A DNA stretch of 64,000 nt, from positions 62,001 to 126,000 of the forward strand of contig JAEINU010000001.1 in assembly GCA_016342685.1 (NCBI GenBank), written 5' to 3'. Numbering within the stretch: the first letter of the stretch is position 1; every line of letters starts with the position of its first letter. The DNA comes from Bacteroidales bacterium (GTDB taxonomy: Bacteria > Bacteroidota > Bacteroidia > Bacteroidales > UBA12077). Below the pieces are notes generated by a model. That model did no database searches. It was not told where the DNA came from and saw nothing but the letters and a program-made list of their open reading frames with translations. A program made the position numbers and the translations under genes. Positions 1-64,000 of this stretch are shown here, in pieces.

Positions 1-707
1 TACCTTTCTTGAATCATTGGATGATTGCTATCATTCTTGTAATAATATTAGGAGTTGGATTTTCTTTGGTTCCATCTGCGATGTGGCCATCAGTTCCAAA
101 AATTATTCCTGAAAAACAACTTGGTACTGCATATGCACTTATTTTCTGGGTTCAGAACTGGGGACTAATGGGTGTTCCTTATCTTATTGGTTGGGTACTT
201 AATAAATATTGTTTTATTGGATACTTTGCGATTCTAGGAACAGGGTTTACTACAAATCAAGGTGGTAATATTGTAAAATTAGCAACTGTTGATCAACAAG
301 TTTATGAGATTTCAGCAGTAGGTTCTATTGCTCGTAAGGATACTATAGTTCAGGTTTCTGATTTTGTTCTAGATCCAAATGGAATGGTTTCTGAAATAGT
401 TGTTGCTACTGGAGATACAATCCAAAGAACAAGTATATCAGATAAAGCATTTAAAAAATTAGAAGAGACTAAAGAGGTTAAAGTACCATTATACTCATTT
501 GAAGATAAAGGACGAGTTGATCATTTTATCACTGATAAGGGCGAAAGTGTGACAAAGTATAAAAATGTAGCTTCATTTTATAATTACACTATTCCGATGG
601 GAATTTTTACTTTGCTTGGTGTTATAGCTCTATTGTTTGCATTTTTACTTAAAGCAGAAGATCGTAAAAAAGGTTATGGTCTAGAATTACCAAACATTCA
701 GAATTAA
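1..707 (+). CDS. MFSD1-like MFS transporter, C-terminal part (5' end outside window)
   Basis: Only the C-terminal half is visible: the frame is open from base 3 with no convincing start, so the gene begins upstream. The segment WVQNWGLMGVPYLIGWVL and the preceding LGTAYAL match the signature around the last helices of MFSD1-type major facilitator transporters (LGTAYG...QNLGL), a family that includes a lysosomal dipeptide exporter. Compared with the two paralogues downstream, about 115 extra residues (roughly visible residues 75-190, mostly polar) lie between the last two helices, a loop that should face the periplasm. The protein ends KKGYGLELP, the same tail as the next gene. Substrate unknown. 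Followed by a strong terminator. Confidence 0.85.
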   Translation, partial: PFLNHWMIAIILVIILGVGFSLVPSAMWPSVPKIIPEKQLGTAYALIFWVQNWGLMGVPYLIGWVLNKYCFIGYFAILGTGFTTNQGGNIVKLATVDQQVYEISAVGSIARKDTIVQVSDFVLDPNGMVSEIVVATGDTIQRTSISDKAFKKLEETKEVKVPLYSFEDKGRVDHFITDKGESVTKYKNVASFYNYTIPMGIFTLLGVIALLFAFLLKAEDRKKGYGLELPNIQN

Positions 708-734
708 CTGATAATTATAATATAATTAATAATA

Positions 735-770
735 AAAAAGGCTGCTATACTACTAGGCAGCCTTTTTGTA
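735..770 (+). terminator. Rho-independent terminator after first MFS gene
   Basis: An 11-bp stem (735-745 with 757-767), GC core GGCTGC/GCAGCC, is flanked by A and T runs. The same stem core occurs after the second MFS gene and after glyA. Confidence 0.85.
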
Positions 771-892
771 ATTAAAGGAAGTATGAATTAATTTCTTGTT
801 TAAGATATGATTTTATCTGTTATTAATTACCTATAAAAATAAGTTTCAAATGAAAGTCATTTTTATAAGAATGTAATAAGTTTATATTTGCG

Positions 893-900
893 AGACAATA
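893..900 (+). promoter_or_regulatory. Bacteroidota -7 promoter box (TATATTTG)
   Basis: Matches TAnnTTTG exactly, 43 bases before the ATG of the second MFS gene. No clear -33 TTTG is present. The rest of 708-943 shows no coding potential. Confidence 0.5.
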
Positions 901-943
901 ATGGAAGAATTATAAAAATCAATATTATATAAAAAATTAAATT

Positions 944-2515
944 ATGACAGAAACAATTAAAAAAACTATGAAAGATTCTGCTGCAATGCGGTGGTTAGTT
1001 TTAATACTAATTAGTAGTTTATTATTTAGTACTTACTGGTTTCAAGATTTTTATGGAGGCTTAAAAGGCTTAATGGAAATTGAATATGGTTTTAATAGCG
1101 AGCAATTTGGTCGTATGATTGGTTTAACAACCATTGCTAATATGTTCGGTATGATTATAGTTGGTGGTATTATTCTTGATAAGTGGGGGGTTAGAGTTGC
1201 AGGTCTTTTATTTGGGGGCATGGCAGTTTTAGGTGGTGTAATATCTGCTTTAGCTTCTTCTGGATTTTTTGGAACTGAATCATCAACAATGTTAAATTGG
1301 ATGATTGTTGGTAGAATATTTTTTGGATCAGGACTTGAAGTAGTCTGTGTTGTAGTAAATCGAACCGTTGTTAAGTGGTTTAAAGGATATGAACTTGCAC
1401 TTGCAATGGCAATCAGTATGGGTTTTGGTCGTTTAGGTAGTGCAATGGGTATTGCTTTATCCGGAGACATTGCAGTTCCACATGTTTCTGCTGCAGTAGT
1501 TTTAGCAGCAACAATTATTGGAATAACAGTATTATTTTTTGTTATTTATTTATTCTTAGATATTAAATTAGATAGGCAATTAAAATCAGATGATGATGTT
1601 GCTGCTGATGATTTTAAATTCTCAGATCTTATTAAGCTAATATCAAATAAGTCTTTTCTTTATATAGCCTTATTATGCGTATCTTTTTATGCAGCAGTTT
1701 TTCCATTTATTGCTTATGCACCTGATTTATTAATTAATAAATTCCAGTTTACTCGTGAATTAATTGGAGAAGGAAACATAATGTTGTTTGGTAGCACAAC
1801 TTTAGGTAATGCAAGTGTTTATGTTATGTTCTTTGTTTTTGCTATTTTATTTGCCGTTGTTCCAGGAAAGATTGCAAATAAATTGCAAAGGAAAGCATTT
1901 CTTGCAATCGTATTTGTTGTATTTATAGCATATATCTATGGAATACATACTCAATTACAATTGTGGTTTCAGAATGGTGCAAAAACAGCAAGTTTGATTC
2001 CTGTAGGTACAATACTATTTACTCCAATATTCGGTAATTTTGTAGATAAAAAAGGTAAAGCAGCTTCATTAATGATTCTTGGATCATTATTGCTAATATT
2101 TGCACATGTATCTTTATCAATCTTTAATAATGTTTACCTAGCGTATATGGGTTTACTTAGTTTAGGTGTTGCATTTTCTTTGGTTCCAGCAGCTATGTGG
2201 CCTTCGGTTGCTAAGATTGTTGATGAAAAAAGACTTGGAACTGCTTTTGCTTCTATGTTTACAATTCAGAATTGGGGTTTAGGTTTATTCTTTTGGGGAA
2301 TTGGCGCTTTATTAGATTATGTAAATAGAGGAGATATTGAAGCAATTCGTGCTGGAGAAGCCTACTATGATTATACAATACCAATTTTCATATTGGTAAT
2401 TTGTGGGGTAATTTCAATCTTCTTGTCATTCCTACTTAAAAAGGCAGATCGCAATCAAGGATACGGATTAGAGTTACCTTCAAGTGCTGTAGCTCCATGT
2501 AACAGAGAAGAGTAA
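944..2515 (+). CDS. MFSD1-like MFS transporter with an extra helix pair
   Basis: A 523-residue polytopic inner-membrane protein of the major facilitator superfamily, paralogous to its neighbours. It shares the N-terminal start (MRWLVLILI...), the loop motif ILDKWGVR between helices 2 and 3, the VVKWFKGYELALA segment and the LGTAFASMFTIQNWGLG signature. It is 71 residues longer than the third copy. The difference lies at about residues 275-345, in the loop after the first helix of the C-terminal half, and contains two strongly hydrophobic stretches (about 289-307 and 317-335). The predicted topology is therefore 14 rather than 12 helices. It has its own promoter and terminator, so it is probably a separate unit. 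Transported substrate is not deducible; peptides are a guess from the MFSD1 resemblance. Confidence 0.88.
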   Translation: MTETIKKTMKDSAAMRWLVLILISSLLFSTYWFQDFYGGLKGLMEIEYGFNSEQFGRMIGLTTIANMFGMIIVGGIILDKWGVRVAGLLFGGMAVLGGVISALASSGFFGTESSTMLNWMIVGRIFFGSGLEVVCVVVNRTVVKWFKGYELALAMAISMGFGRLGSAMGIALSGDIAVPHVSAAVVLAATIIGITVLFFVIYLFLDIKLDRQLKSDDDVAADDFKFSDLIKLISNKSFLYIALLCVSFYAAVFPFIAYAPDLLINKFQFTRELIGEGNIMLFGSTTLGNASVYVMFFVFAILFAVVPGKIANKLQRKAFLAIVFVVFIAYIYGIHTQLQLWFQNGAKTASLIPVGTILFTPIFGNFVDKKGKAASLMILGSLLLIFAHVSLSIFNNVYLAYMGLLSLGVAFSLVPAAMWPSVAKIVDEKRLGTAFASMFTIQNWGLGLFFWGIGALLDYVNRGDIEAIRAGEAYYDYTIPIFILVICGVISIFLSFLLKKADRNQGYGLELPSSAVAPCNREE

Positions 2516-2540
2516 TAAAATAAAACATTCAGTTATATTT

Positions 2541-2571
2541 AAGGCTGCTCATTTTGGGCAGCCTTTTTTTT
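2541..2571 (+). terminator. Rho-independent terminator after second MFS gene
   Basis: Stem AAGGCTGC (2541-2548) pairs with GCAGCCTT (2558-2565), 9-base loop, followed by a run of T. Confidence 0.85.
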
Positions 2572-2605
2572 ATTTGTATTATTGTGTTTCAATTAAAGTT
2601 ATTAT

Positions 2606-3964
2606 ATGGAAAATCTAAAGAAAAATCTAAACGATTCAAAATATTTAAAATGGGTAGTACTTTTATTAGTAGGATTTGTATTGTTTTCAAATTATTACTT
2701 TTATGATGCATTTTCATCTTTATTTTCTCTTTTAAGAAGCGAATTAGGATTTACACCAACTCAATATGGGTTGTTTAATTCAGCATATAGTATTCCAAAT
2801 ACCTTTTTGGCTATGGCTGTTATTGGTGGTGTTATATTAGATAAGTTTGGTGTTAGACCAACAGGAGTTATGTTTATTTCTTTCATGACGATTGGCGCTT
2901 TAATGACAGCATATGGAGCTTCAGATATTTATCGTGCAGGAGGTTTTGGCTATGATACATTTAATAGTTTTTTGCCTAAATATTCACCTGAACTAAAAAT
3001 GATGCTTTTAGGTAGAATTTTCTATGGTTTGGGAGCTGAAACAAGTATAGTTGTAATTAGTAAAGTTTTAGTAAAGTGGTTTAAAGGAAAAAATTTAGCA
3101 TTAGCTTTTGGATTAAAAGTTGGGTTTGGTCGTTTAGGAACATTTTTAGCATTGCGAGTACAGCCAACACTAATTGGATCTGAAAATGGAATGAATACTG
3201 CTATTTGGTTTGCAGCCATGCTAGTCTTAATAGGATTATTAGTATTCTTATTTTACACATTTTTTGATATAAGACTTGATAAGCAGATAAATCAAAAGGG
3301 TGAAAAACCAATAAAAGATAAATTTCAATTTTCAGACATTACTGGTTTATTAACAAACAGAGGATATATTTATATTGCATTATTATGTTTGACATTTTAT
3401 TCAGCAGTATTTCCCTTTAATCAGTTAGCTCCAGATTTCTTATTAAATAAGTTTAATGTGTCATTAGCTGATAGTGGTAAAATAGCATCATGGATGCCTG
3501 CAGCAACAGCTTTAATGACCCCAATTATTGGTTTTTTTATTGATAGATTGGGAAAAGGAGTTACTGTAATGATTTATGGAGCGTTAATATTGCTTGGAGT
3601 GCATTTAGCTTTTGCGTTTACAATGTTCTCTCCTTATGTATTGATGATTCTTTTAGGAATAGCTTTTTCTTTAGTGCCAGCTTCAATGTGGCCAACTATG
3701 GTAAGTATGGTAAAAGATTCTCAAGTAGGTACAGCATATGGCTTAATGTATTCAATACAAAATCTTGGATTGTGGGGTTTCCCTATATTGGCTGGAGTAA
3801 TACTAGAAGCTACAAATCCTGGTAATCCAGAAGTGTTGAATTACACATATGTTATTCTTATGTTTGCTGCACTTGGTTTATTAGGATTGTTTTTTGCTTT
3901 AATGTTAAAGCATAGTGATAAAAAATATGGCTTAGGGGTCGATAGGCCTTTAAATAAACAATAA
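2606..3964 (+). CDS. MFSD1-like MFS transporter, standard 12-helix form
   Basis: A 452-residue major facilitator protein, third of the tandem set. It shows the usual 12 hydrophobic segments, ILDKFGVRPTG after helix 2, VLVKWFKGKNLALAFG in the middle of the N-half, and VGTAYGLMYSIQNLGLWGF near the end, the hallmark of MFSD1-like transporters. It lacks both the extra helix pair of the second copy and the large periplasmic insert of the first, so it is the best reference for aligning the set. Start ATG at 2606 is followed by MENLKKNLNDSKYLKW, similar to the second copy. Substrate unknown. Confidence 0.88.
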   Translation: MENLKKNLNDSKYLKWVVLLLVGFVLFSNYYFYDAFSSLFSLLRSELGFTPTQYGLFNSAYSIPNTFLAMAVIGGVILDKFGVRPTGVMFISFMTIGALMTAYGASDIYRAGGFGYDTFNSFLPKYSPELKMMLLGRIFYGLGAETSIVVISKVLVKWFKGKNLALAFGLKVGFGRLGTFLALRVQPTLIGSENGMNTAIWFAAMLVLIGLLVFLFYTFFDIRLDKQINQKGEKPIKDKFQFSDITGLLTNRGYIYIALLCLTFYSAVFPFNQLAPDFLLNKFNVSLADSGKIASWMPAATALMTPIIGFFIDRLGKGVTVMIYGALILLGVHLAFAFTMFSPYVLMILLGIAFSLVPASMWPTMVSMVKDSQVGTAYGLMYSIQNLGLWGFPILAGVILEATNPGNPEVLNYTYVILMFAALGLLGLFFALMLKHSDKKYGLGVDRPLNKQ

Positions 3965-3968
3965 AAAA

Positions 3969-4001
3969 AATGTCATACTGAACAGGTCGAAGTATGACAT
4001 T
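3969..4001 (+). repeat. REP-like palindromic intergenic element
   Basis: Arms 3969-3979 and 3991-4001 form a perfect 11-bp inverted repeat around an 11-base loop ending GGTCGA. A related sequence (24 of 31 positions identical over the core) occurs at 30447-30477. Such short palindromes are common between genes in Bacteroidota. It may also act as a terminator for the third MFS gene. Confidence 0.6.
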
Positions 4002-4011
4002 AAATTGTAAG

Positions 4012-4060
4012 AAAAGAAGTTGTTATATTGATAAACTCAATATGACAACTTCTTTTTTTT
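4012..4060. terminator. Bidirectional terminator between MFS and purA
   Basis: A 19-bp stem (4012-4030 with 4038-4056, one G-T pair) with a 7-base loop, A-run on the left and T-run on the right. It sits between convergent genes. The loop-proximal part (TTATATTG/CAATATGA) resembles the neighbouring REP-like element. Confidence 0.8.
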
Positions 4061-5321
4061 ATAATATTATTGTTTCGTCTCTGTTTGGACCAACAGAAAT
4101 CACTTTAATCGGAACATTTACTTCCTTCTCAATGTATTTTAAGTAATCTGTTAATTCTGTTGGCAGTTGGTCGTAAGATTTCACTTTTGAAATATCTTCT
4201 TTCCATCCTTTAAGTTCTTTGTAAATAGGTTCTAAAGGCTCATTCACTTCGTATGGTAAATAATCAATTTCTTTACCATTCAAAATATAATGCGTACAAA
4301 TCTTTATTGTTTCAAATCCTGTTAAAACATCAGCTTTTGTTATCACAAGTTCTGTAACTCCGTTTAGCATAACCGCATATTTTAATGCAGGTAAATCCAT
4401 CCAACCACAGCGTCTTGGTCTACCCGTTGTAGCACCAAATTCGTGTCCTTGTTTGCGGAGATTTTCACCATCGAGATCTTCAAGTTCAGTAGGAAATGGG
4501 CCACTACCAACTCGTGTGCAATATGCTTTAAAAATTCCAATTACATTTCCAATTTTATTTGGGGCAACGCCTAATCCGGTGCAAGCTCCTGCGCAAATTG
4601 TATTCGACGATGTTACAAATGGATACGATCCAAAATCAATATCAAGTAAAGTGCCCTGAGCACCTTCGGCAAGAATTAGTTTTTCTTCTTTTAGATATTG
4701 ATTGATTTCATGTTCACTTTCAATTAACTTGAAAGATTTAATCAATTCAATCCCTTTAAACCATTTCTCTTCGTATTCATCAATATTGAAATCAAAATTA
4801 TATTGACTAATTAAATCTTTGTGTTTCTTTGTTAAGAAATTGTATTTATCCTCAAATTTTGGATTAATGATATCACCAATACGCAAACCATTTCTTCCTG
4901 TTTTATCCATATAAGTTGGTCCAATTCCTTTCAAGGTAGAACCAATTTTAGTTTTTCCTTTAGCGGCTTCAGAAGCTGCATCAAGAATTCTATGAGAAGG
5001 TAAAATTAAATGCGCCCTTTTAGAAATGTATAGATTTTTCGTAACATCTACATTCAGTTCTTTAAGCTCTTCAATTTCTTGCATAAATATTACGGGATCA
5101 ATAACGACTCCATTTCCTATAATATTTATTGTATCAGGACGAAATACTCCTGATGGGATTGTATGAAGTACGTGTTTTATCTCATTAAATTCTAATGAGT
5201 GTCCTGCGTTAGGTCCACCTTGAAAACGTGCAATAACATTATATTTTGATGCTAAAACGTCAACAATTTTCCCTTTTCCTTCGTCTCCCCACTGAAGACC
5301 TAATAATACGTCTAATTTCAT
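4059..5321 (-). CDS. purA: Adenylosuccinate synthetase
   Basis: Catalyses GTP-dependent condensation of IMP with aspartate to adenylosuccinate, the first committed step from IMP to AMP, in the cytoplasm. The N-terminus has the P-loop-like GLQWGDEGKGK with the catalytic Asp, then FQGGPNAGHS with the conserved His. Further on are GSTLKGIGPTY, EGAQGTLLDID and TTGRPRRCGW, all standard PurA motifs. The start is placed at the ATG at 5321 (MKLDVLLGLQWG), giving 420 residues, the family's usual length; an upstream in-frame ATG at 5351 would add ten unconserved residues. It lies downstream of a Fur-family gene and is separated from it by a terminator, so the two are probably transcribed separately. 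Confidence 0.97.
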   Translation of the reverse strand: MKLDVLLGLQWGDEGKGKIVDVLASKYNVIARFQGGPNAGHSLEFNEIKHVLHTIPSGVFRPDTINIIGNGVVIDPVIFMQEIEELKELNVDVTKNLYISKRAHLILPSHRILDAASEAAKGKTKIGSTLKGIGPTYMDKTGRNGLRIGDIINPKFEDKYNFLTKKHKDLISQYNFDFNIDEYEEKWFKGIELIKSFKLIESEHEINQYLKEEKLILAEGAQGTLLDIDFGSYPFVTSSNTICAGACTGLGVAPNKIGNVIGIFKAYCTRVGSGPFPTELEDLDGENLRKQGHEFGATTGRPRRCGWMDLPALKYAVMLNGVTELVITKADVLTGFETIKICTHYILNGKEIDYLPYEVNEPLEPIYKELKGWKEDISKVKSYDQLPTELTDYLKYIEKEVNVPIKVISVGPNRDETIIL

Positions 5322-5372
5322 ATATCTGTTTAGATTTTTTAGAGTTTGCAAGTTACAACAAAAGCCTAAAAA

Positions 5373-5406
5373 TAAAAAAATCCCAGTGTTTAATACAGGG
5401 ATTTTT
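5373..5406 (-). terminator. Terminator downstream of the Fur-family gene
   Basis: On the minus strand AAAAATCCC (from 5406) pairs with GGGATTTTT (to 5376), 13-base loop, followed by a T-rich run. It is placed between the end of the fur-like gene and the start of purA. Confidence 0.6.
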
Positions 5407-5426
5407 AGATGTTTTTAAACTATTTA

Positions 5427-5900
5427 TTAACTTTCTTTTTGTGGCAGCTTTGCGCTACATTCCTTGCATGTTCCATAGAAATATAAAGAGTGGTAGCTGA
5501 TATTGAAGTCTAGCATTTCTGAAGCTGTTTCCTGAATTTCATATACTCTAGGATCACAGAATTCTAAAACCTTTCCGCATTCTTGGCATATTAAGTGATC
5601 ATGCTGTTTACAGTTATATGCTTTTTCGAATTGAGCAATATTTTTACCAAACTGATGTTTTATAACCAGATTGCTTTCTAAAAGAAGTTCAATGGTATTA
5701 TAAAGAGTAGCGCGACTAACACGATAGTTCTTATTTTTCATTGATATATAAAGCGATTCTATATCAAAATGATTATCTCGCGAATATATCTCCTCCAATA
5801 TTGCATAACGCTCTGGAGTTTTTCTGTGACCTCGCTTTTCTAAATACTCTGTAAGTAGCTTTTTTACAGTTTCTTTAGTGTCATTACATATCATAAACAT
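5427..5900 (-). CDS. Fur family transcriptional regulator
   Basis: A metal-dependent repressor of the Fur/PerR/Zur family, 157 residues. The winged-helix DNA-binding region contains [15 protein letters not shown] and the recognition helix [13 protein letters not shown] (about residues 61-73). The C-terminal dimerisation domain has the metal-site segment [10 protein letters not shown] (H100, H102, C105, C108) and a second CxxC at 145-148, the structural zinc site. The sequence does not separate Fur from PerR. A second ATG two codons downstream (5894) is an equally good start. An 8-bp inverted repeat at 5896-5918 covers the start region and suggests autoregulation. It lies downstream of the (p)ppGpp synthetase gene. 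Confidence 0.92.
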
Positions 5901-5918
5901 TCATTTAGTATGAATGTT
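5896..5918 (-). promoter_or_regulatory. Inverted repeat at the Fur-family start, possible operator
   Basis: AACATTCA (5896-5903) and TGAATGTT (5911-5918) form a perfect dyad with a 7-base spacer, overlapping or just upstream of the start codon. Placement fits self-repression; binding is inferred. Confidence 0.4.
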
Positions 5919-5964
5919 AAAAGTATGATTTTTTTTTGTTATTTAGAATTAATTTAAAGAAAAA

Positions 5965-8235
5965 TTATTTTGAGACTTCTTCGTTGCGTTTTACAGAGTC
6001 TACTCCTTTAACTTTACTTATATTTAAAATCAAATTATTTAGATTATTTACATTGTGAACATAAAGTTCTAATTCTCCTTCAAATATACCATCATGAGTT
6101 TCGATGTAGATTTTTCTAATATTAACACTAAGTTCTTTGGAAATTACAGCCGTAATATCTGAGGCAATCCCCAATCTATCAATGCCATTAAGAGAAAGTT
6201 TTACTAAGAAAGAAAGAAGTTTTTGAGATGTCCATTTAGCAACAACAATGAAGTTTCCCTCGCTTGACATTAGTTTAATTGCATTAGGGCATTTCGATTT
6301 ATGAATAACGATAAAGTTATCGTCCGGATTTTTGTATCCCACAACTTCATCTCCAGGGATGGGGTTGCAGCATTTGGCAATATCGTATTTAATGTTTTCT
6401 TGATCGCTATTGTCGCTAATTATTATGGGTGTTTTATAATTGAATTCGTTTACAATATTTTCTTTAACTGAATTTTTCTTTTCTTTGTTAGCCGAAGATG
6501 ATTTTGAGAATTGTAAACCCCAATATCTAATTAATTTATTCTTAGTATTTTTCTTTAAAACCTTTTTAAGATTATCCAATTTTATAATTCCACTTCCAAT
6601 TTTACTATAAAACTCATCTTTAGTAATAACTTCAAATTCAGGCAATATTTTTCTAAACACACGTGAGCTGGGATGGATATTTAATTCTTTTAATTTATTT
6701 TCGAGTAGAACTTTCCCTTTTTTTATTCGATCCTTAGTTTCTGCTTTAATTGCATCTGTTATGCTTGTTTTTGCTTTAGCGGTTTTTACCTGATTTAGCC
6801 ATTCTGTTTGAATCTTTTGTTTATTCGAGGTAATTATCTCAACTTGATCGCCACTTCTTAAAATGTAATTTAAAGGAACCAATTTATGATTTACTTTTGC
6901 TCCAATTGCCTTGTTTCCTATTTCGCTATGTATTTCATATGCAAAATCGAGAGTTGTTGAATGTTTTGGAAGTGTTTTTAAATCACCTTTTGGTGTAAAT
7001 ACCATTATTTCTGCAGCAAAGAGATTCATTTTAAATTCATCGAGAAATTCCAGTGCGTTCGAATTAGGATTTTCAAGCATTTCTCTAATTTTCTTAATCC
7101 ACTTGTCTAATTCTCCTTCATCTGTTTTTTCACCTTTGTATTTCCAGTGTGCTGCAAAACCACGTTCAGCAATTTCATTCATTCTTTCAGAACGAATTTG
7201 TATTTCTACCCATTTCCCACTGGGTCCCATTACAGTTACGTGTAAGGCCTCATAGCCATTTGCTTTTGGTGAGCTAATCCAATCACGAATTCGGTCTGGT
7301 TTTGGGGTGTAAATATCTGTAATGATTGAATAAATTTGCCAGCATTGTGCTTTTTCTGTTTCTCTATTAATTGATTTAAAAACAATCCGAATGGCCATTA
7401 AATCATAAATCTCATCGAAAGGAACATTTTTTGCTTGCATTTTATTCCATATAGAAAATATGGATTTTGGTCTTCCACTTATATCAAAATCAATATTGTT
7501 TTTTTCTAACTTTTCAATAATGGGTAATGAAAAACGGTTTATTTCTTGTTGACGTTTTTTCTCACTATCTTTTATTTTAATTGCTACTTCCTCGAATGGT
7601 TTCGGATGACGGTATTTTAAACTTAAATCTTCTAACTCCGTTTTAATTGAGTATAATCCTAATCGATGAGCTAATGGGGCATATAAATAAATTGTTTCTC
7701 CAGCGATCTTAAGTTGTTTATTGGGAGGCATAGACTCAAGAGTTCTCATGTTATGCAACCTGTCGGCAAGTTTTATAAGAATTACTCTTACATCGTCGGA
7801 GAGGGTTAAAAGCATTTTTCTGAAATTTTCTGCTTGAAGCGATGAATGATTATCAAAAACTCCAGATATTTTTGTTAATCCATCTATTATAGCTGCAATT
7901 TTTTCACCAAAAAAATGTTCAATATCTTCAAGGGTATACTCCGTATCTTCAACTACATCATGAAGTAAGGCACAAGCAATAGCTTTTGCACCCAATCCAA
8001 TTTCGGATGTTACTATCTTTGCAACTTCAACCGGATGAAGGATGTATGGTTCGCCTGATTTTCTTTTTACTCCTTTGTGTGATTCTTTAGCTAAATCAAA
8101 AGCTTTACGAATAAGATTTATATCTTTTACTTTTACGTGTTTAGAGCAACTTTTTAATAAATCATTATAAAGTTCTTCTGCATACGCATCTTCATCTATA
8201 ATATTTATATGTGGTTTATGTTCTTCTTTGTTCAT
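5965..8235 (-). CDS. rsh: Bifunctional (p)ppGpp synthetase/hydrolase (RelA/SpoT homologue)
   Basis: Makes and degrades the stringent-response alarmone. The 756 residues show the full long-RSH architecture. An HD hydrolase domain comes first (HD at residues 92-93, followed by ED at 96-97). The synthetase domain has SGRPKSIFSIWNKM, YDLMAIRIVF, NGYEALHVTV and EIQIRSERM. A TGS domain (EIMVFTPKGDLKTLPKHSTT) precedes a zinc-finger-like segment (AKCCNPIPGDEVVGY) and a C-terminal ACT domain. Because the HD motif is intact, hydrolase activity is expected and the protein is probably bifunctional. No second RSH is visible in the window. A -7 box lies 27 bases upstream. Confidence 0.95.
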   Translation of the reverse strand: MNKEEHKPHINIIDEDAYAEELYNDLLKSCSKHVKVKDINLIRKAFDLAKESHKGVKRKSGEPYILHPVEVAKIVTSEIGLGAKAIACALLHDVVEDTEYTLEDIEHFFGEKIAAIIDGLTKISGVFDNHSSLQAENFRKMLLTLSDDVRVILIKLADRLHNMRTLESMPPNKQLKIAGETIYLYAPLAHRLGLYSIKTELEDLSLKYRHPKPFEEVAIKIKDSEKKRQQEINRFSLPIIEKLEKNNIDFDISGRPKSIFSIWNKMQAKNVPFDEIYDLMAIRIVFKSINRETEKAQCWQIYSIITDIYTPKPDRIRDWISSPKANGYEALHVTVMGPSGKWVEIQIRSERMNEIAERGFAAHWKYKGEKTDEGELDKWIKKIREMLENPNSNALEFLDEFKMNLFAAEIMVFTPKGDLKTLPKHSTTLDFAYEIHSEIGNKAIGAKVNHKLVPLNYILRSGDQVEIITSNKQKIQTEWLNQVKTAKAKTSITDAIKAETKDRIKKGKVLLENKLKELNIHPSSRVFRKILPEFEVITKDEFYSKIGSGIIKLDNLKKVLKKNTKNKLIRYWGLQFSKSSSANKEKKNSVKENIVNEFNYKTPIIISDNSDQENIKYDIAKCCNPIPGDEVVGYKNPDDNFIVIHKSKCPNAIKLMSSEGNFIVVAKWTSQKLLSFLVKLSLNGIDRLGIASDITAVISKELSVNIRKIYIETHDGIFEGELELYVHNVNNLNNLILNISKVKGVDSVKRNEEVSK

Positions 8236-8261
8236 AAAATTTGCTAGAGAAATATAAAATA

Positions 8262-8269
8262 CAAATTTA
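8262..8269 (-). promoter_or_regulatory. -7 box for the rsh gene (TAAATTTG)
   Basis: Exact TAnnTTTG on the minus strand, ending 27 bases before the ATG at 8235. Confidence 0.5.
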
Positions 8270-8327
8270 CATAAAAAAGCCTAGAAAGATTTAATATAAA
8301 AGCGTATAGTGGTTTGCAAAATGTTAA

Positions 8328-9800
8328 TTAAGGATACAGAACTGTAATGTTTCCTTTTTTTTCTAAAGTTCCGCTTTCTGGATTTTTTATTTTTAGGAAA
8401 TAAATATATGTGCCGGTTGGGGCTGGGTTTCCATTACTTTGTTTTCCATTCCATCCTTTTTCAGGATCTTTAGTGTGGTAAACTAAATTTCCCCAACGAT
8501 TGTAAATTTTCAATTCATAATCTGTAGGCAAAAAGGTAAACACAGCATTAAAGATATCGTTTATGCCATCGTCGTTTGGAGTAAATGCTTCAGGAATAAA
8601 TATCTTAGGATTTAAGTAAACACAAACAATATTCGATTGACTGTAATTTTCTTCAAGTTCATTTTCTTTAGTAGCTCGAATAAAATAACAAAACTTTCCA
8701 CTAAGTTTTTCTCCTTGAAGTTTTCCAATATCATCTTTATTAGATGTGTAATTTGGTATGGAATTAATCATTATAGGATCTGTATCTCCCGAAGATCTAT
8801 GTATTCCATATTCGGTAGAAATAAAATCTTGTTCCTTGAATGAGTTCCAGTTTAGTGTATTTACAAATTCCTCATTTTCTAACTCAAGAACTATATTATT
8901 TATAATTTCAGATTCTGTCGTTTCATTGTTACATACATCTGTCGACACAATTTTATAATAACTTATTTTACTTTCCGGTTCCGATTCATAATCGGTTGTT
9001 GTGATTATAGTATCGATTGATGTAATCGTTTGTATTTCGTAATAATTACCATCAAATGCATCTGATTTGAACAGAGTATAATTCTCAAGTTCACTATTTG
9101 ATGCAATGTTGAATTTTAGGTTTGTATTACTGCCATCTATAGAAGCCGAAATTGCTTTAATATAATCAGGGCTTTCAGGCATCTCGGTAAATTTTATTAT
9201 AGGGTTTGATGAACTTGTAGAATCGGTATTTTCAGTTTTCCAATGTGTTTCTATATTAAATGTATTCGTTGTGTTTTCAGTAATATCATGAATGGTATAT
9301 TCTAAAGTTGAGGAAGCAACGAAGTGTGAGTTTACTTTACCATCCGTATTTGCATGAATTGTAAAACCAGACGGAGTCCATTCATTGGCAGTAAAATATT
9401 CCGTTTCCAGATCGTTCCATTTTAATACTATTTCATGCGCGCATGAATCGTATTTGCTTGTTAAAAGAAATGTTGAAACAACTTTTGACGCTAGATCAAC
9501 AGGGTTTACAATTGATTTTACTTTATATGATCTTGGTTGTTTATGAGCATTTGCTGTTACATCAATAAATGAATGTGTTCCCGAAGGAATTGCAGGTGAA
9601 ATAACCGTTAAATTAAAAGTAGCTAAATTATCTCTTGAAATTTCAACATTATCGGTGCCATTATAACTCCAATCAACTCTTACATGCCCCTGTTCGTTAA
9701 TCACAGTAACATTTGTTATTTTTAATTGTTGAGCATGTACTGCTTTTAGAAGTAGTACGAAAAAAACAAGAAATATAATATTTAAAACTCTTTTGTTCAT
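8328..9800 (-). CDS. Secreted protein with gliding-motility/T9SS type B C-terminal domain
   Basis: A 490-residue exported protein. Residues 1-23 are a signal peptide ending AVHAQ. The middle is a series of beta-rich segments resembling fibronectin type III-like modules (for example VRVDWSYNGTDNVEIS and SYYKIVSTDVCNN). The last 90 residues begin FIPEAFTPNDDGINDIF and contain IYNRWGNLVY and PTGTYIYFL, the signature of the CHU_C / gliding-motility-associated C-terminal domain that directs proteins through the type IX secretion system and onto the cell surface. No T9SS core gene is in this window. Function of the N-terminal part is unknown; adhesion is plausible. Confidence 0.9.
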   Translation of the reverse strand: MNKRVLNIIFLVFFVLLLKAVHAQQLKITNVTVINEQGHVRVDWSYNGTDNVEISRDNLATFNLTVISPAIPSGTHSFIDVTANAHKQPRSYKVKSIVNPVDLASKVVSTFLLTSKYDSCAHEIVLKWNDLETEYFTANEWTPSGFTIHANTDGKVNSHFVASSTLEYTIHDITENTTNTFNIETHWKTENTDSTSSSNPIIKFTEMPESPDYIKAISASIDGSNTNLKFNIASNSELENYTLFKSDAFDGNYYEIQTITSIDTIITTTDYESEPESKISYYKIVSTDVCNNETTESEIINNIVLELENEEFVNTLNWNSFKEQDFISTEYGIHRSSGDTDPIMINSIPNYTSNKDDIGKLQGEKLSGKFCYFIRATKENELEENYSQSNIVCVYLNPKIFIPEAFTPNDDGINDIFNAVFTFLPTDYELKIYNRWGNLVYHTKDPEKGWNGKQSNGNPAPTGTYIYFLKIKNPESGTLEKKGNITVLYP

Positions 9801-9841
9801 TTTGTTATAACGATTTGTGCTAGTGCTTATTGTTAACTGTT

Positions 9842-11125
9842 TTAATAATTACCAACAATGGTTTTTATTAAAGTTTCTTCGTGTAAATATTTGTTCGTTA
9901 AATGGTTTATTTCGCTTGGTGTTATTGTTTTTATTGTTTCAATAGATTTTCTGTAATAATCAATATCTAAATTTAAATCAATTAAAGCTCTAATGTTTGA
10001 TGATGTTTCAAAAATGCCATCAAAAGATCTCAATAAATGTCCAAGCATATAATTTTTAATAAGGTTTAATTCATCTAGTTTCACTTCAGATGTTCTAAGT
10101 TTTTTAATCTCTAAAAGAATATCAGAAATAGCATTTTTTGTTATTTCTGATCTAACCTCAGATAAAATTACAAAATAACTTGCATTTTTTAATGAAACCA
10201 ACACAGAATTTATTCCATAGGTATATCCTTTTTCTTCGCGAATAGTTTTCATTAAGCGCGAACCAAAGAATCCGCCAAGTAAAGTATTAACAAGGTTTAG
10301 TTTTAAATAATCAGGATGATCTTTGTTAACAATCATTGTTCCTAAACGAATTGCTGATTGTTTCGCATCTGGTTTTTTGTGAATAGATTCGTAATTGGTG
10401 ATTGGATTAATATCATTTTTTCCGAATTCTCGAATTTCTGAATTTTTCCAGATGGTGTTTCCGATAGTTTTGTTAAGTTGATTAAGATCACTATCAAGTA
10501 CTTTTCCTGAGATTACAATCTTGCAATTATTCGGGTTGTAGCTTTGTGCATGAAACTGCAACATGTCATTTCTGGTTATATTTTCATAATCAGAAAGTTC
10601 TGCTTTCTTAGCGTATGGGTGATTTTTGCCAAATAATTGTTGATTAAATTCACGTCGAGCAATAGTAGTAACTTTACCTATGTCAATTTGAAAATCTTGT
10701 TTTCGCTTACCAATAAAAGTATTTAACTCATGTTCAGGAAAAATTGGATTTTTAACAATATCATCTAATATCTGAATTGTTTCAGGTAAATATTTCCTTA
10801 AGGTATATAAGCTAACATTTCCAAAGTCTTTAGTTGGTTGTGTATGAATAAATGCTCCATAGAAATCTAATTTTTCAGCAATTTCTTGAGAGCTTAGATT
10901 TTGAGTCCCCTCAATTAACATCTCATTCGCAAAGCTTGCGGTTAATGGTTTGTCTTGAAACCAGCTACCTGCATTAAAAATTAGTTCTAATTTTAAAACA
11001 TCCTGACTTCCAGATCGAATAATAAAAGTTTCTATTCCATTATCGAGGGTGATTTTTTCTGGTTTAGGTATATCTATTTTTTCAACTACCTTAAAGTCTG
11101 GTTTTTGTTTTCTATTAAGAGTCAT
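9842..11125 (-). CDS. M16 family peptidase, inactive-type subunit
   Basis: A 427-residue protein of the pitrilysin/mitochondrial processing peptidase family (M16). It lacks the zinc-binding HxxEH: the equivalent stretch reads TASFANEMLIEG. It keeps the substrate-binding Arg/Tyr segment GSRLMKTIREEKGYTYG. In M16B heterodimers one subunit carries the zinc site and the other this R/Y pair, so it should partner with the gene just upstream, only 4 bases away. The start is set at 11125 (MTLNRKQKPD); an upstream in-frame ATG at 11191 would overlap the preceding gene by 62 bases. No obvious signal peptide, so a cytoplasmic location is likely. Confidence 0.9.
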   Translation of the reverse strand: MTLNRKQKPDFKVVEKIDIPKPEKITLDNGIETFIIRSGSQDVLKLELIFNAGSWFQDKPLTASFANEMLIEGTQNLSSQEIAEKLDFYGAFIHTQPTKDFGNVSLYTLRKYLPETIQILDDIVKNPIFPEHELNTFIGKRKQDFQIDIGKVTTIARREFNQQLFGKNHPYAKKAELSDYENITRNDMLQFHAQSYNPNNCKIVISGKVLDSDLNQLNKTIGNTIWKNSEIREFGKNDINPITNYESIHKKPDAKQSAIRLGTMIVNKDHPDYLKLNLVNTLLGGFFGSRLMKTIREEKGYTYGINSVLVSLKNASYFVILSEVRSEITKNAISDILLEIKKLRTSEVKLDELNLIKNYMLGHLLRSFDGIFETSSNIRALIDLNLDIDYYRKSIETIKTITPSEINHLTNKYLHEETLIKTIVGNY

Positions 11126-11129
11126 GTTG

Positions 11130-12368
11130 TTATTTTTTTGAAAGATAATAAAGGGTTGAGGAATTGTGCGGCGAAAACATGTTTTTTGCAAGTGTTTTTA
11201 TATCTTCAAGGCTAACACTTCTATACTTTTCAATCTCTTGATTTATTTTATTTGCATCTCCTAAAAGTTCATAATATGCCAAATCGGTAGCTTTGTTCAA
11301 AGTGCTAATTTGTCCAAACTGATAAACAGATTCAAATTTATTCTTTACCTTCTCTAGTTCACGAGTTTCTATTTTCTCGGTAATTATCTTATTTAATTCA
11401 ATATTAATTGCCTCTTCAGCATCTTGCATTTGTATGTTTTCAATTAATTTCCCAGATACAATAAATAAACCCTCATCTATATCGCCAGTAATGTATGCGT
11501 TAATTTCACTAAATAGTTTTTTATCTTTTACAAGGTTTTGGTATAATCTGGAAGATTTCCCATTAGATAATAAATCTGAAATTAAATCTGAAGTGTAATA
11601 ATCTTTTTTATTCTTAGCACTCATGTGGAATGCTTTGTAAATAGCATCAATTGGAACATCTCTTTCGACTGTTAATTTTCGAGCTTTATCTTGCACAGGT
11701 TCTTTAGTGAGATTCCTGATCAAAGTTTGTTTGGACTCTATTGTTCCAAACCATTTTTCTGCTAGAGCTTTAATATCTTCGGTTTCAATATTTCCTGAAA
11801 CTGAAAGTATCGCATTGTTCGGGGCATAATGTTTCATGAAAAAATCTTTCACATCCTCTAGATTTGCTTCTTTAATGTGTTCAATATTTTTTCCAATTGT
11901 TGCCCATTTATATGGATGTGATTTATAGGCTAATGGACGAAGTAATAGGAATGCATCACCATAAGGTTGATTCAAGTAGCGTTGATTAAATTCTTCAACA
12001 ACAACCTTTTTTTGAATATTTAATTTTTCTTCCGACAGATCTAAGCCCAGCATTCTGTCTGATTCTAACCAAAAAGCTGTGTCAATATTTTCTTTTGGTA
12101 AAGTAATGTAATAATTTGTAATGTCGTTGGTTGTAAATGCATTGTTTTCCCCACCAGCAATTTGAAGAGGAGTGTCATATGAAGGAATGTTTTTGCTTCC
12201 TTCAAACATTAAATGTTCGAATAAATGAGCAAATCCAGTTTTATTTGGATCTTCGTCGCGAGCCCCAACATTATATAAAATATTCACAGCCACAATAGTG
12301 GTTGAAGTATCCTTATGAACAATTACCTTTAAGCCATTATTCAAAGTAAATTTATCGAATTTGATCAT
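11130..12368 (-). CDS. M16 family zinc metallopeptidase, catalytic subunit
   Basis: The catalytic half of an M16B pair, 412 residues from the ATG at 12368 (MIKFDKFTLNNGLKV); seven residues upstream in frame are not conserved. The inverted zinc motif HLFEH is at residues 48-52 and the third ligand is in the VVVEEFNQR segment (about 125-126). It degrades or processes peptides together with the non-catalytic partner encoded 4 bases downstream. A -7 box lies about 19 bases upstream of the start, so the two genes form one transcript. Confidence 0.93.
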   Translation of the reverse strand: MIKFDKFTLNNGLKVIVHKDTSTTIVAVNILYNVGARDEDPNKTGFAHLFEHLMFEGSKNIPSYDTPLQIAGGENNAFTTNDITNYYITLPKENIDTAFWLESDRMLGLDLSEEKLNIQKKVVVEEFNQRYLNQPYGDAFLLLRPLAYKSHPYKWATIGKNIEHIKEANLEDVKDFFMKHYAPNNAILSVSGNIETEDIKALAEKWFGTIESKQTLIRNLTKEPVQDKARKLTVERDVPIDAIYKAFHMSAKNKKDYYTSDLISDLLSNGKSSRLYQNLVKDKKLFSEINAYITGDIDEGLFIVSGKLIENIQMQDAEEAINIELNKIITEKIETRELEKVKNKFESVYQFGQISTLNKATDLAYYELLGDANKINQEIEKYRSVSLEDIKTLAKNMFSPHNSSTLYYLSKK

Positions 12369-12386
12369 TATATATAGTTTAAAATG

Positions 12387-12394
12387 CAAACTTA
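12387..12394 (-). promoter_or_regulatory. -7 box for the M16 peptidase operon (TAAGTTTG)
   Basis: Exact TAnnTTTG on the minus strand, 19 bases before the start at 12368. Confidence 0.5.
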
Positions 12395-12510
12395 GTTAAA
12401 TAAGCAACACGAAATCTTAAAATTTATAAACGGTAAATATTTTGTGTATATCAAAAAAAAAGTTTTTTTTACAATCTAGATTAAAGTTTATAAAAAAGTA
12501 AGGAAAAAAT

Positions 12511-14289
12511 ATGGTGGTAAAATCTTCATTGATAAGACGTTTTTTAATTTGGAGAGTAAAGAAAATCGATGATAGAAAGTTTATGATATTTTTAAGTATA
12601 CTTATTGGTATCGTAGTTGGGTTTGCTGCTGTAATTATAAAAAATTCTGTTCATATTATTCAAAAATTACTTACCGATAATTTTGGAACACAAGATCACA
12701 ATTACATGTATTTTGCATATCCGGCCATTGGAATTTTACTAGTTATTATTTTTACAAAGTATATTATCAGAAGGTCTGTAGGTCACGGTATTCCAACAAC
12801 ACTTTATGCAATTTCAAAAAATAATGGGATGATTAAGAAACATAATATGTTTTCTTCCATTGTTACAAGTGCTCTTACCGTTGGATTTGGTGGTTCTGTT
12901 GGGTTGGAAGGTCCTACTGTCGCTACAGGTGCTGCCTGGGGATCAAATATTGGTCGATTCTTTAGATTAAATTATCGACAAGTATTGTTATTGTTAGCAT
13001 GTGCAAGTGCAGGTGCAATGTCGGCAATTTTTAAAGCTCCTATTGCAGCTGTTGTATTTGTTTTAGAGGTAATTATGCTCGATTTAACTATTTCATCCTT
13101 ACTCCCTTTACTTTTTGCCTCAGTAACTGCTGTTATAGTATCATATTTGTTTCTTGGAATGGATGTGTTATATCCAATCGAAATTACCGAAAAGTTTAAT
13201 GTTGATGAATTAATATATTATGTTTTATTGGGAATTTTTACGGGATTGGTATCGGTTTATTTTACTCGTGTTTACAAAACGGTGCAAGGGTGGTTCGATA
13301 AGCAAAAAAATCAGTTTTATAAATGGTTTATTGGTGTTGGATCTTTAGGTTTATTAATCTTTTTATTTCCATCATTATACGGTGAGGGCTACGAAGCTAT
13401 TAACGGATGTTTACATGGCGAGTATAATCATTTATTTAATAATAGTTTGTTTTATAATCTGCAAGATAACATGCTTTGGATTTTTATATTATTTGTATTG
13501 GTAATATTATTTAAAGCAGTCGCAACATCGGTTACTTTTGGTGCAGGAGGAGTAGGTGGTATTTTTGCACCTACCATATTTATTGGTGCAAATACTGGAT
13601 TAATGTTTGCAAAAGTGTTTAGTTATTTTGGAATCAAGGAACTTTCTTATAGTAATTTCGCTTTGGTTGGAATGGTTGGGCTTATTTCTGGGGTGTTACA
13701 TGCTCCATTAACTGCAATATTTCTTATTGCAGAAATTACAGGGGGGTATGGATTAATAATCCCATTAATGATAGGAGCTAGTATTTCGTTTGCGACCACC
13801 CGAATTTTCGATAAGTATTCTGTATACACATATCAGTTAGCTAGAAGAGGAGAATTGTTTACTCATGATAAAGATAAGGTTGTATTGTCGATCCTTAAGG
13901 TTACAAACCTAATCGAAACCAATTTTTTAACTATATGTGCCGATGCTAAATTAGGCGATTTAGTAAAAGTGATTTCAAATTCAAAACGAAATATCATTCC
14001 TGTTATTGGTGATGAAAACGTATTGTTAGGTATTGTTTTTATTAATGATATTCGAAATATAATGTTTAAAAGAGAATTATACGAAAAAGTCAACGTTGAT
14101 GAATTAATGTTTATGCCATCGCCAACTGTTTCCCCAAATGAATCAATGGAGGATGTTGCTAAAAAATTCCAAACAACAAGTCATTATAACTTACCGGTAG
14201 TCGATGAAGGAAAGTATGTTGGTTTTGTAAGTAGAGCAAATGTTTTTTCTGCTTATCGCGATTTATTGAAAAAATTCTCGGAAGATTAA
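12511..14289 (+). CDS. ClC-type anion channel/transporter with CBS domains (copy 1)
   Basis: An integral inner-membrane ClC protein of 592 residues: about 440 residues of channel core followed by a CBS pair (about 450-585). The anion-pathway motifs are GHGIP (91-95), GLEGP with the gating glutamate E133, and GGVGGIFAP. The position of the inner proton glutamate of E. coli ClC is Val187 (VLEV), as in many bacterial EriC-like and animal channel members, so coupling to protons cannot be assumed. Of the three tandem copies this one keeps all canonical motifs and is the most likely to work as a standard anion pathway. The CBS domains suggest adenine-nucleotide control. Confidence 0.92.
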   Translation: MVVKSSLIRRFLIWRVKKIDDRKFMIFLSILIGIVVGFAAVIIKNSVHIIQKLLTDNFGTQDHNYMYFAYPAIGILLVIIFTKYIIRRSVGHGIPTTLYAISKNNGMIKKHNMFSSIVTSALTVGFGGSVGLEGPTVATGAAWGSNIGRFFRLNYRQVLLLLACASAGAMSAIFKAPIAAVVFVLEVIMLDLTISSLLPLLFASVTAVIVSYLFLGMDVLYPIEITEKFNVDELIYYVLLGIFTGLVSVYFTRVYKTVQGWFDKQKNQFYKWFIGVGSLGLLIFLFPSLYGEGYEAINGCLHGEYNHLFNNSLFYNLQDNMLWIFILFVLVILFKAVATSVTFGAGGVGGIFAPTIFIGANTGLMFAKVFSYFGIKELSYSNFALVGMVGLISGVLHAPLTAIFLIAEITGGYGLIIPLMIGASISFATTRIFDKYSVYTYQLARRGELFTHDKDKVVLSILKVTNLIETNFLTICADAKLGDLVKVISNSKRNIIPVIGDENVLLGIVFINDIRNIMFKRELYEKVNVDELMFMPSPTVSPNESMEDVAKKFQTTSHYNLPVVDEGKYVGFVSRANVFSAYRDLLKKFSED

Positions 14290-14328
14290 AATATATTCGA
14301 TTTTAGAATCAATTCTATATCATTTGAT

Positions 14329-14336
14329 TACTTTTG
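14329..14336 (+). promoter_or_regulatory. -7 box before ClC copy 2 (TACTTTTG)
   Basis: Exact TAnnTTTG 19 bases before the ATG at 14356, with a TTTTAG at the expected -33 distance. Copy 2 may be transcribed independently of copy 1. Confidence 0.5.
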
Positions 14337-14355
14337 CAGGAATTAAAATTTCATA

Positions 14356-16146
14356 ATGATTTCATTTATAAATTTCAAACGACATAGATTTTCTCGTCGC
14401 GTTTTAGTATGGCGTAATAAAAAAATAAGCGAACACAAGTTTGTATTAATTTTAAGTTTTGTAGTAGGTATACTTAGTGGTTTAGCTGCAGTGCTTTTAA
14501 AAACAACAGTGCATTATACACATCATTTTCTTACCGGAGGATTTGAAGAAGGCTTTAAAATAAAGTTTCTAGCCTTTCCAATAATTGGGATTTTATTTAC
14601 GGTAATATTTGTTAAATATTTTGTGAAAGATAAAATAGGACACGGTGTTTCAAGAATTCTATATGCTCTTTCTAAAAATAATGGACGATTAAAGTCTCAC
14701 AATAGTTATTCATCTATAATAGCAAGTACACTAACAATTGGTTTTGGGGGATCCGTTGGAGCAGAGGCTCCAATTGTTTTAACAGGAGCATCAATTGGCT
14801 CAACCTTAGGGCACTACTTTAGGTTAAATTTTAAATCAATGGCTTTGTTAGTAGCTTGTGGAGCTGCTGGAGCAATAGGAGGAATTTTTAAAGCTCCAAT
14901 TGCTGGTATGATTTTCACCTTAGAAGTTTTAATGCTCGATTTAACATTAACTTCTATAGTTCCTTTGTTAATATCATCAGTTACAGGAGCAACAGTAGCT
15001 TATTTCTTAATGGGAGAAGGAGTTATATTGTATGCAGCAAACACCCAATCTTTCGAATTAAACTATATTCCATTTTATATATTACTTGGATTATTATCAG
15101 GGTTAATTTCCTTTTATTTTACAAAAACAACGATGACCATTGAATCATCGTTAAAAAAAGTAAAAAATACCTTTGTTAAGGTTTTGTTAGGTGGAGTTGT
15201 ATTGGCGGGTTTAATCTTTATTTTTCCATCGCTATACGGAGAGGGTAATCAAACATTGCAATCATTGGTTAATGGAAATATTGATGGTTTGCCTAAAGAT
15301 TCTATTTTTACTTTTGTAATGCAAAATAACTGGTATATCTTAATTTACCTAGGAATACTTTTGTTATTAAAAGTTGTTGCAATGGCTATTACGAATGGAA
15401 GTGGGGGTGTCGGAGGAATTTTTGGGCCAACCTTATTCGTTGGAGGAGTTACTGGCTATTGGTTGTCAAGCTTTATTAATTCGTTCGGTTTTGTAAAATT
15501 ACCTGAAGGAAATTTTGCTTTAGTTGGAATGGCTGGTCTTATGGCAGGAGTCATGCATGCTCCATTAACAGCTATTTTCTTAATTGCAGAAATTACAGGT
15601 GGTTATAGCCTGTTTATTCCTTTAATGATTACCTCAACCATAGCTTATATTACCATTTTATGGTTTGCTAAATATTCAATTTATACACATAGACTGGCTG
15701 AGCGTGGAGAGTTACTTACTCATCATAAGGACGAAGTTGTTCTTACTTTAATGAAGCTTGATAGCGTAATAGAAAAAGACTTTATCACTGTTGGGATTGA
15801 CGATTCTTTAGGTCAGTTAATTAAAGTAGTGTCAAAATCTCAAAGAAATATTTTCCCGGTTCTAAACAATGAAGACGAATTGGTTGGAATTGTACTCTTA
15901 GATAATATTCGTGGAGTTATGTTTCAGCGAGAAAAATATGATGATACTTTTGTTTCCGATGTAATGATAGGACCTCCTGAATTAATTGACGTTACCGATA
16001 GTATGGATTGTGTTATGAAAAAATTCAATTCATGCGGAGCATGGAATCTGCCAGTTATGCAAGATGGGAAATACGTTGGATTTGTATCAAAATCAAAGAT
16101 ATTTAATACCTATCGCGATCTATTAGTTCAGGTATCTGAACATTAA
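14356..16146 (+). CDS. ClC-type anion channel/transporter with CBS domains (copy 2)
   Basis: A 596-residue paralogue of the preceding gene with the same core plus CBS layout. The first motif is GHGVS (95-99), with the usual proline replaced. The gating glutamate is kept (E137) but its frame is GAEAP instead of GxEGP. Val191 occupies the inner-glutamate position, and GGVGGIFGP is normal. The CBS pair reads QLIKVVSKSQRNIFPVL and later GAWNLPVMQDGKYVGFVS. The replacements around the pore suggest altered selectivity or gating relative to copy 1. The upstream gap is 66 bases with its own -7 box. Confidence 0.92.
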   Translation: MISFINFKRHRFSRRVLVWRNKKISEHKFVLILSFVVGILSGLAAVLLKTTVHYTHHFLTGGFEEGFKIKFLAFPIIGILFTVIFVKYFVKDKIGHGVSRILYALSKNNGRLKSHNSYSSIIASTLTIGFGGSVGAEAPIVLTGASIGSTLGHYFRLNFKSMALLVACGAAGAIGGIFKAPIAGMIFTLEVLMLDLTLTSIVPLLISSVTGATVAYFLMGEGVILYAANTQSFELNYIPFYILLGLLSGLISFYFTKTTMTIESSLKKVKNTFVKVLLGGVVLAGLIFIFPSLYGEGNQTLQSLVNGNIDGLPKDSIFTFVMQNNWYILIYLGILLLLKVVAMAITNGSGGVGGIFGPTLFVGGVTGYWLSSFINSFGFVKLPEGNFALVGMAGLMAGVMHAPLTAIFLIAEITGGYSLFIPLMITSTIAYITILWFAKYSIYTHRLAERGELLTHHKDEVVLTLMKLDSVIEKDFITVGIDDSLGQLIKVVSKSQRNIFPVLNNEDELVGIVLLDNIRGVMFQREKYDDTFVSDVMIGPPELIDVTDSMDCVMKKFNSCGAWNLPVMQDGKYVGFVSKSKIFNTYRDLLVQVSEH

Positions 16147-16217
16147 GCTATATTTTATTTGCTTATAAAAATTTCTTAAATTTAATGATTTGAAAGCATT
16201 TCATTAAATCATATCAG

Positions 16218-17987
16218 ATGTCAAAGAAATCTTTACTAATAAGATTACTCGTTTGGCGGAAGAAGAATATAAGTCAAAGGAACTTTATTTTGATTTTAAG
16301 TGTCCTAGTCGGCATGTCTGGCGGATTTGTAGCACTTACCCTAAAAACTTCAGTATTTTATTTGCATGAACTTTTATTAAAGAATAAAAGCTTTGATGAG
16401 TACAATCTATTAATCTTTATATATCCCTTTATTGGAATTGCGCTTACTTTTCTGTTTGTAAAATTTTTACTGCAAGATCGTGTAAAACATAATATTGCAT
16501 CAATACTCTATGCAATTTCAAAGCGAAATAGTTTAATGCGAGCACATAAAATGTTTTCTTCAATAATTGGAGGAATCCTTACGGCTGGATTTGGAGGTTC
16601 TATTGGATTAGAGTCTCCAATTATTTCATCTGGGTCGGCTATTGGTTCAAATATTGGGAAAGTTCTGCGTTTAAGTTACAAAGAAGTTACTTTACTTCTA
16701 TCATGTGGTGCTGCAGGGGCTATTAGTGCAATTTTTCATACTCCAATTGCAGCAATTGTTTTTGCAATAGAGGTTTTACTTATCGATTTAAATAGATTTA
16801 CACTTATTCCATTGTTAATTGCTTCTGTTAGTGGAGCTATAATTACAAATGTTTTTTTTCAAGATGAGATTCTTTTTGAATTTGTTTTAAAAGATCCTTA
16901 TGTAATTCAGCATACAATTTTCTATATCTTTCTCGGCATTTTAACAGGATTAACCTCCGTATATTTTACTAAAGTTTTTTTTAAAGTTGAACGCAAAGCG
17001 AATAAAGTAAAAGACATTCGACGATTATTTATTGGAGGACTAGTTCTTGGAATAGTACTTTATTTATTTCCTCCTCTGTATGGAGAAGGTTATCAGATAA
17101 TAAAAGCAATTTTTGCCGAGAATTATTCATCGGTAATGCAATCAAATATAGGTGTGCAGTTTAGTAATTATCATCTATTTTTTTATTCGTTCTTTATTTT
17201 ACTTCTAATGCTAAAGCCTTTTGCAACATCAATAACAATTAACATTGGCGGTGTTGGAGGAGTAATTGCTCCATCTTTATTTTCGGGAGCTATAGCAGGA
17301 ATGCTCTTTTCACATACCTTGAATTTATTGGGATTCGATATTTCGGAAAGTAATTTTGCCTTAGTTGGAATGGCAGGTGTATTAAGTGGAGTGCTGCACG
17401 CTCCATTAACAGCAATTTTTTTAATAGCAGAAACTACTAAAGGTTACGAATTAATTGTACCATTAATGTTAACCACGATTGTTTCTTTTGTTACCGCTAA
17501 ATTTTTTGAGCCTAACTCAATCTTTACTATTCAATTAGCAAAAAGTGGAGATTTAATAACTCATCATAAAGATAAAGCTGTATTAATATTTATGAAATTA
17601 AAATCTGTAATAGAGAATGATTTTACTACAATTCATGTCGACTCAACTTTAGGTGATTTAGTTCATAAAATATCAAAATCTAAACGAAATATTTTTCCTG
17701 TAGTTGATGATGATCAAATTTTAATAGGCATAATTCTTATGGACGATATTCGTGAAATAATGTTTGATAAAGAAATGTACGAAACAACCTTGGTAAGTAA
17801 TTTAATGATATTGCCTCCATCTTATATTGGGTTTAGGGATACAATGAAAGAAGTGATCCAGAAGTTTGAAGATTCGGGCGCATGGAATTTACCTGTAATT
17901 GAGAACGCGAAATATATAGGCATGGTTTCAAAATCAAAATTATTTTCAGCTTATAGGAATCTTTTACTTGAAATTTCAGATGAATAA
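16218..17987 (+). CDS. ClC-type anion channel/transporter with CBS domains (copy 3, divergent pore motifs)
   Basis: A 589-residue third paralogue. The first anion-binding motif has degenerated to KHNIA (90-94). The second is GLESP, with gating glutamate E132 retained. The third reads GGVGGVIAP, without the usual Phe. Val186 is at the inner-glutamate site. The CBS pair is intact. The fold and length are complete, so the gene is not a pseudogene, but anion binding should differ from copy 1. It could be a regulatory subunit, since ClC proteins are dimers and heterodimers are conceivable; that is inference. Confidence 0.92.
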   Translation: MSKKSLLIRLLVWRKKNISQRNFILILSVLVGMSGGFVALTLKTSVFYLHELLLKNKSFDEYNLLIFIYPFIGIALTFLFVKFLLQDRVKHNIASILYAISKRNSLMRAHKMFSSIIGGILTAGFGGSIGLESPIISSGSAIGSNIGKVLRLSYKEVTLLLSCGAAGAISAIFHTPIAAIVFAIEVLLIDLNRFTLIPLLIASVSGAIITNVFFQDEILFEFVLKDPYVIQHTIFYIFLGILTGLTSVYFTKVFFKVERKANKVKDIRRLFIGGLVLGIVLYLFPPLYGEGYQIIKAIFAENYSSVMQSNIGVQFSNYHLFFYSFFILLLMLKPFATSITINIGGVGGVIAPSLFSGAIAGMLFSHTLNLLGFDISESNFALVGMAGVLSGVLHAPLTAIFLIAETTKGYELIVPLMLTTIVSFVTAKFFEPNSIFTIQLAKSGDLITHHKDKAVLIFMKLKSVIENDFTTIHVDSTLGDLVHKISKSKRNIFPVVDDDQILIGIILMDDIREIMFDKEMYETTLVSNLMILPPSYIGFRDTMKEVIQKFEDSGAWNLPVIENAKYIGMVSKSKLFSAYRNLLLEISDE

Positions 17988-17989
17988 TT

Positions 17990-17997
17990 TAGTTTTG
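17990..17997 (+). promoter_or_regulatory. -7 box for the NifX-like gene (TAGTTTTG)
   Basis: Exact TAnnTTTG, three bases after the ClC copy 3 stop and 41 before the next start. Confidence 0.5.
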
Positions 17998-18038
17998 CCT
18001 TGATATTAAACCAAGTCATAAACTAAATTTTTATAAAA

Positions 18039-18392
18039 ATGAAAATAGCTGTTCCAACTAGGGATAATTTTGTAGATGGCCACTTCGGTCATTGCGAAAA
18101 TTACACAATATTTACAGTAAACGATAATAAAGAGATCGTTGAAAGCGAAATTATGGATTCGCCACAGGGGTGTGGTTGTAAATCTAATATTGCTGGAATT
18201 TTGCAAGAAAAAGGAGTTTCTTTTTTACTTGCCGGTAATATGGGCGAGGGTGCTTTAAATAAACTAAATGCATTTGGAATTAATGTAATTCGTGGTTGCT
18301 CTGGAGATGCAACAGAATTAGTAAAAAGTTATTTAGATGGGAACTTAAATGATTCAGGCGAATCATGCAGTCATCATGGAGATCATCATTAA
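18039..18392 (+). CDS. NifX/NafY-like (dinitrogenase Fe-Mo cofactor domain) protein
   Basis: A 117-residue protein of the Nitro_FeMo-Co fold (NifX, NafY, C-terminal NifB and MTH1175-like proteins). It starts MKIAVPT with HFGHCENY, the classical N-terminal strand and turn, and has a GCGC cluster at residues 44-47 and GNMGEGALNKL later. The last nine residues are SCSHHGDHH, a metal-binding tail. No nitrogenase gene is in the window. Stand-alone members occur widely in anaerobes, where they are thought to carry or sense metal clusters. It has its own promoter and ends at a bidirectional terminator. Confidence 0.88.
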   Translation: MKIAVPTRDNFVDGHFGHCENYTIFTVNDNKEIVESEIMDSPQGCGCKSNIAGILQEKGVSFLLAGNMGEGALNKLNAFGINVIRGCSGDATELVKSYLDGNLNDSGESCSHHGDHH

Positions 18393-18399
18393 AAAATAG

Positions 18400-18427
18400 A
18401 AAAAGGTGCTTTTAAAGCACCTTTTTT
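18400..18427. terminator. Bidirectional terminator
   Basis: AAAAAGGTGCT (18400-18410) pairs with AGCACCTTTTT (18416-18426), 5-base loop, between convergent genes. Confidence 0.85.
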
Positions 18428-18430
18428 ATT

Positions 18431-18700
18431 TTATAATAATGATGCCGCACCGAGTCCCATTATCCCTAATGCTAATAGTAATAGCACTGCAATTCCAATA
18501 AGACTAATAATTAAACCTGCGATAGCTAAGCCTTTTCCTTTTCCCTCAAGCTTTTTAGCTTTGGCTAATCCTATACTACTGAAGATTAATCCAAGTAACC
18601 AAATAATCCATCCAAGCACAGGTATCCATCCGAAAAATACAGTGATTAAGGCCAATACAAATCCTGCAGTAGCCATTCCATTTTTTAATTGTTCTTCCAT
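18431..18700 (-). CDS. Small membrane protein, DUF4190-like
   Basis: An 89-residue protein with two hydrophobic blocks (about 9-45 and 57-85) around a positively charged loop, AKAKKLEGKGKGLA. This helix-KGKG-helix pattern, with GLAIAGLIISLIG after the loop, resembles DUF4190 and related small membrane proteins. No function is known for the family. A minus-strand -7 box lies 64 bases upstream. Confidence 0.75.
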   Translation of the reverse strand: MEEQLKNGMATAGFVLALITVFFGWIPVLGWIIWLLGLIFSSIGLAKAKKLEGKGKGLAIAGLIISLIGIAVLLLLALGIMGLGAASLL

Positions 18701-18763
18701 AATTTAATTTTTGATTTAATAAATGAATGCTAAATATACCAAAAATCATTTTACTTGTTTAAT

Positions 18764-18771
18764 CAAATTTA
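18764..18771 (-). promoter_or_regulatory. -7 box for the DUF4190-like gene (TAAATTTG)
   Basis: Exact TAnnTTTG on the minus strand. The remainder of 18701-18916 contains no gene. Confidence 0.4.
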
Positions 18772-18916
18772 GTTCGTAATTAACAAAGTAACCTCTTATC
18801 TATAAAAATAGGTCGCTTGTTGATAAAAATTGACTGTTTGTCAAAAATTATTTCGCTAATTACTTGTAGATTAATGATTTTATAATTAAAATTGTTTTGG
18901 AAATAAATATTAAACA

Positions 18917-19339
18917 ATGGGATCTTCTAAAATAGTTATTAATCCTATTTCACATGAGGCTTTGGAGTTAGAACGTAAAATTTTAGTTGTTGAAGATGAT
19001 GAAATTAGTTATTCACTAATTGAAGAAATCTTAGAAACTTGTAATGTAAAACCTGTAAGAGCAATTGATGGAGAAGAGGCGGTTGCTCTGTTTAAAGAAA
19101 ATGAGTCGGCTTACAATTTAATATTTATGGATATTCGCTTGCCAAAATTGAATGGCTACGAGGCTTCTCAAAGAATTAAAGAAATAAATCCGTCAGTAAT
19201 TATTGTTGCAATAACTGCATATGGGCATTCTCAGTGTATAATTGATTGTTTTAATGCAGGTTGTGATGAGTTTATAACAAAACCTTTCGATATTAATAAA
19301 ATAATTTCTTTGGTCGATAAATATATAGTGAATAAATAA
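18917..19339 (+). CDS. Stand-alone response regulator (receiver domain only)
   Basis: A 140-residue CheY-like receiver. The acidic pair is in VVEDDEISY, the phosphoacceptor aspartate in IFMDIRLPKLNGYEA, the conserved threonine in ITAYGHS and the lysine in TKPFD, so phosphorylation chemistry is intact. About 20 residues precede the domain and nothing follows it, so there is no DNA-binding or enzymatic output. In Bacteroidota such single domains usually relay signals from hybrid histidine kinases. No kinase partner lies next to it. Confidence 0.93.
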   Translation: MGSSKIVINPISHEALELERKILVVEDDEISYSLIEEILETCNVKPVRAIDGEEAVALFKENESAYNLIFMDIRLPKLNGYEASQRIKEINPSVIIVAITAYGHSQCIIDCFNAGCDEFITKPFDINKIISLVDKYIVNK

Positions 19340-19399
19340 AATATGCTGTAGAATTCCTTTTCAGTTCTAAATAATATTTTTTATTCAATGATAATTCTC

Positions 19400-19407
19400 T
19401 AATTTTG
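19400..19407 (+). promoter_or_regulatory. -7 box for glyA (TAATTTTG)
   Basis: Exact TAnnTTTG 37 bases before the start codon. No glycine-riboswitch-like structure was recognised in the short leader. Confidence 0.55.
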
Positions 19408-19444
19408 GAGGATTATTTTTTTGGAATTAATAAAGTTATAAATC

Positions 19445-20725
19445 ATGAAGAGAGATACACAAATATTTGATTTAATTCAAAAGGAAAAAGAACGCCAAAT
19501 TAATGGTATTGAGCTTATTGCATCGGAAAACTTTGTAAGTGAGCAAGTCCTTGAAGCAATGGGTTCTGTAATGACAAACAAGTATGCAGAAGGATATCCT
19601 GGAAAAAGATATTACGGAGGATGCGAAATTGTTGATCAATCTGAAGATTTAGCAAGAGAGAGATTAAAGCAATTATACAATGCTGAATGGGTAAACGTTC
19701 AGCCTCACTCAGGAGCGCAAGCAAATGCTGCTGTGTTTATGACAATCTTAAATCCTGGTGATACTTTTATGGGATTAGATTTAGCTCATGGTGGTCACTT
19801 ATCACATGGTTCTCCAGTTAACTTATCAGGAAAATTGTACCGAGCAGTATCTTATGGAGTAAAAGAGGATACTGGCATGGTTGATTACGATATGATGGAG
19901 GAAGTTGCTTTAAGAGAAAAGCCAAAAATGATTGTTGGTGGTGCTTCTGCATATTCTCGTGAGTGGGATTATAAGAGAATGAGAGAAATAGCTGACAAGA
20001 TTGGAGCTCTTCTAATGATTGACATGGCACACCCTGCTGGATTAATTGCCGCTGGAATTTTAGAAAACCCATTAAAATATGCACATGTAGTAACATCAAC
20101 TACCCATAAAACTTTACGTGGACCTCGCGGAGGGATTATATTAATGGGTAAAGATTTCGAAAATCCATTCGGAAAAACAACTCCAAAAGGTGTTGTTCGT
20201 AAAATGTCTTCTTTATTTGATTCAGGAATATTTCCAGGGACTCAAGGTGGACCATTAGAGCATGTTATCGCTGCTAAAGCAGTTGCTTTTGGTGAAGCTT
20301 TAGCACCAGAGTTTAAGCAATATCAAGCTCAAGTTAAAAAGAATGCTGCTGTTATGGCTGAGCAATTTATTGCAAAAGGTTATAAAGTAATTTCTGGAGG
20401 TACAGATAATCACTCAATGTTAATTGACTTAAGAACAAAATTCCCTGAAATCACAGGTAAGGTTGTTGAGAACACATTAGTAAAAGCGCATATTACAATT
20501 AATAAGAATATGGTACCATTTGATTCTCGCTCTCCATTCCAAACATCTGGATTTAGAGTTGGAACTTCAGCGATTACAACGCGCGGAATTAAAGACCAAC
20601 ACATTCCAACAATTGTAGATTTTGTTGACCAAGTTATTAGCAACATCGAAGATGAGGGAGTTATTAGTAAAGTTGGAACTGATATTAATGATATGATGAG
20701 TAAATATCCTTTGTTTGCTTATTAA
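19445..20725 (+). CDS. glyA: Serine hydroxymethyltransferase
   Basis: A PLP enzyme converting serine and tetrahydrofolate to glycine and 5,10-methylene-THF, the main one-carbon source. Its 426 residues are the normal bacterial length. Motifs are [10 protein letters not shown] near the N-terminus, [14 protein letters not shown], the PLP lysine K222 in [14 protein letters not shown], and a C-terminal [11 protein letters not shown]. The ATG at 19445 is supported by the start [11 protein letters not shown]. It is monocistronic, with its own promoter and terminator. G+C is visibly higher than in neighbours, as expected for a well-expressed gene. Confidence 0.98.
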
Positions 20726-20744
20726 AGAATAAATTATTTAAATT

Positions 20745-20785
20745 AAAGGCTGCTTTGACTTGTGTTGAACGCAGCCTTTTTTTTT
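20745..20785 (+). terminator. Terminator after glyA
   Basis: AAAGGCTGC (20745-20753) pairs with GCAGCCTTT (20771-20779) around a 17-base loop, then a T-run. Same stem core as the MFS terminators. Confidence 0.8.
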
Positions 20786-20802
20786 ACTTTGAAATTAACG
20801 CA

Positions 20803-20810
20803 TATATTTG
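20803..20810 (+). promoter_or_regulatory. -7 box for the TauE/SafE gene (TATATTTG)
   Basis: Exact TAnnTTTG 16 bases before the ATG at 20827. This position also argues against longer upstream starts for that gene. Confidence 0.5.
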
Positions 20811-20826
20811 GGCAAAATATATAGTT

Positions 20827-21603
20827 ATGGAGTGGTATATTATTGTTGCAGTTATTTTTGTTGGTTTTATCGCCGGCTTTATAAACACCTTAGCAGGTAG
20901 TGGTTCTTTATTAACACTGCCGTTGTTGATGTTTTTAGGTCTTCCAGCCAATGTCGCAAATGGAACAAATAGAATTGCTATTCTTTTGCAAAATGTTGTA
21001 GGTGTTTCAAGCTTTAAAAAACAGAAAGTTTTGGATGTTAAGCATGGTATTTGGTTAGGATTGCCTGCAGTTATAGGTTCATTTATTGGAGCAAGTATTG
21101 CTATTAATTTGAACGAAGAAATAATGCGCACAACAATAGGAGGCTTACTTGTTGTTATGTTATTTATAATTATTTACAAACCGGATAAGTGGATAAAAGG
21201 GAAAGCGGGAGAGATAAATGCAAAGCCTGGAATACTTCAAATGGTAATTTTCTTTTTTATAGGATTGTATGGTGGTTTTATTCAGGCAGGAGTGGGTTTT
21301 TTCCTTCTTGCAGGACTGGTGTTGGGTGCTGGTTTAGACTTGGTAAGAGCAAATGCTTTAAAAGTTTTTATTATTTTACTATATACTCCAATTGCTTTAT
21401 TAATTTTTATTTTAAATAATCAGGTTGATTATAAATTGGGATTGATATTAGCTGTTGGAAATATGCTAGGCGCCTTTGTAGGAGCTAAGGCAACAGTAAG
21501 TTGGGGGCCAAAATTTGTACGATATATTCTTTTATTTGCAGTAAGTATCTCAGCAATTAAGTTGTTAGGATTATTCGATTTTATTAAATCTATTGTAATT
21601 TAA
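20827..21603 (+). CDS. TauE/SafE family sulfite/anion exporter-like permease
   Basis: A 258-residue polytopic membrane protein with about eight helices. Residues 1-45 carry GFIAGFINTLAGSGSLLTLPLL, the first half of the internally duplicated TauE/SafE signature, and the second half repeats it as GLYGGFIQAGVGFFLLAGLV. Family members export sulfite, sulfoacetate or other organic anions; the substrate here is unknown. The start is set at 20827 because the upstream in-frame extension overlaps the glyA terminator. Its last 14 bases overlap the convergent tonB gene. Confidence 0.9.
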   Translation: MEWYIIVAVIFVGFIAGFINTLAGSGSLLTLPLLMFLGLPANVANGTNRIAILLQNVVGVSSFKKQKVLDVKHGIWLGLPAVIGSFIGASIAINLNEEIMRTTIGGLLVVMLFIIIYKPDKWIKGKAGEINAKPGILQMVIFFFIGLYGGFIQAGVGFFLLAGLVLGAGLDLVRANALKVFIILLYTPIALLIFILNNQVDYKLGLILAVGNMLGAFVGAKATVSWGPKFVRYILLFAVSISAIKLLGLFDFIKSIVI

Positions 21604-22411
21604 AGAAGTATGTAATTGTTCCTTTCTGATAAGCGGCAGCATCTGTCTTTTTATCAAATCGAGCTTTTAATGCTGCACGTTTGGCTGCAGCCAATAAGGT
21701 AGCATCAAGTGTTGTACTTCCTTTAACTCCAGCCACTGCATTTGTTACGGTGCCGTATTTATCAACGGTAATTTCAACAACAACTTTGCCTTCTATTTGC
21801 TCATTATAAGAAGGTTTTGGTAAAGATTCAGGATTTCTTCCAGCTAAACTAAAGCTAGTGCCATTGTTGCCCATACTATTTCCTCCTGTATGATTTCCGG
21901 AATCAATAGATCCAGTAGTTGAACCCTGATTTCCTTCTCCTTCTGTTTCTCCTTCGCTAGAATTTTTATTTGAATTTCGATCTTTACCAGGGAAAAGTGC
22001 ATTTTCATTAACCGTACGCACTTCTTTTTCTTCAACTTTTTCTTCTTTTCTAGGTTCAGGTTTCGGATCAGGTTTTTTTTCTTCAGTTTTTTCTTTTTGT
22101 CCTTGTTCTTCTACTGCTGGAGCCTCTTCAAAGTCTTGAGTTGTTAAACCGTCTTCTGAATCAGAGTTTGATGTTTCTTGTGTTTCTTCTTGAGTTTCTT
22201 CTTTTGATTGTTCCTGAATAGCATCTGAATACATAGGTTCTTCAAGTCCAAATCCTTCATCGGAGCTACCAAAATTTATAAGAATACCCTCTTCGCCAGG
22301 TAATGGGAGTGGTGTTGAGTAGCCAAAAATCATAAAAATAGCACCAATAATTATGTGAAATATTATTGTGCCTATAATTCCAGTTTTATGTTTTCTTACA
22401 AACTCAGACAT
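21590..22411 (-). CDS. tonB: TonB-type energy transducer
   Basis: Links the proton motive force to outer-membrane receptors. The 273 residues comprise an N-terminal anchor (about 11-30), a long acidic, Glu/Lys/Pro-rich periplasmic linker (about 60-135, including PDPKPEPRKEE), a Gly/Ser/Asn-rich stretch, and a C-terminal TonB fold (about 195-273) with VVVEITVDKYGTVTNA and AALKARF. It is third in an exbB-exbD-tonB operon, with 4 bases between exbD and tonB. The C-terminal domain is of the short Bacteroidota type. Confidence 0.93.
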   Translation of the reverse strand: MSEFVRKHKTGIIGTIIFHIIIGAIFMIFGYSTPLPLPGEEGILINFGSSDEGFGLEEPMYSDAIQEQSKEETQEETQETSNSDSEDGLTTQDFEEAPAVEEQGQKEKTEEKKPDPKPEPRKEEKVEEKEVRTVNENALFPGKDRNSNKNSSEGETEGEGNQGSTTGSIDSGNHTGGNSMGNNGTSFSLAGRNPESLPKPSYNEQIEGKVVVEITVDKYGTVTNAVAGVKGSTTLDATLLAAAKRAALKARFDKKTDAAAYQKGTITYFFKLQ

Positions 22412-22415
22412 GTTT

Positions 22416-22814
22416 TTATTTTGCTGTTGTTGCTAAAATTAATTTCCAACCATTATCTTTTGCAATATTCATTACTTTAACCACCTCCTGTAAAGGAACT
22501 AATTGATGTGCATGCAAAGAAATGGTTATATCATCGGAAGGTTCGTTGCTAAATTTATATTGTAAAATTCCTTCGATATCTTCAAAAGGAACTTGATTCG
22601 CTTCTACGTAAAAATTTAAATCCTCAGATATAGAAATTGTTGTAATTGCCGATGCCGATGTTTGATGAGAGCTTGTTGGTAATAATAGCTTTAAAGCATT
22701 TGGGGCAATTAAGGTAGAGGTTACCATGAAAAATATTAATAGCAGAAATACAATATCTGTCATTGACGACATACTGAAATTAGCACTAACTTTATTTCTT
22801 CTTTTTAAAGCCAT
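22416..22814 (-). CDS. exbD: ExbD/TolR biopolymer transport protein
   Basis: A 132-residue inner-membrane protein with one N-terminal helix. The essential aspartate is in SMTDIVFLLLIFFMVTS (about residue 20), the proton-path residue of the ExbB-ExbD motor. The rest is a periplasmic domain. It lies between exbB and tonB in one operon. Confidence 0.95.
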   Translation of the reverse strand: MALKRRNKVSANFSMSSMTDIVFLLLIFFMVTSTLIAPNALKLLLPTSSHQTSASAITTISISEDLNFYVEANQVPFEDIEGILQYKFSNEPSDDITISLHAHQLVPLQEVVKVMNIAKDNGWKLILATTAK

Positions 22815-22825
22815 GGTTTTAAAAT

Positions 22826-23524
22826 TTATTCAACAGGTTCATTAAGAAGATCCATAAATTCTGATGTATTTGCTTCTAACTGAAAAATCACTTTTTCAAC
22901 TTTAGCAACAAGAATATTATAAGCCAAGTAACCAACAATACCCACCATTAGTCCGGCAACTGTAGTTACCATTGCTGTATATATCCCGTTTGATAATAAA
23001 CCAACATCTATATTATTTCCAGCATTCGACATGTCATAAAATGCGCGAATCATACCCATAACGGTTCCTAAGAAACCAATCATTGGAGCAGCTCCCGAAA
23101 CAGTTGCTAAAACGGGGAGACCTTTTTCTAGTTTAGATATTTCAAGATTTCCAACATTCTCGATTGCAGCATTAATATCATTTAAAGGTCTGCCGATACG
23201 CTGTAATCCTTTTTCAATCATCCGGGCTACAGGGTTTGTAGTCGATTGACATAAAGCCAGAGCTGAGTCTAACTTATCATCATGAATATAATCTTTAATT
23301 TTACTCATGAAATTTATGTCTGTTTGTGATGCTTTTTTTATGGCGAAATATCTTTCGATAAAAATATAAACTGCAAAAACAGAAAGAATTGCAATTGGAA
23401 TCATAATCCAACCGCCTTTTAATGAAAGTTCCCAATAAGATAATTTCAGCTCACTTGCCTCAGTTACGGCAGTTCCGATACTATCGGTTAAACTTATTTG
23501 TACTATCGATAATAAGTTATACAT
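22826..23524 (-). CDS. exbB: MotA/TolQ/ExbB proton channel protein
   Basis: The motor stator of the TonB system, 232 residues with three membrane helices (about 36-55, 138-165 and 180-205). The family segments GLLSNGIYTAMVTTVAGLMVGI and PVLATVSGAAPMIGFLGTVMGM are present, with Thr/Gly positions lining the proton path. First gene of exbB-exbD-tonB, with a -7 box 74 bases upstream. Confidence 0.95.
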   Translation of the reverse strand: MYNLLSIVQISLTDSIGTAVTEASELKLSYWELSLKGGWIMIPIAILSVFAVYIFIERYFAIKKASQTDINFMSKIKDYIHDDKLDSALALCQSTTNPVARMIEKGLQRIGRPLNDINAAIENVGNLEISKLEKGLPVLATVSGAAPMIGFLGTVMGMIRAFYDMSNAGNNIDVGLLSNGIYTAMVTTVAGLMVGIVGYLAYNILVAKVEKVIFQLEANTSEFMDLLNEPVE

Positions 23525-23597
23525 ATTATTATTTTTTAATCAGATTATTAAAACGGTCTATTAGCAATTATTATTATCTAATTCTTATATCAAAATA

Positions 23598-23605
23598 CAA
23601 AAATA
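23598..23605 (-). promoter_or_regulatory. -7 box for exbB-exbD-tonB (TATTTTTG)
   Basis: Exact TAnnTTTG on the minus strand, immediately after the tamB-like stop. The motor operon can therefore be transcribed independently. Confidence 0.45.
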
Positions 23606-26600
23606 TTAATCGTTTGTTTGATCTTTTTTACTCTTTCCAAATTTATGCCAAAAATTATGAAGTAATTCAGAAAAGGCATTAAATTCTTCTCTGTAGAAAA
23701 TTCCGACACCTTGAGTGTAAGGTGCATTCTCATAAATCAATTTATCATTTGATTCATTAAAAGCTTTTACTCTTAATTTGCCACTTTTATTTAGCTTAAC
23801 ATCAACATTAAAATCGCCTACTAAATTACTAGCTTCTTCTGCCGTTTGCCCACCATACCCAACGTTCCCATTAACACTTACTCGATCGTTTAGTAATTGA
23901 GTCGATAAGGCAACTTCCACTTGATCTTTAGTAATTTCATCGCCCGGACGATAGTTTACACCAATATCCCACTCATCGCTAATTTGAGACAACCAATGCG
24001 ATAATTGATTTGATAAAAGCTCACTGGTAGTTACTGTTCCTATATTTGCAGTACTTGCCGGACTTGATAAATAATTTTCGGATGATTGTTCAGGCATAAA
24101 TGTATTTAAAACCAACAGAGATAAAAACTGCTTATTTTGTTTTTCTTCGGTGTTTATCAAGCTTCTTACAAGAGTTTTTGTTTCTTCATCGGCAGTAGGC
24201 AAGTTTATGCTGAATTTTATATTTGGATTCATTAATTTTTCAGTTAAAAACACTTGACATTCAACCGGTATTCTCTTTTTATAATAATCGGAAGTATTGT
24301 AATAAGATGAATCTACTAATCCCGATAAGGATGTTTTAAGATTGTATACAGCTTCTAAATCCAATGTTGCATCGTAAGGTTCTCCATTCCAAACAATATT
24401 TCCCCCACGTTCAATTTTAAACCTTTTGTTAATTACGTTTTGGAGCGTAAACAAGTAATCACCTTCTTCAATAACATATTCGCCAAACATTTTAAAATCG
24501 CTATTGGCATCTATTTCCATTTTAATATTACCGGAACCGTTTCCTCTTATTACATCACCAATTTTAGAGTCAAAAATTAATTGGGCATCTGCGTCAGGTG
24601 TAATTTCCAAATCAAAATTTAATCGAAATCCTGAAGTTGATATGTCGAAATCTTCTTCGATTGCAACTGTTGAATTATTCTTATTTGTGAACGTAATAAA
24701 TCCAGATTCTTCGGCGCTTTGAAATTTTGTTAATGGAATATTTATTTTTGTATTTTTTTCGGTAATTCCTAAAATATCCATAAAAGTATTTCCTCTATCG
24801 CCAACAATATTCACTATTCCTGTCATAAACGCTGTTCCATAAAAAGCGTCGTTATCCATTCCTGTAGTATTTAAAGCCTGTATTTTTTCAGCGTTTAAAT
24901 GAAAGTTAAAGCTTATGTTTTTATTTGGTCCGAATTTTACAAAACCATTTGTAAGAGCCATATTTTTGTATGAGTCGAAAACTTCAGCTTTTGTGAAAAC
25001 TATTGAATTATTTATTATTTGTGCCTTTGTAGTAAAATAGTATGGAGTATTAATATAATCAATAGTCATGCTTGTATTTGTAAAATACAAATTACCATTG
25101 AATATCGGTTTGGATAGGGTTCCCTTTATTAAGGCATTACCATCGGTTATACCTGTTAAATTTGATGCAAAATTACTTAAGAATGGAGAAATAACACTTG
25201 TTTCTAACTGTGTTAATGACACATTTACATCAATGTTTTTATTAGATGGGAAATAGTTCCCACCAATATTTATGGTTTCTTTATCATTAAATAGGGTTGA
25301 GGCTTTAATTGTAATTGCCTTGAGATCTTCGTTCCAGTTGCTTTTGATTTCCGTTAAACCAAATACCTGCTTGTTTAAAACTAAATTATCAATATTAATA
25401 TTGGAATAAAATAAGGGAGAATTATAAAAACTAGAAATATTCGCATTCCCATTTATTTTCCCATCGAATTCAAGTTTACTTTTCTGTGTTAAAACATTAA
25501 TGTTTGCAAGGTTTAGATCTTCGCAACTAATAAAAAGAGTATCCTTGGGGTTTTCAGATATTTTACCGTTTATGTCAAAATATTGATTGCCATGATTTAC
25601 TATGAAGTTTTTTATTGAGAGTGAGGTTGAATCAATATTTATTATTGATTTATTAATGTACCAAAGCGAATCTTTTACAATTATTTCGGATGGTAGAATT
25701 GTTATGTTATAAGATGGATCGGAATATGGAACCTTTTGTTTTACATTTGTTGATGCTAATATTTTTCCTTTATATTTAATACTGTCAGTGTTATCCCAAT
25801 CTAGTTTAAAATCTACTTTATCATTATGTGCAATTGATGTTGTTTTAAAATTATCTAACAAAAAATAATTATTTAACAACAAACTTGAGCATTTGGTGAT
25901 TGTTGTGAACAGACTGTCGTTTGAATATGTATTTACAGCTAAATCGCTAAAAGAGTGGCTTTTAAATATTAGTTTATCGAATTTAGCATTTAATAAAAAT
26001 CTTTTGGCATTTGCATCGTAATTGAATCTGAAATCTGAACTGTCACTTATAATAAGAGAAGGGATAAAAAATTTACTGATAATTTTAGTTTTCTTTAATG
26101 AAAGGTCTAAAGTAAAACTATTGTTAAAATCAATTTTAATGGTATCTGTAGGATCTTTTATTAATGATGGGAAATAGTTGTAATATAAATTTTGAAGTGA
26201 TTGAATTAAAGTGCTTGATTTGTATGTGCCAACTAGCAATGCATCAACATAATCTGATTGCATTTGAATTCTGTGGGTATCGTTTAAATGTTCTGATACA
26301 ATATTTAGATGATCAAAAATCATTTGATCGTTATATTTTGTTAAAGAAGCATTGTGGATTTTAATATCTCCAATAGCATTATCGATATTAATTCCTTTAA
26401 AATTTGTTTCTAAATCAAAGGAAAGAAAGGAAGTAGAATCTGTTTTATCTATATTTAATTCGTAAAGTTTCGCTTTAGGGACATTTGCATAAAAATTAAA
26501 TTCTGGAATATCGTTTGAGAAATCGATGCCGCCGCTAAAATTAATCTGAATATTGGGATCTGTAACACTGAAAATTCCGTTGTATGTTTTTTCTGTTAAA

Positions 26601-28015
26601 AAGCCATCAAACTTAATGTTTTGATAATCATACTTATTTATTTCAAAGTTGTCAACAACACCTTCTGTATTAGCTTTAATGGTTTTATTCGAAATAGAAC
26701 CATTAATTTGTGCTGACATACTCAGCTTCCCAATAATATCGTTATATCCATAAAGTTCTCCTAGTTGAAAATCTTTAGTTTTAAAACTACCTTTTAATTT
26801 TAATGCTGAGTTTAAATCTGGTTGCAATGAAAGGTCGGTAGATATGTTTCCTAATTCTGATGTGAATTTTCCGTATGTTACAAAATCGTCGAAGAAACCC
26901 GCAAAATTTCCCTTGTAGCTTATAATCCCAAGTTTTTTGAAATTTTCAGGAATCGAGATATTTTTTCCTTTTTTGAGAAATTTATTGAATAGTTCAAAAT
27001 CTTTGGCTCCTGTAGTTAATTTCTTAAAATCGACAAACATAAACATTTGTCGATGGTCTGGTAAACCGTTTAAATTAAAGTTTGTGATTAACTCTGTTTG
27101 TTCGCCAACTTGAATTTTTAAATCTTTACCTTTAAATGTGCTAAGTTTACTATAAACTCTTCCTGAAATAACTGCATTTAAATCGATGTTTTTAAAAATT
27201 GGAGCAAAATAACCTATATCCTTAAAGCTTGCATTTGATTCCTGCAATGCAAAATCAAGCTTGATATTCTTGGCAAACTTTTCATACTCATCAAAATTAT
27301 TGTGATAGAAGCAAACAGAGTCGGCATTTATAAAAGAATAGGGTGATCTTATTTTTAAATTTCTAAAAATCATGTGTTCCAATCCAATACTCATAAAGAA
27401 TTTCATGCTATAAACTTCAAATCCTGATTTTTCTTTTACTTTAAGATTCTTGGTATAAAAATTTACATAGCCATCTTCAATAGTTAGGTTTTTAACCAAA
27501 AGTTCGTCAATAAAACAGTTTAAATCATTAAAATTTATTCCATAATCTGTATCTATTTTTCTAACAGATTTGTAGCAAAAAACAGTTCTATGTAACTCTA
27601 TATTTTTAAAGTTAATATTCCATTTTGGTTTTTTCGAATCGGTTGAATCTTTTTTACTAGCACTTCTTATAAGAAGTGTAAGGTTTATTGGATGTATTGT
27701 GTCAGATTTTGTTAGATAGAATTTTGCATCAATTAAGCTAATATTACTTATGTCGATATTCTTAAGTTTTCTGTCAAACTTACTGATATTGCAAATTAAT
27801 TCTTTAGAGAAAAGCAAAGTGTCTTGTTGTTGATCTTCGATGTAAACATTTCTTAATGCAACTCGATTAAAAAACTTGTAATTAACCGATTCTACTTCAA
27901 ACTTTGCATTTAATTTCTCCGATATTTCTTTGGCAATTTTTTGTGTAAGATAAGTTTGTACCTTGCTACTTTTAAGAACAAAGAATGCCGTTGTTGGTAT
28001 CAGAATGATTACCAA
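23606..28015 (-). CDS. TamB-like translocation/assembly module protein
   Basis: A very large protein (about 1470 residues): an N-terminal membrane anchor followed by a long repetitive beta-rich region of AsmA/TamB type and a C-terminal TamB (DUF490) domain. The latter includes FKIERGGNIVWNGEPYDATLDLEAVY-type sequence near residue 1250 and NVGYGG near the end. TamB-like proteins bridge the inner and outer membranes in lipid transport and outer-membrane protein assembly. The start is uncertain. The open frame runs past 28015 without a stop through a hydrophobic helix (IKKIYKILIIFLLVIILIP), but it holds no ATG. TTG at 28015 would cut that helix in half. Confidence 0.85.
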   Translation of the reverse strand: MVIILIPTTAFFVLKSSKVQTYLTQKIAKEISEKLNAKFEVESVNYKFFNRVALRNVYIEDQQQDTLLFSKELICNISKFDRKLKNIDISNISLIDAKFYLTKSDTIHPINLTLLIRSASKKDSTDSKKPKWNINFKNIELHRTVFCYKSVRKIDTDYGINFNDLNCFIDELLVKNLTIEDGYVNFYTKNLKVKEKSGFEVYSMKFFMSIGLEHMIFRNLKIRSPYSFINADSVCFYHNNFDEYEKFAKNIKLDFALQESNASFKDIGYFAPIFKNIDLNAVISGRVYSKLSTFKGKDLKIQVGEQTELITNFNLNGLPDHRQMFMFVDFKKLTTGAKDFELFNKFLKKGKNISIPENFKKLGIISYKGNFAGFFDDFVTYGKFTSELGNISTDLSLQPDLNSALKLKGSFKTKDFQLGELYGYNDIIGKLSMSAQINGSISNKTIKANTEGVVDNFEINKYDYQNIKFDGFLTEKTYNGIFSVTDPNIQINFSGGIDFSNDIPEFNFYANVPKAKLYELNIDKTDSTSFLSFDLETNFKGINIDNAIGDIKIHNASLTKYNDQMIFDHLNIVSEHLNDTHRIQMQSDYVDALLVGTYKSSTLIQSLQNLYYNYFPSLIKDPTDTIKIDFNNSFTLDLSLKKTKIISKFFIPSLIISDSSDFRFNYDANAKRFLLNAKFDKLIFKSHSFSDLAVNTYSNDSLFTTITKCSSLLLNNYFLLDNFKTTSIAHNDKVDFKLDWDNTDSIKYKGKILASTNVKQKVPYSDPSYNITILPSEIIVKDSLWYINKSIINIDSTSLSIKNFIVNHGNQYFDINGKISENPKDTLFISCEDLNLANINVLTQKSKLEFDGKINGNANISSFYNSPLFYSNINIDNLVLNKQVFGLTEIKSNWNEDLKAITIKASTLFNDKETINIGGNYFPSNKNIDVNVSLTQLETSVISPFLSNFASNLTGITDGNALIKGTLSKPIFNGNLYFTNTSMTIDYINTPYYFTTKAQIINNSIVFTKAEVFDSYKNMALTNGFVKFGPNKNISFNFHLNAEKIQALNTTGMDNDAFYGTAFMTGIVNIVGDRGNTFMDILGITEKNTKINIPLTKFQSAEESGFITFTNKNNSTVAIEEDFDISTSGFRLNFDLEITPDADAQLIFDSKIGDVIRGNGSGNIKMEIDANSDFKMFGEYVIEEGDYLFTLQNVINKRFKIERGGNIVWNGEPYDATLDLEAVYNLKTSLSGLVDSSYYNTSDYYKKRIPVECQVFLTEKLMNPNIKFSINLPTADEETKTLVRSLINTEEKQNKQFLSLLVLNTFMPEQSSENYLSSPASTANIGTVTTSELLSNQLSHWLSQISDEWDIGVNYRPGDEITKDQVEVALSTQLLNDRVSVNGNVGYGGQTAEEASNLVGDFNVDVKLNKSGKLRVKAFNESNDKLIYENAPYTQGVGIFYREEFNAFSELLHNFWHKFGKSKKDQTND

Positions 28016-28050
28016 CAGAAAAATGATTAATATTTTATATATTTTTTTAA

Positions 28051-28058
28051 TACTTTTG
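28051..28058 (+). promoter_or_regulatory. -7 box for tsaD (TACTTTTG)
   Basis: Exact TAnnTTTG 65 bases before the tsaD start, in the 108-base divergent region shared with the tamB-like gene. Confidence 0.45.
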
Positions 28059-28123
28059 CCCTTTGTGAATCTAACGCAAAAAAAACAAAAAAAATTATAA
28101 AAAACGCGAATTCTCTCGAATAA

Positions 28124-29143
28124 ATGAGCATAACAATACTTGGAATAGAATCATCTTGTGATGATACGTCCGCAGCGGTTATAAAAGATGGCTTTTTATT
28201 ATCAAATTTAATTGCCAATCAGAGTGTTCATGAAAAATATGGAGGCGTTGTTCCTGAACTTGCCTCTAGAGCACATCAGCAGAATATAATTCCTGTTGTA
28301 CATCAGGCTTTGAAGAATGCTAATGTTACTAAAGAAGATATTGATGGGATTGCTTTTACGCGCGGACCTGGATTATTAGGATCTCTTTTGGTTGGCACTT
28401 CATTTGCAAAATCTTTTGCTTTAGCTATGGATATTCCGCTTATTGAAGTGAATCATTTACAAGCTCATATCCTTGTTCATTTTATTAAAGATTTAGAAAA
28501 AGAAAAGAAGCTTCCTGCATTTCCGTTTTTGTGTTTGTTGGTTTCAGGAGGACATACTCAGATTGTTGTAGTAAAAAGTCATAAAGAGATGGAAATTATT
28601 GGACAAACCATTGATGATGCAGCAGGCGAAGCTTTTGATAAATGCGCAAAAGTTATTGGGTTGCCTTATCCTGGGGGACCTGTAATTGATAAAAATGCTC
28701 AACAAGGGAATAAATTTGCTTTTAAATTTAATCGACCTAGAATTAAAGATCTGGATTATAGTTTTAGCGGACTAAAAACTTCATTTCTATATTATATCCG
28801 AGATCATATTAAGGAGGATCCAAATTTTATTCAAGAGAATATGATGGATTTGTGTGCAAGTATTCAATACACAATTATTGAAATACTTATGGATAAGCTC
28901 GAAAAAGCCATTCAACAAACAGGAATAAAGCAGATTGCAGTAGCGGGTGGTGTTTCTGCTAATTCTGGATTGAGAACTGCATTAATTGAAAGAGCTGCTA
29001 AAAATAATTGGGAGACTTTTATTCCTGAGTTTAATTTTACTACAGATAATGCTGCTATGATAGCCATAACAGGTTATTATAAATATATGAATAAAGAATT
29101 TGCTAGTCAGGATGTTGCACCTATTGCTCGATTCGCGTACTAA
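28124..29143 (+). CDS. tsaD: tRNA N6-threonylcarbamoyladenosine transferase
   Basis: Transfers the threonylcarbamoyl group to A37 of ANN-decoding tRNAs, with TsaB and TsaE. The 339 residues start MSITILGIESSCDDTSAAV. The metal-binding histidines are in EVNHLQAHILVH, and the ATP site has LLVSGGHTQIVV and DDAAGEAFDK. VAGGVSANSGLR is near the C-terminus. The length matches the bacterial TsaD/Gcp family. The gene is divergent from the tamB-like gene and its stop touches that of the convergent MFS gene. Confidence 0.98.
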   Translation: MSITILGIESSCDDTSAAVIKDGFLLSNLIANQSVHEKYGGVVPELASRAHQQNIIPVVHQALKNANVTKEDIDGIAFTRGPGLLGSLLVGTSFAKSFALAMDIPLIEVNHLQAHILVHFIKDLEKEKKLPAFPFLCLLVSGGHTQIVVVKSHKEMEIIGQTIDDAAGEAFDKCAKVIGLPYPGGPVIDKNAQQGNKFAFKFNRPRIKDLDYSFSGLKTSFLYYIRDHIKEDPNFIQENMMDLCASIQYTIIEILMDKLEKAIQQTGIKQIAVAGGVSANSGLRTALIERAAKNNWETFIPEFNFTTDNAAMIAITGYYKYMNKEFASQDVAPIARFAY

Positions 29144-30394
29144 TTAGGAATTGCTTTTCTGTTTTAAAAAGTAGAAGGGTGTAGTTATTAGGATAATAAT
29201 AGCTAGGGCAGATAGTCCAATACCAATGCCAAATTTGTCGGCTAAGAAACCTAAGGCAGGTGCAAATATGGCCGCAAACAAGCTTTTTGCTTGTGAATTT
29301 GCCGAAAGAGCAGTGGCTAGAATCTCATCTTTATACAAAGAGCTTATATGGGCTACTCCAATTGGATTTCGAATATTCTCGATCAGGTAAATTACAATAA
29401 ATAAGGCAATTGCAATAGTATATAAAGTGTTGTGGTAAAATAATCCAGTAAGAATAGTTGCAACTAAACCAACTAACAGTGTTATGTTCATTGCTTTTTC
29501 CGATGATTTGATTTTTTCTTTAAATCTTCCAGAATACCTCGAAGCTAAAGATGTAAGCAGGTATATAAATGAATACATGATTCCAACCAAAATAGCAGAT
29601 TTTTGTTTTTCCGTGAATAGAAACAGAATTGGAATAGTAATTGCCAGCGTTTGAATAATTGCTTGCAAGTAGTCTTTAATAGATTTGTGTAATCCACTAA
29701 AAACCGATAAGTTACTAACTGATCGCAAGATTTCTTTATTTTTAAAAGAGAAAATGAAATCCTTAGTCGTAAGGAGAATTTTTTTCTTAATTTGCTTCAA
29801 AGAAAGGGATTTGTTCTGTCCATTTAAATAAGAAGGATACGATGATATTAGAATTAAATCAATAAAAGAAGGTATAACAGAGAATACAAATATTGTTCTG
29901 TAATTGCCTGAATAGAATATGATTAAAGCTGCCAATATTGCAGAAATTGCGGAGCCCATTTGCGACCACGATCTGGTATGTCCATAATAATCTGCCCTTT
30001 GATCGTTCCAGTTATTTATTTTTAGATAATCAAAAATTATTGCTTTGTGGGTTCCTGTTCTGAAGGCATCACCTATGGCATAAAATACAATTGCAATTAA
30101 AAAGATAAAATACCTTTCAGCAACAAAAAAGATTAAAAAGGATAGAATATAAAATAGAAAGGAAAATATTAGAGATTTTTTTCGACCAAATGAGTCGGCT
30201 ATAATTCCCGATGGAATTTCAAAAATATTAATTAATATTTCCCGAATCGAATAAAGTATTCCAATTTCTAGAAAAGAAAGACCCTGCTCAAGAAAAAATA
30301 GAATTAGAAAAGGCTCAAAGAATCTTAGATTCTTAAAAAAACCATAAAGGCAGAACTTATAGTATTGTGTGTTCTTTGCAAATAACCGGGGCAT
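29144..30394 (-). CDS. MFS transporter
   Basis: A 416-residue, 12-helix major facilitator protein unrelated in sequence detail to the three MFSD1-like copies. Its loop 2-3 motif is IPSGIIADSFGRKKSL (about residues 60-75), close to the family consensus GxxaDrxGRRK. A second D-x-F-G segment (ADKFGIGIG) lies near the end. No specific substrate family is recognised; a drug or metabolite exporter is possible. Its stop adjoins the tsaD stop with no terminator in between. A REP-like element lies upstream. Confidence 0.82.
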   Translation of the reverse strand: MPRLFAKNTQYYKFCLYGFFKNLRFFEPFLILFFLEQGLSFLEIGILYSIREILINIFEIPSGIIADSFGRKKSLIFSFLFYILSFLIFFVAERYFIFLIAIVFYAIGDAFRTGTHKAIIFDYLKINNWNDQRADYYGHTRSWSQMGSAISAILAALIIFYSGNYRTIFVFSVIPSFIDLILISSYPSYLNGQNKSLSLKQIKKKILLTTKDFIFSFKNKEILRSVSNLSVFSGLHKSIKDYLQAIIQTLAITIPILFLFTEKQKSAILVGIMYSFIYLLTSLASRYSGRFKEKIKSSEKAMNITLLVGLVATILTGLFYHNTLYTIAIALFIVIYLIENIRNPIGVAHISSLYKDEILATALSANSQAKSLFAAIFAPALGFLADKFGIGIGLSALAIIILITTPFYFLKQKSNS

Positions 30395-30446
30395 ATTTTA
30401 TTAAAATTAAAATGGGGTATCCCAAAAATGAGTTTCCCATGAAAAA

Positions 30447-30477
30447 TGTCATATTGAGCCTGTCGAAATATTTCATT
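30447..30477 (+). repeat. REP-like intergenic element, second copy
   Basis: 24 of 31 positions match the element at 3971-4001, including TGTCATA and GTCGAA. The palindrome is weaker because the right arm reads TTTCATT. It lies between the MFS gene and the orphan sensor gene. Confidence 0.5.
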
Positions 30478-30563
30478 AATAGTAAAGTAAATTCTCCGGC
30501 AAGTTAAGAATAACAACCACTTGGCCTTGTTTAACACCCTCTTGAAAAAATAAATTTAAAAAT

Positions 30564-31559
30564 TTACTGATGTTTCTTTAATGAGTTTATTGCTATAAAA
30601 ATTGATCCAATAATTAAAATCAAAAAACTTATTGCAAAGAGAGCCTGTCTTTTAATAATCTTAAAAACAGGTTCCTTTTTATGAGTTATATCTGTAATAA
30701 TCGAAAGCGCAAAATCAGGTAATCGTGTAGATGGGTCTTGTTCTATATACATAAACTTAGCATTCAGTTTTTGATCTTTAATATTAAAATTAACCATCTG
30801 ATCTGCTTTTTGAATAAAAGAGTTAGATATTAAGCTGTCGGGAACATAGCGGTTTATTGCCTGATCGATTAATGGAAACTGATAATCGGTATTTCCAAAC
30901 CAATAATTTACTGAAATCACATTTTCGTTTTCATCTGTAATTTGTATTAATCGGTTAATGAACATTTCCATAATTTTATCGGCAACCTCAGAGTAACTGC
31001 CAATTTCAATTAAATATTTCCCGTCCGATGTTGCTTGATAAGAATATGATTTTAAACGTTTAGTCGATGACTCAAATTGAAATCTTTCGGCAAAATATTT
31101 TCTGGAATTTAAAATGTTGTTTAAATGATTGATTTTATCATCGCCAAAAGCTGAAAAATCTAAACCCCAGTCGGGAGTATAAGTTGTGTTTACAACAATG
31201 TTATCTTCAATGATATATAAATCATGAAACACAGTGTCGAGACCTAAAGATTTTAGTTTTTTATTTAAATTTTCAGATTTCAGATTTGAATAATTCCTTT
31301 GAGTTATTTTTTCCAAAACATCTCTTTGAATATCATAAAAAGACTTTTCAAATGTTTTTAAAGCAGATGTTTGAAACTCACTTATACCAGTTATTTCATT
31401 TCTAATTTTATCGCCTAATTCTTTTTCGCTATTCTTTTGAATGCTTATAGTATCTTGGACTGTAATAATGGCTAGAATTACATTTAATAGAAGTACCGAC
31501 AAGGTAACTTTAATAAATAATAACTTATAGATCGATTTTCTTTTTGAACTTTTGTCCAT
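30564..31559 (-). CDS. Membrane-anchored Cache-like sensor protein without output domain
   Basis: A 331-residue protein with one helix at each end (about 13-34 and 303-325) and about 265 periplasmic residues between them. This topology, an alpha-helical stretch after the first helix, and the beta segments FHDLYIIEDNIVVNTTY and KYLIEIGSY, resemble double-Cache sensor domains of bacterial receptors. The protein ends six residues after the second helix (SLKKHQ), so no kinase, cyclase or chemotaxis output follows. The downstream DNA is not coding on this strand, so a truncated receptor or a partner protein are both possible. Family assignment is tentative. Confidence 0.6.
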   Translation of the reverse strand: MDKSSKRKSIYKLLFIKVTLSVLLLNVILAIITVQDTISIQKNSEKELGDKIRNEITGISEFQTSALKTFEKSFYDIQRDVLEKITQRNYSNLKSENLNKKLKSLGLDTVFHDLYIIEDNIVVNTTYTPDWGLDFSAFGDDKINHLNNILNSRKYFAERFQFESSTKRLKSYSYQATSDGKYLIEIGSYSEVADKIMEMFINRLIQITDENENVISVNYWFGNTDYQFPLIDQAINRYVPDSLISNSFIQKADQMVNFNIKDQKLNAKFMYIEQDPSTRLPDFALSIITDITHKKEPVFKIIKRQALFAISFLILIIGSIFIAINSLKKHQ

Positions 31560-31767
31560 GGTGTAGATTATTTAATTAAAAAACGTTCGTTAAGGTAATA
31601 AAAAAGAAATAAGTTGTAAAGAATTGATTCATATTTTAGATAAAGATCTTTTTTTTACAAGATTAAAGTCTTTTCATAACAGACCAATTGGAGAATCGAA
31701 ACTTTTTAATCGTGGATTTTTTTTGATGTAATTTGATTAACTTTAGTGCCAAATTAAAATTGTAGTT

Positions 31768-32622
31768 ATGATTGATATAAAAAAGCATAGTTTGTACAAA
31801 ACACTGGAGTTTGATTCATCTTTATCTAGTATTTTCACTATTTATTTAAAGAAATTTTGGCCTCTTTTTATTTTTAGTTTTCTAGGAATATTTATTATTC
31901 AGATGATAATGTATCAGTTAGGTTTTTTCGAATTGTATTCAATTTCAGATCCTAATGAAATTTTAAGGGTATTTTCGACCTTAATGAATAAAATTGTTAT
32001 TTTATCGGTTACTTCAGTAGTGGTTTATGGAGTTTTAAATACATTTTTAATAAACTATCTCCTTAAAAGTGACTTTGAACCTCAAGTTAATTTTGGAGAT
32101 CTATTGATCGAATCAATAAAGAAGTATGCACTACACATGATTTTCTTTTTAATACTATCAATGTTAATGGTCTTAGTTGGAATGTTCTTGGGTGTTATAG
32201 TTTTTGTTGTTGGCTTATTTGCAGCAGTTTTATATCTAGGAACTGTTCTAATAACAGGAGGAACAATTATTGTTGCAGAAGAAAAGAATGCGATTGATAC
32301 TGTGGGGCGTGCTTTTTTATTAACGCATAAAGATTTTTGGAATGCTCTAGGCATATTTGTTGTGTTTATTTTAATAATCATGTTGGCATCCTTAATTGTT
32401 AGTGCTATAGTTGCAATACCGTTTGTTATAATGTTTTTTGATAATTTAAGTGAGACAGGAAATATTCTTGAGGCTTTCAATTTCCATAGTTATGATCTCG
32501 GAATATGGTTAGTTGTAACAAATTCAATTGTAGCTGCTATTGTTTATCCTCTTTATTCGATTCTTTCAGTTGTTTTATATTTCAAACTGAAATTCGTTGA
32601 AGATCAAAAGGGATTAAATTAA
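31768..32622 (+). CDS. Multi-pass membrane protein, glycerophosphodiesterase membrane-domain-like
   Basis: A 284-residue protein with about six hydrophobic segments and little else. The pattern (first helix after 30 residues, a central Gly-rich pair, then a cytoplasmic segment AEEKNAIDTVGRAFLLTHKDFWNALG) is typical of proteins matching the membrane domain of glycerophosphoryl diester phosphodiesterases or YciC. The function of these stand-alone proteins is not known. It is monocistronic and ends at a terminator. Confidence 0.65.
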   Translation: MIDIKKHSLYKTLEFDSSLSSIFTIYLKKFWPLFIFSFLGIFIIQMIMYQLGFFELYSISDPNEILRVFSTLMNKIVILSVTSVVVYGVLNTFLINYLLKSDFEPQVNFGDLLIESIKKYALHMIFFLILSMLMVLVGMFLGVIVFVVGLFAAVLYLGTVLITGGTIIVAEEKNAIDTVGRAFLLTHKDFWNALGIFVVFILIIMLASLIVSAIVAIPFVIMFFDNLSETGNILEAFNFHSYDLGIWLVVTNSIVAAIVYPLYSILSVVLYFKLKFVEDQKGLN

Positions 32623-32641
32623 AAAACAAATAATTATCATG

Positions 32642-32667
32642 AAAGGCTCTGTTTATGAGCCTTTTTT
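32642..32667 (+). terminator. Rho-independent terminator
   Basis: AAAGGCTC (32642-32649) pairs with GAGCCTTT (32657-32664), 7-base loop, followed by T. Confidence 0.8.
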
Positions 32668-32699
32668 ATTATTTTTTAATCCTAACGCAACCTTTTATT

Positions 32700-32842
32700 T
32701 TATTCGTGCATCTATGTTTTGTGTCAGCACACATCAATTAATTGAAAATTGTTTTGTTTTCAATACCCTAACCTAAATAATGATACTGCATTGATGTAGT
32801 ATTTTTCAAAGACTGGCGGTGTACAAGCACCGCTTTTTTTTA
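32700..32842 (+). ncRNA. Candidate small RNA or leader ending in a terminator
   Basis: Between two terminators and before the yaaA promoter lies a 150-base stretch with no open frame but several inverted repeats. These are TGTG/CACA near 32720-32735, TTGAAAA/TTTTCAA near 32743-32765, ATACTGCA with TGTAGTAT near 32783-32802, and a final GCGGTG/CACCGC hairpin plus T-run (32816-32842). A near-consensus promoter (TATGTTTTG) is at 32713. No known RNA family was recognised. It could equally be unannotated intergenic filler with a second terminator. Confidence 0.3.
32816..32842 (+). terminator. Strong intrinsic terminator before yaaA
   Basis: GCGGTG (32816-32821) pairs with CACCGC (32828-32833), 6-base loop, followed by nine T. 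It is unusually GC-rich for this region. Confidence 0.85.
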
Positions 32843-32853
32843 TGAACAATAGT

Positions 32854-32861
32854 TAGTTTTG
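32854..32861 (+). promoter_or_regulatory. -7 box for yaaA (TAGTTTTG)
   Basis: Exact TAnnTTTG, 11 bases after the terminator and 44 before the yaaA ATG. Confidence 0.5.
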
Positions 32862-32905
32862 GATGTTTTTTACGAATAATTTAATTTTAATGAAAAATTA
32901 TTGGC

Positions 32906-33670
32906 ATGATTACTATTATATCCCCGGCTAAAAAGCTCGATTTTAAATCCGAAGTCAAATCAAAGGAATTTACAATTCCAGATTTATTAAATGATTCTAA
33001 GATCTTAATAAAGGAATTGCAAAAGTTAAATCCTGTTGATATTGTAAAATTAATGAAAGTTAGCAGCGATATTGCAAACCTTAATTTCGAGAGGAATCTT
33101 TCGTGGCGAACGCCTTTTAATCTAGATAACTCAAAACAAGCAATATATGCATTTAATGGGCAAGTTTATTTAGGCTTGGAGGCCAAAACATTATCGAAAA
33201 AGGATTTGTTGTTTGCTCAAGATAATTTGAGAATATTATCAGGATTATATGGTGTGCTACGACCGCTTGACTTAATGCAATCCTATAGGTTAGAGATGGG
33301 AACAGCATTAAAAAATCCTAAGGGGAAAAATTTATATGAATTTTGGGCTGCAAAAATTACAGATAAGATTAATGCCGAGTTGCAAACACATAAAAACAAG
33401 GTTTTAATCAATTTAGCTTCGAATGAGTATTATAAATCAGTAAAATCAAAATCAATAAAAGGAGATATAATAACACCCGTATTTAAAGAGGCGAAAGGGA
33501 ATACTTATAAAACAATTGCAGTTTATGCTAAAACAGCCAGAGGTTTAATGAGCAGATTTATTATTCAAAATCGAATTCAAAACCCTGAGGATATAAAAAC
33601 CTTCGATGTTTCAGGTTATTTATATAATCAGGATTTATCCACTTCAAAACAATGGGTTTTTACCCGATAA
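32906..33670 (+). CDS. yaaA: YaaA family peroxide stress protein
   Basis: A 254-residue protein of the YaaA/DUF328 family. In E. coli YaaA limits free iron and oxidative DNA damage during peroxide stress. The sequence begins MITIISPAKKLDF and contains AIYAFNGQVYLGL, LRILSGLYGVLRPLD, INLASNEYYKSV and KTARGLMSRF, all family-defining blocks. Length is normal. It has its own promoter directly after a strong terminator. Confidence 0.95.
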   Translation: MITIISPAKKLDFKSEVKSKEFTIPDLLNDSKILIKELQKLNPVDIVKLMKVSSDIANLNFERNLSWRTPFNLDNSKQAIYAFNGQVYLGLEAKTLSKKDLLFAQDNLRILSGLYGVLRPLDLMQSYRLEMGTALKNPKGKNLYEFWAAKITDKINAELQTHKNKVLINLASNEYYKSVKSKSIKGDIITPVFKEAKGNTYKTIAVYAKTARGLMSRFIIQNRIQNPEDIKTFDVSGYLYNQDLSTSKQWVFTR

Positions 33671-33697
33671 TATCAGCTTACATATGATATCTTTTTT

Positions 33698-33705
33698 TAC
33701 CTTTG
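33698..33705 (+). promoter_or_regulatory. -7 box for the DUF5063 operon (TACCTTTG)
   Basis: Exact TAnnTTTG 22 bases before the ATG at 33728. Confidence 0.5.
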
Positions 33706-33727
33706 TCCAAAATTTGAATGGAGCGAA

Positions 33728-34351
33728 ATGGAAGAAGGATTTGATAGTGGTATTGTATATTCTCAGAATGTAACAGATTTTGTTACTGTTGCAGGTGAGT
33801 ATTGTACATTTGTCGAAAACTCAAGCAGATTTAGTAAAGTAGATTTTTTAGATAAAACCAGAAAATTATTGCCTTTAATTTATCTGAAAGGCTCATTGTT
33901 GCCAAAGCTGGAATCGATTTTTGATGATGAGAATGAAAAATTTGTTTCGGAAGAGGACTGGGATTTTATTCAAATGTCGATCAAAAAAAAGCTTGGTTTT
34001 CACGATGAGTATCGTGAAGTGTTTGATCCGTTAACACATGAGCAGGTTGAACAGAGTACGGGGACAATATCAGATAATTTATCAGATATTTATCAAGATT
34101 TAAAAAATTGCACAACCCTATACAATATAGGAACTGAGGAGTTAATGAGCGATGCAATTTGGGATTGCCAGTTAAACTTTGAAGAGTTTTGGGGGCAAAA
34201 ACTTCTTAATGCATTAAAGGCTGTTCATTCAGTGTTTTTTAGCGGAGAAAATTTAGATGACGAAATAGATACAGATGATGAAAAAGAAAATCCAAATACG
34301 AATGATTGGATAATTTCAAAACGTCAGGAAGATTATAGAAAAGAGGAGTAA
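33728..34351 (+). CDS. DUF5063 domain protein
   Basis: A 207-residue acidic, mostly helical soluble protein with segments such as FVTVAGEYCTFVENS and DLKNCTTLYNIGTEE, which I recognise as the Bacteroidota DUF5063 family. No catalytic motif is visible. It is followed after two bases by a 3'-5' exonuclease and then an rRNA methyltransferase. In this phylum the DUF5063 gene is usually next to such an exonuclease, suggesting a shared role in nucleic-acid metabolism. The last 30 residues are charged and probably disordered. Confidence 0.8.
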   Translation: MEEGFDSGIVYSQNVTDFVTVAGEYCTFVENSSRFSKVDFLDKTRKLLPLIYLKGSLLPKLESIFDDENEKFVSEEDWDFIQMSIKKKLGFHDEYREVFDPLTHEQVEQSTGTISDNLSDIYQDLKNCTTLYNIGTEELMSDAIWDCQLNFEEFWGQKLLNALKAVHSVFFSGENLDDEIDTDDEKENPNTNDWIISKRQEDYRKEE

Positions 34352-34353
34352 AA

Positions 34354-34929
34354 ATGTTTGCAGAGAATTTGTCGAACGAAGACATAAATGAGTTGCCAAT
34401 TTACCAGTTTAACGGAGGAATATTTGTAATAGATACTTTTGATAAACTTGATGATTGTTTACCTTTATTAAAGAATCAAAAAATACTTGGGTTTGATACA
34501 GAAACGAAACCTTCATTTAAAAAAGGGAAGGTGAATCCAGTTTCGTTATTGCAAATATCTACCCAGCATGAGTCTTTTTTAATTCGGATAAATAAAATTG
34601 GACTTCCAGAAGAGATCATGAATATTTTAAAAGATCCTAAAGTTAAGAAGATTGGTCTTGCTATTAAAGATGATATAAAGATTTTAAAAAACATAAGTAA
34701 TTTCGAAGCTAAAGAATTTATTGATCTTCAGGATTATGCAGAGGAATTTGGTATTGAAGCAAAAAGCTTGAAGAAGATTACAGGTATTGTTTTAGATAAA
34801 CGAATATCTAAATCGCAGCAGGTAACAAATTGGGAAAGAGATGAGCTAACAGAAGCTCAGCAAGTTTATGCAGCAACAGATGCATGGATATGTTTACAGA
34901 TATATAAAAAATTAAATCAGACAAAATAG
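34354..34929 (+). CDS. 3'-5' exonuclease, DEDDy type
   Basis: A 191-residue ribonuclease D/DnaQ-like exonuclease domain. Motif I is ILGFDTETKP (D48, E50), motif II lies in GLAIKDDIKIL, and motif III is YAATD (Y172, D176), the DEDDy arrangement. There is no HRDC or other RNase D extension, so it is a minimal domain comparable to the WRN exonuclease fold. The substrate (DNA or RNA) is not clear. It sits between a DUF5063 gene and an rRNA methyltransferase, with gaps of 2 and 10 bases, so they are probably co-transcribed. Confidence 0.92.
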   Translation: MFAENLSNEDINELPIYQFNGGIFVIDTFDKLDDCLPLLKNQKILGFDTETKPSFKKGKVNPVSLLQISTQHESFLIRINKIGLPEEIMNILKDPKVKKIGLAIKDDIKILKNISNFEAKEFIDLQDYAEEFGIEAKSLKKITGIVLDKRISKSQQVTNWERDELTEAQQVYAATDAWICLQIYKKLNQTK

Positions 34930-34939
34930 AAAGCAAAAT

Positions 34940-36124
34940 ATGGACTATTCAAAAGTTATATTAAAATCGGGTAAAGATCAGTCTGTAAGACGTTATCATC
35001 CATGGATTTTTTCGGGTGCGATAAAAAAGATTATCGGAAATGTAAATGAAGGAGATTTAGTTGTTGTAACCGATAATAAAGATGAGTTTCTTGCTATTGG
35101 ACATTATCAAATTGGTTCAATTGCTATAAGAATTGTTTCTTTTGAAGAAAAGGAGATTGATGCAGATTTCTGGAAACAGAAAATTAAAAAAGCTTATGAA
35201 TTAAGACAAAAATTTGATTTAGCGGAAAGCCCAAATAACAATGTTTACCGTTTAGTTCATGCTGAAGGAGACGGAATGCCTGGTTTAATTATTGATTATT
35301 ATAATGGAACGGCTGTTTTGCAAATGCACTCTATTGGCATGTATTTAATTAGAGATCATTTTGTTGAAGCGCTAAAAGAGATTTATGGTGATACACTGGT
35401 TGCGGTATATGATAAAAGCGAAGCTACAATTCCTTTTAAATCAGATATAAAACCTCAAAATGAATATCTATATGGGGAGTCAAACGATAAGGTGGTTCTT
35501 GAATATGGAAATAAGTTCAAGGTGAATTGGGAAGAAGGTCAAAAAACAGGATTTTTTATTGATCAGCGCGAAAATCGAAAATTGTTGGCAAAATATTCAA
35601 AAGATAAATCAGTATTAAATGTATTTGGGTATACAGGAGGTTTCTCTGTTTATGCAATGGCTGGAGGAGCAAAAGAAGTTCATTCTGTTGATAGCTCAAA
35701 AAAAGCAATTGATTTAACCAACGAAAATATTAAACTTAATTTTGAAGATACTAGTCGGCACAAAGCTTTTGCAGTTGATGCTTTTGAATATTTAAATGAA
35801 ATTGATGACAAGTATGATGTAATTATTCTTGATCCTCCTGCATTTGCAAAACACCACAATGTTCTTCATAATGCTTTGCAAGGCTACAAACGAATAAATG
35901 CCAAAGCGATTGAAAAAATTCGACCTGGTGGAATTTTATTTACATTTTCTTGTTCACAGGTTGTAACTAAAGAAAATTTTAGAAAATCAGTTTTCGTTGC
36001 TGCAGCTAATACAGGAAGAAACGTAAGGATTCTACATCAGTTAAATCAACCGATTGATCACCCTGTTAATATATATCACCCTGAAAGTGAGTATTTAAAA
36101 GGATTGGTTGTTTATGTGGAATAA
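34940..36124 (+). CDS. RlmI/RlmK-like 23S rRNA methyltransferase
   Basis: A 394-residue SAM-dependent methyltransferase with an N-terminal PUA domain (about 1-75, starting KVILKSGKDQSVRRYHPWIF) and a C-terminal Rossmann domain. The SAM loop is NVFGYTGGFSVYAMAGGA, and motif IV is VIILDPPAFAK. CSQVV provides a candidate cysteine. The combination matches the RlmI (m5C1962 of 23S rRNA) family. It is third in a putative operon with DUF5063 and the exonuclease. Confidence 0.93.
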   Translation: MDYSKVILKSGKDQSVRRYHPWIFSGAIKKIIGNVNEGDLVVVTDNKDEFLAIGHYQIGSIAIRIVSFEEKEIDADFWKQKIKKAYELRQKFDLAESPNNNVYRLVHAEGDGMPGLIIDYYNGTAVLQMHSIGMYLIRDHFVEALKEIYGDTLVAVYDKSEATIPFKSDIKPQNEYLYGESNDKVVLEYGNKFKVNWEEGQKTGFFIDQRENRKLLAKYSKDKSVLNVFGYTGGFSVYAMAGGAKEVHSVDSSKKAIDLTNENIKLNFEDTSRHKAFAVDAFEYLNEIDDKYDVIILDPPAFAKHHNVLHNALQGYKRINAKAIEKIRPGGILFTFSCSQVVTKENFRKSVFVAAANTGRNVRILHQLNQPIDHPVNIYHPESEYLKGLVVYVE

Positions 36125-36176
36125 GTTTTAGATTCTAAAATATTTCCATATTTTTATAAGAACCAAATTTAGAGAA

Positions 36177-37178
36177 ATGAATAAGAAAACTTTGTTAACA
36201 ATTGCTTTTGCTTTAATAGTTAATGCTATAAATGCTCAGTATATCTATACAAAAGCTGAGTATTCATCTTCGCTTAAATCGGTTGCCTTATCAAATTTTG
36301 ATATTCAAGATACCATTTTGTATTTACCTTTGGGTGAAGCGGGCTTGCATATATTAGATATTTCGGATCAAGAAAATATTCAAGACGTATTTACATATAC
36401 AGAATTCGAAAGAAGATCGCGAGAAAAAGTCTTTGGAACGGCACATTGTGTTCAGGTAATTGAGAATAAAGCCTATTTGTCGTTTGGAGTTTTGGGATTA
36501 AAAGTACTCGATGTAACAGATCCTACAATGCCATATGTAATTGGAACATATTACAGATATCAGGATGTTTACTGTTCAGAAATATACGAGAATTATGCAT
36601 TTTTAGGTTATGTTGGAATGGGTTTGGAAATTGTCGATTTGAGTAATCTTGATAATATAAATATGGTTGCCAGAAAGAATGTTAAGGGATTTTCTGTGAA
36701 AAACATTCAAATAATTCCTCCTTATGTGGTAATTAGTGGAGGTGTCCGAGGCTTAAAAATCTTCAAATTTAACGAACCTTTTACAGATTTTAAACAGGCA
36801 GATTTCCCAAGAGACTATCAAACAAATAACGATGCAAATAAGATATTATTAAGAGGGGCGAATGCGTATCTAGCAAATGACTTTAGAGGTCTTACAGTTT
36901 TAAATATGGGTTTGCCTTTATATCCGCTTGAGGTATTTAATGTAAAGACTGAAGGAAAAGCAACAGATTTAATTATCGATGGTAATTATTTGTATGTTGC
37001 TTGTGGCAAAAGTATTGAGGTTTATGATATTAAAGAACCAGCAAGTCCTGCCAAAATTCATGAGTATATTAATAAGGATAGAAAGTTTGAAAGTCTAAAA
37101 ATGTATAACAACCAACTTTATGCGTCTTTTAGTAATGGGAAAAAGAATTATGGAATTATGATCTTTCAGGTTGAATAA
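36177..37178 (+). CDS. Secreted LVIVD-repeat beta-propeller protein
   Basis: A 333-residue exported protein with a signal peptide (1-21, ending NAINAQ). The body is a series of about 45-residue repeats of the LVIVD type, for example AGLHILDISDQENI, LGLKVLDVTDPTMP, MGLEIVDLSNLDN and KSIEVYDIKEPASP, which form propeller blades in surface proteins. No enzymatic motif is visible. It may carry a structural or binding role in the envelope. It is convergent with recQ, with the stop codons one base apart. Confidence 0.85.
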   Translation: MNKKTLLTIAFALIVNAINAQYIYTKAEYSSSLKSVALSNFDIQDTILYLPLGEAGLHILDISDQENIQDVFTYTEFERRSREKVFGTAHCVQVIENKAYLSFGVLGLKVLDVTDPTMPYVIGTYYRYQDVYCSEIYENYAFLGYVGMGLEIVDLSNLDNINMVARKNVKGFSVKNIQIIPPYVVISGGVRGLKIFKFNEPFTDFKQADFPRDYQTNNDANKILLRGANAYLANDFRGLTVLNMGLPLYPLEVFNVKTEGKATDLIIDGNYLYVACGKSIEVYDIKEPASPAKIHEYINKDRKFESLKMYNNQLYASFSNGKKNYGIMIFQVE

Positions 37179-37179
37179 A

Positions 37180-39090
37180 TCAATTGTTAGATTTCCAACT
37201 TATAAGATCTTGATTATCTTTGATTATCTTGTTGTTATCAAGAAGCCATTGTATAACCTTTAAGTTTTTGTTTTCATCGGTATCCAAAGATTCTATCAAA
37301 TTGTCGATCGACAGTTTATTATTTTGAAGTTTTTCCTTAATATTTTCTAATATCAAATCAAATTCATATTTGCTTAGATCAAGTTCATTTCTTCGGGTAC
37401 ACACATCGCATTGTCCACACCTATCAGGATTTTTCTCTCCGAAATAACTCAATAAAATCTGACTCCGACATTTATTGGTCGACGAAGCATAATTTAAAAT
37501 AGCATTCAAGCGCTCCACATATCTGGTTTTACGAAAATCAAAATTCTCTTTCGATATGTGTAAACTTTTATCGTCGAGTCGTTCTTCTGTATATATTATA
37601 AATGGGTTTTTCTTTTGTGGAATGTAATTAACAATTCCCATCGATTTTAGATTGTTTAAATAATTGTAAATTATCTTAACATCAACATTTGATTTTTTAG
37701 CTAATGATTTTTCATCAATGCTAATGTAATCTGAGAATAATCCTGTATACGATCTCAAAATCAATTTAATAAAACTATCGAATTTAGCATTTGCAATTTG
37801 AAACTTGTATAATTCGTCTCTTCCGGCCAAAAAATGTAACTTCGACGAACTGTTTAATTCGTCGGTTAAAACCAGATAACCTTCACGTTGAAGAAATTTT
37901 ATACTACTGTATATGTTAAGAATGTTAAAGTTGTAGTTTTTAGCAAAATCTGATATAACAAAATCGTAAGACATTCCTTTTCCGCCACCATATGGAATTT
38001 TGAAATAATTAGCTAAGGCCTGATAAACGGCTTTAATTTCTTTAATTTCAGGAAAACTTGATAAAACACGTCGTTCAGCTTTTACCTTATCGGAATTGTT
38101 ATACAATAAAACAGCGAATGCTTTTTTCTCATCACGTCCACCACGTCCGGCTTCTTGGAAATAAGACTCAATACTATCTGGAGTTTCGATATGTATAACA
38201 AATCGGACATCCGATTTGTCAATACCCATACCAAATGCATTCGTGGAAACCATTACTCTAGTTTTTCCACTTTTCCACTCGTTCTGTTTTCTGTTTCTAT
38301 CTTCATGATTTAATCCTGCATGATAAAAATCTGCCGAAATTTTGTTTTCACGTAGAAATATTGCAATGTCTCTTGTTTTCTTTCTGTTGCGAACATATAT
38401 AATACCAGTTCCTTTAACTTTGTTTATTGTATCGATTAAATATTTATGTTTGTCTTCTACGTGTCTAACTATATAAAGTATGTTCTTTCGCTCAAAACTT
38501 TTTCTAAAAACATTTCGTTCTTTAAACTGCAATTGATCTTGAATATCATCAACAACCTTAGGAATAGCTGTTGCTGTAAGTGCTAGAAATGGAACTCCTG
38601 GTATTAATTCTCTTACATCTGCAATTTTTAAATACGAAGGTCTAAAATCGTATCCCCATTCCGATATGCAATGCGCCTCGTCAATAGCAATAAGATTAAC
38701 TTGCATATGTTTTACTCGATGTTGAAAGATTTCAGTTGAGATTCGTTCTGGAGAAATATACAAGAATTTTACTTTTCCATAAATACAATTATCCAGAGCA
38801 ATATCAATTTCATTTCTGGTCATTCCCGAATAAATTGAAATTGCTTTAATATTTCTTTTTTGAAGATTTTCAACCTGATCTTTCATTAAAGCAATTAGCG
38901 GAGTAATTACAATACAAATACCTTCTTTTGCCAAAGATGGAACTTGAAAAGTGATTGATTTTCCTCCGCCTGTTGGTAACAATGCAAGAGTGTCTTTACC
39001 ATCCATAACAGATTGAATAATATCTTCCTGCAAAGGTCTGAAAGAGGAATATCCCCAATGTTTTGTTAGTATTTGTTCGTATTTATTCAT
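37180..39090 (-). CDS. recQ: RecQ-type ATP-dependent DNA helicase
   Basis: A 636-residue superfamily 2 helicase for recombination and fork repair. Motif I is LLPTGGGKSITF, motif II AIDEAHCISEWG, and motif VI ESYFQEAGRGGRDE. The RecQ C-terminal region has the zinc cysteines in NKCRSQILLSYFGE and RCGQCDVC, and a winged helix follows. A classical HRDC domain is not apparent in the last 60 residues, as in many short Bacteroidota RecQ proteins. The promoter upstream has both -7 and -33 elements. Confidence 0.95.
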   Translation of the reverse strand: MNKYEQILTKHWGYSSFRPLQEDIIQSVMDGKDTLALLPTGGGKSITFQVPSLAKEGICIVITPLIALMKDQVENLQKRNIKAISIYSGMTRNEIDIALDNCIYGKVKFLYISPERISTEIFQHRVKHMQVNLIAIDEAHCISEWGYDFRPSYLKIADVRELIPGVPFLALTATAIPKVVDDIQDQLQFKERNVFRKSFERKNILYIVRHVEDKHKYLIDTINKVKGTGIIYVRNRKKTRDIAIFLRENKISADFYHAGLNHEDRNRKQNEWKSGKTRVMVSTNAFGMGIDKSDVRFVIHIETPDSIESYFQEAGRGGRDEKKAFAVLLYNNSDKVKAERRVLSSFPEIKEIKAVYQALANYFKIPYGGGKGMSYDFVISDFAKNYNFNILNIYSSIKFLQREGYLVLTDELNSSSKLHFLAGRDELYKFQIANAKFDSFIKLILRSYTGLFSDYISIDEKSLAKKSNVDVKIIYNYLNNLKSMGIVNYIPQKKNPFIIYTEERLDDKSLHISKENFDFRKTRYVERLNAILNYASSTNKCRSQILLSYFGEKNPDRCGQCDVCTRRNELDLSKYEFDLILENIKEKLQNNKLSIDNLIESLDTDENKNLKVIQWLLDNNKIIKDNQDLISWKSNN

Positions 39091-39144
39091 TGTTAAAAGA
39101 AAGATACAATAAACTTACAATTATAAAAAATGTTAAAAACAATC

Positions 39145-39173
39145 AAATGTATAGATTATATCAAATTTTCAAC
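39145..39173 (-). promoter_or_regulatory. recQ promoter (-7 TACATTTG, -33 TTG)
   Basis: On the minus strand TTG (39173-39171) is followed after 18 bases by TACATTTG (39152-39145), the Bacteroidota spacing. It ends 54 bases before the start. Confidence 0.55.
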
Positions 39174-39197
39174 TGTTATTTTACTTATTTTTTGTAA

Positions 39198-40712
<1,515 letters not shown>

Positions 40713-40746
40713 AATATTTTAACATTATAATTTAAACCTTAAGTTT

Positions 40747-42684
40747 ATGAAGAAGATTTGTTTGATAATATGTTCTATTCTATTTCTTAATCAGTTTTAT
40801 TCCGTTGCTCAATCAAAAGATGTATTAATTTCTATCGATGACAACGAAATATTAAAAGAGGAATTTGTTAGAATTTACGAAAAGAATAAGACAAATTTAT
40901 CTACAGGAGAGGTTACTTCTCTTGAGGAATATTTAGATTTATTCATAAACTTTAAATTGAAAGTTTTCGAAGCTGAAAAATTGGGTTTTGATACTTTAGA
41001 ATCATTTACGCAAGAATATGAAGGTTATGTTAAGCAATTGGCTCGACCTTATTTGTTAGATAGTAAGGCAAATGAACAAGTTGTAACTGAGGCGTACGAG
41101 AGAATGAAGCAGGAAGTGCGAGCAAGTCATATTTTGATTAAATTAGCAAAAGATGCAACTCCTGAAGATACAACTGCTGCGTACGAAAAAGCTATTGAAA
41201 TTAGAAGAAGAATTATAAACGGAGAAGCTTTTGATGTTGTTGCAAAAGGAAGTTCAGACGATCCTTCGGTTAAAAATAATGCTGGTGACCTAGGTTATTT
41301 TACTGTTTTTCAGATGATTTACCCATTCGAAAATGTTGTTTATAATTCCGAAATTGGAGAAATTTCATATCCAGTAAGAACTCGTTTTGGATACCATATT
41401 GTTAAAGTTACCGATAAGCGAAATGCAAGAGGGCAAGTGAAAGTTGCCCATATTATGATTGCAACACCACGAGGTTCAACCAAAGAAATCATTGAAGAAA
41501 AGAAGAAGTTAAGCAACGAAATTTATCATAAACTTAAACAAGGTGAAGATTTTTCAGAGTTAGCAATCACTTATTCAGACGATAAAGGAAGTGCAAGAAA
41601 AGCAGGAGAATTGCCATGGTTTGGAGTTGGTAGAATGGTAAAAGAATTCGAAACTGCTGCTTTTGGTTTAAAATTTAACGATGAAATTTCACAACCTGTT
41701 CAAACTGGATTTGGTTGGCATATTATAAAAAGAATAGATAGAAAAGAAGTTCCTTCTTTTGAAGAAGCTAAAGCAGAAATTGCACGAAAAGTTGGTAAAG
41801 ATCAACGAGCTAATATTGCCAGAAGAGCTTTAATAGATGAATTAAAAAAGGAATACAATTTTAAAGAAAAAACAGAAAATATTCCTGTGAGTTTTGATTC
41901 AATTCAAAATATTTATGTGTTGAAATTAAAATTTATAGAAAGAGATATAGTTTTAAAAGACACCTTATTTTCATTTTTAGATAAGGTTTATTACGAAAAG
42001 GACTTTGTAACTTATGCAAGAACTAAATTCAAAAATAAAACAAGTACAGCATATCAGTATAAAGTTTTGTATGAGGAGTACATCGATGAAAAGATTTTAG
42101 AACTTGAAGAGTCTAGACTTGAAATAAAATATCCTGAATATAAATATTTGCTTAAAGAATATCACGACGGAATGTTGCTTTTTGAAATTACAGATCAAAA
42201 AATATGGTCAAAAGCAATTGTAGATTCTGCTGGATTAGAGAATTATTACAAAGAACATAAAAAAGCTTATATGTGGGATGAGCGATGGGATGGTTCAATA
42301 TATAAATGTTCAAATGAGAATCTTTTTAATGCCGTTTCAAAAATAACTAGTAAGTCAAGTTTTGGAAAAAAAGTGACGAACGATGATTTGTTGGCTAAAT
42401 TTAATTCAGAATCAGAGAATCTTACCATTGAAACTGGATTATTTACTAAAGGTGATAATAAAATTATTGATAAGTTGATTTGGAATACGAATCAAGAAAA
42501 TGTAGACACAAAAAACATTGCAATCAAAGGACAAATAATAAAACCTAAGATTAAAACTCTGGGCGAAGCTCGGGGAGGTGTTATTTCAGATTATCAGGAT
42601 TATCTTGATAAGTTGTGGGTTAATAAATTACGCGAACAATACAATATTAAAGTTAACGAGTCAGTTTTATCATCAATAAAATAG
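40747..42684 (+). CDS. Periplasmic peptidyl-prolyl isomerase with two parvulin domains
   Basis: A 645-residue exported chaperone of SurA/PpiC type. A signal peptide (1-22, ending SVAQ) is followed by a SurA-like helical N-domain. Two parvulin domains come next: the first (about 125-228) starts VRASHILIKLAK and ends FGYHIVKVTD, the second (about 231-336) starts VKVAHIMIATP and ends FGWHIIKRID. About 300 residues of unassigned C-terminal sequence follow. It should help fold outer-membrane or secreted proteins. First of four consecutive envelope genes; the next starts 6 bases after its stop. Confidence 0.93.
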   Translation: MKKICLIICSILFLNQFYSVAQSKDVLISIDDNEILKEEFVRIYEKNKTNLSTGEVTSLEEYLDLFINFKLKVFEAEKLGFDTLESFTQEYEGYVKQLARPYLLDSKANEQVVTEAYERMKQEVRASHILIKLAKDATPEDTTAAYEKAIEIRRRIINGEAFDVVAKGSSDDPSVKNNAGDLGYFTVFQMIYPFENVVYNSEIGEISYPVRTRFGYHIVKVTDKRNARGQVKVAHIMIATPRGSTKEIIEEKKKLSNEIYHKLKQGEDFSELAITYSDDKGSARKAGELPWFGVGRMVKEFETAAFGLKFNDEISQPVQTGFGWHIIKRIDRKEVPSFEEAKAEIARKVGKDQRANIARRALIDELKKEYNFKEKTENIPVSFDSIQNIYVLKLKFIERDIVLKDTLFSFLDKVYYEKDFVTYARTKFKNKTSTAYQYKVLYEEYIDEKILELEESRLEIKYPEYKYLLKEYHDGMLLFEITDQKIWSKAIVDSAGLENYYKEHKKAYMWDERWDGSIYKCSNENLFNAVSKITSKSSFGKKVTNDDLLAKFNSESENLTIETGLFTKGDNKIIDKLIWNTNQENVDTKNIAIKGQIIKPKIKTLGEARGGVISDYQDYLDKLWVNKLREQYNIKVNESVLSSIK

Positions 42685-42690
42685 TACTTA

Positions 42691-43533
42691 ATGAAATTTA
42701 AAGTATTCATATTCGTTTTGTTGGTTCTTGTTGGATGTAAGTCTAAAGATACCGAAGTAGAGAAAATACCATTGGCTAAGGTAAATGATAAGTTCCTTTA
42801 TGATGTAGATATTAAAGAATTATTTACATCGAATTTATCGCAGGAAGATAGTGTTACTATTGCTAAAAATTTTATTGATGAGTGGGTTAAGAAGCAGCTT
42901 TTATTAACAAAGGCGGAGCTTAATTTGACAGAAGAAAATAACGATATTGAAAAACAAATCGAAGATTATAGATCTTCGTTATTAATATTTAAATATAAGC
43001 AAGAATTAATAAATCAGAAGCTAGATACTGTCGTTACAGATGATGAAATAGAGGAGTATTACAATGATTATTCGGCAAATTTTGTACTAAACCATAATAT
43101 TGTAAAAGTCTTATTTTTAATGATTTCAAAAGAGGCGCCCGAAATAGATAAGGTTAAACGATGGTATAAATCTAATGATGAAGAAAATCTATCCCGATTA
43201 GAAGATTATTGTTATCAGTACGCAACAAAATTCGATAACTTTAATAATGATTGGATTCCATTTAACAGTTTATTAATTGAATTGCCTATAAATATTGATG
43301 ATCAAGAAAGATATCTTAGGTATAACAAATATCTGGAAACAGAAGACTCACTTTATTATTATTTTGTTAAAATAAATGAGCACAGTTTAAAAAGTACAAT
43401 TCAACCTTTAGAATACGCAAAGCATAAAATAAAGAGTATCATCCTGAATAAAAGAAAATTTACTTTTATTGAAGAGCTGGAAAATAAGGTGTATAATGAT
43501 GCTTTGAATCATAATGAATTTATAATCTATTAA
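42691..43533 (+). CDS. Lipoprotein related to SurA/PpiC N-domain, no parvulin domain
   Basis: A 280-residue lipoprotein: signal peptide with lipobox LVGC (Cys16) after a 15-residue hydrophobic stretch. The N-terminal part (AKVNDKFLYDVDIKELF, then EWVKKQLLLTKAELNL) resembles the helical N-domain of the flanking isomerases. The expected parvulin motifs (SHIL, GGELG, FGYHI) are absent, although NHNIVKVLFLMI marks the place where the first strand would be. It is probably a chaperone-like subunit without isomerase activity. It lies between two isomerase genes, 6 and 12 bases away. Confidence 0.8.
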   Translation: MKFKVFIFVLLVLVGCKSKDTEVEKIPLAKVNDKFLYDVDIKELFTSNLSQEDSVTIAKNFIDEWVKKQLLLTKAELNLTEENNDIEKQIEDYRSSLLIFKYKQELINQKLDTVVTDDEIEEYYNDYSANFVLNHNIVKVLFLMISKEAPEIDKVKRWYKSNDEENLSRLEDYCYQYATKFDNFNNDWIPFNSLLIELPINIDDQERYLRYNKYLETEDSLYYYFVKINEHSLKSTIQPLEYAKHKIKSIILNKRKFTFIEELENKVYNDALNHNEFIIY

Positions 43534-43545
43534 AAAATAAAAAAA

Positions 43546-44904
43546 ATGAGAATCTCTTTATCAAGAATACTATCTCTATGCCTAATTCTTACAGCAGTTT
43601 CTTTTGTTGGTAGAGCTCAAGAGCCGCAAATGATTGATCAGATTGTAAGTAAAGTTGGCGATAAAATAATATTGCAATCGGATATCGAAAATCAGGTATT
43701 GCAATATATGGCTCAGGGTTATGGAAATAAATCAGAGATGAAATGTAATGTTTTAAGCGAGTTAATGGTACAGAAATTACTGCTTACACAAGCAGAACTT
43801 GATAGTCTTGAAGTTGGAATGAATCAGATTGAATCTGAATTAAGCCGACGGTTAAATTATTTTATTCGTCAGGTTGGTTCACAAGAAAAACTCGAGGAAT
43901 TTTATAATAAATCATTAATTGAGATTAAAGAAGATTTTCGACCTTTAATAGAAGAACAAATAAAAACTCAAATGATGCAAGGTAATATTGTATCTAGCAT
44001 TGATGCTTCTCCAAAAGAGGTGAGAAAGTTTTATAATGATTTCGAAGAGGATAGCATTCCATTAGTAAATGCTCAATACGAAATAAAGGAAATTACCTTA
44101 TATCCTCCTAAAAATGAAAAAGCCAGAAATGAGTCACGTGAAAAACTCTTGGAAATACGAAAAAGAATTATTGATGGCGAAAGATTTTCAACATTATCTG
44201 TTTTATATTCAGAAGATCCAGGGTCGGCCAGGCGTGGAGGAGAATTGGGGTTCAGAACAAGAGACGAGTTAGATCCAGCTTTTGCTAAAGCAGCATTCAG
44301 CTTGAACGACGATGGAGGTATTTCTAGAATAGTAGAATCAGAATATGGATTCCATATTATTCAGTTAATCGCCCGCGAAGGAGAGCAGGTAAATGTTAGA
44401 CACATTCTAATTATTCCTAAGCTGAAAACTGAACAGAAAGTGGCTACTAAAAATAAACTAGATACAATTGTAACTGAAATAAATTCCAATAATCTTAGCT
44501 TTGAAAATGCAGCATTGAAATATTCTCAAGATGATCAATCTAGATTTAATAAGGCCTACATGATTAATCCGGCAACTACTTCAACTAAATTTGAATTAGA
44601 AAATTTAATTAAGCAAGAATATAATGTAGTAAAAGACTTGAAAGAAGGAGAGATTTCAGAACCATTCGAATCTGTCGATTCAAAAGGAAAAGCAGTGTTT
44701 AAGGTTATTAAAGTTAGTAATATAATTGAAGCCCATAGAGCCAATTTGAAAGAAGATTATGAATTAATAAAGAATATGGCAATTTTTGAGATACAACAAG
44801 AGGTTTTCAAAAAATGGCTAGACGAAAAAAAGGCTAAAACATATATTTATGTTGATAAATCTTCACATAATTGCGAGTTTCTTGAAGAGGGTTGGTTAAA
44901 ATAA
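43546..44904 (+). CDS. surA: SurA-like periplasmic chaperone/isomerase
   Basis: A 452-residue SurA homologue. A signal peptide (1-24) ends FVGRAQ, and the N-terminal chaperone domain starts IDQIVSKVGDKIILQSDIENQV, the standard SurA opening. The first parvulin domain (about 178-282) is well formed, with SEDPGSARRGGELGFR and EYGFHIIQLI. The second (about 283-395) starts VNVRHILIIP but lacks the usual GGELG segment. It escorts outer-membrane proteins to the BAM complex. Third in the chaperone set, immediately before an OstA-like gene. Confidence 0.92.
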   Translation: MRISLSRILSLCLILTAVSFVGRAQEPQMIDQIVSKVGDKIILQSDIENQVLQYMAQGYGNKSEMKCNVLSELMVQKLLLTQAELDSLEVGMNQIESELSRRLNYFIRQVGSQEKLEEFYNKSLIEIKEDFRPLIEEQIKTQMMQGNIVSSIDASPKEVRKFYNDFEEDSIPLVNAQYEIKEITLYPPKNEKARNESREKLLEIRKRIIDGERFSTLSVLYSEDPGSARRGGELGFRTRDELDPAFAKAAFSLNDDGGISRIVESEYGFHIIQLIAREGEQVNVRHILIIPKLKTEQKVATKNKLDTIVTEINSNNLSFENAALKYSQDDQSRFNKAYMINPATTSTKFELENLIKQEYNVVKDLKEGEISEPFESVDSKGKAVFKVIKVSNIIEAHRANLKEDYELIKNMAIFEIQQEVFKKWLDEKKAKTYIYVDKSSHNCEFLEEGWLK

Positions 44905-44922
44905 ACTAGTTGGGTGCACTAT

Positions 44923-46431
44923 ATGAATAAAATTCTAGTTGTTTTCTTATTTTTTTGTTTTCTAGCTACATTAAGTAATTCTACTTTTGGACAAAAAAAG
45001 GAGCAGATTAATATCCTCAATTCTAATTCATTTGAGTCAAATAAAAGTATTGGCGAAGGAGTTAGACGTTTTTTGGGAGATGTAGTCTTTGAGCATAACA
45101 ATACCAAAATGTATTGCGATAGTGCTTATTTGTACAGTAAGACAAATATTATGCACGCATATAGTAATGTACATATTAATAGAGCCGATTCTCTGCATTT
45201 GTATGGTGATTATTTAATCTACAATGCAAATACAGATATTGGTAAAGTAAGAAACAATGTGCGGTTAGAGAATGACAGTACCGAATTATTTACCGATTCT
45301 TTAAATTTTAATACTTTATTAAATATTGCCTATTATTTTGATGGTGGAAAGATACTTAGTGGAGAAAATACGCTTACAAGCACAATAGGTCATTATTATG
45401 CAGATGAGGATCTAATCTTTTTTAAAGATAGTGTAAAAGTTGAATCTCCCGATTATATTATTTTAACCGACACTTTAAAATACAATACAAAAACAGAAAC
45501 AGCATTTTTTGTAGGACCAACAGATATTTTCAACGAAGAAAATACCTTATATGCTGAAAATGGGTGGTATAAAACGATCGAAAAACAATTTCAATTTAGA
45601 GAGAATGCAACTTATCAGAACAAAGAAAAAATTCTTAAGGGAGACAGTTTGTATTTTGATGAAATTATTGGAATAGGAAAAGCTTTTCGAAATGTTGAAA
45701 TGATTGATACATCTCAAAATCTGATTTTAAAAGGTAATTACGCAATTTATCATGAGAATCCGGAGAGTTTCCTAATTACTGATAGCACTTTAATGATTCA
45801 GGTAACAAATCGTACAGACTCATTGTTTTTGCATGCCGATTCAATAAGATCTGATATGGATTCATCAGGAATAAATCGTATAATTAGAGCTTATCACAAA
45901 GTTCAATTGTATAGAGACGATTTTCAAGCCTCGTGCGACTCTATGGTTTATACTTTCGCTGATTCTGTTATTACGATGTACACAAGACCAATATTATGGG
46001 CAGAGGGGAGTCAAATGACTGCAGATTTAGTTGAGATACATATTAAAAATGAGAAAATAGATTTTTTTAAGTTAATTCAAACTGCATTTATTGTGCAACA
46101 AGAAGATACTTCAAAATACAATCAAATTCGTGGTAAGGAAATGATTGGTTATATAAGAAATAATGAGTTATCTAAGATCGATGTTTTTGGAAATGGTCAA
46201 ACCATATATTTTACCAAAGATAAAGAGGAGTTTGTAGGTGTAAATTACGCCGAAAGCAGCGATATTATAATATATATGAAGAACGGCAGACCAAGTCGTT
46301 TTAATCTAATAAAACAACCCGATGGGACAATGTATCCTATGGGAGAGTTAGAGAAAACTAAGTTAAAAGATTTTCAATGGCTCGAAAACTTACGACCCAA
46401 ATCAAAAAACGATATATTCTTCTGGAAATAA
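44923..46431 (+). CDS. OstA/LptA-like envelope protein
   Basis: About 502 residues from the ATG at 44923; an upstream GTG at 44914 would add three residues. A signal peptide ends NSTFGQ. The body is a long series of OstA-type beta segments (GDVVFEHNNTKMYCDSAYLY, YSNVHINRADSLHLYGDYL, VRNNVRLENDSTEL), the jellyroll fold of LPS-transport proteins LptA and LptD. It is longer than E. coli LptA, as is usual in Bacteroidota. It follows the SurA-like gene by 18 bases, which fits a shared role in outer-membrane building. Confidence 0.9.
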   Translation: MNKILVVFLFFCFLATLSNSTFGQKKEQINILNSNSFESNKSIGEGVRRFLGDVVFEHNNTKMYCDSAYLYSKTNIMHAYSNVHINRADSLHLYGDYLIYNANTDIGKVRNNVRLENDSTELFTDSLNFNTLLNIAYYFDGGKILSGENTLTSTIGHYYADEDLIFFKDSVKVESPDYIILTDTLKYNTKTETAFFVGPTDIFNEENTLYAENGWYKTIEKQFQFRENATYQNKEKILKGDSLYFDEIIGIGKAFRNVEMIDTSQNLILKGNYAIYHENPESFLITDSTLMIQVTNRTDSLFLHADSIRSDMDSSGINRIIRAYHKVQLYRDDFQASCDSMVYTFADSVITMYTRPILWAEGSQMTADLVEIHIKNEKIDFFKLIQTAFIVQQEDTSKYNQIRGKEMIGYIRNNELSKIDVFGNGQTIYFTKDKEEFVGVNYAESSDIIIYMKNGRPSRFNLIKQPDGTMYPMGELEKTKLKDFQWLENLRPKSKNDIFFWK

Positions 46432-46457
46432 AAAAGGGACTTTAAAAAGTCCCTTTT
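46432..46457. terminator. Bidirectional terminator
   Basis: AAAAGGGACT (46432-46441) pairs with AGTCCCTTTT (46448-46457), 6-base loop, between convergent genes. Confidence 0.85.
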
Positions 46458-46459
46458 AT

Positions 46460-46681
46460 TTAATATTCATCTTCGTTAAAGAAGAAATCATCTTTACTTG
46501 GGTAATCTGGCCAAATATCTTCGATACTCTCGTAAATTTCTCCTTCATCTTCAATTTCCTGAAGATTTTCAATAACTTCTAAAGGAGCGCCCGAACGAAT
46601 ACCGAAATCTATTAATTCTTCTTTACTTGCTGGCCAGGGCGCATCTTCTAATTTTGATGCTAATTCTAGTGTCCAATACAT
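46460..46681 (-). CDS. DUF2795 protein
   Basis: A 73-residue acidic protein starting MYWTLELASKLEDAPWPA and ending DDFFFNEDEY, recognisable as the near-invariant small DUF2795 protein of Bacteroidota. The middle part IDFGIRSGAPLEVIENLQ forms the DUF2795 helix-turn-helix-like core. Its strong conservation suggests an essential role, but none is known. It has a well-spaced promoter. Confidence 0.9.
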   Translation of the reverse strand: MYWTLELASKLEDAPWPASKEELIDFGIRSGAPLEVIENLQEIEDEGEIYESIEDIWPDYPSKDDFFFNEDEY

Positions 46682-46719
46682 ATTATAATAACTTTAATAA
46701 TTACGTGCTTAAAATTTTG

Positions 46720-46749
46720 CAAATATAAAAATATTTTTTAAAATCCAAA
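46720..46749 (-). promoter_or_regulatory. Promoter of the DUF2795 gene (-33 TTTG, -7 TATATTTG)
   Basis: On the minus strand TTTG (46749-46746), an 18-base spacer and TATATTTG (46727-46720). Best promoter match in the window; ends 39 bases before the start. Confidence 0.6.
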
Positions 46750-46758
46750 CTTTTTTTA

Positions 46759-47319
46759 TTAAACTCTCGGTTTCCAAGGTATTTCTTTGGCGTTTAAGTC
46801 GATAGAGAGCTTTCTCGATAAAACAAATAAATAATCTGATAATCTGTTTAGATATTGATTGACTTTTTCACTGTATTTATACTGTTCTTGTACCTTAATT
46901 GATAGTCTTTCTGCGCGTCTGCATATATTACGTGCAATATGGCAAAAAGATACGGTTTGATGTCCTCCTGGTAAAATAAATGATGTTAATGGCGGCAAAG
47001 ATTGTTCCATTGTATCAATTTCATTTTCGAGCATTTCAATATCCTTTTCAATAATCTCAGGAATTTTAACTTCGCAATTTTCGCAATCTGTTGCTAATAT
47101 TGATGCGCATGTCATTAAGCGATCCTGTATTTCGATTAAAACCGAAATAAAATGATTATCTATTTTCTGATCTCGAATTAACCCTATATATGAAATTAGT
47201 TCATCTACAGTTCCATAAGCCTCAATTCGATCATGATATTTTGGGACACGAGTTCCTCCAATTAAAGAAGTTTCGCCTTTATCGCCTGTTTTAGTGTATA
47301 TTTTCCATTCTTTATTCAT
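46759..47319 (-). CDS. PduO-type ATP:cob(I)alamin adenosyltransferase
   Basis: A 186-residue helical-bundle enzyme that makes adenosylcobalamin from cob(I)alamin and ATP. The ATP site at the N-terminus reads IYTKTGDKGETSLIGG with YGTVDEL after it. ICRRAERLSIK and YLNRLSDYLFVLSR are the other family blocks. No B12 biosynthesis, B12-dependent enzyme or cobalamin riboswitch is visible nearby, so it probably serves salvage of imported corrinoids. Confidence 0.95.
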   Translation of the reverse strand: MNKEWKIYTKTGDKGETSLIGGTRVPKYHDRIEAYGTVDELISYIGLIRDQKIDNHFISVLIEIQDRLMTCASILATDCENCEVKIPEIIEKDIEMLENEIDTMEQSLPPLTSFILPGGHQTVSFCHIARNICRRAERLSIKVQEQYKYSEKVNQYLNRLSDYLFVLSRKLSIDLNAKEIPWKPRV

Positions 47320-47383
47320 AGTAACTCCATTTTAAAAAGAGAACGATCGAGTGTGAAATTTGTTTAATTCAAATGGTAAAATA

Positions 47384-48088
47384 TTAATTAAATTTTGTTG
47401 GATTGGGATTAATCTCATCAGACTCTATCATTCCATCTTTTAATCGAATTATTCTATGTGCATGGAGTGCAATATCTTCTTCGTGCGTAACTAATATAAT
47501 TGTATTTCCTTTTTCATGAATTTCATTAAATAAATTTAGAATATCCATTGAGGTTTTTGAGTCTAGATTTCCTGTAGGTTCATCTGCTAAAATAATAGAT
47601 GGCGAATTAACCATTGCACGAGCAACGGCAACTCTTTGTCTTTGTCCTCCTGATAATTCGTTAGGTCGGTGAGTCATTCTATCCTCTAAACCAACATTTA
47701 CTAAAACATTTTCTGCTTTTTTTAATCTATCTTCTTTATTAATGCCGGCATAAATTAAAGGTAACGACACATTTTCTAAAGCAGAATATCGGGGTAGTAA
47801 ATTAAAAGTTTGAAAAACAAAGCCTATTTCTTTGTTTCTTATCTCTGCTAATTGATCATCATCTAAATTACTAACATTTGTGTTGTTTAGGATATAATCT
47901 CCACCAGTAGGGGTGTCAAGGCATCCTAATATATTCATTAATGTAGATTTGCCAGAACCCGAAGGACCCATTATAGCTAAATATTCATTTTTATTTATTG
48001 ATAATGAAACAGAACGGAGTGCTCGAATCGTTTCTGTTCCTACATAATAATTCTTTATTAAAGAGTTTATTTCTATTATTTTACTCAT
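47384..48088 (-). CDS. ABC transporter ATP-binding protein, MacB/LolD family
   Basis: A 234-residue nucleotide-binding subunit. Walker A is GPSGSGKST (41-49), the Q-loop is in [18 protein letters not shown], the signature [14 protein letters not shown] precedes Walker [13 protein letters not shown], and the switch histidine is in ILVTHEE. The close match to MacB/LolD/FtsE-type ATPases suggests lipoprotein sorting or macrolide/peptide export. No permease gene is adjacent, so the partner must be encoded elsewhere. Confidence 0.95.
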
Positions 48089-48158
48089 AATGAAATGTTT
48101 GTGTCTAATTCAGAAATACGAATTTAATTAAAAATAAAATGGATAATACAAAATTTTA

Positions 48159-48950
48159 TTAAAATTTTATAACAAACTGTTCGTATGACAATTCTTGTTT
48201 AAAAAAGATTAATCCCATGCGGAATAAATCTACCGATACCTTAACCTTTTTGTGGTTTTTAATATAGTCCCAGGCCCCTTCCATTTCGCTCGACCAATGT
48301 ATATCGTCAAAAATAAATACAGTGTTGTTATGTATTTTATTTAAACATGAATTAAAGTAATTTATTGTACTTTCTTTTTTGTGATTTCCATCGAAAAATA
48401 CAAGGTCAAGTTGGTCAAATTTAGTTAGAGTTGTTTCAAGTATTTCATCAAAATCACCACAAATAAATTTGGTTGATTGATTTAATTCTTTCGATTTTTT
48501 TTCTGCTATCTGTTGCTTTTCATAAACACCATCAATACTAATAAAATTAGCCTTACGATCTGCCTGAGAAATATACATTGAACTTATTCCTACAGAACTT
48601 CCTAACTCCAGAATGTTTTTAGGATTAAAATAACACGTTAAATTATAAATCAACTTCCCATATTTTGGTGTAATTGAAGATCTTCTAACAATGCTACTAA
48701 CTTTCTGAGACGTTTGCTGTTTATACTTTGACCCAGCTCCGATTTCTTTGTAATTTATTTTTTGTTTTGATTTCTTGATTTTTTTATGCGCATTTAAAAC
48801 AGCTTTAAGATCATCATTAATAATATTTTTTCTTAGAACTTTAGTAATAAGAAAAAACATAAAAGGAGAATGAATACCGTGTCCTTTCTTATGTTTCGAT
48901 GTGAGCTTATATTGAATGAATTTTAATGCGTATATAAATTGGGAAATCAT
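48159..48950 (-). CDS. Class I SAM-dependent methyltransferase
   Basis: A 263-residue methyltransferase of O-methyltransferase-like fold. The SAM loop is ILELGSSVGISSMYI (about 114-128), the acidic motif FISIDGVYEKQQIA, and the metal or acid segment LVFFDGNHKKEST. The first 45 residues (KKGHGIHSPFMFFLIT) are a conserved Bacteroidota extension. The substrate is unknown. A -7 box lies 38 bases upstream. Confidence 0.88.
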   Translation of the reverse strand: MISQFIYALKFIQYKLTSKHKKGHGIHSPFMFFLITKVLRKNIINDDLKAVLNAHKKIKKSKQKINYKEIGAGSKYKQQTSQKVSSIVRRSSITPKYGKLIYNLTCYFNPKNILELGSSVGISSMYISQADRKANFISIDGVYEKQQIAEKKSKELNQSTKFICGDFDEILETTLTKFDQLDLVFFDGNHKKESTINYFNSCLNKIHNNTVFIFDDIHWSSEMEGAWDYIKNHKKVKVSVDLFRMGLIFFKQELSYEQFVIKF

Positions 48951-48987
48951 ATTTAAAAAATATCAAAAAAAGATTAATATTGTGAGA

Positions 48988-48995
48988 CAAAGATA
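48988..48995 (-). promoter_or_regulatory. -7 box for the methyltransferase gene (TATCTTTG)
   Basis: Exact TAnnTTTG on the minus strand, in the divergent region shared with recG. Confidence 0.45.
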
Positions 48996-49072
48996 ATTCT
49001 TTACTAATATCATTTCTTAATTATTGCTTAACAATTAGGCGTGGTTTAAGATCTGGAATATCAAATGGTTTA

Positions 49073-51178
49073 ATGTCAGGTTATTTACAACAGGAAATAA
49101 AATTTTTAAGTGGGGTTGGTCCTAAAAAAGCAGAATTGCTCAATAAAGAGTTAGGGATTTATTCTTTTGAAAATTTGTTGTATTACTTCCCATATAAATA
49201 CATCGATCGATCAAAATTTTATAAAATAAGCGAGTTAAATCCAAATCTTTCAAACATTCAATTAAAGGGGAAAATAATTAGCTTTGAAATGGCGGGCGCT
49301 GGATCAAAAAAAAGATTGATAGCGCATTTTACTGATGGAACAGGAACTATTGAGTTATTGTGGTTTAAAGGTTTAAGTTTTATTCAAAAAAGTGTTTCGT
49401 TGAATGCGGAATATATTGTTTTTGGTAAACCAGGATATTTCAGTGGAAAGTACAATATCATTCATCCCGAAATAGAAGATAGCCTTAAAAGTAAAAATGT
49501 AATTCGGGCAAAACTCCAAGCGCATTATAATACAACAGAAAAATTAAAAAAGAATTTCTTACACTCAAAAGCTGTTTCTAAACTTGAAAATAATCTTTTA
49601 CTTCTGTTAAAAGATAAAATTCAGGAAAGCTTACCCGATTATCTCTTGGAGAAATACAATTTAATCCCACTCAAGTATGCTTTAATTAATATTCATTTTC
49701 CACAAAATCCTGATTTGCTTAAAAAATCAATTTATAGATTGAAATTCGAAGAACTGTTTTACCTTCAGTTAAATATATTACAGAAGAGAAGTATTCGTAT
49801 TCATAAATCAAAAGGATATGTTTTTTCTAAAGTAGGAGATAGCTTAAATCAGTTTTACGAAAATAATTTACCATTTGAATTAACAGGAGCGCAAAAAAGA
49901 GTTTTAAAAGAGATAAGAAAAGATATTGGTTCGGGAAAACAAATGAATCGTTTGCTCCAGGGCGATGTTGGAAGTGGAAAAACCTTAGTTGCATTAATGA
50001 GTATGTTAATTGCTTTGGATAATGGCTTTCAGGCTTGTATTATGGCACCAACTGAGATTTTGGCTAATCAACATTTAGTTACAATAAAAGAATTTTTAGA
50101 TGGCTTACCAATAAATGTTGAATTATTAACAGGATCGACAAAAGCAAAAGCACGCAAGGGCTTGCATGAAAGATTATTAAATGGCGATCTTCAAATATTA
50201 ATCGGTACGCATGCATTAATAGAAGATACTGTTCAGTTTAGAAATTTGGGTTTGGTTGTTATCGACGAACAGCATAGGTTTGGTGTTGCACAACGAGCAA
50301 AGTTGTGGAAGAAAAATATTCAACCACCTCATGTTCTTGTAATGACAGCAACCCCAATCCCTCGAACATTAGCAATGACTATATATGGAGATTTGGAAGT
50401 ATCTGTAATTGATGAGTTACCACCAGGTCGTAAACCAATTCAAACAACACATTTATTCGATTCGAAACGATTGCGAATGTTTGGTTTTTTAAGACAACAG
50501 ATCGAGCTAGGGCGACAAATTTACATTGTTTATCCATTAATTAAGGAATCCGAAAAAATGGATTATAAAGATTTGGAAGATGGATATGAAAGCATTACGC
50601 AGGCTTTTCCGCCTCCTAAATATGCTGTAAGTGTTGTGCATGGAAAAATGAAGCCTGAAGAAAAAGAAGCTGCAATGAATCTTTTTGTGAAAGGTCAAAC
50701 ACATATCATGGTTGCAACAACCGTAATTGAGGTTGGTGTAAATGTCCCAAACGCTTCGGTAATGGTTATTGAAAGTACCGAACGGTTTGGTTTATCTCAG
50801 TTGCATCAGCTACGTGGACGCGTGGGGCGTGGAGCAGATCAATCATTTTGTATTTTAATGACATCGTATAAACTGTCGAACGAAGCGCGAAAACGCATCC
50901 AAATAATGACTGGTACAAACGATGGTTTTGAGATTGCCGAAGCCGATTTAAAATTACGAGGTCCAGGCGATATTGAGGGAACTCAACAAAGCGGTATTGC
51001 TTTTGATTTAAAAATTGCAAATCTCGGAAAAGACGGGCAATTGATTCAATATGTGCGAGATGTTGCAGAGGAGATTTTAGATAATGATCCAGAATTGAAA
51101 ATGCCGGAAAATAAGGTCTTACGAAATCAATTGCAGAAAATCTCGAACAAGAAAGTTGATTTTAGTCAAGTAAGTTAG
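49073..51178 (+). CDS. recG: ATP-dependent DNA helicase RecG
   Basis: A 701-residue fork-reversal helicase. The N-terminal wedge domain starts IKFLSGVGPKKAELL and includes an OB-fold (LKGKIISFEMAGAGSKKRL). The helicase core has Walker A QGDVGSGKT, motif II VVIDEQHRFGV, motif III TATPIPRTLA, and motif VI QLRGRVGRG. The C-terminus reads ISNKKVDFSQVS. The coding sequence of that end, through the stop codon, is repeated 2.5 kb downstream after the next gene. The gene is otherwise intact and normal in length. Confidence 0.97.
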   Translation: MSGYLQQEIKFLSGVGPKKAELLNKELGIYSFENLLYYFPYKYIDRSKFYKISELNPNLSNIQLKGKIISFEMAGAGSKKRLIAHFTDGTGTIELLWFKGLSFIQKSVSLNAEYIVFGKPGYFSGKYNIIHPEIEDSLKSKNVIRAKLQAHYNTTEKLKKNFLHSKAVSKLENNLLLLLKDKIQESLPDYLLEKYNLIPLKYALINIHFPQNPDLLKKSIYRLKFEELFYLQLNILQKRSIRIHKSKGYVFSKVGDSLNQFYENNLPFELTGAQKRVLKEIRKDIGSGKQMNRLLQGDVGSGKTLVALMSMLIALDNGFQACIMAPTEILANQHLVTIKEFLDGLPINVELLTGSTKAKARKGLHERLLNGDLQILIGTHALIEDTVQFRNLGLVVIDEQHRFGVAQRAKLWKKNIQPPHVLVMTATPIPRTLAMTIYGDLEVSVIDELPPGRKPIQTTHLFDSKRLRMFGFLRQQIELGRQIYIVYPLIKESEKMDYKDLEDGYESITQAFPPPKYAVSVVHGKMKPEEKEAAMNLFVKGQTHIMVATTVIEVGVNVPNASVMVIESTERFGLSQLHQLRGRVGRGADQSFCILMTSYKLSNEARKRIQIMTGTNDGFEIAEADLKLRGPGDIEGTQQSGIAFDLKIANLGKDGQLIQYVRDVAEEILDNDPELKMPENKVLRNQLQKISNKKVDFSQVS

Positions 51179-51180
51179 AA
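51140..51180 (+). repeat. Direct repeat, left copy (recG 3' end)
   Basis: Covers the last 12 codons of recG, its stop and two further bases. 38 of 41 positions are identical to 53658-53698; the first 27 are identical without a break. The TPR gene starts 10 bases after it. Confidence 0.9.
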
Positions 51181-51190
51181 CAAAATATAC

Positions 51191-53677
51191 ATGATTATGA
51201 GATTAAAACTTTTTATTGGGTTTTTATTATTGTTTTTTGTTACCCAAAAATCATTTGGACAAAACTATTTTCAAAGGGAATTTCAGAATAAGAATTCGTT
51301 AAATACTCTTATAGAAAAAGATAGTATCAATAATTATTTACCCTCGAATGTATACAATGAGATATGGAAAAAATCGGAGGATATTAATGAAAAAGATGCC
51401 TTCGGTTTTTACAGAAGAGCTGCAGATAAATATGAACAGGGTTTAATAGATGAGGCAATTGGAGATCTTGATAGGTCAATATTGATTGACTCAAGTGTCA
51501 GTCTTAGTTATAGTTTAAGAGCTTTATGTAAAATCGGACGGCAATATAGTACGATTGAGATAATAGGAGATATTAATAAAGCAATCGATTTAGACAGCGA
51601 AAATTGGCAAGCGTATAACTTGAAAGGTTACCTGAGTTTAAACCAAAATGAGTTATCTGTTGCAGAAGATAATTTTAATAAAGCACTAGAAGTAAAGAAA
51701 GATATACCAGAATCCTATTTGTATCTCGGAGATATTTATTTTTTAAAAAGGAAATATTATAAAGCAATAAGGTATTACAATAAAGCCATTCAGTTAAACA
51801 AGAACTTGTTTGAAGCATACTTAAAAAAAGCCCAGAGCATTCTTTTTACTGATAGGTATGAAGATGCACTAGAAGTAATAGATGAGTTAATTGAAGTTAA
51901 CCCAGAAAACTATAAAGCTTATGCAACCAAGTCTGATTTGTATATTATAATGGGGAGGTTTAAAGAAGCAAATAAATACATTAACAAGGGATTGGAAAAG
52001 AAACCTAATGATTATATGTTATTACTAAAAAAGGCTGTTGTGGCATTTGGTCTTAATGATTTTAATACATGTTACGACAGGTTTAACGAAGCAGTTTTTA
52101 GTGATTCTTCAAGTATTAATGAATTAGGCATTGATTTTAAGGATAATCTTTTGACAAAGATAAATATTGCCGACTATCATTTTAAAGGTGAACAGAAAAT
52201 CGATAAAAAATATCAGAATTTATATAAAAGAGCTGTCGTTCATTATATTATGAAAAAATCTGTTCTTGCATTTGGCGAGTTTCAGTTCTTAATAGAAAAT
52301 GGTGTTTGTATTCCTGAAATTTTTGAACTTAATGGAATTCTTGCATATCAATGTTACGATTATAATTATGCAGAAACTAGTTTTCAAAAGGCACTTGAAT
52401 TAAATAAAGATAATAAGAACGCTTTTGTTTATATTAACTTGGGGGTAGTGCAAAGTTTCCAAGGATATAATAAATATGCTGCATTAAATTTTTTAAGAGC
52501 TTTACGAATTGAACCAAGTAATTATAAAATATATTATTTTTTGGCTAAAATAAATATAACAATAAAAGAATATGGCAGTGCAATAGCATACTTAAATAAA
52601 GCTCTAGAATTAAATCCTAATGCATTTAATATTTTTGAAGAAAGAGCCGAATTAAAAAATATACTTAGAAACTTTAATGGTGCTATTTCAGATTATATGA
52701 GAGCTATTGAACATTCTCCATTCAACAAGAATCTTTATTATACAAGTGCTGGAATACATATTCAAAATGAAGAATACGAGTTGGCAGAAGCGATATTAAA
52801 AAGGGCTTGTGCTGTTGATACAGCTGATTATGAACCGCTTTTTGTTTTGGGTAATTATTATTACTCCCAAAAGGAATACAACGAAGCAATTCGATGTTAC
52901 AAGAAAGTAAAATCTAAAAATAGCAATAAACAACCGGAGTATTTTGAGTTTTATATTGCAAAATCCATTCAGGCGAAAGAAAAATATATAGAAGCAATAG
53001 AGCTCTATAAAAATATTATTAAAAATTATGAAAGCCGTTCATTTAAAGTAGATAACTTTCATTACATGAAAACGCTTGTAAATATTGGGAGGTGTTATGG
53101 AGATATAGCTGATTCAATTAAAAAGCAAGACTATTTTGATAAGCTTATGAAATTTGAAAACTTAAAATCAGATTATTATTTAGCTAAGGCTGTGTGTTTT
53201 GAAAATGTTAAAGAATATAATTATAGTATAGAATGTTTAGAAAGGAGCTTGTTGATGGATAGTGCAAATTATAATACTTACATTCATCTAGGAAAGGTGT
53301 TTGTTAAAAATAGGGATTATACGGGTGCCTTAGATATATTAAATGAAGCCATTTTAGTTGATTCTGTAAATTATCAGGCATATGAAGTTATTGGTAGGGT
53401 GAAATATGAAAACAAGGAATATAGTGATGCAATTATTTATTCGAAAATGGCTATAGAAAGAAATCCATTAATAATAAAACCAAAAATTGTTATAATGATT
53501 TCAGAAATGCTTTTGGGAAACGAAGGTGAAGCAAAGAAAATAATGGATCAGATTAGAAATGGGTTAACTAAATTAGAGCTAAATGAAATAAAAGAAGACA
53601 TAGATAATCTAATTAGTCAAAAAAACAATTTGTATAATATAAACGAATTGTTGAGATATCTCGAACAAGAAAGTTGA
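51191..53677 (+). CDS. Large exported tetratricopeptide-repeat protein
   Basis: An 828-residue protein: a signal peptide (1-24, ending KSFGQ), then almost continuous TPR units (about 16) from residue 70 to 800, for example SYLYLGDIYFLKRKYYKAIR and AFVYINLGVVQSFQGYNKYA. No catalytic domain is visible, so it is probably a periplasmic or surface scaffold. It lies between recG and a DUF3108 gene and is bracketed by a 41-base direct repeat of the recG 3' end. Its own stop codon lies inside the right copy, so its last five residues (LEQES) are encoded by recG-derived sequence in another frame. This points to insertion or duplication at this locus. The second Met (51197) is an alternative start. Confidence 0.9.
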   Translation: MIMRLKLFIGFLLLFFVTQKSFGQNYFQREFQNKNSLNTLIEKDSINNYLPSNVYNEIWKKSEDINEKDAFGFYRRAADKYEQGLIDEAIGDLDRSILIDSSVSLSYSLRALCKIGRQYSTIEIIGDINKAIDLDSENWQAYNLKGYLSLNQNELSVAEDNFNKALEVKKDIPESYLYLGDIYFLKRKYYKAIRYYNKAIQLNKNLFEAYLKKAQSILFTDRYEDALEVIDELIEVNPENYKAYATKSDLYIIMGRFKEANKYINKGLEKKPNDYMLLLKKAVVAFGLNDFNTCYDRFNEAVFSDSSSINELGIDFKDNLLTKINIADYHFKGEQKIDKKYQNLYKRAVVHYIMKKSVLAFGEFQFLIENGVCIPEIFELNGILAYQCYDYNYAETSFQKALELNKDNKNAFVYINLGVVQSFQGYNKYAALNFLRALRIEPSNYKIYYFLAKINITIKEYGSAIAYLNKALELNPNAFNIFEERAELKNILRNFNGAISDYMRAIEHSPFNKNLYYTSAGIHIQNEEYELAEAILKRACAVDTADYEPLFVLGNYYYSQKEYNEAIRCYKKVKSKNSNKQPEYFEFYIAKSIQAKEKYIEAIELYKNIIKNYESRSFKVDNFHYMKTLVNIGRCYGDIADSIKKQDYFDKLMKFENLKSDYYLAKAVCFENVKEYNYSIECLERSLLMDSANYNTYIHLGKVFVKNRDYTGALDILNEAILVDSVNYQAYEVIGRVKYENKEYSDAIIYSKMAIERNPLIIKPKIVIMISEMLLGNEGEAKKIMDQIRNGLTKLELNEIKEDIDNLISQKNNLYNINELLRYLEQES

Positions 53678-53698
53678 TTTTAGTGTAATAAGTTAGAA
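53658..53698 (+). repeat. Direct repeat, right copy (after the TPR gene)
   Basis: Second copy of the recG 3'-end sequence. It differs from 51140-51180 at three clustered positions (53685, 53686 and 53688). It includes the end of the TPR reading frame and lies 39 bases before the DUF3108 start. Confidence 0.9.
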
Positions 53699-53736
53699 GA
53701 ATTAAAGTTCTTAGTTTATAGTTTAAAAACAGGTTG

Positions 53737-54552
53737 ATGCGAAAATATATTCTATTAATAATTTTATTGTATAGTTCAACACACATATGGGCACAAGAAA
53801 AACCTTGTGAGATTCAGAATAAGGCTTTTAAAGCTGGAGAGAAATTAAATTATGTAATTACCTACAATTGGTTTCTTGTTTGGACAGATGTTGGAGGAGT
53901 AGAGTTTGTTGCTTCTGAAGATACTGTTTTTGGACAGGATGTATTTAACCTAAAAGGAACGGGAGTAACATTCTCTTTCTACGATTGGTTTTTTCAGGTT
54001 CGTGATGTTTATCAGTCATGGGTTCGTCCGGATAATTTGCTTCCGGTTTATTATCATCGGGATGTAAACGAAGATGGATATATCATAGATTATAAGTATA
54101 AATACGATTTCGAAAATTTAGTGGCTTATTCGGAGCGTATCAAAACTAGAAAACCATTCAGGCAGGATACCGTAGCTATTTTTCCATGCACATACGATGT
54201 TATATCTGTTATATATCAGGCTCGTAATATCGATTTTACAAAATACAAAAAGAACGAGAGAATCCCTTTTAAAATCCTTTTAGATAATGAAATTCACGAA
54301 GTTTTTATAAGGTACAAAGGAAAAGAAGTTAAGAAGGTTCGTGGTGTTGGTAAGTTTAATACCATAAAATTTACAGGATCTCTGGTTGCAGGAGATGTGT
54401 TTGAAGGGGGAGAGGATCTTCAAATTTGGGTAACCGATGATGAAAATAGGGTTCCTGTATGGATCGAAAGTCCAATAATTGTTGGTACTATAAAAGCGCG
54501 ATTAGTTGATTATGAAGGACTGCGTCATCCTCTAAAATCATTGATAAAATAA
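53737..54552 (+). CDS. DUF3108 exported protein
   Basis: A 271-residue protein with a signal peptide (ending HIWAQ) and the DUF3108 pattern: FKAGEKLNYVITYNWFLVW near the start, VYQSWVRPDNLLPVYYHRDV in the middle, and LQIWVTDDENRVPVWIES near the end. The fold is beta-rich and the function unknown; members are found in the periplasm of many Gram-negatives. The start is the ATG at 53737. Before the TPR insertion this gene was probably next to recG. Confidence 0.88.
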   Translation: MRKYILLIILLYSSTHIWAQEKPCEIQNKAFKAGEKLNYVITYNWFLVWTDVGGVEFVASEDTVFGQDVFNLKGTGVTFSFYDWFFQVRDVYQSWVRPDNLLPVYYHRDVNEDGYIIDYKYKYDFENLVAYSERIKTRKPFRQDTVAIFPCTYDVISVIYQARNIDFTKYKKNERIPFKILLDNEIHEVFIRYKGKEVKKVRGVGKFNTIKFTGSLVAGDVFEGGEDLQIWVTDDENRVPVWIESPIIVGTIKARLVDYEGLRHPLKSLIK

Positions 54553-54638
54553 AAGAGTTTAGGAAATCTTACATAAGTTTTTGATCTTTGTTAAAGAAAC
54601 ATTTTCAATAGCAAAAGCACATAAAATTAAAATTCGAA

Positions 54639-55682
54639 ATGGAAAATTTAGTTAATCGATTTAAAAGATACCGCACAGTTCGACATATTGAGAATACTTA
54701 TAAAAAAAAATACGCTTTTATTGGAATGGGAAATCATTCAATAAATAATTTATATCCCGTTTTAGATTATTTGAATGTTGATTTAAAGTATGTTGTAACA
54801 AAAAGTGAGCAAACAGCTAAAGCAATTTCCGACAACTACTCTAAATATATTGGAACGAACGATTTGGATCTGGTTTTAAACGACAGCGAAATTTCAGGAG
54901 TTTTTGTTTCGGCAAATCCGAAATCCCATTTCGAATTAATAAAGAAGATCTTAAAAATGGATAAAAACGTTTTCGTCGAGAAACCTCCATGCTATACAAA
55001 ACATGAATTATTCGAATTAATTGAAATAGAAAAAGAAAGTAAAGGAATTGTTCTTGTTGGATTTCAAAAGAGATATGCTCCATTGTATTCAATTCTTAAA
55101 CGAGAAATTAAAAAGCCCGAATATTATTCATTTAAATATGTGGTTGGTAATTATCCCGAAGGTGATATGTTGTTAGATTTATTTATTCACCCTATAGATT
55201 TAACGAATTATTTATTTGGAGATGCCAAAATTTCTTCACTCCAGAATATAGGAAAAGAAAAAGGAGTACAGACTCTTTTAATTCACCTTGAGCATAAGAA
55301 TGGGGTGATTGGTAATTTAGAACTTTCTACAGATTATTGGTGGTCGAAGAGTTACGAGAAATTATTTGTTAATGCAGATAAGAAATATTTTAAAAGTAAA
55401 AATACCGATAAATTGAAATCGATTCCAAAGCCGGCAAGTATTTTGTCTGTACCTATAGAAAAAATAAAAACACCACAAATAGAGACAAAAGTGCTTTACG
55501 AGCAAAATAATTTTCTTCCAAGCAGAGAGCAAAATCAATTATATTCTTCGGGATATTTTGCTGAAATACAAACGTTTCTTGATCTTTGCGAACAGAGGAG
55601 TGCGAAAAACCTCACATCATTAAGCGATCTTGTAATCACCTACAATCTTATCGACAATATTCAAAATAAATTAAGATCTTAA
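54639..55682 (+). CDS. Gfo/Idh/MocA family oxidoreductase
   Basis: A 347-residue NAD(P)-dependent oxidoreductase with an N-terminal Rossmann domain (YAFIGMGNHSINNLYPVL, about 24-41), the EKP motif VFVEKPPCYTK (about 110-118) and a C-terminal domain with DLFIHPIDLTNYLFG. Family members act on sugars, inositol or biliverdin-like substrates; the specific one is not deducible. About 20 basic residues precede the Rossmann fold, which is unusual. The downstream radical SAM gene is 101 bases away and has its own promoter, but the pair may be functionally linked. Confidence 0.85.
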   Translation: MENLVNRFKRYRTVRHIENTYKKKYAFIGMGNHSINNLYPVLDYLNVDLKYVVTKSEQTAKAISDNYSKYIGTNDLDLVLNDSEISGVFVSANPKSHFELIKKILKMDKNVFVEKPPCYTKHELFELIEIEKESKGIVLVGFQKRYAPLYSILKREIKKPEYYSFKYVVGNYPEGDMLLDLFIHPIDLTNYLFGDAKISSLQNIGKEKGVQTLLIHLEHKNGVIGNLELSTDYWWSKSYEKLFVNADKKYFKSKNTDKLKSIPKPASILSVPIEKIKTPQIETKVLYEQNNFLPSREQNQLYSSGYFAEIQTFLDLCEQRSAKNLTSLSDLVITYNLIDNIQNKLRS

Positions 55683-55722
55683 GAAACAAATTGTAAGTCC
55701 AAAATTATCTGAGTTTAATTAG

Positions 55723-55730
55723 TATTTTTG
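55723..55730 (+). promoter_or_regulatory. -7 box for the radical SAM gene (TATTTTTG)
   Basis: Exact TAnnTTTG 53 bases before the start at 55784. Confidence 0.45.
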
Positions 55731-55783
55731 CATCTTCGAAATCAGAAGGCAAATTATTGCGTTAATTATAATACGATTATTGA

Positions 55784-56848
55784 ATGTATAAAGTATCAGA
55801 CTATATAAACAGGGGAGTTAAATTAGTAAATAACATAGTTTTTCCTAAACATAAGAAATTGTCAACAATAATGCTTTACTCTACCGATCGATGTAATTCG
55901 AAATGTAAGCATTGTTTTATATGGGAAAAAAACCCGAAGCAACATTTGCCTTTTGAGAAAGTAAAGGAAATAATTGAAAGTCCGGTTGTCGATAAAAACA
56001 CCTTGATTGGTCTTGAAGGTGGCGAGTTTATTATGCATCCCGAAGCAGAAAAGATTTTTGAGTACATGGCAGCAAATCACCCTAATTTTGATTTGCTATC
56101 CAACGCAATTATGGGCGATAAGTTGTACGATTATACGTTAAAATATAAACCCAAAAGACTCTTTATTTCTCTTGATGGAAATCGAGAAACATATAAGAAT
56201 CTTCGAGGAGTTGATGCTTACGATAAAGTAATTGAAAGTATTATTCGACTTAAAGATATTGTTCCGGTATCAATTATGTTTACACTTACAAATCACAATG
56301 ATTTTAATGATTTAGTTCACGTGGGTGACTTTTGTAAAAAGCATGAGCTTGATATGCGAATTGGAATCTACAATACAATGGATTATTTTGATACCAATAG
56401 CGCAGAAGAAAAATCAGATTCCTTAAATTATAATGCGGAAGATATTCCTGCTATTGTTAAAGATTTTAAGGAGAATTACGATTTCATGGCTTTGTATCCT
56501 AAACACAGAGAAGGGAATTTGAAATTAACATGCAACAGTATTAGCGATAGCATTGTAATTTATCCAAATGGAGATATTCCTATTTGTCAGAATAAACAAA
56601 TTATTCTAGGAAATATTTTCAAAGAATCACTACACAAAGTTGTTAATAAAAAAGCTACAGTAAAGCTACATAAACAGTATAAGCACAATTGCAATGAATG
56701 CTGGGTAAATTACCACAGAAAATATGATATTGTGTTGTATCGAAATTTAGAAAAACTACTACCTAAAAAAGCAATTGAACTCATCTTTGGAAAATACAAT
56801 TGGTCAGAAAATTCAAAAGATAAATATAAAAAGGTTGTTGGTTGTTAA
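55784..56848 (+). CDS. Radical SAM protein with C-terminal cysteine cluster
   Basis: A 354-residue radical SAM enzyme. The [4Fe-4S]/SAM motif is CNSKCKHC (C37, C41, C44), followed by GLEGGEF (the GGE SAM-binding motif) and RLFISLDGNRETYKNLRG. The C-terminal part has LTCNSISDSIVIYPNGDIPIC and HNCNECW, a reduced SPASM/twitch-like cluster for a second iron-sulfur site. SPASM proteins modify peptides or act on sugars and alcohols; no peptide substrate gene is evident next to it. The last residue is cysteine. It follows a Gfo/Idh/MocA gene. Confidence 0.88.
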   Translation: MYKVSDYINRGVKLVNNIVFPKHKKLSTIMLYSTDRCNSKCKHCFIWEKNPKQHLPFEKVKEIIESPVVDKNTLIGLEGGEFIMHPEAEKIFEYMAANHPNFDLLSNAIMGDKLYDYTLKYKPKRLFISLDGNRETYKNLRGVDAYDKVIESIIRLKDIVPVSIMFTLTNHNDFNDLVHVGDFCKKHELDMRIGIYNTMDYFDTNSAEEKSDSLNYNAEDIPAIVKDFKENYDFMALYPKHREGNLKLTCNSISDSIVIYPNGDIPICQNKQIILGNIFKESLHKVVNKKATVKLHKQYKHNCNECWVNYHRKYDIVLYRNLEKLLPKKAIELIFGKYNWSENSKDKYKKVVGC

Positions 56849-56953
56849 ATAATCATAGTTGAATCTTATTCTAGTATGGCATCACGAATGATTGCAATTG
56901 ATCCTATTATGAATTGGATGAAGCCAAGAATAGATACATGCCTTATATAGTAA

Positions 56954-56998
56954 AAAAAAAGAGTCTGTTTGTATTTAACAAACAGACTCTTTTTTTTG
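56954..56998. terminator. Bidirectional terminator
   Basis: An 18-bp perfect stem (56954-56971 with 56979-56996) with core GAGTCTGTTTG and a 7-base loop, between the radical SAM gene and the convergent lipoprotein gene. Confidence 0.85.
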
Positions 56999-57010
56999 TT
57001 GAAATTTATT

Positions 57011-57382
57011 TTACCAAGATGAATCTTCATACCATCCATCATTTTCTAATTCAATAATGTATGTTTCATTCCACATAAAATCATAATGATCTATTATTAA
57101 TTCTTCGAAACCAATAAAATCAGAAGTAACTTTAATATCATAAACATCATCATCTTCAGTATTTATGGTGAAAGTCTTACTTTCTCCAGGTCCAATTTTA
57201 CGGTCTATCTTATTTTTGTCTCCCGGACCCACGGTGCCATAATATACGCCAGTTATATAATTGGAACTTGATGTGTTTTCAATTTTTAATTTTGCTTCTT
57301 GTTTAAGTATGTCTGGCTTGCCGCATTGACTTGAAAACAAAGCGCATGCAATAATCGATACTATAATACAAATTCTTTTCAT
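57011..57382 (-). CDS. Small putative lipoprotein
   Basis: A 123-residue exported protein from the ATG at 57382. A short hydrophobic signal (MKRICIIVSIIACALF) leads to SSQCGKPD, a plausible lipobox cysteine at about residue 20. The remainder is acidic and beta-rich (LKIENTSSSNYITGVYYG, then GPGESKTFTINTEDDDVYDI), as in small immunoglobulin-like domains. No family was recognised. No promoter box was found upstream; 57383-57580 contains no other gene. Confidence 0.65.
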   Translation of the reverse strand: MKRICIIVSIIACALFSSQCGKPDILKQEAKLKIENTSSSNYITGVYYGTVGPGDKNKIDRKIGPGESKTFTINTEDDDVYDIKVTSDFIGFEELIIDHYDFMWNETYIIELENDGWYEDSSW

Positions 57383-57543
57383 AGTGTTTAAATTTATTCG
57401 ATAATAAAGATAAAGTTTATCGTACGTTAGAATCAATTTATTGTTAAATCAATTTCATGAAAATTCCTTATTTAAAATCAAAATAAATAAGTATAAACTT
57501 TTCAAAAACTGACAAAAAGCAATCTTTAATTTTCAAATACAGT

Positions 57544-57551
57544 TATTTTTG
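57544..57551 (+). promoter_or_regulatory. -7 box for the rseC-rnf operon (TATTTTTG)
   Basis: Exact TAnnTTTG 29 bases before the rseC start. Confidence 0.5.
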
Positions 57552-57580
57552 TATCCGATTCAAAATCTTGAAATAATCGG

Positions 57581-58003
57581 ATGTCAAATTCTAAATCGAT
57601 CGAACATAAAGGACGAATTGATTCTATTGACGGCAACAAAATAATTGTTAGTTTCTTAGCAATGTCGGGTTGCGCGTCGTGCCATGCTAAAGGCGTTTGT
57701 ACTGCTGCCGATATGCAGGAAAAATCAGTAGATGTATACGATTTCACAAATCAATATCAAGTAGGAGAGGAAGTTAATATTCTTTTGAAGCAAACTCTGG
57801 GTTTTAGAGCTTTGTTTCTTGGTTATGTTTTACCTTTTTTGTTGATATTATTTTTCCTTATTGTACTTACGATCATTACAAATAACGAAGCGGTGTCGGG
57901 ATTAGGTGCTTTATCAGTGCTCGTTCCTTATTATATTATCTTGTTTGTAATGCGAGATAAAATTAGAAAGAAATTTACATTTACATTAAATAAAATAGAT
58001 TAA
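57581..58003 (+). CDS. rseC: RseC/MucC family (SoxR-reducing system) protein
   Basis: A 140-residue membrane protein with two helices (about 74-97 and 103-122). The N-terminal cytoplasmic part has the cysteine motif GCASCHAKGVC (about 31-41), typical of RseC. In other bacteria RseC works with Rnf-type proteins to reduce the SoxR iron-sulfur cluster. It heads the rnf cluster, 11 bases before rnfB, as usual in Bacteroidota. Confidence 0.92.
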   Translation: MSNSKSIEHKGRIDSIDGNKIIVSFLAMSGCASCHAKGVCTAADMQEKSVDVYDFTNQYQVGEEVNILLKQTLGFRALFLGYVLPFLLILFFLIVLTIITNNEAVSGLGALSVLVPYYIILFVMRDKIRKKFTFTLNKID

Positions 58004-58014
58004 AAATCTGAAAC

Positions 58015-58923
58015 ATGAGTGCAACAATTTTGTTTACTATTATTTCTCTTAGCGCGATTGGTTCTGTTGCTGCAATAATCTTGTATTTTGTAGCTCAGAA
58101 ATTCAAAGTTTATGAAGATCCGCGCATCGATCAGGTTGAAGAAATTCTTCCTGCTGCAAACTGTGGAGGTTGTGGTTTTCCCGGTTGTCGGGGCTTTGCT
58201 GATGCTTTAGTTAAAGCAGATGATTTGTCACCTTTCTTCTGTCCTGTAGGAGGTAACGAAACTATGGCAAAAGCTGCTGAAATACTTGGAAAAGCTGTCG
58301 AAGCAAAAGATCCACTAGTAGCTGTTATTCGATGTTCTGGTTCACCAACACATCGCGAAAGAATAAATGCTTACGATGGTGCATCGTCTTGCGCTATTTC
58401 TTCTAGTTTATACTCAGGCGAAACTGGTTGTCAATATGGTTGTCTTGGATTAGGCGATTGTGTTGATGTATGTGATTTCGATGCTATTTACATGGATGAA
58501 GAAACAGGCTTGCCGGTTGTTAATGACGACAATTGTACAGCGTGTGGTGCATGTGTAACAGCTTGTCCTAACACCATCATTGAGCTAAGAAAAAAGAATA
58601 AAAAAGATCGAAAGATTTTTGTTTCCTGTGTTAACCACGATAAAGGTGGAGTAGCAAAGAAAGCTTGTAAAGTAGCTTGTATTGGTTGTGGTAAATGTGT
58701 GAAAGTTTGTCCTTATGATGCTATTACATTGGATAATTTTCTTGCATACATTGATCCAAACAAATGTAAGTTATGCCGAAAATGTGTAGCTGAATGCCCA
58801 ACAGGTGCAATTCTGGAAATCAACTTTCCTCCTAAAAAGGTGAAAGTAGAGACTGTAGAAGTGCCTAAAGCAGAAGCTCCAAAGGTAGAGCCAAAAGAAA
58901 CAAAAGAAAACGATAACAAATAA
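58015..58923 (+). CDS. rnfB: Rnf complex subunit B (ferredoxin-like)
   Basis: A 302-residue electron-entry subunit. It has an N-terminal membrane helix (about 4-26) and the NQR-like four-cysteine motif in ANCGGCGFPGCRGFA. Several ferredoxin-type clusters follow (CTACGACVTACP, CIGCGKCVKVCP, CKLCRKCVAECP and the variant CQYGCLGLGDCVDVC). The last 30 residues are a Lys/Glu/Pro-rich tail. Together with RnfC it passes electrons between ferredoxin and NAD. Confidence 0.96.
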   Translation: MSATILFTIISLSAIGSVAAIILYFVAQKFKVYEDPRIDQVEEILPAANCGGCGFPGCRGFADALVKADDLSPFFCPVGGNETMAKAAEILGKAVEAKDPLVAVIRCSGSPTHRERINAYDGASSCAISSSLYSGETGCQYGCLGLGDCVDVCDFDAIYMDEETGLPVVNDDNCTACGACVTACPNTIIELRKKNKKDRKIFVSCVNHDKGGVAKKACKVACIGCGKCVKVCPYDAITLDNFLAYIDPNKCKLCRKCVAECPTGAILEINFPPKKVKVETVEVPKAEAPKVEPKETKENDNK

Positions 58924-58927
58924 AATT

Positions 58928-58934
58928 AGGAGGG
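58928..58934 (+). promoter_or_regulatory. Strong Shine-Dalgarno before rnfC
   Basis: AGGAGGG five bases before the GTG start of rnfC. A perfect anti-16S match is rare in this window and supports the GTG. Confidence 0.7.
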
Positions 58935-58939
58935 TTAAA

Positions 58940-60271
58940 GTGTTAAAAACATTTCCAAAAGGCGGTGTGCATCCAGAGGAAGGAAAATACTCTGAGAAAA
59001 GTGCAATCGAAACATTGCCGCTTCCAAAAACTGTATCAATACCCATTGCACAGCATATTGGTGCTCCTTCTAAAGCTATTGTCGCTAAAGGCGATAAAGT
59101 TAAAGTTGGAGATAAAATTGCTGAAAGCACAGGTTTTGTATCTGCTAATATCCATTCATCAGTATCAGGAACTGTAGTAAAAGTTGATAATGTATTAGAT
59201 TCAACTGGTTACAAACGTTCATGTGTAATTATTGATGTTGAAGGTGATGAGTGGAACGAAAATATTGATAGATCTACTGATTTAAAAAAAGAAATCAGTT
59301 TAACAGATAGAGAAATCATCCAAAAAATAAACGAGTTAGGAATCGTAGGACTTGGTGGTGCAACATTTCCATCTCATGTGAAACTTTCGGTTCCAGATGG
59401 TAAAAAAATCGATGCATTAGTAATAAATGGTGTAGAATGCGAGCCGTATCTTACTTCGGATCATCGATTAATGCTCGAAAAAGCGGAAGAAATGCTTATT
59501 GGGATTCAAATTTTAATGAAAGCCTTAAGCGTAAATTCAGCTCTTATTGGTATTGAGAATAATAAACCAGATGCTATTGCTCATCTTGAAAATCTCGTAA
59601 AAGATTATCCAGGAATCGAAGTACATGCATTAAAGGTACAGTATCCTCAGGGTGGAGAAAAACAATTAATAAAATCATTAATTAATAGAGAGGTTCCATC
59701 GGGAGGCTTGCCTTTAGATGTTGGTGCTGTTGTTCATAATGTTGGAACTGCAGTTGCCGTTTACGAAGCTGTTCAGAAAAATAAACCACTATTTGAAAGA
59801 GTAGTAACCTTAACAGGTAAGTCGATTCAAAAACCATCGAACTTTATGGTCAGAACAGGTACTCCTGTTGCTGATTTAATTGCTGCAGCTGGAGGATTGC
59901 CAGAAGATACTGGAAAAGTAATTAATGGCGGTCCAATGATGGGTAAAGCTATTAACTCATTAGAGGTGCCTGTTGTAAAAGGTACGTCTGGAATTTTAAT
60001 TATGCCTTCTGATTTATCAAAAAGAAAAGTTGAAAGTAACTGTATTCGTTGTGCTAAATGCGTTTCAGTTTGTCCACAAGGATTAGAGCCTTTTCTATTG
60101 AATAAATTATCTCAAGTTGAGAAGTATGATAAACTGGAAGTTAATGCTGTAATGGATTGTATCGAATGTGGATCATGTGCTTATACATGTCCTGCAGGAT
60201 TACCATTATTAGATTATATACGCTTAGGAAAATCCAGAGTAAGTCAAATCATAAGATCAAGAAAACAATAA
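58940..60271 (+). CDS. rnfC: Rnf complex subunit C (NADH-binding)
   Basis: A 443-residue peripheral subunit with GTG start. The flavin and NADH region includes GIVGLGGATFPSHVK and VINGVECEPYLTSDHRLM, and KVINGGPMMGKAI follows. Two iron-sulfur motifs lie near the C-terminus, CIRCAKCVSVCP and CIECGSCAYTCP. The length is that of a core RnfC without a long tail. The stop overlaps the rnfD start by one base (TAATG). Confidence 0.96.
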   Translation: MLKTFPKGGVHPEEGKYSEKSAIETLPLPKTVSIPIAQHIGAPSKAIVAKGDKVKVGDKIAESTGFVSANIHSSVSGTVVKVDNVLDSTGYKRSCVIIDVEGDEWNENIDRSTDLKKEISLTDREIIQKINELGIVGLGGATFPSHVKLSVPDGKKIDALVINGVECEPYLTSDHRLMLEKAEEMLIGIQILMKALSVNSALIGIENNKPDAIAHLENLVKDYPGIEVHALKVQYPQGGEKQLIKSLINREVPSGGLPLDVGAVVHNVGTAVAVYEAVQKNKPLFERVVTLTGKSIQKPSNFMVRTGTPVADLIAAAGGLPEDTGKVINGGPMMGKAINSLEVPVVKGTSGILIMPSDLSKRKVESNCIRCAKCVSVCPQGLEPFLLNKLSQVEKYDKLEVNAVMDCIECGSCAYTCPAGLPLLDYIRLGKSRVSQIIRSRKQ

Positions 60272-61272
60272 TGAATAAATTATTTATATCACCATCTCCT
60301 CATGTTTATGAGGATACTAGCGTAAAGCGGTTGATGTTTGATGTTGTAATTGCATTGTTGCCAGCATTGGCATTTTCAATCTATTTCTTTGGAATGGGTG
60401 CAATTATTGTAACGTTAACAGCCGTTGCTTCGTGTTTAGCTTTTGAATGGTTAATTCAGAAGTTTATCTTAAAACAAGAACCCTCAATTACCGACGGATC
60501 GGCATTAGTAACAGGTATTTTGTTAGCATTTAATATTCCCACAAATTTACCTATTGGGATTATCATAATTGGTAGTTTAGTTGCTATTGGTGTTGGTAAA
60601 ATGTCATTTGGTGGATTAGGAAATAATCCATTTAACCCAGCACTTGTTGGACGTGTATTTATGCTTATTTCGTTCCCAGTTCAAATGACAAGCTGGCCTA
60701 TTCCAACTGGTTTTAGTAATAGTTATACTGATGCAGTTACAGGAGCTACACCACTTGGCTTGATGAAAGAAGGAATTGGAGCCGGAGAGTCTGTTTCTGC
60801 TATAATGGATAAAATTCCAAGTCACATGGAGTTATTCTATGGTTATATGGGAGGCTCAATGGGAGAGATTGCCGCAGTGGCCTTATTGCTTGGTTTAGCA
60901 TATATGCTTTTCAGAAAGGTAATTACAATTCACATTCCAGCTTCTATTTTTATAACCGTAGCTGCTTTTACAGGCATTCTTTGGCTTATAAATCCAGAAT
61001 CAAACGCAGATCCATTATTTCATTTATTAACAGGAGGAGTAATGTTGGGAGCTATATTTATGGCAACCGATTATGTTACATCACCAATGTCGGTAAAAGG
61101 TATGTGGATATACGGTATTGGAATTGGAGTTATTACAGTTTCTATTCGTGTTTTCGGAGCATATCCAGAAGGAATATCATTTGCAATACTTATAATGAAC
61201 GCTTTCGTTCCTCTAATTAATATGTATATTAAACCTAAACGTTTTGGAGAGGAGGTTAAGAATGGCCAATAA
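60271..61272 (+). CDS. rnfD: Rnf complex subunit D
   Basis: A 333-residue membrane subunit with about ten helices. The start is the ATG at 60271 (MNKLFISPSPHVYEDTSVK). The covalent FMN threonine is in AVTGATPLGL. The N-terminal SPHV and GNNPFNPALVGR segments match RnfD/NqrB. Translationally coupled to rnfC by overlap, and overlaps rnfG by 11 bases. Confidence 0.95.
   Translation: MNKLFISPSPHVYEDTSVKRLMFDVVIALLPALAFSIYFFGMGAIIVTLTAVASCLAFEWLIQKFILKQEPSITDGSALVTGILLAFNIPTNLPIGIIIIGSLVAIGVGKMSFGGLGNNPFNPALVGRVFMLISFPVQMTSWPIPTGFSNSYTDAVTGATPLGLMKEGIGAGESVSAIMDKIPSHMELFYGYMGGSMGEIAAVALLLGLAYMLFRKVITIHIPASIFITVAAFTGILWLINPESNADPLFHLLTGGVMLGAIFMATDYVTSPMSVKGMWIYGIGIGVITVSIRVFGAYPEGISFAILIMNAFVPLINMYIKPKRFGEEVKNGQ
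61247..61255 (+). promoter_or_regulatory. Shine-Dalgarno deciding the rnfG start
   Basis: GAGAGGAGG six bases before the ATG at 61262. It shows that translation starts there and not at the TTG at 61244. Confidence 0.7.
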
Positions 61273-61843
61273 GAAAGAATCAACATTTGTTAGCATGGTT
61301 CTAACATTGTTCTTAGTAACATTTATAGCATCAGCAGCTCTTGGTTATCTTTACGAATTAACAAAAGGTCCAATTGCAGCAAGTAAACTTGCAAAACAAA
61401 CAGAAGCAATAAAAAAAGTGGTGCCTGAATTTGATAATGAACCTGGAGAAGAATCGTATAAAGTTGAAGTAGATGGAGGAACTTTAGAGTTTTTTCCTGC
61501 AAAGAAAAATGGAGAATTAATTGGTACCGCAATAAGTACGTTTACGAACAATGGATTTGGAGGTACTTTTAAAATTATGGTAGGTTTATTGCCAGATGGT
61601 ACTATTCATAATATCTCGGTATTAGAGCATAAAGAAACTCCTGGTTTAGGCGATAAGATGCAAAAAAATAAATCAGATTGGAGTGTTCAGTTTAACGGAA
61701 AAAATCCAGCCAACTTTCAGTTGAAAGTAACTAAAGATGGTGGCGATGTGGATGCTATAACAGCATCTACAATTAGTTCAAGAGCATTCTGTGATGCAGT
61801 AGTTAGAGCGTATAACGCTTATATGGAAGGAGGTCAAAAATGA
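61262..61843 (+). CDS. rnfG: Rnf complex subunit G
   Basis: A 193-residue subunit with one N-terminal helix and a periplasmic FMN-binding domain. The flavinylation site is in ITASTISSRAF, where the Thr after AS takes the FMN in RnfG/NqrC proteins. LEHKETPGLGDKM is the other conserved block. Its start overlaps rnfD and its stop overlaps rnfE by four bases (ATGA), so the genes are translationally coupled. Confidence 0.95.
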   Translation: MANKKESTFVSMVLTLFLVTFIASAALGYLYELTKGPIAASKLAKQTEAIKKVVPEFDNEPGEESYKVEVDGGTLEFFPAKKNGELIGTAISTFTNNGFGGTFKIMVGLLPDGTIHNISVLEHKETPGLGDKMQKNKSDWSVQFNGKNPANFQLKVTKDGGDVDAITASTISSRAFCDAVVRAYNAYMEGGQK

Positions 61844-62427
61844 GTCAATGGAAAAATTTTAGCAAAGGATTCTTTAAAGAGAATCCTGTATTAGTACTTC
61901 TGTTAGGAATGTGTCCTACGTTAGGTGTTACAACATCTGCAATTAATGGACTTGGGATGGGATTAGCAACTACCTTTGTTTTGGTTATGTCAAACTTGGT
62001 GGTGTCTATGGTTAAATCGCAAATCCCTGATAAGGTTCGTATTCCTTCATTTATTGTAATTATTGCTTCGTTTGTTACTATGGTTGAATTATTAATGCAG
62101 GCATATGTACCTTCTTTATACGACCAACTAGGATTATTTATTCCTTTAATTGTTGTTAACTGTATTGTATTAGGAAGAGCTGAAGCATTTGCATCTAAAA
62201 ATAATATTGTATCATCACTAATTGATGGTTTAGGTATGGGTTTAGGCTTTTCAATGGCTTTAACTATTTTAGGTGGAATTAGAGAACTATTAGGTAGTGG
62301 CTCATTCTTTGGATTTAAATTTATCCAAGGAGATGGAATGTTGGTATTTGTTCTAGCCCCAGGAGCTTTCCTTGCATTAGGTTATCTAATTGTTCTTATA
62401 AATAAAATCAATAAGAAAACTGCTTAA
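61840..62427 (+). CDS. rnfE: Rnf complex subunit E
   Basis: A 195-residue protein with six membrane helices, homologous to NqrD. Typical segments are [35 protein letters not shown] and [14 protein letters not shown]. The cysteines in helices 1 and 4 are in place to hold the intramembrane iron site shared with RnfA. Confidence 0.96.
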
Positions 62428-62437
62428 TAATAGTACT

Positions 62438-63010
62438 ATGGAATATATTATAATAGTTATATCAGCAATATTTGTAAATAATATTGTATTAGCCCAATTT
62501 CTTGGGATATGTCCTTTTTTGGGTGTTTCAAGTAAAGTAGAAACTTCTGCAGGTATGGCAGGAGCAGTTACCTTTGTTATGGTAATAGCTACAATTGTAA
62601 CTTATCTATTGCAAAAATATGTATTAGCAGCTTTCGGTATTGCTTTTATGCAAACCATTACATTTATACTTGTAATTGCTTCTTTAGTTCAGTTGGTTGA
62701 GATTATTCTTAAAAAAGTAAGTCCTGCAATGTATCAGGCTTTAGGTATTTTCTTACCATTAATTACAACAAACTGTGCTGTGTTAGGTGTTGCAATTCTT
62801 GCTGTTCAGAAAGATTATAATTTAATGGAAAGTGTTGTTTTTGCTATTTCAAATGCCGTAGGTTTTGGTTTAGCTTTAATAACTTTTGCCGGATTACGAG
62901 AACATATGGAATTGGTAAATATACCTAAAGGAATGAAAGGAGTTCCAATTGCTTTAGTAGTTGCTGGTTTGTTAGCATTAGCATTCATGGGATTTGCTGG
63001 TTTAGTATAA
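62438..63010 (+). CDS. rnfA: Rnf complex subunit A
   Basis: A 190-residue, six-helix partner of RnfE (NqrE homologue), with inverted topology. Segments include [34 protein letters not shown] and [16 protein letters not shown]. The two cysteines matching those of RnfE are present. Last gene of the operon, followed by a terminator. Confidence 0.96.
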
Positions 63011-63031
63011 ATCTCATTTTAAAATAAATCT

Positions 63032-63062
63032 AAAAGAGCGACCAATTTGGTTGCTCTTTTTG
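63032..63062 (+). terminator. Terminator after the rnf operon
   Basis: AAAAGAGCGACCA pairs with TGGTTGCTCTTTT (one G-T pair), 3-4 base loop, followed by T. Confidence 0.85.
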
Positions 63063-63082
63063 CTTTGTCATTATTTTTATTA

Positions 63083-63090
63083 TAAGTTTG
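63083..63090 (+). promoter_or_regulatory. -7 box for the last gene (TAAGTTTG)
   Basis: Exact TAnnTTTG, 33 bases before the ATG at 63124. A TTTG lies 15 bases further upstream. Confidence 0.5.
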
Positions 63091-63123
63091 CTTTTTCAAA
63101 CCGGATCTATTAATAGGAATGTT

Positions 63124-64000
63124 ATGAAAATGAGATATCTTCTAATAGCAATAGTTTGCATACTCTTAGGTGTTCAATTACAAGCTGCTGAGAAGAAGAA
63201 TGTATTAATTTTAAATTCTTATCATAAAGGCTTACAGTGGACTGATGAAATTCAAAAAGGTATAAAAACTGGTTTGAATAGTTCAAAGCTTGAAAAAGAA
63301 ATATATACTGAGTTTTTTGATTCAAAAAGATTTTTTGATGCTTCTTATAAGCAGGTTCTGGTAGATTACCTCATGAATAAATATCAAAATCTGAAATTTG
63401 ATATAATAATTCTTTCCGATGATTATGCATTAACTTTTTTATTTGAGAATAGAGACAGTTTGTTTGGTGATGTTCCTGTTGTGTTCAGTGGAATAAATAA
63501 TCCTCATATTTACCCAAGTTCTTATACCGGTATTCTTGAAGACATAAAATATATTGAGAGTTTTGAGCTGATAAAGAAATTACATCCAAATTATTCTAAA
63601 ATTTACTTTATAGTTGATGAAACAAAAACTGGAAATATTATCTATGATCGTGCGTTTAGATTGTATCTTCCCGAACAAGGTGAATTTAATTATGAATTCC
63701 TAAGAAATTATAGTTTCGATGAATTATTCGAAAAAGTTTCAGCATTAGATGACAATGCAGTATTAATGTTAACAGCATTCACCAAAGATCGTAACAATGA
63801 ATATTGCTCTTACGATGATATTATTAAAAATCTTCGAAAACACACAAAACTTCCTATCTATGGTTCGTGGGATTTTTATTTAGGGAATGGTATTGTTGGT
63901 GGAAAGTTGAATAGTGGATATAACCAAGGATTAAGAGCAGGAGAAATTGCAAATCAAGTATTGGAAGGGAAAAATATAAACGAAATTAATATTGAAATAT
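63124..64000 (+). CDS. Exported ABC substrate-binding-like sensor protein, 3' end outside window
   Basis: The frame is open from 63124 to the window end (292 codons). A signal peptide (ending VQLQA, about residue 21) leads into NVLILNSYHKGLQWTDEI. The middle has IIILSDDYALTFLFE, PVVFSGINNP and YIESFELIKKLHPNYSKIYFI. The pattern fits the ABC_sub_bind (BMP/TrpX-like) periplasmic fold. In Bacteroidota this domain often forms the N-terminal sensor of large hybrid histidine kinases; whether a kinase follows cannot be seen. Confidence 0.8.
   Translation, partial: MKMRYLLIAIVCILLGVQLQAAEKKNVLILNSYHKGLQWTDEIQKGIKTGLNSSKLEKEIYTEFFDSKRFFDASYKQVLVDYLMNKYQNLKFDIIILSDDYALTFLFENRDSLFGDVPVVFSGINNPHIYPSSYTGILEDIKYIESFELIKKLHPNYSKIYFIVDETKTGNIIYDRAFRLYLPEQGEFNYEFLRNYSFDELFEKVSALDDNAVLMLTAFTKDRNNEYCSYDDIIKNLRKHTKLPIYGSWDFYLGNGIVGGKLNSGYNQGLRAGEIANQVLEGKNINEINIEI

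What the first reader, a model, noticed from the sequence alone, without database searches (positions are those of the whole stretch)
51140..53698. One-gene insertion at the 3' end of recG bracketed by a 41-bp direct repeat
The end of recG (51140-51180) recurs at 53658-53698 with 38 of 41 identities and 27 consecutive identical bases. The interval holds only the TPR gene, which starts 10 bases after the left copy and stops inside the right copy. A coincidental 27-base match is very unlikely. Gene 3' ends are common targets of site-specific integration, and the interrupted gene is typically restored by the repeat. Here a single non-recombinase gene seems to have been captured, or the scar of a tandem duplication or recombination with a relative remains.
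Basis: partly seen in the sequence, partly recalled or inferred. Interest (0 to 1): 0.7.

Follow-up and report, generated by a model that had tools for sequence, protein, structure and literature searches.

The report
Accessory gene inserted at recG's end
An optional gene has slipped into the very end of the DNA-repair gene recG and left recG's old end behind it as a short scar, which shows which way the change went; it is a clear but fairly ordinary case of gene gain.

Summary
A 41-base stretch at the end of recG (51140-51180) recurs at 53658-53698 (38/41, first 27 identical), brackets one TPR gene, and its 26-base core occurs only these two times in the held genome. Same-genus comparison shows insertion: of 20 genomes, 14 have recG and DUF3108 only 24-228 bases apart, 3 have a complete TPR gene there, 1 has a TPR 3' end there on one contig, and 2 cannot be scored. 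The RIGHT copy carries the usual recG ending (DFSVIS, 13 of 19 rows) and runs on colinearly into the empty-site spacer and DUF3108; the LEFT copy, which now ends recG, reads DFSQVS. So the native end was displaced and the incoming DNA supplied a substitute. The copies agree at 27/27 positions where 0 of 171 genome pairs do, so the event is recent in this lineage. The repeat is absent from the two other complete sites and the interval holds no integrase, so an att-type element is not supported, though not excluded. Most likely: recombination with a TPR-bearing relative, homologous on the left, illegitimate on the right. Ordinary in kind; tidy in detail.

The parts
49073..51178 (+). recG, 701 aa; its last 4 residues (SQVS) depart from the genus majority SVIS
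   Evidence: Pfam RecG_wedge, DEAD, Helicase_C, RecG_dom3_C; tails compared
51140..51180 (+). left copy of the repeat: functional end of recG. Bases 1-27 are shared exactly with the right copy; the last 14 hold the 3 mismatches
51191..53677 (+). TPR gene, 828 aa, signal-peptide-like start (judged by eye), many tetratricopeptide repeats; roughly the last 15 residues do not match the homologues, and the final ones are read out of frame from the recG tail
   Evidence: Pfam TPR models; homologues in G018 (41%) and G007 (38%) at the same place; C-terminus compared
53658..53698 (+). right copy: displaced native end of recG (would encode ...DFSVIS and stop), no longer part of recG
   Evidence: last 12 bases up to the stop identical to recG ends of G010, G002 and L045; colinear with the empty site of G017 from here through the spacer into DUF3108
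53699..53733 (+). old recG-DUF3108 spacer retained behind the displaced end
   Evidence: local alignment of the right copy plus spacer with G017 scores 95, maximum of 100 shuffles 35
53734..54552 (+). DUF3108 gene, neighbour of recG in the empty sites
   Evidence: Pfam PF11306; synteny

Best explanation
The recG-DUF3108 junction in this genus comes in two forms, empty and carrying a TPR gene. The ancestor of this genome had the empty form. A fragment holding the last codons of a relative's recG plus the TPR gene entered by recombination. On the left the exchange fell inside or next to the conserved GTTGATTTTAGT stretch, so recG kept its own body and took the donor's last four codons (SQVS) and stop. 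On the right the TPR 3' end was joined, without extensive homology, to the recipient's recG about 27 bases upstream of that point, so the native recG end was copied a second time and pushed downstream with the old spacer. The joint cost the TPR protein its conserved C-terminal tail and gave it a few out-of-frame residues, leaving recG, TPR and DUF3108 all open. This is what homology-facilitated illegitimate recombination, or a template switch between sister copies, could leave. Shown: empty sites, polarity, displaced end, changed end, recency, altered TPR tail. Inferred: the mechanism, the donor (not sampled), the uptake route, and the role of the TPR protein (an exported, dispensable scaffold-type protein).
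For: Empty junction (24-228 bases) in 14 of 20 genus genomes; 5 of 5 sister-genus genomes also empty. The right copy plus spacer plus DUF3108 matches the empty site of G017 in one alignment. The right copy's last 12 recG bases equal those of G010, G002 and L045, while the left copy differs from the right by 3; the ending SQVS is in 3 of 114 rows, which I take to be the own locus each time (window, L033, L001). 27/27 identity between the copies against 0 of 171 genome pairs identical, mean 4.9 differences, minimum 1. Close relatives differ in state: G007 full / G017 empty (100/100 in both trees) and window full / G014 empty (99/99 in the DNA tree only). G007 also departs from G017 after GATTTTAGT (2 of 48 against 4 of 12 differences, Fisher p 0.012). 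In G004 a contig with a TPR 3' end continues with AGTGTAATAAATTAGCGC, spacer and DUF3108, aligning to the recG end of contig L045, taken to be G004's own C518 (score 131, maximum of 100 shuffles 45): a second displaced recG end, 14 of 15 bases. The G004 TPR end matches the extreme C-termini of G018 and G007 (78 and 66, shuffled maximum 50) but not the window's (28), as expected if the window joint removed that end.
Against: No donor with an SQVS ending was found. Published products of this kind of recombination generally lose recipient DNA (passage in PMC3240628); here a short stretch was gained, which needs a second template or staggered ends. Microhomology at the right joint cannot be shown because the donor is unknown. 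G007 and G018 show no displaced recG end, so they need a clean double exchange, decay or another history. The clustering of the 3 mismatches in the last 14 bases is only weakly significant (Fisher p 0.034). The G004 case rests on two contigs of one MAG (86% complete, 4% contamination). The label 'full' is no more scattered on the tree than shuffled labels would be (3 changes, shuffled mean 2.9), so the tree alone says little.
Confidence: 0.6

Rival explanations
1. Site-specific integration: an integrase acting from elsewhere inserts a small circle carrying the TPR gene and a recG-end att site; the element restores the end of recG on the left and pushes the old end to the right.
For: The layout fits (restored gene on the left, displaced end on the right). 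The change-over point falls at about the same place, after GATTTTAGT in the window and G007, and the displaced end in G004 begins at AGT.
Against: Only one ORF of 100 aa or more in the interval, and it is the TPR gene. No matching right-hand repeat in G007 or G018. No convincing carrier: 61 plasmid records matched, all under 60% identity and the 8 listed at 20-23%; 4 phage records at 20-30%; none of 108 candidate stretches confirmed in the viral contigs. The change-over point is also the last strongly conserved stretch of recG, where a homologous exchange could end.
Confidence: 0.2
2. The TPR gene is ancestral to the clade and was lost several times; the window's repeat is a later local event (duplication, or exchange with an empty allele).
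For: In the three complete sites the TPR gene has the same orientation and starts 12-38 bases after recG. No other relative of it was found at the thresholds used in 20 genus and 25 family genomes. The TPR proteins share only about 40% identity, which could mean long separation, and codon positions show constraint.
Against: One gain would need several losses, each leaving a short empty junction. The sister genus is empty (5 of 5). The right copy is colinear with the empty site, so an empty ancestor or partner is needed anyway.
Confidence: 0.15
3. A transposase-like insertion with an unusually long (41-44 base) target-site duplication.
For: Direct repeat immediately flanking an inserted unit.
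Against: No transposase in the interval and none of the 18 listed inverted-repeat pairs sits at its two borders. A duplication this long exceeds usual target-site duplications (recalled). The functional copy, not the vestigial one, is the odd one.
Confidence: 0.04

Closest known systems
Homology-facilitated illegitimate recombination (HFIR), reported in S. pneumoniae, A. baylyi, P. stutzeri and E. coli (PMC3240628: abstract and passages seen)
   Same: One homologous and one non-homologous junction; foreign DNA anchored by a stretch shared with the recipient
   Different: Described products generally delete recipient DNA; here a 41-base stretch of the recipient is present twice
T6SS effector-immunity arrays in Vibrio cholerae, for which an HFIR-like mechanism is proposed (PMC5361080: passages seen)
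   Same: A new module is inserted by one-sided homology and an old 3' part is displaced downstream
   Different: There whole immunity genes are displaced and arrays build up; here only 41 bases of a housekeeping gene
Integrative elements in gene 3' ends (recalled; no paper read)
   Same: Gene end restored by incoming sequence, old end displaced, direct repeat at both borders
   Different: No integrase, one gene only, repeat not seen at the two other complete full sites
Transformation-made tandem duplications in S. pneumoniae (PMC3784515: abstract and passages seen)
   Same: A way to obtain a duplication by bridging sister chromatids during uptake
   Different: Those are about 100-900 kb and rely on repeats already present

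Membership tests
HFIR product | one junction explained by homology between donor and recipient | tested here: inconclusive
   recG body shows no donor-like segment along its length and the copies depart only in the last bases; donor not available
HFIR product | other junction non-homologous with short microhomology | tested here: inconclusive
   right copy starts abruptly at 53658 and the upstream flanks differ; microhomology cannot be scored without the donor
HFIR product | loss of recipient DNA at the site (general, not universal, in PMC3240628) | tested here: not met
   spacer and native recG end retained
HFIR product | RecA-dependent | not testable with these tools
   needs bench work
Integrative element at a gene 3' end | integrase gene within the element | tested here: not met
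   the TPR gene is the only ORF of 100 aa or more in the interval; an integrase elsewhere in the genome was not looked for
Integrative element at a gene 3' end | attL/attR repeat at occupied sites | tested here: not met
   complete repeat in the window only; absent in G007 and G018; G004 keeps about 15 bases of a displaced end, its left border not seen
Integrative element at a gene 3' end | empty sites with a single copy | tested here: met
   14 of 20 genus genomes
Cassette hotspot | different genes between the same repeats in different genomes | tested here: not met
   no other locus among 114 rows has a recG-tail repeat downstream
TPR protein | tetratricopeptide repeats above curated cut-offs | tested here: met
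   TPR_2, TPR_1, TPR_16, TPR_8 and others above cut-off; none of the 25 NCBIfam families reached its cut-off, so no named subfamily

The most novel reading that the evidence does not exclude
The TPR gene is a minimal unit without its own recombinase that repeatedly enters the same few bases at the end of recG across the genus, each time bringing its own replacement recG ending, so that recG 3' ends act as a landing site shared between species.
Probability: 0.12. Interest if true: 0.55.

Novelty: new member of a known kind. Interest (0 to 1): 0.3.

Why it matters
It is an unusually readable gene-gain scar: native and incoming ends of a housekeeping gene can be told apart, so the direction and relative age of the event are visible. 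It also shows that a direct repeat at a gene's 3' end need not mean an integrase-borne element.

Tried and rejected
Hotspot for other genes at recG ends: no second case in 114 rows. Mobile carrier: plasmid and phage records gave only low-identity TPR matches (61 and 4 records), viral contigs none confirmed. Wider distribution of the TPR family: order samples of 393 genomes gave only the own genome at E <= 1e-30 and E <= 1e-60, but only 2 candidates were scored in each genome of the rows shown and G007 and G018 were not hit there, so misses are possible. Mosaic test along recG: no donor-like segment in the body; the best relative changes along the gene with small margins, so this is weak evidence. 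RNA family in the 228-base spacers of G015 and G002: no Rfam match at the gathering score. Defence role of the TPR protein: PADLOC gave one marginal hit (E 0.00097). Papers: two searches held no paper (recG, insertion site, genomic island, Bacteroidetes; recG, tetratricopeptide, Bacteroidales, insertion); the listings of two broader searches showed no title on recG, and led to PMC3784515. Only open-licence full texts were searched.

The protein tree does not by itself support window and G014 as sisters (that fork is open); only the DNA tree does. The trees hold L045 and L059 as rows without the label 'full'; L045 is taken to be a contig of G004, which also has a TPR 3' end on another contig, and L059 is taken to be G006 because the recG end and spacer agree.

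Full report
OBSERVATION. The direct repeat is real. The end of recG at 51140-51180 recurs at 53658-53698 with 38 of 41 identities, the first 27 bases identical. Between the copies lies one ORF of 100 aa or more, a TPR gene of 828 codons (51191-53677) that starts 10 bases after the left copy and stops inside the right one. The 26-base core, with up to 3 mismatches, occurs only at these two places in the held genome of 4.77 Mb. A chance origin is negligible (about 1e-11 expected within 5 kb).

EMPTY AND FULL SITES. I compared the 20 held genomes of the genus. In 14 (G017, G013, G005, G015, G011, G010, G009, G014, G012, G016, G001, G019, G003, G002) recG and DUF3108 are neighbours, 24 to 228 bases apart. 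Three have a complete TPR gene there: the window, G007 and G018, the TPR proteins being 38-41% identical to the window's. G004 has a contig with a TPR 3' end before DUF3108; a contig taken to be from the same MAG (L045, which fits G004:C518 by match position) has recG followed by an empty-type junction that runs off the contig end. G006 has recG and DUF3108 on different contigs, and no recG was found in G008, which is 70% complete. All five held genomes of the sister genus are empty (G020, G021, G023, G024; G022 read by eye). No other match to the TPR family was found at E <= 1e-30 in the genus or at E <= 1e-40 in the 25 genomes of the family; the short G004 piece escaped these searches, so short fragments may have been missed. 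In samples of 393 genomes of the order only the own genome matched, with two candidates scored in each genome shown.

WHICH COPY IS OLD. Of 19 genus rows, 13 end recG with SVIS, 4 with a conservative variant (SIVS in G014, SIIS in G019 and L059, SVVS in G018), and two depart more: the window with SQVS and G007 with SKIG (read from the tails). The right copy encodes SVIS, and its last 12 recG bases are identical to those of G010, G002 and L045; the left copy differs from it at 3. From the right copy the sequence runs on colinearly through the spacer into DUF3108 as in the empty site of G017: one blastn alignment, and a local alignment score of 95 against a maximum of 35 in 100 shuffles. So the right copy with its spacer looks like the old junction, displaced, and the left ending like something that came with the insert.

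AGE. Over the 27 leading bases the two copies do not differ, whereas 171 pairs of genomes differ by 4.9 on average and at least by 1. Both stretches therefore most likely stem from this lineage and the event is recent compared with species separation. The three mismatches all lie in the last 14 bases (Fisher p 0.034), which fits an exchange near GATTTTAGT, with donor sequence after it on the left.

OTHER JUNCTIONS. G007 and its close relative G017 (empty) agree at 46 of 48 bases up to GATTTTAGT and at 8 of 12 after it (Fisher p 0.012). In G004 the bases after the TPR stop include AGTGTAATAAATTAGCGC, then spacer and DUF3108, aligned with the recG end, spacer and DUF3108 start of L045 (score 131, shuffled maximum 45); 14 of the last 15 recG bases agree. 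So a displaced recG end is seen twice, and the change-over lies close to the same point in three cases. Against a fixed recombination site, G007 and G018 show no displaced end: the best G007 alignment (score 40, shuffled maximum 36) covers only spacer and DUF3108 start, and the best G018 alignment (67) only DUF3108.

TPR GENE. The protein has a signal-peptide-like start (by eye) and many TPR motifs; none of the 25 NCBIfam families reached its cut-off. Third codon positions differ most between the three genes (0.52-0.56, against 0.26-0.34 for second positions), so it is under constraint, though evolving much faster than recG. The last residues of the window protein (LLRYLEQES) do not match the C-terminus shared by G007, G018 and the G004 fragment; the final ones are recG tail read out of frame. 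The right joint therefore probably cut the native end off.

PHYLOGENY. In trees of recG plus DUF3108 the three genomes with a complete TPR gene do not form a clade and need three changes; well-supported branches force 3 in the DNA tree and 2 in the protein tree, and shuffled labels need 2.9 on average. G007/G017 are sisters in both trees (100/100). Window/G014 are sisters in the DNA tree (99/99) but that fork is open in the protein tree. G014 shares with the window two extra genes after DUF3108 (Gfo/Idh/MocA oxidoreductase and radical SAM protein), seen there in 1 of the 14 relatives whose stretch reached the next conserved gene, which fits a close relation.

MECHANISM. The simplest account is recombination with a TPR-bearing relative: homologous on the left in the conserved recG end, illegitimate on the right, with the recipient's tail used twice. 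This resembles homology-facilitated illegitimate recombination (PMC3240628, abstract and passages seen) and the displaced genes proposed to arise by something like it in V. cholerae (PMC5361080, passages seen). It differs in gaining rather than losing recipient DNA; bridging of sister chromatids during uptake, as in PMC3784515 (passages seen), or a template switch could supply the second copy. This step is inferred. Site-specific integration remains possible but lacks an integrase in the interval and constant borders; an integrase elsewhere in the genome was not looked for. The finding is best filed as a well-resolved new example of a known kind of event.

Noticed in passing
window 54639-56848: Gfo/Idh/MocA oxidoreductase and radical SAM genes directly after DUF3108. 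Among 14 relatives whose stretch reached the next conserved gene, only G014 has them there; in G006 similar genes lie just before DUF3108 (radical SAM confirmed), and G007 and G017 have the radical SAM gene on another contig. Possibly a second shifting gene pair at this locus.
   Followed up: partly
L133 (G004:C507) and L045 (taken to be G004:C518): One MAG appears to hold both a TPR-bearing and an empty-type version of the junction, about 87% alike over 100 aligned columns; either two strains or a larger duplication.
   Followed up: partly
L128 5979-6206 and L142 975-1201: The recG-DUF3108 spacers of G015 and G002 hold a long stretch that looks well conserved between the two (by eye), with no Rfam match at the gathering score.
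   Followed up: partly
spacers after recG in L125, L128, L129, L130, L135, L136: Several spacers contain near-repeats of the AGTTTAAAGTTT type; nature unknown.
   Followed up: no
L138 (G019): The recG match is split into separate pieces in tblastn (L020, shortened best piece), so recG may be interrupted or mis-assembled there.
   Followed up: no
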